From IMG/VR virus record IMGVR_UViG_3300047445_000050, positions 1 to 23,353 of that record: a stretch of 23,353 bases of DNA; one strand, 5' to 3'. This DNA is from a virus. This document shows, in pieces, positions 1-23,353 of the stretch. Positions within the stretch are counted from its first letter, which is position 1, and every line of letters begins with the position of its first letter. Made by a program: the position numbers and the translations under genes. The notes below the pieces were generated by a model. It saw nothing but the letters and a program-made list of their open reading frames with translations, had not been told where the DNA came from and ran no database searches.

Positions 1-28
1 CGAAGTAGGCCTTGATTTTAGCGATCAT
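1..28 (-). CDS. Start of a further lysis-region gene, cut by the window edge
   Basis: On the minus strand an ATG at 28-26 overlaps the TGA stop of the endolysin gene (25-27) as ATGA. The nine visible codons read MIAKIKAYF and run off the left edge. The tight stop-start overlap is the same coupling used through the rest of this operon, so a real gene is likely. Its place directly after an endolysin makes a holin or spanin-type membrane protein plausible, but nine residues cannot decide this. Confidence 0.5.
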
Positions 29-735
29 TTCTTGAAGATCCTCAGAATGGCCGCGATCAGTGTTGCAACGAACGCGCCGAGCGAGCCGGGCGACGGGTTC
101 GTGATGGATGGAGGAGCTGGCTTGGCGGGCGCGTTCGGGACTGGCGTGATCTTCGTGCCCGTGAACGTGATGGTCGGATCAAGCGCCATCAGCGCCATCA
201 GCATGGCTGCGCAGCCCATCTGTTTATCGACCACGTTCTCAATCGGCCCATGATCAACGACCACCTTCCCGCCTGGTCCGGTCGGAGGGTCATAGATCGA
301 GGTGCCCGAGAACACGTAAGGCGACGGCCTCCCGGAGTTGAAATACCGCAAGCCATTGTACGCCTCAAAGGCCGCCAGAGCCCCGCCAATGCTCCAGTCC
401 TTGTTGCGGGCGGAGTAAGGCTGGCAGTTTTTCAATGCATCCACGGCGCCCGCTTCCCATGTGGTGAACGGTCCACGGCCGGCGGGAACATGAACCGAAA
501 CCCTATCCAGAGGGTCGCCCTGCCCGAGCTGTGTGTTCCAGTTCTGGGAGGCTTCTCGCTCGTGCACACAAGCAACGAACCACCAGGGCACGCCTGTAAG
601 TTTTTCTACGGCCTTGTACCGTGTCTTGGCCCTAAAGAGCCTAGCGGCGGTCATGCCGGCCTCGGTTTTCCGAGTCAGCTTGGCTTGTGCCCAGCGCTTC
701 GCGTTCGCCGCAGACATGGCGTTGAGGTCTAACAT
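25..735 (-). CDS. Endolysin (lysozyme-like) with C-terminal hydrophobic anchor
   Basis: A 236 aa peptidoglycan-degrading enzyme that would open the host wall at the end of infection. The catalytic-type domain spans about residues 45-185. Visible marks are GVPWWFVACVHERE (48-61), with E59/E61 as candidate catalytic acids, then GDPL (73-76), SVHVPAGRGPF (80-90), a WEAGAVDAL stretch (93-101), EAYNG (124-128) and SPYVFSG (138-144). This order fits a phage and cyanobacterial lysozyme-like family known to me by its HxxE...GDPL...VPAGR...EAYNG pattern. A proline-rich linker (about 198-217) leads to a hydrophobic segment (about 218-233) ending in KK, so the enzyme may be membrane-tethered. The first ATG (735) has little upstream ribosome-binding signal. 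An internal ATG at 654 (residue 28) follows GAGG with better spacing and would keep the whole domain, so the start is uncertain. Function is fairly sure; the exact bond cleaved is not. Confidence 0.8.
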   Translation of the reverse strand: MLDLNAMSAANAKRWAQAKLTRKTEAGMTAARLFRAKTRYKAVEKLTGVPWWFVACVHEREASQNWNTQLGQGDPLDRVSVHVPAGRGPFTTWEAGAVDALKNCQPYSARNKDWSIGGALAAFEAYNGLRYFNSGRPSPYVFSGTSIYDPPTGPGGKVVVDHGPIENVVDKQMGCAAMLMALMALDPTITFTGTKITPVPNAPAKPAPPSITNPSPGSLGAFVATLIAAILRIFKK

Positions 736-807
736 GGGTTGCTCGGATGGGTTGTGGCTGCTAGATTCGGAATCTTGCAGTTCAAGGGGCGTGTTTTGGG
801 GAAAGAA

Positions 808-1029
808 GTGAATAGGCTACAAGTGATCCGCGCTTACGCGCTGACCGCAGGGTTCGCGTTCGTCATAGGGTTCGGTATCGGTCATGACATCGGAAAGAAC
901 GCATACAAGCAGGCTCCGATGGCCAGCCGGATACGCAAGATCGCTGGCTCCCCTGATGACCTGAGCAAGTGCAATCCAGCCCACGTTGTTGGAGCAAGTT
1001 ACTGCTTTGACTGGTACGAGGCCTTTTGA
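808..1029 (+). CDS. Small single-span membrane protein on the opposite strand
   Basis: This is the only plausible plus-strand gene. A GTG at 808 preceded by GGGGAAAGAA gives 73 aa; the open frame continues upstream to an ATG at 739, but that start lacks a ribosome-binding site. The protein has a short basic start (VNRLQVIR), one hydrophobic segment rich in Gly (about residues 8-26, containing GFAFVIGFGIG), a basic stretch and two cysteines near the end. It converges with the tailspike gene; the two stop codons lie 3 bases apart (1029 and 1033). It fills the one sizeable gap between tailspike and endolysin, where no minus-strand frame looks like a protein. Its site next to the endolysin allows a lysis role (holin or spanin-like), but no family is recognised and no clear promoter is seen. 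Confidence 0.5.
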   Translation: MNRLQVIRAYALTAGFAFVIGFGIGHDIGKNAYKQAPMASRIRKIAGSPDDLSKCNPAHVVGASYCFDWYEAF

Positions 1030-1032
1030 CGA

Positions 1033-2772
1033 TCAGCATCCGCCGTAGGTATTTGCCAGCGCAGTGCTGAAATGCGTTCCGCCTCCATTCCATGAATTGG
1101 GCGCTATACAACTCAGTGTTGTAACAGAGGTTACGAGTGTTCGTGCAGTTGATGTGTTCAAATAGTTGTCGCCAAAATTTCCACCCGTCACGTTGTTGTA
1201 GCGCACCGGAGTAGCCGTGGTGCTGACACCTGCATTGACGACGTTGTGCAAGAACGTAGGCATGGCGATTGTACCGCTGCCGCCATTGAAGTTGACCAGC
1301 GCATTCGCGGAGCAGCTTGATGCGTTAACGACTTCCTCGAAATAGTTGCTATTTACAACAGGCTTGGTGCCACTTTCGATAGTCGTACAGCCAGCCTGCG
1401 TGACATTGTTGTAGGAGAAGTTGAATCCTGCGGCGCCTGCCACGAATTCGAATAGACTACCGAAGGTCGAGGCTCCGTAGAGGAAGTTGTTCTGAATGCG
1501 GAAGCTGTCAGAAACGTTTGCGAGATGGATGCCTCCATAGACCTTATTGAAGGTGATATTGCCGCCTTGAGAAGGCGATGACGTCCCATTGCCGACGTAG
1601 ATTGAATGATCGTTGCCGCTTTCTCCGATGAAAACGTTTGTGATGTTGAATTGGACGAAATTCGCGGCAGCGCTATCGGACAACACCAGACCACGCTTCC
1701 CATACCGCTTGTACATGATGAATGTCGGCGGGATGAATGCGGGCGCCATGCCAATGCTGAAGCCACTCCAGCTAATATTCGTCCAATCGTAGCCGCCCGT
1801 ACCGTCCACGAAGAGGTTATCGACAGTTGACGGGATGTCAGGGAACGTCATCAAGTTGGAGAAATGACCGTCACCGCGAATGGTGAAGGGCTTGTTCTGG
1901 AGCAGGGAATACGTATTCGCGCCCTGCTGGCGGATCACGCAGCCAGTGTGCGAACCTGGAATATAGAGCGTTCCCCCGAACGGTACACCAGTCATCGCCG
2001 CCTGAATTGCCGTGGTGTCATCGGTGCCATAGACGAACGGAGCCGTGTTCGTTGCCGCGACCGTGCTCAGAGTCGTTGATGCATTCGTAGCAAGCGTGAC
2101 CTGTGTAGCGCTGACGAAAGCGAGGATTGTGGTAGAGAGACCAGCACCCGCAGCACCCGCACCGGGGACATAGATCCTCTTACCAACGTCAGCCGAGGTA
2201 AAGGTAGAGCCCGACGACGTCAGATTCGGCGTTCCTGACGTGATCGAAAGATTGGTCGAAGGCTGATCGAAATTTTGATTGGACTGGAAAATTCCGTCGC
2301 ACTTCGCTCCGTACCAATAGATACTGGTATAGCCCAGCGCCTTGGTGCAGACAGACGGCACGAGCGAACACAGCGCATTGAGCGAGGTCGCGACGAAATT
2401 CCCGTTAGACCCATTCGAGGCCAGCAGATCTCCGGCGTTGTTCGTCGAGTTGTCGGCGCCCATGCCGCCGCGCGCCGTAGCAAGAAAGCCAGAAGTGATG
2501 TTGGCCGCATTGGTCGTATCCGTTGAGCACGACGCAGCCGCATTCGATAGCGCACTGCATGGCGCCGTTTGGAACGAAGGGTCCGCAGCCGCCCCGTTGC
2601 TGCGCATGAATTGACCGGACGCGCCCGGCGCAGCGCTGCCAAAACCGCTAACGCCAGCGCCCTTCCCGACCGGGACGGCATGATTTGAAACCGTTCCAGT
2701 GTTCTGAGCTTCAGCACTGGAGGCAATAAAAAAGGCCGCCGAAGCGACCAGAAAGTAACACCAGCATTTCAT
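1033..2772 (-). CDS. Beta-helix tailspike-like protein with a Sec signal peptide
   Basis: A 579 aa protein read from ATG 2772; the open frame extends to 2928, but that part overlaps the preceding gene and looks like read-through. Residues 1-22 form a signal peptide: MKCWCYF, a hydrophobic core (about 7-17) and an SSAEA|QN signal-peptidase I site. Residues 23-70 carry tail-fibre-like sequence (GSAAPGASGQFMRSNG, then AAADPSF). A pectate-lyase-type beta-helix follows: GAKCDG (about 155-160), an inserted module with FTSADVGKRIYVPGAG, then DDTTAIQAAM and GGTLYIPG, then short Asn-rich strands typical of a right-handed helix. The mature chain has ten cysteines, several closely spaced (CSALSNAAASC, CSLVPSVC). 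The family binds or cleaves surface polysaccharide at the virion tip, like P22 gp9. Export of a virion part would be odd; it could instead be a secreted depolymerase. A GGAG lies 12 bases before the ATG, longer than usual. Confidence 0.8.
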   Translation of the reverse strand: MKCWCYFLVASAAFFIASSAEAQNTGTVSNHAVPVGKGAGVSGFGSAAPGASGQFMRSNGAAADPSFQTAPCSALSNAAASCSTDTTNAANITSGFLATARGGMGADNSTNNAGDLLASNGSNGNFVATSLNALCSLVPSVCTKALGYTSIYWYGAKCDGIFQSNQNFDQPSTNLSITSGTPNLTSSGSTFTSADVGKRIYVPGAGAAGAGLSTTILAFVSATQVTLATNASTTLSTVAATNTAPFVYGTDDTTAIQAAMTGVPFGGTLYIPGSHTGCVIRQQGANTYSLLQNKPFTIRGDGHFSNLMTFPDIPSTVDNLFVDGTGGYDWTNISWSGFSIGMAPAFIPPTFIMYKRYGKRGLVLSDSAAANFVQFNITNVFIGESGNDHSIYVGNGTSSPSQGGNITFNKVYGGIHLANVSDSFRIQNNFLYGASTFGSLFEFVAGAAGFNFSYNNVTQAGCTTIESGTKPVVNSNYFEEVVNASSCSANALVNFNGGSGTIAMPTFLHNVVNAGVSTTATPVRYNNVTGGNFGDNYLNTSTARTLVTSVTTLSCIAPNSWNGGGTHFSTALANTYGGC

Positions 2773-2815
2773 AATCGTTAGTCTCTCCACGACGTTCTGG
2801 GTATTTCCATGAGAC

Positions 2816-4237
2816 TTATCCGCGCCAGCTTGCTGAGAGCAGCATTTGAGATTCCGTTCCGAAAAACGTCTGGCCTGAGCCAATCGTGCCCGCCGTCGCT
2901 TCAAGCGCAGTGACAACGTTGACCCCAAGAGATGGGGGCGCCGTGTAATTCGATTGGGTCGTCATGAACAGCTCAAACAGAGATGACGCGCCGGTAAAGA
3001 CGAACTGAGCACTACCCTGCTGTCCAGATGACGTAGTGGTTGAATTCCAACCGATGGCGTTGAAGTTGCCGGCATTGAAAGACGCCGCCGTACCGTTCAC
3101 CACCGTTTGCCTTTGGGAGAATGACGTGGTGTAGGACTCTTCCGGCAGCCCAGAGAAAACGGTGATGCTATTTGCTGTGTTGTTATTGGACGGATGAAGG
3201 CTAGTCGAGACGGGCGTCCAAGACCCAGTCGAGTCACCAGCCTTCACGATAATATTTTGCCTGTTGTAGGCATTCCAGACGCCCCACTTCCGCGACTGAC
3301 CATATGAACGATAGCAACTCACCTGTCCTGCTGCGGAATCGATGAATATTGATCCAAGATAAGTCCCCTGGTTGGCTTGGATTGAATAGGTGTTCGAACT
3401 ATTCTTGCCAGACATAGACACGGCGTTGACCCACACACCATTGAGGCGAGTCAATTGGGTCGTACCAGCTCCAGATCCACGGGCGCCACTTCCGGCAGTC
3501 GAGGTCGTCCATGCTGGTCCGACAACCAGAGTGGTGACACCTGAATTGTTGAAGACAAAGACATCGTATATCGAGTTCGCCGTCTGAGACGCTGTGAGCG
3601 TTAAGGTGAGTTCGGAAAAAACGGTCGGGGAGAAGGAACTACCGTTATAAATGGGCACAAGATTCCCGACGTAGGGCGTGTAAAACACGCTCGATGAGCC
3701 AATGACATCGCCCGGGATGACCGGAGTTTGGCTCGTGAGAGTAAGGTATCCTTGCGGGGGGGGCACGACCGCCGCTGCGGTTGACGCATTTACGGCAGTC
3801 CACACGGCGGTTGAAGCAGTTCCCGTGGTCGTACATACGTACAGGATATTGTTGGTCGTATCCCAGTAGGTGTCCGCGCCAATGCCCGGAGAGCCCGCCG
3901 CGCCAGCCGTATTGCCATTCGGGCTCCCTGCCCCCGAAGACAACTTGGCACGAGTCGAAAAGTCCGAGGAATAGACCGGATCATCCGTCCAGATGACGTT
4001 GCTGTTAACGTCCGAAAGGACTACCTTATAAGCCAGATTTTGCAGAAAGATGTTGCCGGCCCGACCGGCGGAATCCAATACCACCGGATTGGTATTGGCG
4101 ATCGTAAGGGCCGAGTCCGAATAGGTCGCGAGCGGTGTTGAAGTGCCGGAAGCGTAGAACGCCAGAGAGCCGCCAGCATACGGAGCGCCTGTGGCATCTG
4201 CGAACTGCTGGTTAGGGGAGTAGAAGCGATTGGCCAT
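2816..4237 (-). CDS. Tail fibre / receptor-binding protein
   Basis: A 473 aa protein whose start is ATG 4237, six bases after GGGAG; the open frame runs four codons further to TTG 4249, which would lie in the terminator T-tract. Residues 1-90 are a common particle-binding N-terminal module of phage fibres: NRFYSPNQQF, GGSLAFYASGTSTPLATYSD, NPVVLDSAGRA and YKVVLSD...VIWTDDPV. Residues about 95-160 are a Gly/Ser/Ala-rich linker with a small beta module (ADTYWDTTNNILYVCTT). The remainder (about 165-473) is Ser/Thr/Asn-rich beta sequence I cannot assign; it is presumably the receptor-binding part. A run of eight C (minus strand) encodes PPP at residues 159-161, exactly at the junction between anchor and receptor parts. 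The gene sits after the ejection genes and before the tailspike, in the usual receptor-binding region. Confidence 0.8.
   Translation of the reverse strand: MANRFYSPNQQFADATGAPYAGGSLAFYASGTSTPLATYSDSALTIANTNPVVLDSAGRAGNIFLQNLAYKVVLSDVNSNVIWTDDPVYSSDFSTRAKLSSGAGSPNGNTAGAAGSPGIGADTYWDTTNNILYVCTTTGTASTAVWTAVNASTAAAVVPPPQGYLTLTSQTPVIPGDVIGSSSVFYTPYVGNLVPIYNGSSFSPTVFSELTLTLTASQTANSIYDVFVFNNSGVTTLVVGPAWTTSTAGSGARGSGAGTTQLTRLNGVWVNAVSMSGKNSSNTYSIQANQGTYLGSIFIDSAAGQVSCYRSYGQSRKWGVWNAYNRQNIIVKAGDSTGSWTPVSTSLHPSNNNTANSITVFSGLPEESYTTSFSQRQTVVNGTAASFNAGNFNAIGWNSTTTSSGQQGSAQFVFTGASSLFELFMTTQSNYTAPPSLGVNVVTALEATAGTIGSGQTFFGTESQMLLSASWRG
3756..3763 (-). repeat. C8 homopolymer inside the tail-fibre gene
   Basis: Eight consecutive C on the minus strand (G on the plus) encode three prolines at the anchor-receptor junction of the 473 aa fibre. 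Adding one base would move translation into a frame that stops at 3645; losing one would stop at 3601. It is the longest single-base run I noticed in the window. Confidence 0.9.
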
Positions 4238-4247
4238 TACGGCTCCC

Positions 4248-4271
4248 AAAGAAAAAGGCGCCCGAGGCGCC
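4248..4271 (-). terminator. Intrinsic terminator after the ejection-protein genes
   Basis: On the minus strand GGCGCC-TCG-GGCGCC forms a 6 bp GC stem, followed at once by TTTTTCTTT. It lies between the stop of the 963 aa gene (4294) and the fibre gene. The T-tract runs directly into the GGGAG ribosome-binding site of the fibre, so there is no room for a separate promoter; fibre transcription must come from read-through, antitermination or RNA processing. Confidence 0.85.
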
Positions 4272-4293
4272 CTGCTGGTCTATTTTCAGAGTT

Positions 4294-7185
4294 TTACTTT
4301 TGATCTTTTGGACTAGCCCCAATCACGGGGCCTGACACTGCAATCCGTTTGGCGGTTTGCGCGATCCTAATTGCTGCTCCGGTATCAGGCTTGACCGGAA
4401 CTTTCTGCAACAGTGCGCGGGCCAACTCTGGATTAAGCATGGCCTCCTTTACGAGATCGTCAACATTTGCGAGCCCCGCATCGCGTAGCGCCGAGGCAAC
4501 GCGTTTGCCGAGCCAGCCAGCTATTCCACCACCAGCTCCAGCGATTGCATGTCCGGCCGCTGCCGCAGCAGCCTCACCAGCGATTCTGTTGAGAATTGTC
4601 CCATCTTCAGCGGCGCGATGTGCTGTATCCTGTGCCGTGTTCGATCCGCCAGGAAGCTTCGTCGCGTTGACACTCCGGTTAGCTCGTTGAAGATCTTGCG
4701 AGACAGCGCGAAGAACGCCGATTTCCTCCGGAGTGAATACCTTTGCCAACACATCGGCCTTAGTACGCATGAACGTCTGGAAGGCATCAGCCTTTATCTG
4801 GCTTGCGCCTGTCGTTGCCGCTTCCGTGTTTGATAAAAACTGCGATTGAATGTGGTCAACAACTGCGCGACGGAGACCGGCTTCAGCCGCTTTGTTACCT
4901 CTGGCTGCCGTCGCCAATTGCTGCATTCGCGCGGCTCCGTCCCGGCTATTCAAAATGGTGCCGACCTGCCGAACAACGTCACCACTTTCCGTTCCCATAA
5001 CGCTGGCGACTGCGGATCTATCGAAGTTTGCAAGCTGCTCCTTCCGCGTCGCTGCGGCTTGAGCAACGGCCTCTTCTGCTCGTCCGGGATTGGCAAGACG
5101 GCTACGGACGGCCGGCGGCAATTCAGCTAGCGCAGCGTCATGTTGCTTGGCCCACGCGAGAGCCTTTGCCGTGTCAATCGAACCATCCGGCCTCATTGCT
5201 GCGCGGCGCAGGGAGAAGGCTGCATAGTCCGCAATGACCGGGATGGCTTGGTCATGTCCAACAGAATTGATGTAGTGACGAACATCCTCACCGCCATTAG
5301 CGCCAGGATGAAAGACCTTCGACGGAACTAGAGAGCTCGGAGTTCGATAGTCTCCGGCTCGAGCGCCCGGTTTAAGAACATTGCCGGTTGCACCTTCGTC
5401 AAAGGTGGTCGCTCTGGCTTGCGTGGCAGTGGACGCATCTCTTAGTCTTTGGGCGGCCTCTGCATCGAGAGGAACGCTCTGTACTCCTTGATCGCCCGGA
5501 GCCAATCCAGGCGCCCCTCCCGCTTCGCCGTTTGCTCGAACATTGCCAGAAACGGAAGACGGTCTGCCGGGGCTAGCGGCTCCAGCTCCCGCTCTATTGT
5601 TTGCTTGTTCGCTGTTTCGTCGCGCAAGGAACTCATCCCTCTGCGCCGCTAGGCGCCCAGCCATCGTGTCTTCGGCGGACATTTCGCCTCGACGAACGGC
5701 ATTTTGCTCTACCCTGGCCTGATTTTCAACGGCCCGATCAATAGTCCGCTCAAGAGCCTGCCGCAATTGGACAAGTCGCGCATAGGTAGGGGTGCGACCG
5801 GAATTGCGCAACTCCTCTGACATGGCTGCCGAGATGCGCCCTCGAAGGTCTCTCACCTCCCGAAATGGGGTGCGCTCATCATAGGTACCGGCAACATCAA
5901 AAATCTCCCTTTCTTCGCCGCTCATAGGGCGAGCTGAGCGGGATAGCTGACCTTCGATATTTCGAGCCGAATTGGCGATCGGGGTGGCCGGCATGACAAG
6001 ATTACCATGGGGGTCTACGGCATCCCAAAGCTGGCGTTCGGCCTGCTTGGCGGCATCTCTGGCTTCTTGGGCGGGCTCGCGCATAGCGGCCCCGTATCCC
6101 TCTGCCGTTCCATTGCCTCCCATAGCCGCCGTGGCTTGATTCCGCTGCCGGGTAGCATCGTTGACCGCCGTCTCCGTGACCCTATCCAGCGAGTCCCGCA
6201 AGCCCCGGAAATGGGCAGATACGTCGGCTGGCGATCCGGCCGCTTGCGTGCCCTGGATGGCGCTGCGGCGAGCCGCATTCTGTTCGGCCGCCCTTTGCAG
6301 AAAATCGTCAGGATTATTGGTCCTAACCTGCCGTTCAAGTTGGCCGAGACCCATATCGCCAGTTTGCTGAAAGGTCGTCGGTTTTGACCCCGGAACCAAT
6401 TCATGGGGACCGTTTTCGAGGCTATCTCGCACTGCATGAACATCGCTAGCTGCGCTGGCTATGCGCTGACCCGCAAGCGATTCCTGCCCTGCCTTCGTGA
6501 AGGGCCTCGCAAAATCCTTGACGGCATTGACGGCATATTTACCGCCCTCATAAACAACGCGGGCGCCCAGCGGCACGAGACCACCCACAGCCCCGCCCAC
6601 GATGCGGGCGCCAGTCTTGTAGCCGTCCGGTGCTAGTTCTCCAGCCGTTTCAGCCGTCCCGCCCTGAATGGCACCCGTGATCGCCTGCGCCGCTGGGTGA
6701 CTACCGAATAACCCCTCCATGACCGAGAATACTTTGGGGGCAGCACTCCCGATCAAAGACTTGGCGCCACCCACCAAGCCGCCACCGGCCACCATCCCGC
6801 CAGCGCCCTCACCGGCTCCGCGCACAATGCGCTCAACGGGTTGGTTGGCCTCAACGGTGTCGGCGGTATCAATCCCAAGCGCGTCCATGCCGTGCCTGAT
6901 GCTTTCGGATCCGCCGATGGGCTGAACATTGTCAGCAAGTACTTTGCGACCGGCAAGATAGTTGACGCCGCCGGCCGCCTGGTTGACGAATCCCCCGACA
7001 AGATCGGCCGGATAACCCAGAGTTTTGGCTATGCCCTCGTTTAGGCCGGCAGTCGTATTGTGACCGACAGAACTGATAGTGGCAGCTTTGGAAACCTGAT
7101 CGAACTGATCAAACGGATTCGCGTCCGTTGACCCGCTCTTAGACTGCGGCCCATCAAATTGGTCGAAGGGATTGGCTTGCGCCAT
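4294..7185 (-). CDS. Large internal virion / DNA-ejection protein (gp16 position)
   Basis: A 963 aa protein, the largest in the window. Its ATG overlaps the stop of the 452 aa gene as TGATG. The N-terminus carries NPFDQFD twice (residues 5-11 and 23-29), a motif I recognise from the N-termini of phage internal virion proteins. Next come Gly/Ala-rich, possibly membrane-active segments (about 120-150), a long helical, Ala/Arg/Gln/Glu-rich middle, a low-complexity linker (around 520-560), and near the C-terminus another Ala/Gly stretch (GEAAAAAAGHAIAGAGGG) and DDLVKEAMLNPELARALLQK. I see no transglycosylase or lysozyme motif. The order 249-452-963 matches P22 gp7 (229), gp20 (471) and gp16 (609), the proteins that leave the capsid to form the DNA channel. 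The assignment rests on order, size and composition rather than on sequence identity. An intrinsic terminator follows. Confidence 0.7.
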   Translation of the reverse strand: MAQANPFDQFDGPQSKSGSTDANPFDQFDQVSKAATISSVGHNTTAGLNEGIAKTLGYPADLVGGFVNQAAGGVNYLAGRKVLADNVQPIGGSESIRHGMDALGIDTADTVEANQPVERIVRGAGEGAGGMVAGGGLVGGAKSLIGSAAPKVFSVMEGLFGSHPAAQAITGAIQGGTAETAGELAPDGYKTGARIVGGAVGGLVPLGARVVYEGGKYAVNAVKDFARPFTKAGQESLAGQRIASAASDVHAVRDSLENGPHELVPGSKPTTFQQTGDMGLGQLERQVRTNNPDDFLQRAAEQNAARRSAIQGTQAAGSPADVSAHFRGLRDSLDRVTETAVNDATRQRNQATAAMGGNGTAEGYGAAMREPAQEARDAAKQAERQLWDAVDPHGNLVMPATPIANSARNIEGQLSRSARPMSGEEREIFDVAGTYDERTPFREVRDLRGRISAAMSEELRNSGRTPTYARLVQLRQALERTIDRAVENQARVEQNAVRRGEMSAEDTMAGRLAAQRDEFLARRNSEQANNRAGAGAASPGRPSSVSGNVRANGEAGGAPGLAPGDQGVQSVPLDAEAAQRLRDASTATQARATTFDEGATGNVLKPGARAGDYRTPSSLVPSKVFHPGANGGEDVRHYINSVGHDQAIPVIADYAAFSLRRAAMRPDGSIDTAKALAWAKQHDAALAELPPAVRSRLANPGRAEEAVAQAAATRKEQLANFDRSAVASVMGTESGDVVRQVGTILNSRDGAARMQQLATAARGNKAAEAGLRRAVVDHIQSQFLSNTEAATTGASQIKADAFQTFMRTKADVLAKVFTPEEIGVLRAVSQDLQRANRSVNATKLPGGSNTAQDTAHRAAEDGTILNRIAGEAAAAAAGHAIAGAGGGIAGWLGKRVASALRDAGLANVDDLVKEAMLNPELARALLQKVPVKPDTGAAIRIAQTAKRIAVSGPVIGASPKDQK

Positions 7186-8543
7186 CAGCGAGCCTGATCG
7201 TGATGCAGGATGAATGCAGACATGCCCTGCCCGTACTTCTCGTCAAACTTACTGGCGAGCTTGGGATCGCCCTTCATCATATTGATTGCAGCCGGCGGGA
7301 TGGCATTGGCAACCGCTGTCTTGGAATAGAGATCGGGCGGGAATTGTTTATTGAACTCAACGTCAGCACCGAAGGTGTTGCCGCGATGAGACTTCGCGTA
7401 ATCAGTCGCGAAAGTATAATAGTCCTTCTCGCGCTGGATTGCCTGCCTAATGCCGGACGAAACCAGCTTAAAGCCCATCGGCGTGCTTTCAGCGCCAGGC
7501 ACGGCGCTCACCGACGACTGTACAATGGTTGCAGCCTCGCGAGAGCCAAGGGTCCGCGCTAGATCAAAACCCGCTCGCGTGGTCTCTTTGTTCAAATCTT
7601 CCCAGTTAGCGATCTTATTCGGGTCAATAGCCGACGGGAGGCCCACAGTCTGCAAGAGAGAGTTGACCGACTTAGCCGCACTTAATTTTGCGTTTGCGCC
7701 CGCGCCAGTCGAGGACCAGCCGGCAGAATTAAGAACATCCGCGCTGTGATCCATCATATCGAGGCGCATGCTAAGACCCTGCGCCGTCTGCGCGACCTCG
7801 CCTGCTTTCTTGTATTGCTCGACAGACTGCAATTGCAGGGCGTTTGATGCCGGCGTGACCGAAGATGAAATCGTACCATCCGGGCCTTTAACAATTCCGG
7901 GGGTGAACATGTCACCCTTGAAACGATCATTAAACGATGGTGCCGCTGGTTGCTTGGGAACGCTTGGCAACGAGCCATCAGAATTAGGTACGATTGTATC
8001 CGTGAATTGCTTCACGGGTTGACCTGCCGTTCCAGTGGCCACAGCGGTACGATTGCTATAAGGAACATTCGGCTGAACCGGCTCCGGCACGTAACGTCCA
8101 GCCTCGCGGGTTGTATTGGCTGCCGGAACGCCGCTCTGCTCGATATTGGTAGACGACGACTGTCCCAACCGCTGCGCGTTCAGCCCATACTGCTTCACCT
8201 GCTCAGGAGGCGCCGACATCAGGTGGCCCTCCGTCAACGGGTCGATGGGAACACCGGCGCGCTTGGCAAGACTGATGGCCTGCTGACGGGCCTGCACGCT
8301 CTGATCATTCGCCAGAATGTTGCCGATCGGCCCCATGGCTTTAGTCATGGTGTCTGTCATCGTGGCGCGCTGGCCTGAGGTTAGTCCGCCATTCTCGCCG
8401 TATTCGCGCTCGCGCTCGCCGTAGGACTGCTGAAGGATATCGCCCTTGATCGTCGATTCACGAAGCGCTGCGGCCTTAGCCAGCGCCCCGCCAACGTCCA
8501 GAGGCTTAACGCTTGCAGCCAGCGAGTTGTCGATTTCAGGCAT
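7185..8543 (-). CDS. Internal virion / DNA-ejection protein (gp20 position)
   Basis: A 452 aa soluble-looking protein. It starts with an ATG overlapping the previous stop as TAATG, and its own stop overlaps the next start as TGATG. The N-terminal 110 residues are helical and charged (REREYGENGG, then TMTDTMTKAMGPIGNILAND). The middle (about 130-235) is Pro/Ser/Thr/Asn-rich and probably extended. The C-terminal half is helical again, with LQLQSVEQYKKAGEVAQ and a long amphipathic region to the end. No enzyme motif is visible. Its size and its place between a small Gly/Ala-rich protein and a very large one match P22 gp20. The role is inferred: packaged inside the capsid and expelled ahead of the genome. 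Confidence 0.65.
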   Translation of the reverse strand: MPEIDNSLAASVKPLDVGGALAKAAALRESTIKGDILQQSYGEREREYGENGGLTSGQRATMTDTMTKAMGPIGNILANDQSVQARQQAISLAKRAGVPIDPLTEGHLMSAPPEQVKQYGLNAQRLGQSSSTNIEQSGVPAANTTREAGRYVPEPVQPNVPYSNRTAVATGTAGQPVKQFTDTIVPNSDGSLPSVPKQPAAPSFNDRFKGDMFTPGIVKGPDGTISSSVTPASNALQLQSVEQYKKAGEVAQTAQGLSMRLDMMDHSADVLNSAGWSSTGAGANAKLSAAKSVNSLLQTVGLPSAIDPNKIANWEDLNKETTRAGFDLARTLGSREAATIVQSSVSAVPGAESTPMGFKLVSSGIRQAIQREKDYYTFATDYAKSHRGNTFGADVEFNKQFPPDLYSKTAVANAIPPAAINMMKGDPKLASKFDEKYGQGMSAFILHHDQAR

Positions 8544-9292
8544 TAGTAGCCGGCTCCGTAGTCAGACGCATTCAAGCCAGCAAGCGGGTTTGCAGAGCTA
8601 CCGCCCCATTCCCCGCCACCGCCATATGCCGGTCCAGAACCATAGCCGCTTGGATTGCGGTTCATGTAATTGTACATGAGCGAATTGCTGATGCCGCCAT
8701 TGGCCGCGTTCGCGATACCAACCGCGCCCGATGCCTGCGCTTGTCCCTGCCCCATCATCGTATTGCCGATCTGACCGGCTCCCGCCGTGTTGTTCGAGGC
8801 GTTCCCTGTCACAAGGTTGGCGTTCGTATTGGTCGCAGTCTGGCCGATGCCAGCAAGCCCCATCAGTCGATTGAAGTAATTCCCGTACTGCTGAGAGGCC
8901 AAACCGCTGTTGAACGTGGAGAGGTCCTTCAGCGTACTACCGGACAGATTAAGCCCGCGCGCATTTGCCCCGCGCTCGATCCCGAGCTCGCCCTGCTGCT
9001 GAGTAAAGGCATAGGATGGATCTTTGAAGAAAGACGAGTAATCCGGCTGTGTGTTTCCGTTGCCGCCGCCTGTAAGCTGGCCCAGCGTGTAAGTCGCGTT
9101 CTTTCCAACATCTAGATACGGCTGCAAGGTGCCCTGCGCCGCCTTCATATTCTGCTGGTTGGTGTCGAAGGTCTGTTTCTGGAAATTCAGTGCGTTGTTG
9201 GCCGCATCGGACTGCTTGTTTGCAGCATACATAGAGGCGCCAGCGCCCAGAACAGCGCTTCCGACAATCGCGCCGCTAACAAAGAAGGCCAT
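8543..9292 (-). CDS. Small DNA-ejection protein (gp7-like / DNA transfer protein type)
   Basis: A 249 aa protein starting at ATG 9292 (TGATG overlap with the cupin-like gene). Residues 4-24 are a Gly/Ala hydrophobic segment (FVSGAIVGSAVLGAGASMYA), followed by a Gln/Asn-rich helix (ANKQSDAANNALNFQKQTFD), the classic opening of phage DNA-transfer proteins. The middle holds LQPYLDVGKNA, DPSYAFTQQQG and RGANARGLNLSGS...L..F, all seen in that family. The C-terminal third is Gly/Asn/Ala/Ser-rich and probably disordered, with GYGSGPAYGGGGEWGG near the end. P22 gp7 (229 aa) is the nearest functional model: it enters the cell envelope first during DNA ejection. It is the best supported of the three ejection genes. 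Confidence 0.75.
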   Translation of the reverse strand: MAFFVSGAIVGSAVLGAGASMYAANKQSDAANNALNFQKQTFDTNQQNMKAAQGTLQPYLDVGKNATYTLGQLTGGGNGNTQPDYSSFFKDPSYAFTQQQGELGIERGANARGLNLSGSTLKDLSTFNSGLASQQYGNYFNRLMGLAGIGQTATNTNANLVTGNASNNTAGAGQIGNTMMGQGQAQASGAVGIANAANGGISNSLMYNYMNRNPSGYGSGPAYGGGGEWGGSSANPLAGLNASDYGAGY

Positions 9293-9723
9293 CAGGTTGA
9301 TCCAATCAGTTTCGTGAACTCCAGATATTCGGCCTCGGAGTTGGTCGTGAAATCATCCTCGATCTTGTCGGGGTCTTGCTCGTCAGTCCCCAGGATCGTC
9401 GTCCACACGCATTCGGTATGGCAGTAGAACACCCGCTTGGAACCAGCCGGCGCGACGATCGTAAACGGAGCCGTGACCGTCTCCGTAGCATCCCCGAGCA
9501 GAACGCTCATTGTCCCAGAAGACAGGATATTAAGCTGCCGATATTTGTGGATCTTGCCCGTCACAACAGCCCCGGCAGGAGCAGTCATCTCGCGAGCATA
9601 CACGCCGTCAGAAAAGTAGTGTTTGATACCAATATGACACTGCGGAAGCTTTTGAACTTCCTTCTCCAACATCCAGACCTTTTCGCGCGTGGTCAGCATA
9701 TCGTTCAAAGCAACTTCGCTCAT
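9292..9723 (-). CDS. Cupin-like tail/neck-region protein
   Basis: A 143 aa protein with an ATGA start overlap at 9723 and a TGATG overlap at its end. After a helical N-terminus (TTREKVWMLEKEVQKLPQ) it shows the strand and turn pattern of a single cupin barrel: HYFSDGVYAREMTAPAGAVV (35-54), KIHKYRQLNILSSGTMSVLLG (58-78), TAPFTIVAPAGSKRVFYCH (84-102) and VWTTI (106-110). Histidines H59 and H102 and E104 could bind a metal, but the canonical HxH ligand pair is not there, so binding may be lost. The acidic tail DEQDPDKIEDDF follows. I recall similar proteins in other phage structural operons, with no proven function. It sits between the gp10-like gene set and the ejection genes, where P22 has gp26 and gp14. 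The fold is fairly likely; the role is unknown. Confidence 0.65.
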   Translation of the reverse strand: MSEVALNDMLTTREKVWMLEKEVQKLPQCHIGIKHYFSDGVYAREMTAPAGAVVTGKIHKYRQLNILSSGTMSVLLGDATETVTAPFTIVAPAGSKRVFYCHTECVWTTILGTDEQDPDKIEDDFTTNSEAEYLEFTKLIGST

Positions 9724-10160
9724 CGCAGCACAAACCCGCCAGCACCGCCGTCAAGCGAGTCCACATAGGTGAAATCGTAGAGAAGCCCAGACGTGATGTC
9801 CCCCGTCGTCGCCTGCGCCGCCCCGTTCGATTTGAATACCTTGATTGTTGCAAGATTGCCCTGCGGCGTTGCAACCAAAGCCGTCACCGTTCCGGTTGTT
9901 GTGTTTGCGGCGACGGCGCGGAAGGTATCAAAATCATAATAGCCTTGAACCAGCGGCGCTGTATCCAGCATGGTCAGAGTGATGACATTCGTGCCAGATG
10001 CAATGCACGGCACCGTTCGATTGGTGCCGTTGATAAAACCGAACATGCCTTGCAGCGTCTGCCAACCATTGTTGGTCAACAGGCCCGTACTATCAACCAA
10101 AGGGTTGCGCTGCTGTGGCTGTAACAGTGACGGGACTTGTGCAGAAGCCGGGATCGTCAC
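9720..10160 (-). CDS. 146 aa neck/tail structural protein, paralogue of the 235 aa protein
   Basis: It starts with GTG at 10160 (GTGA overlap with the gp10-like stop) and ends overlapping the cupin-like start by 4 bases. The N-terminus (RNPLVDSTGLLTNNGWQTLQ) resembles a short motif common at the start of phage neck and fibre proteins, roughly PxVDxxGxxTxxW. From residue 50 on, VPCIASGTNVITLT, then a beta-rich stretch, then DITSGLLYDFTYVD and GAGGFVLR match the middle of the 235 aa product (IPCTAAGTNAIVLT ... GEIQSGWYYTAAY ... GAGGFQL). The two thus share a domain of about 95 residues. It occupies the P22 gp26 (tail needle) position but has no long coiled coil, so it is not an obvious needle. 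Likely virion component; exact role unknown. Confidence 0.65.
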   Translation of the reverse strand: MTIPASAQVPSLLQPQQRNPLVDSTGLLTNNGWQTLQGMFGFINGTNRTVPCIASGTNVITLTMLDTAPLVQGYYDFDTFRAVAANTTTGTVTALVATPQGNLATIKVFKSNGAAQATTGDITSGLLYDFTYVDSLDGGAGGFVLR

Positions 10161-11569
10161 GGCTCACCCACGGTAATATCAGCATTCGCGCTAATGATTA
10201 CCCGCTTGACAGGATCGCTGATCATGACCCGGATAATCCACTGTCTGGCCTGCCCCATCCGAAACCACCGAGCACGCTGGAGATAGGCGCCGATCTTGCC
10301 GAGTGAATTCCAGAGTTGCGGCGTTTTGAAAGTCCTCCCGCCGTCCGTGGAGTAGTCCATCATGATCTGCGGATCGCTACCCTGCCCCGAGTTCAGACCA
10401 ACGCCGCTTTCAATGTCGAGCTCAAACGTAGAAATATAGATGCGCTTCCGGTCCTTGTGGATCGGCGGCGATGTCATCAAGGCGCGCATCGTATTGCCGA
10501 ACTCTGTGAACGTGTTCGCGTCCAGATATCCGATCTTGCCGGAATAGGCATCGCCAATGAGCACCTTGCCGAAAGCAGTCAAACAGCAATTGCCGCGCCA
10601 GCGTCCAAACGAGTTATTGTTCTGATCCCAGGATTCACGCTCATGCCAAAGACCTGTTGCGATATCCAGAACCCAACTCGCATTTGCGGTCGGGAACACC
10701 AGATTGACGAACTTGTGGCCCTCGAACGTGTACGAGAACGTATAGGCGTCGGCAACCGTACTATAAGATTGGAAAGCCTGCTCAACGGCATGCGTGCTAA
10801 CCCGCATGAGGCTAATGCCATTAATGCGGTAGAAAATCAGATCATCGCCGAGGAAAAAGACAGAATTGTCTTCCTTGATGGGCGTTAAGAGAGCAGCGCT
10901 TCCGCGCTCGATGGTACTGGCCCCCGTCCGTTGGAACGGGAAGTTGATGGCACCAGCATCATACCATCCCTCAATCGTCTTCTGACCGAAGATTAGAAGG
11001 TTTTCTTGCTGGTTAACAATCGACAGGACATAATCGCTCGACACTTCCGCCGAGGCAAAATCGGCCCCGTTGTAGACCGTGCCATCAAGCGAACTTGAGA
11101 TGAAGAACTTATTCGTATTCGCCCAATCAAACACGAAATAGTTGTCAAAGAACGTGACGGTATTCGCAGCGTGAAAGTTGGCGTCCGTAATGACCTGGAA
11201 GCCAGATGTCGCAGACCAGATGAATCCATTAACGCCGTTAACGATGCAAACCTGCGTGCCATTGTTCGCCATCGGCGTGAAGGCGGTCCCGCCGATTGAT
11301 CCGCCAATGTCCGTAACCACTCCTGTAGAGGTCAGGCTATAAAGTCTCTGGCCTGACACCACATAGGCCACGCCGTTCATGAACGTGAAGCCGCGAACTG
11401 GTCCAGTACCGCACGATGCGAATTGCACCAAACCAGGCGAACCAAACACGGCTACCTGAGTTTTTGCGTCCGGCGGTTCTTTCTCGGCATAGCAGTTGAC
11501 CACGCGCTGGGCACTAACCGGAAGAGATCGCGAGTTGTAGGAATTCGTCGCGAACTGAACGACGGTCAT
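10157..11569 (-). CDS. gp10-like packaged-DNA stabilisation protein
   Basis: A 470 aa protein, close to the 472 residues of P22 gp10. It begins at an ATG overlapping the previous stop by 4 bases. The opening SRSLPVSAQRVVNCYAEKE followed by GSPGLVQF is the typical start of this family. The rest is a run of beta repeats with alternating strands (VRGFTFMNGVAYVVSGQRLYSL, then similar blades), as expected for a beta-propeller-like fold. In P22, gp10 forms a hexameric ring below gp4 that closes the portal channel after packaging and carries the spikes. The gp4-like gene lies immediately upstream, as in P22. Confidence in the family is good, based on length, opening motif and neighbours. Confidence 0.8.
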   Translation of the reverse strand: MTVVQFATNSYNSRSLPVSAQRVVNCYAEKEPPDAKTQVAVFGSPGLVQFASCGTGPVRGFTFMNGVAYVVSGQRLYSLTSTGVVTDIGGSIGGTAFTPMANNGTQVCIVNGVNGFIWSATSGFQVITDANFHAANTVTFFDNYFVFDWANTNKFFISSSLDGTVYNGADFASAEVSSDYVLSIVNQQENLLIFGQKTIEGWYDAGAINFPFQRTGASTIERGSAALLTPIKEDNSVFFLGDDLIFYRINGISLMRVSTHAVEQAFQSYSTVADAYTFSYTFEGHKFVNLVFPTANASWVLDIATGLWHERESWDQNNNSFGRWRGNCCLTAFGKVLIGDAYSGKIGYLDANTFTEFGNTMRALMTSPPIHKDRKRIYISTFELDIESGVGLNSGQGSDPQIMMDYSTDGGRTFKTPQLWNSLGKIGAYLQRARWFRMGQARQWIIRVMISDPVKRVIISANADITVGEP

Positions 11570-12516
11570 TGCTGACTGAGATCCTGGCCAAACAAATAGG
11601 ACTCCGGCTCACGATCCCAGCCCGAAACATTGTCCAGATGGCCCGCCGCCATTTCCTTGATCATCGCCCAGCGGTTAGGGGTGACATCGAACTCAGGCCC
11701 CATTTCCTTCGCCAGATTCCAAATCAGGCAAAGCCCCCACTCCGTAGGCAGATCAGGGGTATTGGCTGACGACGTAAAATCTTGTACCGGCCGCCACCAT
11801 GTCATCTTAATCGCATTCGTGGCATCTGATGGCGCAGGCCATACAGCCATGCTGCCTTGAGTGTTAGCGCCACCTCGCGGATCGTAGAATGTCATTGTAG
11901 GCACGCCGAGCGTGCTCTTGTTCGGCTGATTTCGATAATCGATGCGCGCCATCTGGATCATTTGCGTATCGATCGCACTGGCGAAATTGTAACGCCTCGT
12001 AGAAACCACGCGAAGCGGCCGGAGCATATCGGTCTGGTAGACGTAAACCGCGTTCCCGCTTGATGCAGTTCCAGTCAAACTTCCCGTCAACGCGACCGAC
12101 GCTCCAGATGCGGCGCCGCTCTGCGTCGTCCAGAAGATAGACCCGCCATCGAGGACAATCCCAATATTGTAGTTGGCACCGAAGCCAGTCGCAGAGCTTA
12201 CGACAATGTTCGCGCCGCTAGCTGTCGCAGCAAGCGTGGTCGCCGTATAACTCTCAGTCGCATGATCAGTCGTGCCTGATCCGAGCATATAAATCGTCTG
12301 TCCCGGCTGGAGGAATAGCGTTGCCTCCGTCTCGGTCCAGATATGAAGTCCAGTCGCGTTCAGCGCCTTAACCCAGAGATTCAGCGCATCGGAGGCGTCC
12401 TGGATCATCTGAGCGCTTGGCGTTTCGCTGGCGTTGATTACGCCAAGCTTGCGATAGGCCATTTTGATGATTTGGTCGCGATTGTAGGTAAAGACGGCCG
12501 TTCCTGATGTGGTCAT
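11566..12516 (-). CDS. gp4-like head-to-tail adaptor (head completion protein)
   Basis: A 316 aa protein starting at ATG 12516 (TAATG overlap with the 113 aa gene). The N-terminal helical part has YNRDQIIKMAYRKLGVINA and ASDALNLWVKALNATGLHIW, the hallmark of P22 gp4 and T7 gp11-type adaptors that bind under the portal ring. TETEATLFLQPGQTIYML follows, then a beta-rich central insert of about 90 residues with Ala/Ser/Thr repeats, then RRYNFASAIDTQM, and a C-terminal WPAPSDATNAIKMTWWRP and LIWNLAKEMGPEF stretch typical of this class. P22 gp4 is about half this length; the beta insert explains much of the extra size. I see no muramidase motif like that reported for P22 gp4. Adjacent to the gp10-like gene. 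Confidence 0.8.
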   Translation of the reverse strand: MTTSGTAVFTYNRDQIIKMAYRKLGVINASETPSAQMIQDASDALNLWVKALNATGLHIWTETEATLFLQPGQTIYMLGSGTTDHATESYTATTLAATASGANIVVSSATGFGANYNIGIVLDGGSIFWTTQSGAASGASVALTGSLTGTASSGNAVYVYQTDMLRPLRVVSTRRYNFASAIDTQMIQMARIDYRNQPNKSTLGVPTMTFYDPRGGANTQGSMAVWPAPSDATNAIKMTWWRPVQDFTSSANTPDLPTEWGLCLIWNLAKEMGPEFDVTPNRWAMIKEMAAGHLDNVSGWDREPESYLFGQDLSQQ

Positions 12517-12857
12517 TAAAAACCACTCGGGAAGTTAGCGGCCGATACGACCGTTTGATGCGTGACCTGAATGGAATGCTGGTACACGAGGAAAGACCTC
12601 GGGTTTGAATTATAAACCTCGAACTCCGCAGGTCCGGTGTTGAGATATGGATTCGGCTGGCGAGGACGAGCGTTAGGAACAGTCTGGTTGTCAGCTACGC
12701 CCTTGACAAAATCTTGCGGTTGGCGCGCTTCCCAAACCCGATCCGAAACGATCAGATTATTCCATTCCTTACGGGTGCGTTCTGCGCGAACGGCAAATCC
12801 CGTCCTGTCGTCGATGCGATAAAACGAACCCGGCTTGTAAAAGCGTTCCGTGCCCAT
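12516..12857 (-). CDS. 113 aa conserved neck-region protein
   Basis: ATG 12857 overlaps the preceding stop as TGATG, and its TAA overlaps the adaptor start as TAATG. The N-terminal half is strongly patterned: RFYKPGSFYRIDDRTGFAVR, then RTRKEWNNLIV, WEARQPQDFVKGV and NQTVPNARPR. I recognise this pattern from small proteins found beside neck genes in alphaproteobacterial phages and prophages, where they are annotated as hypothetical. The C-terminal part (EFEVYNSNPRSFLVYQHSIQ) may add beta strands. The block of Trp, Arg and aromatic residues suggests a folded structural protein rather than an enzyme. Coupled translation with the adaptor suggests joint assembly. Confidence 0.7.
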   Translation of the reverse strand: MGTERFYKPGSFYRIDDRTGFAVRAERTRKEWNNLIVSDRVWEARQPQDFVKGVADNQTVPNARPRQPNPYLNTGPAEFEVYNSNPRSFLVYQHSIQVTHQTVVSAANFPSGF

Positions 12858-13564
12858 CAGACCGCGTATCCTACGCTGACGCCGCTATTGACGACGGGAT
12901 CAAAGACAACCGAAGCCCCCGGCGCTGAAATCGTCCATGAGGTTGCACCACCATTGAACGTGTCAGATCCATTGCGATTGACGGTGATGGGGTTCACATC
13001 GGAATCCCCCTTGAAGTCCACTATCTTAACCTTGCCGAGTTTTGCGAGAGCGGAAGGAAGATTGACTGTCGTGGCAGACCCGACCGTCTTGTTGATGATG
13101 ATCAAGCCATCGGCCGCAGCGACGGTGACCGTTGCTCCTGCCGTGATATACTGAACCGCCCCCGAACTGCCGGCGGATGAGCCAGCAAGCTGAAAACCAC
13201 CAGCGCCACTGTTCAGTGCTGAATTATAAGCGGCGGTGTAATACCATCCGGACTGTATCTCGCCCGATCCGATCTGGGTGATGCCATCCGCGCGATAGAG
13301 CTTGAGTGCAGCCGTCGAACCAACCTGCAACGTGACAGATGCGGTTGAACTTGCTGCCGCCAGGAATGAAAACACCTGAAGCGCATTCGGCGTTGTAACG
13401 TTCGGCGAGAACACCGTCCCAGTCGGCGTTAGCACGATCGCGTTAGTTCCCGCAGCCGTGCAAGGGATAATCCCAAGCGAGCCCATGTCCGCAAGGGACT
13501 GGTCCCATAGCGAGAACGGCTGGAAGCCGTCACCTAGATTGGCGTAGGTGGTGCGGGGTGCCAT
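12857..13564 (-). CDS. 235 aa two-domain virion protein
   Basis: The ATG at 13564 directly abuts the TAA of the 97 aa gene. Residues about 30-125 hold the domain shared with the 146 aa protein (IPCTAAGTNAIVLT to GAGGFQL). After a short Ser/Gly/Ala linker, residues about 135-235 form a second domain (VQYITAGATVTVAAADGLII, then TTVNLPSALAKLGKVKIVDF, VNPITVNRNGSDTFNGGATS and GASVVFDPV). This resembles beta-sheet modules repeated in phage fibre and decoration proteins. It is probably a virion surface or neck component. Together with the 146 aa protein it appears to be the product of a duplication in which only one copy has the second domain. Confidence 0.65.
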   Translation of the reverse strand: MAPRTTYANLGDGFQPFSLWDQSLADMGSLGIIPCTAAGTNAIVLTPTGTVFSPNVTTPNALQVFSFLAAASSTASVTLQVGSTAALKLYRADGITQIGSGEIQSGWYYTAAYNSALNSGAGGFQLAGSSAGSSGAVQYITAGATVTVAAADGLIIINKTVGSATTVNLPSALAKLGKVKIVDFKGDSDVNPITVNRNGSDTFNGGATSWTISAPGASVVFDPVVNSGVSVGYAV

Positions 13565-13858
13565 TTAGGTGTTGCTGATCACTGCGATTTTGTGGTTCGG
13601 CATTACGCTGAAATATTCGCAATCGCCTGCGTTCATCCGCATGTTGGTCGTTGTTGCGGTCGGGTTGGCGCCAATTGCGATTGAGCAAATCGAATCCGTC
13701 TCAACGCGGATCATCGCCGTCTTGGCATTGAATGCGTTGGTCGCCTGAGTGCTAGATCCGCCAATCGCGATCGTCTGCTCAGCGATGGGCGGAGCGTTGG
13801 CGATAGTCACCCACTGATTTCGCGGTCGCTCGAACTCAGCGACATAGAGAGTAGCCAT
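13565..13858 (-). CDS. 97 aa small structural protein
   Basis: Starts at ATG 13858, eight bases after GGAG that sits right at the end of a terminator T-tract; one further TTG codon upstream is not needed. The sequence is compact and beta-rich: MATLYVAEFERPRNQWVTIA, EQTIAIGGSSTQATNAFN, MIRVETDSICSIAIG, EYFSVMPNHKIAVISN. This resembles small phage proteins with an IGGSS...VRV...CSIAIG...EYF pattern, which I know only as hypothetical structural proteins. It has the look of a single beta sandwich, consistent with a decoration or neck role. It opens the long coupled gene string that runs to 4294. Confidence 0.65.
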   Translation of the reverse strand: MATLYVAEFERPRNQWVTIANAPPIAEQTIAIGGSSTQATNAFNAKTAMIRVETDSICSIAIGANPTATTTNMRMNAGDCEYFSVMPNHKIAVISNT

Positions 13859-13870
13859 CAATCATTCTCC

Positions 13871-13899
13871 AAAAGAAAAAGGGCTCCCGCAGGAGCCCT
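13871..13899 (-). terminator. Intrinsic terminator after the 309 aa gene
   Basis: On the minus strand AGGGCTCC-TGCG-GGAGCCCT makes an 8 bp stem (ends at 13899 and 13880), followed by TTTTTCTTTT (13880-13871). The next gene's GGAG follows without a gap, so no promoter can fit between them. Confidence 0.9.
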
Positions 13900-13914
13900 C
13901 TAAGTTGATGGCGA

Positions 13915-14844
13915 TTAAGCCTGGGTGACGCCGTAGACGCTGGAAGCACCATTGACGGTGTTCAGCGCCGCAGGCGGGATGGTGATGAAAACCTGAATGG
14001 TCTTCGTGCCGTCCGCTGCCGACTGAAGCGCATAGGTGCCGCGAACGTCGCCCGTGGTCGAGGTCGCCGGAACCGTCGTAACAGCCGCCGTAAAGCCCGT
14101 ATTCGCAGTGATGCTCGCGTTGTTGTAGTTGATCGCGAGACGGCCAAACCGGAGGGACTGGAGCGGCAAACCAATCACGTCCTGGGTACCGATGGTCAAG
14201 GTGCCAGCGACCGAGCCGGTGTGCGTAACGCTGGAGATGTACTTCCAGGCCTTGGCACCGTTCGCCGTACCGGCGTTCGCGCCAGTGATAGTCTCCGTCA
14301 TCGGGAAACCGTAGATATCCCAGCCGGAGATGGTGAAGGTGATGCCGCTGTCGTTGCCGCCTGACACAAGACGGACAGCGCGGGAAACCAGCGTCGAGGG
14401 ATCATAGGCGCTGATTTCAAACTGGCCGCTATTTGCGCCAGAGGCTCGGCCGTAGCCCACAAAGCCGGTCGGGCCGTCAAGGGCCAGCGTACCAGCGGGG
14501 ATGGTCACGCCAGAGGCAGGCATGTACTGCGCAGCCGAGGTAACGGTCACGCCAGCGCCGGTCGTGGAGACCAGCGTAATCGCGCCGGCCGCAGGAGACT
14601 GAGAGGCGGCGATGTTAACCGCCGAAAACGTAGCCGGCGTCGCGTCAAGCACCAGAATATCACTGCCGACAAAGCCGACGCAGCCAGCCTTGGTGTTGTT
14701 GTAGCCAGCGCGGCTGTCGAGGTAGCCAGCGCCACCGTAGAGCATCGACGGGGCGAGATAGGGGTTCTCAGAGCCGTTCGCGCCAGTTCCAAGCGGGGGA
14801 CGCTGCCCGTAAATAACGAGCGGGCCTTTCATTGCGGTAGTCAT
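13915..14844 (-). CDS. 309 aa beta-rich structural protein, probably abundant
   Basis: ATG 14844 follows AAGGAG by six bases, a strong ribosome-binding site. The protein has few charged residues and is rich in Gly, Ala, Ser and Thr: NPYLAPSMLYGGAGYLDSRA near the start, many alternating short strands, then WDIYGFPMTETITGA, VAGTLTIGTQDVIGLP and LAINYNNASITANTGF, and an IPPAALNTVNGASSVYGV end. No family is recognised with certainty. It stands as its own unit between two intrinsic terminators just after the capsid gene, which is the pattern for a highly expressed head-decoration or tail-tube-like protein. Podovirus neighbours make decoration or a head-surface role the more likely, but this is inference. 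Confidence 0.7.
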   Translation of the reverse strand: MTTAMKGPLVIYGQRPPLGTGANGSENPYLAPSMLYGGAGYLDSRAGYNNTKAGCVGFVGSDILVLDATPATFSAVNIAASQSPAAGAITLVSTTGAGVTVTSAAQYMPASGVTIPAGTLALDGPTGFVGYGRASGANSGQFEISAYDPSTLVSRAVRLVSGGNDSGITFTISGWDIYGFPMTETITGANAGTANGAKAWKYISSVTHTGSVAGTLTIGTQDVIGLPLQSLRFGRLAINYNNASITANTGFTAAVTTVPATSTTGDVRGTYALQSAADGTKTIQVFITIPPAALNTVNGASSVYGVTQA

Positions 14845-14890
14845 GTCGGTCTCCTTGCTGCCCCCAGTGAGCAGCGGTTAAGGGCGTCGG

Positions 14891-14920
14891 GAAAAGAAAA
14901 GGACGGCCCGAAGGCCGCCC
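14891..14920 (-). terminator. Intrinsic terminator after the major capsid gene
   Basis: On the minus strand GGGCGGCC-TTCG-GGCCGTCC forms an 8 bp stem (one G-U pair) with a stable UUCG loop, followed by TTTTCTTTT. It lies 31 bases past the capsid stop codon. The remaining stretch before the 309 aa gene (14845-14890) shows a ribosome-binding site and a weak GCTGC...GCAGC hairpin but no clear promoter. Confidence 0.92.
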
Positions 14921-14950
14921 TGAGTTTGTGATGCTTCGCTCTTCAGCGGG

Positions 14951-15859
14951 TTAGACGCCGGGGGTACCGAACACGCCGCGCCAATCGCTCCAGCCCATCG
15001 AATAACGCTCGTAGCAAGCCGCTTTCGCGTTCTTGGTGTCGAAGTCGTTGTCCTGATCGAACATGATCGCGTCGCGCTCGTACATCTTCAGGCCAGCCGG
15101 GGCATTGGTCCGGATGAACCACGCCGTTGCCGACGTGAAGTAGTGGTTCATCTTGATGCCCTTCGGGAACACGTTCGTCGCCTTCAACACGTTGATAGCG
15201 TTGTTGGACGAGTCATTCTGAAGGACCGACTTCAGAATACGGTTCGCTTCGTAGAAAAGCTGAACCGGAACGTGCAGGGACTGCGGCATCAGGGAGATGC
15301 GAAGGCCCTTGCTGTTCTGCGCCTGCATGACCTGGATCGTCAGGTCTTCGATCGCAGCTTCCGACAGATCGGCAGCAGTCGTAAGAACATTCGACTGGTT
15401 GCCGGCAGTGGTCGGATGCGCCGAGTTGATCATGCTCACGCCGTCGCCGCCCGTGAAGGACGAGGAAAACGCACGGTTGAACACGTTTGCGCCGACGTTC
15501 TCCTTGGTCTGACGCATCGAGAAAGCGAGCTGCTTCGCGCGCCGCTTCGAAACAACCTCATAAAGGTCGTCACGAAGTTCCTCGAAGGTCACGACGTAAC
15601 CCAGCGCATACGCAACGTGCGTATAGCGGGTGACGGCGCCCTGCGACTCGGTGTCGTAGTTGATCGAGGCGCCCTGCGGCTTGACGGGAGCCAGACCGAA
15701 GCCCGTGATTTCCACGTCCTCTTCGTAGGCCTTGTCCGAAGTCTCCTTGTCGAAGAGATCGACGTACTCTTCCGGGTGCTCCGAATAAGAACGGCCCCAC
15801 CATTCCTTGATGCCGGGCCAAAGTGCTTTGGGATGCGTGCCAGTGGTAATCGTAGCCAT
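14951..15859 (-). CDS. Major capsid protein
   Basis: A 302 aa coat protein with a very strong start (AGGAGG nine bases before ATG 15859). Visible landmarks of this capsid family are the N-terminal WWGRSYSEHPEEYVDLFDKE, YVVTFEELRDDLYEVVSKR (about 89-107), NRAFSSSFTGGDGVSMINSAHPT broken by turns (about 128-150), and the C-terminal MYERDAIMFDQDNDFDTKNA and ERYSMGWSDWRGVFG. The last block, FxxDNDFDTxNAKxxxxERYSxGWxDxRGVxG, is very typical of phage coat proteins of the HK97 fold. The gene follows the scaffold and an accessory head protein and is closed by an intrinsic terminator, as expected for the most abundant virion product. No protease gene or obvious prohead cleavage site is seen nearby, which fits P22-type assembly on a separate scaffold. 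Confidence 0.9.
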   Translation of the reverse strand: MATITTGTHPKALWPGIKEWWGRSYSEHPEEYVDLFDKETSDKAYEEDVEITGFGLAPVKPQGASINYDTESQGAVTRYTHVAYALGYVVTFEELRDDLYEVVSKRRAKQLAFSMRQTKENVGANVFNRAFSSSFTGGDGVSMINSAHPTTAGNQSNVLTTAADLSEAAIEDLTIQVMQAQNSKGLRISLMPQSLHVPVQLFYEANRILKSVLQNDSSNNAINVLKATNVFPKGIKMNHYFTSATAWFIRTNAPAGLKMYERDAIMFDQDNDFDTKNAKAACYERYSMGWSDWRGVFGTPGV

Positions 15860-15874
15860 GTGTTACGCCTCCTC

Positions 15875-16495
15875 TTAGACGCCGGCAATCAGGTTTGCGA
15901 AGCGCGAGTTATTGAGCTTCACAAGCCATTTTGCATTCATGTTGGTGTTCGCAGCAGTGCCGATAGCGTTATCAGCCTGTTGCAGCGGGCGGATGATTTT
16001 CACATCCAGGGTGTTGGTGGTGGCAACGGTCGAAGCCGCCATCTGCCAGCCCGAATAGCCGGTCACGGTCGAGCCGGCACCAGCAACCAGGTTGGCGTTC
16101 TTGCCAGCCCAAAGGTTCGGAGCGGTCGCCTGCGCAGAAGCGTCGTCCTGAAGCTCGAACAGGAGGTTCGGATCGTCCGCGATCGCAAGATACTGAGCCG
16201 TCGAGGCCGGGTGATACACAGGCAGATCACGGGTGACCGTGTTCATGTTGCCCATGTCGCCGCCGTTGATGATGCCGACCACAACGCCAAGGTACGGAGA
16301 GCCGACCGTGGCGAGCTTGACGGCGGGAATGCCGTTGGCATCGTTCGAGGACGAGATGATATCGACGGGGTCGCCGACAAAGAGCGCCGTCGCGTAGGCC
16401 GCCGGCACGAAGTAGGTATTGAAGGAGCCGTTGTATTTCTGGCCCCAAACAGTAGCGTAGGGGATGAGCCCACGCGCAACGTTTGCGTTTGCCAT
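15875..16495 (-). CDS. 206 aa probable accessory head (decoration/stabilising) protein
   Basis: ATG 16495 is preceded by AAGGATTTCCTT; the ribosome-binding AAGG can pair with the CCTT next to the ATG, a small hairpin that could temper translation. The protein is hydrophobic-beta in style: GLIPYATVWGQKYNGSFNTY, FVGDPVDIISSSNDANGIPA, GSPYLGVVVGIINGGD, LPVYHPASTAQYLAIADDPN, LLFELQDD, and a C-terminal WLVKLNNSRFANLIAG. This layout, a short beta protein coded just upstream of the capsid gene and ending 15 bases before it, is common for head accessory proteins in podoviruses. No named family is certain. Its stop lies just before the capsid ribosome-binding site, so the two are likely made together. 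Confidence 0.65.
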   Translation of the reverse strand: MANANVARGLIPYATVWGQKYNGSFNTYFVPAAYATALFVGDPVDIISSSNDANGIPAVKLATVGSPYLGVVVGIINGGDMGNMNTVTRDLPVYHPASTAQYLAIADDPNLLFELQDDASAQATAPNLWAGKNANLVAGAGSTVTGYSGWQMAASTVATTNTLDVKIIRPLQQADNAIGTAANTNMNAKWLVKLNNSRFANLIAGV

Positions 16496-16574
16496 AAGGA
16501 AATCCTTAAAAGGCGTGAGAAAGCATCGCGCTCAGCCATTGGCTGGCACGGGTGAAACGAAAGAGGCTGTTGAG

Positions 16575-17030
16575 TTAGCCTTTGGACGAGATCTTGATGC
16601 CCTGCTTGGGCACGTACTGACCTTCGCCTTCGGGGCCGTCAGCAACACCACGGCGCATCGAGTCTTCCTTGGCGTCGATGATCCGCTGTTCCTGGGCCAT
16701 ATCTTGGTTGTACCATTCCTCGGGGATTTCCATCAGATAGGCCGTCAGTGCACCGCCACCCTCGGCAGTACCGACCACCCGGCTCACTGGCTTGGCATCC
16801 CGGTCCTTGACGTGCTCGTAACCTGCCTCAAGAGCACGGCCAACGCGGCCTGGGATGTCATTGAACCAATGACGGTGGAAACCTTCCCTTTGGGGATAAT
16901 CGAGCTTGAGGCTCATTGAGCCAAAGGGCTTGCGTGCTGGACGCTGCGGGAGATCCGTAGCCGGAGCTGCCGGAGCGTTCATGTCATTCCTCGGACGGCC
17001 GGGACCGCGACGTTCTGTGACTTCGTTCAT
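16575..17030 (-). CDS. 151 aa protein with an AT-hook-like N-terminus
   Basis: ATG 17030 follows GAGG by five bases and lies five bases past the scaffold stop; an in-frame GTG at 17045 would overlap the scaffold gene. The N-terminus MNEVTERRGPGRPRND contains GPGRPR, which matches the Arg-Gly-Arg-Pro core of AT-hooks that bind the minor groove of DNA. A Pro/Ala linker follows, then a folded part: SLKLDYPQREGFHRHWFNDI, GRVGRALEAGYEHVKDRDA, SRVVGTAEGGGALTAYLMEI and EEWYNQDMAQEQRIIDAKED. I have seen this kind of protein beside scaffold and capsid genes of other phages, always hypothetical. A link between genome DNA and the growing head is conceivable. A 79-base spacer to the next gene holds only a weak 5 bp hairpin and that gene's ribosome-binding site. 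Confidence 0.65.
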   Translation of the reverse strand: MNEVTERRGPGRPRNDMNAPAAPATDLPQRPARKPFGSMSLKLDYPQREGFHRHWFNDIPGRVGRALEAGYEHVKDRDAKPVSRVVGTAEGGGALTAYLMEIPEEWYNQDMAQEQRIIDAKEDSMRRGVADGPEGEGQYVPKQGIKISSKG

Positions 17031-17035
17031 CTGCC

Positions 17036-17866
17036 TCAATCCCACTCGTAATCTTTGACGTATTTCTCTTTGGTGTAGCCCGGAATGTTCTTGACGAATT
17101 TGTCGCAGGCTTTCTTGGCCTCTGCGGGCAAATCGTCATAGGTCCGGCCCGCCGGTTTCTTCGGGCTTGCAACCCCGCCAGGAGCCGCTACAGCAGCCGC
17201 GCCATCGCGCTTGGGGTTGACACCGAACTTCTCCGGGAAGCGATCCACGGTGCGCTGCTTGGTCTCTGAAAGCAGTTCTGAGCGGCTTTTGCCGGGGAAT
17301 TGCTTTTCGAGGTCGCCATATACTTCCGTGGCGTACCCACGGAGAGCCATCGACTTGTTGAACCAGTCGTTCTGATCAATCCAAGACTGGATCTCGGGAT
17401 CGACAGTGGGCTTGTCGGGCTCGCCAACTGGCTTTGGCTCTCGCTTGGGAGCGGGTTCGCCGCCCTGAAGCTCGGAGATTTCAGCCCTGATCTGGCGGGC
17501 CTGCGTTACGTCTGCGGTCTCGATCGCGGCATCAAGCCTGCGCTCAAGATCGCGGAGCGCCTTCTTGTGCTCGCGCTCGGCCGACTTGCGGACCAGATCC
17601 TCGACACCAGCGGCGGCTTCCTTGGTCTCGCGCAGTTCCTTTTCGAATCGGCTGACCGTATCGTGCAGCTTCTTGTTATCGCGCTGCAAAATGGGAAGGA
17701 TCGTCTCGCCGCGCTGAAGGAATTCCTCAGCGGAGCGGTGCTTGTCGGGATCGCCCTTGAATTCTTCTTTCGAAACCCAGCCAAGGCGGCGGGCTTTCGC
17801 CTCGGCCTCGTTGGCTTCCGGCAATGCGCCGTCAGTCCCAGCTTCCGCCAGGTTAGCTTCTGTCAT
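17036..17866 (-). CDS. Scaffolding protein
   Basis: The start is ATG 17866, eight bases after AGGAAA; the open frame extends 86 codons further up, but that part runs antiparallel in composition through the co-chaperonin gene and is not protein-like. The 276 aa product is highly charged. Residues about 26-48 (ARRLGWVSKEEFKGDP...) match the opening of phage scaffold proteins, followed by AEEFLQRGETILPIL, a long coiled coil (about 60-140), a Pro/Lys-rich linker, and a C-terminal part with DNDWFNK-like QNDWFNKSMALRGYATEVY, an Ala/Gly/Pro stretch and a basic-aromatic end (KNIPGYTKEKYVKDYEWD). Scaffolds use such an end to bind coat protein. Its position between portal and coat agrees. Confidence 0.85.
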   Translation of the reverse strand: MTEANLAEAGTDGALPEANEAEAKARRLGWVSKEEFKGDPDKHRSAEEFLQRGETILPILQRDNKKLHDTVSRFEKELRETKEAAAGVEDLVRKSAEREHKKALRDLERRLDAAIETADVTQARQIRAEISELQGGEPAPKREPKPVGEPDKPTVDPEIQSWIDQNDWFNKSMALRGYATEVYGDLEKQFPGKSRSELLSETKQRTVDRFPEKFGVNPKRDGAAAVAAPGGVASPKKPAGRTYDDLPAEAKKACDKFVKNIPGYTKEKYVKDYEWD

Positions 17867-17879
17867 GACTGTTTCCTGG

Positions 17880-18272
17880 TTAGACTTTCCTGATGCCACC
17901 GATGGCCTTATCATCAACCAGACGATACTTCGCGCCATCGTCGCCGACGATTTCCTTGCCGGCATACTTTTCGAAATGGACCCGATCACCAGCCTTCGGC
18001 TTGTAACCACCAAACGGACGGGTTCGGTCTGAATTCCACGCGAAAGCGTCGTCGCCGATTTCAACAATGACGCCGGACGAGGCCGAGAGCTGCATACGCT
18101 CCACAACGTCGTCAGGAAGGGCAATGTTGCCCTGCGATTTGGTCATTGCGATATCTGGAAGGATCAGGACGCGATCACCAACGGGGGTGCAGCCTGATTT
18201 GTTTTCGCCGGTCCACGGAGCGGCAATGTACTCAACGCGACTAACCGACAGAACCTTGGGGTTCAGCGCCAT
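17880..18272 (-). CDS. GroES-like (Cpn10) co-chaperonin
   Basis: A 130 aa protein from ATG 18272, which follows GAGGAAAG; a TTG four codons earlier would destroy that spacing. The Cpn10 pattern runs from about residue 30 to 127: VGDRVLILPD (31-40), the mobile-loop region MTKSQGNIALPDD (43-55) with IAL in place of the GroEL-binding IVL of GroES, SSGVIVEIGDD (65-75), KAGDRVHFEKYAGKEI (93-108) and YRLVDDKAIGGI (116-127). It is longer than bacterial GroES (about 97 aa) through a 30-residue N-terminal extension and a longer roof region (AFAWNSDRTRPFGGYKP). Phage co-chaperonins such as T4 gp31 replace GroES to fold the coat protein. The gene sits between portal and scaffold, a strong hint of the same job. 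It overlaps the 86 aa gene by 32 bases. Confidence 0.85.
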   Translation of the reverse strand: MALNPKVLSVSRVEYIAAPWTGENKSGCTPVGDRVLILPDIAMTKSQGNIALPDDVVERMQLSASSGVIVEIGDDAFAWNSDRTRPFGGYKPKAGDRVHFEKYAGKEIVGDDGAKYRLVDDKAIGGIRKV

Positions 18273-18501
18273 CACTTTCCTCAATTTTATAGAATGACTC
18301 GATTGCTTCGAATTGAAGCTCTGCTATCTCGCCAAGCTCAATGACTTGGCCGCGAACTGCCGGCGGTACTTCCGCGCCGTCAACCCACATTTCTGAAACG
18401 CGATTGATCAGGAACTCGCGCTTGTCCTTCAGGAACGCTAGAAAGACCTTACTGACCGGATCGTGCTTCCAAAGATTGAACTGCTCTTTGGTCACGCTCA
18501 C
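18241..18501 (-). CDS. 86 aa protein between portal and co-chaperonin
   Basis: Starts at GTG 18501, which overlaps the portal stop as GTGA, and overlaps the co-chaperonin gene by 32 bases at its end. The sequence is helical and charged: TKEQFNLWKHDPVSKVFLAF, LKDKREFLINRVSEMWVDGA, then GQVIELGEIAELQFEAIESF. The DPVSKVFLAFL stretch and overall layout recall small proteins encoded just after the portal gene in other podoviruses, with no proven function. It probably acts in head assembly. Confidence 0.7.
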   Translation of the reverse strand: MSVTKEQFNLWKHDPVSKVFLAFLKDKREFLINRVSEMWVDGAEVPPAVRGQVIELGEIAELQFEAIESFYKIEESDGAEPQGSVG

Positions 18502-20732
18502 GGCGCTGGCGATCCATGATCCGCGGCGAACTTGCTATCCGGGTCCATCCTCAGATTCCCGTCAGGATCGCCCGCAATGCCGCCGTTCATCTGGTCTGTA
18601 TCCGAGATATCAGGCTGAATATTATTGGGCTGGCCCGGCACAATCGGGTGCGCCAGCATGGGGGACTTCGGCGGCGTTCCTGCCGGCTTGCTCGAACCGT
18701 CCGCGCCCTTGGTCGGCGCCATCGCAGCGTCAACCTCGATCTCATGAGCCTTCAGCACCTTGTCGAGCCATGACAGATGCTGGGCACCAACCGCCGCATC
18801 AGCATCGGCCAGCGACTTGATCGCGCTCGCATAGGCCGCAACAGCCTGGGCGTCCTTGAGTTTTGACGAAGACTGCGCCTCATGCCCCTTGATTTCCAAC
18901 TCCATGCCCTTGGAAGCAAGCTCGGGGTTGGGCGGAATCTGCGTAACCAGCAACTCTTCCGGATTATCGATCTCGGCAGCGTCAAACGCGCGCTCAAGGA
19001 TCTTCAACGGCTGCACAAACGGGGTTTGCAGGAAGCCGAGCAGGAACTGAGTCCTCGCCATCTTCTGCATATCCGACACCATCGACGGGTCGGAATAGGG
19101 CTGGACGCCAGAGCCGGTCTGATAATCCTGCTTCAGGACCGATTGCCACTCGCCGCCGGCCTCGAACTGCATTTCCTGCTGACCGTAAACACGGTTCAGC
19201 CGGTAAAGCTTGTTCAGTTCGCTCTTGAGCGCACGGTGAACCCGCTTGTAGATCGCCGTGAAGACCTTCAGGCCCTGCTCGATGAGAGCAAGCGTGGTCG
19301 TCGCCGGCACGTTGGACGCCTTCTGGTCGCCCGTTAGAACGTCCTTGACGGCTGCGATCTCCTTGCCAGCCTCAACCAGGAAGCCCAGCAGCTCGAACAA
19401 GACCGGAGACGGCCCCTTGAAGTCCATCGGCACAAGGTTTTCACGCAGCGTGCCGCCGGAGACGTTGACCGTCTTGTATTCGCCCATCTGGAAGCGAATA
19501 GCGCCTGCGTTCATCGACAATCCCTTGCCAATGAAGCCCCCGCCAGCGTTCTGGAGCGTCGCCGCGTCCAGCATCTGGTTCAGGACGGTGTTGATGCCTT
19601 CGTTGATTGGCCTAAGGAGCTGGCCGAAACCCACGGAGTAGATTCCACCGTCAGGATTGGGGATGAAATCGTACTTGGTGTAATAGTGAACCGGGTCAAT
19701 CTTGGCGATCTTGTGGGTTCGACTATTGAAATGGATTCCATCCGCATCGTATCGGGCCACGATACGCGCCACTGTCTGGCTGGATTTGTGGACGGTAACA
19801 ATATAGGGCTCCGGATAGCCATCCTCGTCCAAATCCCAATAGCGGTGCTGCTCTAGAAACTCGTGCGGCTTATCCCGGTCGCCCTGCGCACCCTCAGCCT
19901 CGCCATACGGCGTCTTGGGCGCCTTGAACGTCCCGGCCCGCTGCATCTCCTCGATCTCACGAGGATAATACTCGATTTCTTCCGTCCCGCGCGCTGCAAC
20001 TTCCAGTGATTTCGCGTTGTAGTTCACCACGAACTTCATCGGCGAGACCATCGCCGACACGTTGCGCCCCTTTGCAGGATCGAAATAGCTCTTGCGGAAC
20101 ACACAGCCGACAATCGGCAGCAAGTGCAGAAGCTGATCGGTCTCAGGCTCCCATTCCGGCTGCTCATCCAAGAGCTGCCAAGACATATGGTCGCCGATCT
20201 GATCGGCCTTGATGCGCTTGGCACCCGGAGGCACCTGCCATACCGGCTGCGGGCCCTGTGGGCCGTTCTGCATCACCGGAGTGCCATCAGGGCCAATCTG
20301 CGGCGTGCCCTTGTCCTGGCCCACCACAACGCCCTTGACGATCTGTCTGCCGTTGACGATGGCAGGATAAGCGCGGGCCGCAAACTGCGTCGCGGCCGTC
20401 GTCACCAAGGGATAGATGATGTTCGCCGCCTTGGGCCATGGGAAGGATTTCTCCTTCGCGACCTGCATGGCGAGGTCCATGGCTTCCTGGGTCTTGGTCT
20501 TCCAGTCTGCCCGGCTGGTGTCGTCGATCTTGTATTCCTCGACAACCCGCGCGCCAATCGTGGTCAGCAGGGTATCATCAAGGTCGTCCGCGATATTTAC
20601 CGCGTCAATCCACTTCTTGAGCTTGCCAATGTGCTCCTGATCCGGTCCGGACGCCTGAGTCTGGGCAATGCCTTCCGGGTTCTGCGCAGACATTCCGGTC
20701 GGCATTACGGGAGCGGCGGCAAGGTCGTTCAT
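18498..20732 (-). CDS. Portal protein (long podovirus type)
   Basis: ATG 20732 overlaps the stop of the 63 aa gene as TGATG; the TTG one codon earlier is ignored. The 744 aa length matches P22-like portals (725 aa). After a Pro/Gly N-terminus, residues about 85-125 contain KEKSFPWPKAANIIYPLVTT and the Ala-rich AATQFAARAYPAIVNG, typical of large portals of the P22 / SU10-like kind. Next come LHLLPIVGCVFRKSYFDP, MKFVVNYNAKSLEVAARGTE, the wing and stem segments (GLSMNAGAIRFQMGEYKTVN, FELLGFLVEAGKEIAAVKDV, LTGDQKASNVPATTTLALIE), then a helical barrel-like part (AIYKRVHRALKSELNKLYRL). The last 100 residues are a helix (DAQAVAAYASAIKSLADA) and a Pro/Asp-rich tail. The dodecameric portal forms the DNA gate and binds terminase, whose gene is close upstream. 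Confidence 0.9.
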   Translation of the reverse strand: MNDLAAAPVMPTGMSAQNPEGIAQTQASGPDQEHIGKLKKWIDAVNIADDLDDTLLTTIGARVVEEYKIDDTSRADWKTKTQEAMDLAMQVAKEKSFPWPKAANIIYPLVTTAATQFAARAYPAIVNGRQIVKGVVVGQDKGTPQIGPDGTPVMQNGPQGPQPVWQVPPGAKRIKADQIGDHMSWQLLDEQPEWEPETDQLLHLLPIVGCVFRKSYFDPAKGRNVSAMVSPMKFVVNYNAKSLEVAARGTEEIEYYPREIEEMQRAGTFKAPKTPYGEAEGAQGDRDKPHEFLEQHRYWDLDEDGYPEPYIVTVHKSSQTVARIVARYDADGIHFNSRTHKIAKIDPVHYYTKYDFIPNPDGGIYSVGFGQLLRPINEGINTVLNQMLDAATLQNAGGGFIGKGLSMNAGAIRFQMGEYKTVNVSGGTLRENLVPMDFKGPSPVLFELLGFLVEAGKEIAAVKDVLTGDQKASNVPATTTLALIEQGLKVFTAIYKRVHRALKSELNKLYRLNRVYGQQEMQFEAGGEWQSVLKQDYQTGSGVQPYSDPSMVSDMQKMARTQFLLGFLQTPFVQPLKILERAFDAAEIDNPEELLVTQIPPNPELASKGMELEIKGHEAQSSSKLKDAQAVAAYASAIKSLADADAAVGAQHLSWLDKVLKAHEIEVDAAMAPTKGADGSSKPAGTPPKSPMLAHPIVPGQPNNIQPDISDTDQMNGGIAGDPDGNLRMDPDSKFAADHGSPAP

Positions 20733-20755
20733 CAATATCCCGTTACGCTCGACCG
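20732..20755 (-). repeat. Imperfect direct repeat, copy 2 (3' end of the 63 aa gene)
   Basis: Encodes the final RSSVTGY and stop of the 63 aa protein and includes the TGATGA that starts the portal gene. Over 28 aligned bases it matches the terminase 3' end at 22 positions by my hand count. Confidence 0.75.
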
Positions 20756-20923
20756 CGCGGCAACATAGCCATTGTCTTCAAATTCCTTCTGCCGCAGCTT
20801 GCGGGCGTATACGATATAACGATCGATCAGCTTGTCGTCGCGGCGCCCCTCTTTGAGGCTCCTCTCGACCTGAGATTCGATGACTTCCATCTCTTCGCGC
20901 AACGTGCTGGCATCGAATTTCAT
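20732..20923 (-). CDS. 63 aa protein between terminase and portal
   Basis: ATG 20923 overlaps the terminase stop as TGATG, and its stop overlaps the portal start in the same way. The first 50 residues are a charged helix (FDASTLREEMEVIESQVERS, then KEGRRDDKLIDRYIVYARKL), probably coiled or helical hairpin. It ends in ARSSVTGY, nearly identical to the SRSSITGY end of the large terminase. Small helical proteins between terminase and portal are common in phages and are usually unassigned; one possibility is a role in docking the terminase to the portal. Confidence 0.75.
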   Translation of the reverse strand: MKFDASTLREEMEVIESQVERSLKEGRRDDKLIDRYIVYARKLRQKEFEDNGYVAARSSVTGY

Positions 20924-20946
20924 CAGTAGCCCGTAATGCTGGAGCG
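20923..20946 (-). repeat. Imperfect direct repeat, copy 1 (3' end of the large terminase gene)
   Basis: Encodes the final RSSITGY and stop of the large terminase; the following bases give TGATGA, the start of the 63 aa gene. The partner copy begins 191 bases downstream on the minus strand. Confidence 0.75.
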
Positions 20947-22239
20947 GCTTTCGTTCGCAAAATCGCTATCGAACAGCCCGTCAATCGTCATCGCCTTGTC
21001 CGAGCCCTCGTAACAAACCGCCATCAGGCCAAATGCATCGCTGGCGTGGCTCGACCAATCATGATCCGGCCCCAAACCAACGTTGCGCGCCTCGTCCTTG
21101 CGCTCATGATAGAAGCCCAAGGCATCCCTGCCCGATTCCGTCTTGGCCTCATCGAACACGCAGCGCGGCAAAATGCGCCTGACAGCCTCAACCCGCATCA
21201 TCGCGGCGCCCGCTCCCTGGTTGGGAACAGTCATCACGCTGAATTCTGCGTCGCTCAGATGGTCGGCGTAGCGCTTGCCGGTGATATCGTTCGTCTTGAT
21301 GCCGTCATGGGGAAGATAGCAGATCGCCTGCCCGTACCCGCGCCGCCTCAGCTCGTTGACGTAATAGGACAAGACCTGCCCCACGCCCTCAATATAGTCC
21401 ACCACGCAAATCTCGCGGTCGATCCACTGCACCAGCCAGATTGCCATGGCGTCGGCCTTGGCGCCCGCGCCACCAAGATCCCAGAACGCCCGGATTGGCA
21501 TCATAGGATCAACAGGAAGGCGCGTGATGCGTTTTTCCAGCCGAGCCTTGGTTAGCAGCGTCGCGAAGTAAGCCCCCTCAAAGGCCTTCGCATACTCGCC
21601 TTCCCAGATGTGGCCGTAACGCTCTGGATACCGCTCCAGATCAAGCTTGCGCTCGTCTTCCAGCACAGACGGGAACCAAGGGTTATCCCGCCAGTTGGCC
21701 TCTACGACAACCGCGCCTTCCGGCGGAGAACCGCGCAGGAACTCGTCAATGGCGTCAACCTTGCGCCTGGGATTCCAAGACGCCCAGATTTCAGAACCTT
21801 CGGCGCGAATAGTAGGCCGCAGCATTGAGAGACTGCGAGCACTAAGCGTCTGCGCCTCTTCGATCCAAGCACGGTTGAAGCCCTCAAGAGACTTGATTGA
21901 TTCCGCCGTATGATCCTGCATGCCCTGAAACAGGATCACGCCACCACCACGCGATTTGATCTGATCAGTCTGGACCTCGAAGTGAGACCCAAGCCCTAAT
22001 GCCTGGATCTTATCCTCAATCAGACGCTTGGCCGAGTCCTTCAGACTCTTTTGATGCTCTCGAATACATACCGAGCGAAGGCCAGGGCAACGATAATGAT
22101 CATCGACCATCAACTCCGCGAAGAAGTGCGACTTGCCAGAGCCTCGACCACCATGCGCGCCCTTGTATCGGGCTGGCTGCAAGAGCGGGACAAAGACCTC
22201 AGCCGTTTGAATGTCAATTGGCACGCGATGCGCTGACAA
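20923..22239 (-). CDS. terL: Terminase large subunit
   Basis: The ATPase-nuclease motor that cuts and pumps DNA through the portal. From TTG 22239 it has 438 aa; a GTG at 22224 (433 aa) is an equal alternative, and neither has a good ribosome-binding site, so it likely depends on coupling with the gene before (overlap 26 or 11 bases). Visible motifs: Walker A GGRGSGKS (30-37), a FNRAWIEEAQ Walker B with catalytic Glu (121-130), ASWNPRRK coupling motif (153-160), and a C-terminal RNase H-like nuclease with acidic sites in FWDLGG (D254), VVDYIEG (D281, E284) and SSHASDAF (D401), plus YLPHDG (309-313). This set fits the PBSX-type large terminase family (Terminase_3). The C-terminus ends in RSSITGY, shared with the next gene. 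Confidence 0.93.
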   Translation of the reverse strand: MSAHRVPIDIQTAEVFVPLLQPARYKGAHGGRGSGKSHFFAELMVDDHYRCPGLRSVCIREHQKSLKDSAKRLIEDKIQALGLGSHFEVQTDQIKSRGGGVILFQGMQDHTAESIKSLEGFNRAWIEEAQTLSARSLSMLRPTIRAEGSEIWASWNPRRKVDAIDEFLRGSPPEGAVVVEANWRDNPWFPSVLEDERKLDLERYPERYGHIWEGEYAKAFEGAYFATLLTKARLEKRITRLPVDPMMPIRAFWDLGGAGAKADAMAIWLVQWIDREICVVDYIEGVGQVLSYYVNELRRRGYGQAICYLPHDGIKTNDITGKRYADHLSDAEFSVMTVPNQGAGAAMMRVEAVRRILPRCVFDEAKTESGRDALGFYHERKDEARNVGLGPDHDWSSHASDAFGLMAVCYEGSDKAMTIDGLFDSDFANESRSSITGY

Positions 22240-22483
22240 CTGTGCGCTGAATGGTTTCTAGCTGGATGGCCCCGCCGTCCTCGCCAGTGACCTGCATCGG
22301 CAGCACTTTTCCGAGCAGCGCCATGAACGGGCCGGGGTTCTCAATCGCCTGAGTGTGTAGATACGTTGCGATATCACCGCCGCCCGCCCTCGAAGCAGCC
22401 TCAAGGATCTGCTCCTTGAGATTTCCGGTCAGCTTGTTCGGTGTGCCCTTCTGCCTTCCGCCGGTTTTCCTGCCCAGCGCCAT
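22214..22483 (-). CDS. Probable terminase small subunit
   Basis: An 89 aa protein from ATG 22483 with GAGGA nine bases upstream. The basic N-terminus GRKTGGRQKGTPNKLTGNLK is a motif of small phage proteins found just before large terminases (the GGRQKGTPNK element, also in DUF5681-like proteins). A helix (KEQILEAASRAGG), a TYLHTQAIENPGPFMALLGK helix and a MQVTGEDGGAIQLE tail follow. It directly precedes and overlaps the large terminase, so the DNA-recognition subunit is the best reading. It is shorter than P22 gp3 (162 aa), and no full helix-turn-helix can be pointed out, so it could be a separate small protein. Confidence 0.65.
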   Translation of the reverse strand: MALGRKTGGRQKGTPNKLTGNLKEQILEAASRAGGGDIATYLHTQAIENPGPFMALLGKVLPMQVTGEDGGAIQLETIQRTVVSASRAN

Positions 22484-22516
22484 AGTCTAATTCCTCTAGT
22501 TTGGACCGAAACGGCC

Positions 22517-22693
22517 CTAGTATTTGTCCCCATCGTGATCCTGATCAGAGCCCTTGCGACGGCCATCCTTCATCTCGCCGCGCGGGATGTCAGAGCCTTT
22601 GACCTGGCTGAACGGATTCTCGATCGCGGGAACATCAACAAGGGATTCACCCATTGCCAAGCGCTTACGCTGGCGGATCAATTCATCGGTCAT
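22517..22693 (-). CDS. 58 aa hydrophilic protein
   Basis: A short gene whose ATG (22693) overlaps the stop of the 51 aa gene as ATGA. The product starts MTDELIRQRKRLAMGESLVD, continues VPAIENPFSQVKGSDIPRGE, and ends in a very charged tail (KDGRRKGSDQDHDGDKY). No family is recognised. It fills most of the 360-base stretch before the small terminase that otherwise seems empty; two plus-strand frames there (22535-22742) are shadows. Codon-by-codon continuity with tight couplings on its upstream side supports a real gene. Confidence 0.65.
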   Translation of the reverse strand: MTDELIRQRKRLAMGESLVDVPAIENPFSQVKGSDIPRGEMKDGRRKGSDQDHDGDKY

Positions 22694-22845
22694 GAAAGCT
22701 CTCCGAAGTTCAGGCGTTGGTATTGGCCATGATAGGCGTTGACCGCACTGGATGCAGCCTGTGCATTGGTCTGCGCATTGTAGGCGTTAAGCGCCCCCGA
22801 ATTGACGGGAACGAAGAACATGCCCCAATGGCTGATTGAAATCAT
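22690..22845 (-). CDS. 51 aa Ala/Asn-rich small protein
   Basis: Starts at ATG 22845 overlapping the previous stop as TGATG and ends overlapping the next start as ATGA. It reads MISISHWGMFFVPVNSGALN, then AYNAQTNAQAASSAVNAYHG and QYQRLNFGELS. A second ATG at residue 9 (22821) lies after TTGGGGC and could be the true start, giving 43 aa. The regular Ala/Asn/Gln pattern suggests a helix; no family is recognised. Its double coupling makes it part of the operon. Confidence 0.6.
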   Translation of the reverse strand: MISISHWGMFFVPVNSGALNAYNAQTNAQAASSAVNAYHGQYQRLNFGELS

Positions 22846-23081
22846 CACATTGTCACCGGAGGCGGAACGACCGTAGCCCCAATAGGCTCATCAAGCGCGG
22901 GACCGCCATTGGTCAACGTTGCCAGTTCGGAACGAATGGCTGCGGCTTCGGCCCGGAGTTTATCAACCTCCAGAACCATCGTCACAGCGGCCTCCTTCGC
23001 TTCCTTGACGGCAGCCGGAACCGCGCCCCTGGCCTGGGCCAGCATTTCGCGGGCCGCCCTGATGTCCTCAGAAATGCCCAT
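22845..23081 (-). CDS. 78 aa coiled-coil protein
   Basis: ATG 23081 lies nine bases after the stop of the 52 aa gene. The body is a long amphipathic helix (EDIRAAREMLAQARGAVPAA to KLRAEAAAIRSELATLTNG, residues about 4-58) with a coiled-coil pattern, ending in a Pro/Val tail (ATVVPPPVTM). It may pair with the 52 aa protein, which has similar character. No family is recognised. Early-packaging or head-accessory roles are possible from position only. Confidence 0.7.
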   Translation of the reverse strand: MGISEDIRAAREMLAQARGAVPAAVKEAKEAAVTMVLEVDKLRAEAAAIRSELATLTNGGPALDEPIGATVVPPPVTM

Positions 23082-23090
23082 GGCTTCAAT

Positions 23091-23249
23091 TCACGCAGGG
23101 ATCTTCGCGGCGATAGCCTCGACGGCGGCGGCTGCCTGGTCGATTGCCGGCTGATCATCAACCGGGGGCGGGTTCTGCTTCGCGATCAGCGCATCAACCT
23201 TCGTCGAAAGGTCGGCAATATCGTTCATCAACTTGGTCAGGTCGGCCAT
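23091..23249 (-). CDS. 52 aa heptad-repeat protein
   Basis: The start is ATG 23249, preceded by AGAGGA with good spacing. A longer frame from GTG 23312 (73 aa) overlaps the previous stop as TAGTG, but its extra 21 residues (CERTQRHLP region) are not protein-like. The product, MADLTKLMNDIADLSTKVDA followed by LIAKQ, a Pro linker and AIDQAAAAVEAIAAKIPA, has two short amphipathic helices and a Pro/Asp hinge. Similar small heptad proteins occur in many phages, usually without a known role. Confidence 0.65.
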   Translation of the reverse strand: MADLTKLMNDIADLSTKVDALIAKQNPPPVDDQPAIDQAAAAVEAIAAKIPA

Positions 23250-23311
23250 GATTTTATCCTCTATCGGAAGGTGGCGTTGAGTGCGTTCGCACCAAGTTAG
23301 TTTGATTTCCA

Positions 23312-23353
23312 CTAAGCTGGGTCACTGCTCGGAGCCGTGAAGTCCGGCTGTAC
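23312..23353 (-). CDS. C-terminal end of a gene cut by the right edge
   Basis: A minus-strand frame enters from the right edge and reads VQPDFTAPSSDPA before TAG (23312-23314). Thirteen residues allow no assignment. The tight TAGTG arrangement with the next possible start and the continuous packing of the region suggest it is a real gene end. The remaining 62 bases to the 52 aa gene hold that gene's ribosome-binding site and nothing else I can see. Confidence 0.4.
   Translation of the reverse strand, partial: VQPDFTAPSSDPA

Follow-up and report, generated by a model that had tools for sequence, protein, structure and literature searches.

Tail and virion assembly in tailed phages is conventionally cytoplasmic. 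Why, then, should a tailspike-type protein of such a phage begin with a signal for export? The question is raised by a gene at 1033..2772 (minus strand) of a 23.4 kb virus record, the whole of which was analysed and is here called the window. Its product is a precursor of 579 aa that opens with MKCWCYFLVASAAFFIASSAEA, followed by QNTGTVSNHAVPVGKG, with cleavage predicted before QN. Removal of residues 1-22 (2707..2772, minus strand) would leave a mature chain of 557 aa with ten cysteines. A Shine-Dalgarno-like GGAGAG, read from the sequence, lies 10 nt ahead of the ATG at 2772 (approximately 2781..2790, minus strand). An earlier, sequence-only reading had described the open reading frame, its coordinates and 579 aa length, the signal peptide and the ten mature cysteines, and all of these were recovered as described.

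Signal calls were made throughout with our own heuristic, which considers charge, a hydrophobic stretch and the residues at positions -3 and -1. A Sec signal peptide with the cleavage site SSAEA|QN had been proposed earlier, and the window N-terminus, of Sec/SPase I type, indeed combines n-region charge, a hydrophobic core and an A-x-A site, with a score of 11.6. It contains no RR and does not qualify as a Tat-type signal. Among shuffled N-termini, 6/7960 (0.08%) scored at least 11.5, as did 3/2715 (0.11%) internal segments, the true error being a few-fold above these values because several start codons were tried per gene. Such calls could in principle be artefacts of a misassigned start or of an N-terminus that is hydrophobic by chance, since signal prediction here is heuristic only. 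However, against a false-positive rate of about 0.1% per start tested, 40/385 large proteins in the surveyed loci bear a signal, far above heuristic error. Further, the signal core codons of the window and of its relative on contig L006 show 8 identical, 3 synonymous and 0 non-synonymous positions (a small sample), and independent annotators noted a possible signal peptide on two Burkholderia phage fibres, Bcep781 gp49 and Bcep1 gp51. The artefact is thus largely refuted, and we give it only a very slight probability.

The signal also persists among relatives. The C-terminal domain (1036..2340, minus strand) was found on only two further contigs in the viral collection, L002 and L003, at 66-69% identity. 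Their proteins start with MKRLLLTLALLCVSSIASA and MTLLRRLILSFALMTGLAPAFA, each followed by Q, and then continue into quite different N-terminal modules, giving three proteins with three signal peptides and three unrelated N-terminal modules. The module of the window protein (QNTGTVSNHAVPVGKGAG...SNGAAADPSFQTAP; 2557..2706, minus strand) is mobile, and occurs in other phages with and without a signal peptide. Its motif, NHAVPVGKGAG...SNGAAADPSFQT, is present in 80 loci and recurs across many phage fibres, which bears out the earlier description of this stretch as tail-fibre-like. Where the module stands directly after the start, 10/10 cases have a signal peptide ahead of it (window, L006, L027, L133-L138 and L147), L134 falling below the heuristic cut-off and being counted by eye. 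Where it is buried in long fibres, or follows an unrelated start such as MYSTNDLQKLV, there is mostly no signal. The sequence-only reading had held that close homologues without a signal peptide would speak against it; we looked for them and found none, the signal being present in L002 and L003 as well as in the module-bearing relatives. In these proteins, the signal stays while all that follows it is exchanged.

A tblastn search of cultured phages and plasmids with the spike gave no match, none was found when bacterial species genomes were scanned with the spike domain, and an exact DNA pattern of the N-terminal motif hit nothing new and genuine outside the contig of L006 itself. When genomes were searched at class and order level with spike or module alignments, signal-less prophage versions were the most that appeared (L119, with 0 cysteines, L128 and L129).

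One relative occupies a different setting. The L003 homologue (a virus record from an isolate genome; L003/L218 6720-8897) lies on the opposite strand, kilobases from the tail genes, and adjoins replication and regulator genes on a contig that carries an integrase-like gene. This position is more like that of a cargo gene, and keeps a cargo-gene reading alive. The protein might then serve lysogenic conversion, being expressed from the prophage to coat or modify the lysogen surface and exclude other phages. The L003 arrangement would suit such a role, but the window, a 23 kb fragment, shows no integrase or repressor, and its gene sits in a late cluster between spike and lysozyme genes. Moreover, PMC3765740 describes the Bcep781-group phages that have such fibres as obligately or putatively obligately lytic. 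We consider conversion improbable.

Ten cysteines mark the mature chain, at precursor positions C72, 82, 135, 142, 158, 278, 462, 487, 555 and 579, and two more, C3 and C5, lie within the signal peptide. Those at 158, 278, 555 and 579 are invariant in the shared C-terminal domain, and 462/487 are absent together in L002 and L003. This gain and loss in pairs agrees with the earlier suggestion that the even count reflects a disulfide-forming protein. Judged by co-occurrence, 158/278, 555/579 and 462/487 are probable disulfide pairs and, less surely, so are 135/142 and 72/82.

The fold is harder to place. The sole significant family match of the window protein is to PHROG 32881 (pectin lyase activity, moron; E 2.8e-14), over residues 176-260 alone (1993..2247, minus strand). 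Of the pectate-lyase-type helix proposed earlier, this segment offers a hint; no credible match to a Pfam pectate-lyase domain appeared in the protein, even at E 10. Pfam and PHROG searches found no head-binding domain at its N-terminus, a point on which it differs from P22-like tailspikes. Nor did it match any PDB sequence, and a profile search with the C-terminal domain yielded nothing meaningful. An AlphaFold model from 3 sequences reached a pLDDT of 33 and was not used. Glycan depolymerase activity is putative.

Exported proteins are reported to prefer even cysteine numbers (PMC7678975). A first set took complete proteins that bear a signal and whose mature part has 250 or more residues, made non-redundant at <35% identity; of these, 26 mature chains were even and 1 odd; signal-less proteins of the same loci, among them some spurious frames, divided into 45 even, 63 odd and 81 without cysteine (Fisher 1.2e-7). 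The lone exception is a signal-bearing fibre with 3 mature cysteines (L115 3646). A second set was drawn from new loci with the prediction fixed beforehand, and gave 16 even (two of them identical) and 0 odd with a signal, against 12 even and 30 odd without (Fisher 3.8e-7). Eighteen proteins have an odd number of cysteines in the signal peptide itself, yet their mature chains are even in 18/18 cases, indicating that the cleaved chain is the balanced one. In the pooled set containing these proteins, mature chains are even in 54/56.

The neighbouring spike allows a comparison within one family. Next to the signal-bearing gene, at 2816..4249 (minus strand), lies a tail spike of the A3 family that has no signal but does have a virion head-binding domain. 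It matches head-binding domains of tailspikes with solved structures (7eeq_A, E 3.3e-9; 9vyg_m, E 9.9e-11), is homologous to the Pam5_18 'tail spike', and is probably the conventional spike of the window phage. Its family, as collected here, comprises 36 signal-less and 8 signal-bearing members, 7/8 of the latter forming one clade nested among signal-less spikes and L081 standing separate. Cysteines occupy alignment columns 12/310 and 728/810 in 8/8, 7/8, 7/8 and 8/8 of the signal-bearing members, respectively, and in 0/36 of the signal-less ones. Conversely, column 827 is a cysteine in 34/36 signal-less and 0/8 signal-bearing spikes. Because members of the clade share ancestry, its first two pairs represent a single event; L056, L060 and L066 each gained two additional cysteines. 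On this alignment, two cysteine pairs were acquired in the clade, and a lone cysteine that is conserved among signal-less spikes was lost. The clade also keeps the virion head-binding fold, as modelled: the signal-bearing spike of L057, predicted at pLDDT 82, matched 9vyg and 7eeq_A in Foldseek (probability 1.00), and its C-terminal part is lectin-like. The signal-bearing spikes alone have no sequence match in PDB, and their head-binding assignment consequently derives from this fold match and from their signal-less homologues.

These patterns bear on whether the signal is used at all. A precursor that is exported inefficiently or never could enter the virion from the cytoplasm, with its hydrophobic N-terminus as a virion or membrane anchor, in keeping with the cytoplasmic course of conventional tail assembly. 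Against this stand the parity of mature chains, among them the 18 whose signal peptides have an odd number of cysteines, the retention of A-x-A cleavage sites, and, in the spike clade that bears signals, the loss of a lone cysteine and the acquisition of pairs. We judge an unused or inefficiently used signal to be quite improbable. Retained signal peptides and paired mature cysteines together support export and disulfide folding well, and from the signal, its conservation and its cysteine pairing we infer with high confidence that the window protein carries a genuine export signal and would be exported, cleaved and folded with disulfides.

How widespread is the trait? Loci were retrieved around the neighbouring spike (47), another fibre module (40) and the window module (80), with some overlap; most signal-bearing relatives are metagenomic contigs. 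Across about 130 phage loci, signal peptides precede tail fibres and spikes whose architectures are of several unrelated kinds, among them head-binding spikes (L056, L057, L060, L066, L068, L073 and L077). A signal-bearing head-binding and tail-collar protein (L006 3081-4079) matches the PHROG 8763 tail protein over its whole mature part (E 3.7e-51); another signal-bearing protein (L117 4360-5412) matches PHROG 8763 at E 3.7e-36. Further signal-bearing modules include LN..DN..ITP, STINP..NFQAAYNDIN and a T7-fibre-like one, and several modules have signal-less counterparts, among them L119 (no cysteine), L128, L129 and L061. In each of L056, L060, L066 and L068, signals are present both on the spike that was identified and on the large fibre-like genes directly after it, and no signal-less spike was seen in the stretches examined. 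If these phages have tail spikes at all, their sequences suggest that the spikes are probably the exported ones.

With a signal peptide directly before a fibre module, an even number of mature cysteines and a gene among structural and lysis genes, the window protein appears to belong to a widespread, little-noticed class of apparently exported, disulfide-locked phage tail proteins. In the open-access literature, against which alone novelty was judged and where absence is weak evidence, we found no paper that treats signal peptides of phage tail fibres; papers on phiCbK, Circe, JG068 and phi437 do not describe signal-bearing fibres.

Other features of these loci deserve mention in their own right. 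Signal-bearing proteins with mature starts such as ADMPLKAPP occur on four phage contigs (L043 11759, L044 10535, L060 16225 and L068 14710), and we take them to resemble Omp25/31-type outer-membrane barrels. Small signal-bearing proteins with a CC motif, RDLGQWxxxxxxxxEWYRxLMxPD..SCCGEADAY, recur at L034 11637, L077 11354, L022 19467, L032 12224, L045 8205 and L035 9454; several have odd cysteine counts, which makes metal- or cofactor-binding possible. A signal-bearing protein with a GHSLGAD motif (lipase/hydrolase-like) directly follows a head-binding spike at L028 19036-19674. The N-terminal third of the L077, L068, L056 and L060 spikes contains an insert, GTITGGS.YTNG.YGGV.LTGGSGTGATANITVSGG..T.V..LNPG..YVVGDVLSA, which is also found in a virion structural protein of Synechococcus phage S-PM2.

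The remaining question is what an exported spike would do. The earlier reading had offered three roles: a spike attached after lysis, a secreted depolymerase, or a surface enzyme of a lysogen. Morphogenesis genes of the window stand in P22-like order: terminase, portal, major head protein, gp10-type head closure (10157..11569, minus strand; PHROG 578), P22-type DNA ejection (8543..9292, minus strand; PHROG 598), spike and lysozyme-like gene (25..735, minus strand). The last was called from the sequence and has no family match, with members of the same family in L006 and L022. The gap between it and the exported spike is filled by a small plus-strand frame (809-1029, about 73 aa) with an N-terminal membrane-type stretch, 2 cysteines and no family match. 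In L022, the closest phage relative (head-closure protein 88% identical), the head-binding spike is followed directly by the lysozyme-like gene (region 16280-18624); no exported-spike gene lies at this place, and the window spike is thus dispensable there. Given this and the signal-less head-binding spike next door, the exported spike of the window looks, from gene content, like an accessory appendage or a free enzyme.

A free role would make it a secreted or surface-associated enzyme or adhesin, exported before and at lysis and never carried on virions, which strips or blocks the surface glycan of the host and its neighbours, such that progeny can leave or find hosts. Signal peptide and paired cysteines would fit such a protein, as would the filing of PHROG 32881 as a moron, the missing head-binding domain, the normal spike alongside and the absence of the gene from L022; WceF of Pantoea provides a precedent (PMC7949094). 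However, the N-terminal module is a tail-fibre module, and a purely free role is hard to see for the head-binding and tail-collar proteins that carry the same signal peptides. We regard the free role as possible but rather doubtful for the window protein, and favour attachment after lysis, as the wider survey does in general because signals are also found on spikes with head-binding domains and on tail-collar fibres.

Under post-lysis attachment, the tail-appendage protein would be made as a Sec pre-protein and carried out by SecYEG during infection, with signal peptidase I removing residues 1-22 and the host periplasmic oxidation system closing up to five disulfides. The folded spike would wait in the periplasm or leak to the surface. 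Once holin, endolysin and spanin open the cell, cytoplasmic particles already furnished with the signal-less neighbour spike would meet the exported one and acquire it as an appendage that binds or cuts glycan; any surplus would act free. In P22, the tailspikes are added to completed heads as the last step, which can also proceed in vitro. Against attachment are the absence of a recognisable head-binding domain from the window spike, the missing gene in L022, the cargo-like setting in L003 and the dilution that post-lysis attachment would work against. For the whole mechanism, attachment included, we see the chances as evenly balanced.

More tentatively, and with somewhat less than even confidence, we propose that many tailed phages of Gram-negative hosts make receptor-binding fibres and spikes as Sec pre-proteins that acquire periplasmic disulfides and join the particle outside the cytoplasm, either at lysis or later. 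Virion assembly would then be a two-compartment process. If head-binding fibres are exported first, the last assembly step lies outside the cytoplasm, and infectivity can depend on host Sec and Dsb. Free spikes could precede virions, and recombinant spikes made in the E. coli cytoplasm with the signal removed would be mis-oxidised. A signal peptide together with even cysteines would offer a genome-mining rule for exported phage appendages.

Known systems resemble the window spike in different respects. Bcep781 gp49 is annotated 'possible tail fiber; possible signal peptide domain', and Bcep1 gp51 likewise; the BcepNY3 counterpart is annotated as a tail spike, and Bcep43 gp48 is near-identical to Bcep781 gp49. 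Like the window protein, all four have a Sec-type signal followed by Q and, in the sequences counted, an even number of mature cysteines (14 in Bcep781, 4 in Bcep1 and 4 in BcepNY3, with odd precursor totals), and the fibre gene sits inside the tail gene cluster. Unlike the window phage, they are Burkholderia myophages with baseplate genes, and the mature sequence is unrelated; Bcep781 additionally encodes a signal-less fibre, gp31. Being cultured, Bcep781, Bcep43, Bcep1 and BcepNY3 provide a laboratory system for the exported-fibre class. With the P22-like podoviruses (Pam1 7EEQ, Pan3 9VYG), the window shares its gene order, a tailspike-type gene adjoining a lysozyme-like gene. Their head-binding domain, however, is found in the neighbour at 2816-4249, whereas the exported spike differs from P22-like tailspikes in its signal peptide, its 10 cysteines and its lack of a recognisable head-binding domain. 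The likeness to PHROG 32881 extends over residues 176-260 in all three homologues, yet is limited to a domain that precedes the presumed helix. WceF of Pantoea stewartii, an exported glycan hydrolase of tailspike fold (PMC7949094), is likewise a tailspike-like protein with an export signal, but is a bacterial enzyme of an EPS cluster with a Tat signal, a P22-type head domain and proven stewartan hydrolase activity (PMC7949094).

Follow-up and report, generated by a model that had tools for sequence, protein, structure and literature searches.

Why should a phage carry its own GroES? The usual answer, taken from T4, is that the coat protein is too big for the folding cage. A groES-like gene in the head module of a viral DNA fragment puts the question differently, namely whether the coat depends on such a lid and, if it does, why the GroES of the host is insufficient. 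We analysed this gene in the window, by which we mean the whole stretch of 23,353 nucleotides (IMG/VR virus record IMGVR_UViG_3300047445_000050, positions 1 to 23,353, a fragment), and in its relatives among phages, viral contigs and prophages.

The gene encodes a divergent phage Cpn10

A sequence-only reading of this DNA had placed a GroES-like co-chaperonin gene at 17880–18272. These coordinates are exact, and the strand is the minus strand: only there is the interval open, encoding 130 amino acids (14.0 kDa) followed by a stop codon, whereas the plus-strand translation is interrupted by stops. A Shine–Dalgarno-like GAGG (18279–18282, minus strand) lies ahead of the ATG at 18272; close relatives keep the ATG, and most of them also have a GAGG-type site.

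The Cpn10 profile PF00166 matched the product with 44.7 bits (E = 1.4e-11), above its curated cut-off of 21.1. PHROG 3188, annotated as co-chaperonin GroES, matched at 1.1e-9, and GroES, Cpn20 and Cpn10 chains in the PDB matched by sequence, down to 8.2e-8, so that the Cpn10 signature claimed from the letters is borne out. Among the NCBIfam subfamily and equivalog models for cellular GroES, the highest score was 37.2 bits, where the cut-off is 96, and because the protein falls so far below these cut-offs we regard it as a divergent Cpn10. Structure prediction had been proposed as a check, and an AF2 monomer model built from 51 aligned sequences does give the Cpn10 β-barrel. Its confidence is middling (mean pLDDT 78.9, with residues 1–11 below 50). 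The 33 PDB structures that matched the model at E ≤ 0.001 were Cpn10/GroES-type chains, and GroES/Cpn10 chains came first (Z up to 10.8, 3.0 Å over 94 residues); gp31 of T4 gave Z scores of 8.0 and 8.7, so the fold resembles ordinary GroES at least as well as gp31. Because Pfam, PHROG, PDB and structure-model matches agree, the observation is more than chance. We conclude that the window gene is a real phage GroES/Cpn10.

GroES lies in a head module without GroEL

All features of the module are on the minus strand. Their order is the large terminase subunit (20923–22239; PF04466, 88 bits), a small ORF, the portal protein (18498–20735; PHROG 1216, E = 2.9e-17), an ORF of 85 amino acids that overlaps the GroES start (18241–18498; from the ORF list and a PHROGs search), GroES, a probable scaffolding protein of 276 amino acids directly after it (17036–17866; from its position and the family alignment), two ORFs with no function assigned (146 amino acids, 16575–17015; 206 amino acids, 15875–16495) and the major capsid, or coat, protein of 302 amino acids and 33.6 kDa (14951–15859; PF25209, 36.9 bits; PHROG 371). 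Tail genes follow beyond the coat, among them a P22 gp10-type head closure protein (Hc3; 10157–11569; PHROG 578, E = 3.6e-108) and a DNA-ejection protein. The gene had been described as lying between portal and scaffold, five genes from the coat. The scaffold does follow GroES directly, but the 85-residue ORF separates GroES from the portal, and the coat is the fourth gene downstream. Large ORFs of 963, 452 and 309 amino acids at 4294–8543 and 13915–14844 (minus strand) had no NCBIfam matches, and those of 452 and 309 amino acids had no PHROG matches either; the 963- and 452-residue ORFs occupy positions where P22 has late ejection genes.

A search for GroEL across the window gave no matches, in agreement with the sequence-only reading. 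The window GroES would therefore use the GroEL of the host, and the dependence on host GroEL proposed earlier is supported. P22 has the order portal, scaffold and coat without GroES, and its whole genome contained no Cpn10, in line with the sequence-only reading.

The mobile loop is longer throughout the phage family

We aligned the window protein with E. coli GroES and phage relatives and took segment lengths between fixed anchors. The family figures refer to 78 phage sequences, with the E. coli row and the locus L017 set aside. L017 (OR848861 and OR847265) consists of short, unannotated 'Listeria phage' records, of which the one measured has a GroES loop of 24 residues, the cellular length; from this length and the look of the DNA, both records are probably bacterial contamination.

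An N-terminal extension is present, as had been claimed, but it comprises 28 rather than 30 residues ahead of the domain (residues 1–28; 18189–18272, minus strand; from the alignment, the model and pN/pS). It ends in a YIxAPWxGxNxSG-type motif that is common to the locus L020 and nearly so to L019. The stretch ahead of window residue 30 is 29 residues long in the window protein and ranges from 3 to 61 across the family. Against four relatives, pN/pS over residues 1–28 was 0, 0.15, 0.16 and 0.45, and over the core it was 0.03 to 0.13 against the same four. Judged from these ratios, the extension is real protein under purifying selection. A wrong start codon, and with it an invented extension, is ruled out by the conserved ATG and by the selection on residues 1–28.

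The mobile-loop segment (residues 39–66; 18075–18158, minus strand) has 28 residues in the alignment, four more than the 24 of E. coli GroES, a difference that had gone unnoticed. Across the phage family it has 27 to 36 residues and is longer than that of E. coli in 78 of 78 sequences. Cellular GroES loops, nine from six carrier genomes plus that of E. coli, measured 24 residues in eight of ten cases by script and in the other two by eye. The loop residues are strongly constrained in close relatives, with pN/pS of 0 to 0.06. Seven loci (L032–L034, L037, L038, L043 and L098) have segments of 32–36 residues with an altered tripeptide region, and one of them has WER at the aligned place.

Within the loop, translation and alignment confirm the IAL tripeptide noted earlier at residues 50–52 (18117–18125, minus strand), which would be the GroEL-binding site. 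The loop reads TKSQGNIALP, with a hydrophobic tripeptide after a glycine as expected of a Cpn10. IAL itself occurs in 6 of the 78 phage sequences; 77 of the 78 have I, V or L at the first position, and 72 have L, I or V at the third. Because the middle residue varies freely, IAL is ordinary in the phage family, and this census rules it out as a special trait.

The enlarged roof also holds: the alignment gives 21 positions between anchors (residues 74–94; 17991–18053, minus strand) against 17 in E. coli GroES, a gain of four. Roof segments run from 9 to 21 positions across the phage family, so a long roof is not a constant trait. The loci L009 and L028 have roofs of just 9 positions, the direction taken by gp31, within the same coat family.

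GroES is linked to one coat family

We used the coat gene rather than GroES to retrieve loci, which were eligible if they had at least 3.2 kb upstream of the coat. Among viral contigs, for which we took the best 80 of at least 600 loci, all 51 loci with that much sequence had GroES upstream of the coat, next to the scaffold gene; the gap between GroES and the scaffold gene was at most 60 bases in 57 of 61 viral loci from these best 80. Of the 29 viral loci under 3.2 kb, 11 still showed GroES; the remaining 18 did not, and each of these had less than 2 kb upstream. Cellular genomes gave 79 coat-sampled loci, of which 67 were eligible, and 66 of these 67 had GroES in the same place. Twelve short loci were left out (2 with GroES; 10 without, having 1 to 2571 bases upstream). 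Viral and cellular loci together had GroES in 117 of 118 eligible cases, a count that is descriptive, since it includes related loci (nine from Gluconacetobacter, for example) and since the models were built from the same family. The sole miss, L170 on the MAG chromosome CP070693, has its scaffold gene cut at the 5′ end beside runs of N and chromosomal genes. It is therefore probably a broken assembly, a mis-join of phage and bacterial DNA, rather than a true loss of GroES.

The closest coats from cellular genomes, at 74–75% identity, came from Gluconacetobacter among the 79 loci, which suggests an alphaproteobacterial host for the window phage. Each of the nine Gluconacetobacter loci (L104–L111 and L127), all with coats in this range, has its own phage-type GroES; G. 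diazotrophicus PA1 5 has two of the nine, and the element is a widespread prophage of the genus. Phenylobacterium sp. J367 carries the head module twice, close to one end of a single contig (L122 and L128), and the altered first half of its second GroES frame looks like a frameshift.

Independent sampling through the tail gene, of the P22 gp10 type, gave 80 loci, many of them in records that are fragments, and 31 had at least 7.5 kb upstream of gp10. Searched as whole records, Cpn10 was present in three of three with the window-type coat, compared with 5 of 28 without it. The window-type coat was absent from P22 and from eight named phages that share the tail gene; three of these nine had Cpn10, sited before terminase or portal. 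A control with the P22 coat gave no GroES matches in 80 loci, all 91–100% identical to P22 and therefore one lineage rather than 80 controls. The literature searched, with most subscription journals outside its coverage, yielded no report of GroES being obligately paired with this coat family, nor of the near-invariant pairing across phages and prophages.

The pairing extends to named phages

Six relatives on viral contigs keep the window GroES at 84–100% identity. Twenty phage records had a coat match, and 14 were searched as whole records. All 14 of these named phages with the window-type coat had Cpn10, none of the same 14 had Cpn60/GroEL, and 13 had GroES just ahead of the scaffold gene. 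The block of GroES, scaffold, two genes and coat recurs in two cave-spring phages, DSL-LC04, CRP-901, CRP-902, HTVC023P and HTVC027P, and equally in 023Pt_psg01, MinM2 (whose record is truncated within the block), QDWS535, Caulobacter RW and MW202545. In MW202675, GroES and scaffold are present and additional small genes precede the coat. MW202601, a distant relative with a coat 28% identical, has its cpn10 about 24 kb from the coat and head genes. The adjacency of GroES to the portal is not conserved in the named phages. With relatives this common, the word 'unusual' in the sequence-only reading was too strong. Three phage records (OQ594354, OL906435 and PP438419) have equal lengths (65,014) and equal match scores, are named for different cyanobacterial hosts and are possibly one phage deposited three times.

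All six carrier genomes searched keep a high-scoring GroES of their own besides the phage-type ones. When 10 cellular GroES sequences were placed in a tree with 32 from phages or prophages, a long branch split the two groups with UFBoot 100. By this deep split, the phage lids in our sample are a single old lineage, distinct from host GroES, rather than fresh copies of each host's gene.

A probable lid for the coat protein

We propose that the window protein is a dedicated phage lid under which head proteins, and probably the coat in particular, are folded by host GroEL, and that its gene travels with the coat lineage; we put the probability of this reading at about 0.72. Seven copies of the phage-specific lid would form a dome (the model itself being a monomer), whose mobile loops would bind the ring of host GroEL that carries ATP, sealing the folding chamber with phage late proteins inside. 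As client we favour the 302-residue coat, because it is the coat lineage that the linkage follows; scaffold or portal would be less likely. The coat may be to this lid what gp23 is to gp31 in T4, and better folding under the phage lid than under host GroES would explain why the gene travels with the coat lineage. The protein has the Cpn10 family signature and fold, a longer mobile loop, purifying selection and a near-invariant linkage to one coat family; the window and its complete relatives have no GroEL, and the carrier genomes searched already have a host GroES. Linkage alone cannot name the client, because the genes of a head module are passed on as a unit, and the distant cpn10 of MW202601 counts against a dedicated coat lid.

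A host groES was available in carrier genomes, and the gene could in principle be a recently captured, functionless passenger. We give this practically no probability: recent capture is ruled out by the deep tree split (UFBoot 100) and by the NCBIfam scores (37.2 against 96), and a passenger by the purifying selection seen in pN/pS. The lid might instead have no special client, with more co-chaperonin late in infection, or displacement of host GroES, letting GroEL fold phage proteins generally. Phage lids adjoin different genes in other phages, being sited there before terminase or portal or, in B8b, before a tape-measure gene, and may therefore serve other clients; according to the accessible part of PMC6318259, gp31 can substitute for GroES for all E. 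coli clients. We nevertheless consider such a general role unlikely, since it leaves unexplained why one coat lineage keeps GroES in 117 of 118 eligible loci, and why Cpn10 is mostly absent from phages in which a related tail gene is combined with a different coat (present in 5 of 28 and in 3 of 9).

The sequence-only reading had suggested a cage widened for a large coat by the extension and the enlarged roof, as in gp31. The four added loop residues point in the direction of gp31, whose mobile loop has 22 residues against 16 in GroES, and the four added roof positions and the 28-residue extension would fit as well. However, in the accessible text of PMC6318259, gp31 widens the cage through longer mobile loops and has no roof loops, whereas the window roof is longer. 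The same source gives gp23 about 56 kDa; the window coat, at 33.6 kDa, is small enough for the ordinary GroEL cage, so the size argument is not needed. The one coat family, moreover, is served by roofs of 9 to 21 positions and by 3 to 61 residues ahead of window residue 30. The parallel with gp31 by way of the roof is not supported, and we judge widening improbable. A dome that acts directly in head assembly independently of GroEL, for example as a scaffold partner, would suit the immediate neighbourhood of the scaffold gene (at most 60 bases away in 57 of 61 loci from the best 80 of at least 600). We think this very improbable, since the tripeptide frame is kept (77 and 72 of 78 at its outer positions) and the loop residues are constrained (pN/pS of 0 to 0.06 in close relatives), which as a pattern of conservation favours GroEL binding.

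The reading as a dedicated coat lid allows a sharper version, which we advance tentatively and at somewhat less than an even chance. An old, coat-specific Cpn10 lid may be bound to one coat lineage across widely different hosts, in phages and prophages alike, offering no added room but a chamber or GroEL cycle beyond the reach of host GroES; its roof and its host-facing loop would vary with the host while the pairing of lid and coat stays. If so, the size argument made for gp31 would be a special case. In the present family, a widespread coat whose size is ordinary almost always comes with its own lid, though the carrier genomes searched have GroES.

Comparison with known systems

Cellular GroES (E. 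coli, Thermus and mitochondrial Cpn10) shares with the window protein the domain, the barrel and a mobile loop with a hydrophobic tripeptide. The window protein differs in its longer loop and roof (four positions each), its N-terminal extension, its separate clade and its scores below the NCBIfam cut-offs. Its best predicted-structure matches, with E down to 2e-10, are GroES proteins of uncultured viruses in BFVD (A0A221S... entries), which probably stem from a 2017 paper on virioplankton chaperonins. Phage-encoded GroES is already a known and widespread kind, and the window gene belongs to it.

HTVC023P-type pelagiphages and the roseophages CRP-901 and CRP-902 have the same Cpn10 lineage and gene order as the window, with homologous scaffold and coat; their GroES is about 26–30% identical to that of the window and their coats 36–39%. 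The window lineage has an N-terminal extension unlike theirs and a longer roof than the pelagiphages. In the accessible parts of the respective papers, GroES counts among the 13 genes that form the core of HTVC023P-type pelagiphages (PMC9599517), is named in the genome figure for the CRP-901 type (PMC10149686) and, in siphovirus B8b, lies before or near the tape-measure gene (PMC4294664). T4 gp31 lacks roof loops, as far as the accessible text of PMC6318259 describes it, and the window protein keeps and lengthens its roof (21 positions against 17 in E. coli), which sets it apart from the gp31 type. Both have the Cpn10 fold and a lengthened mobile loop, and gp31 is a phage lid for host GroEL, as the window protein is predicted to be; given its linkage to the coat gene, the window protein may have a coat-folding role like that of gp31.
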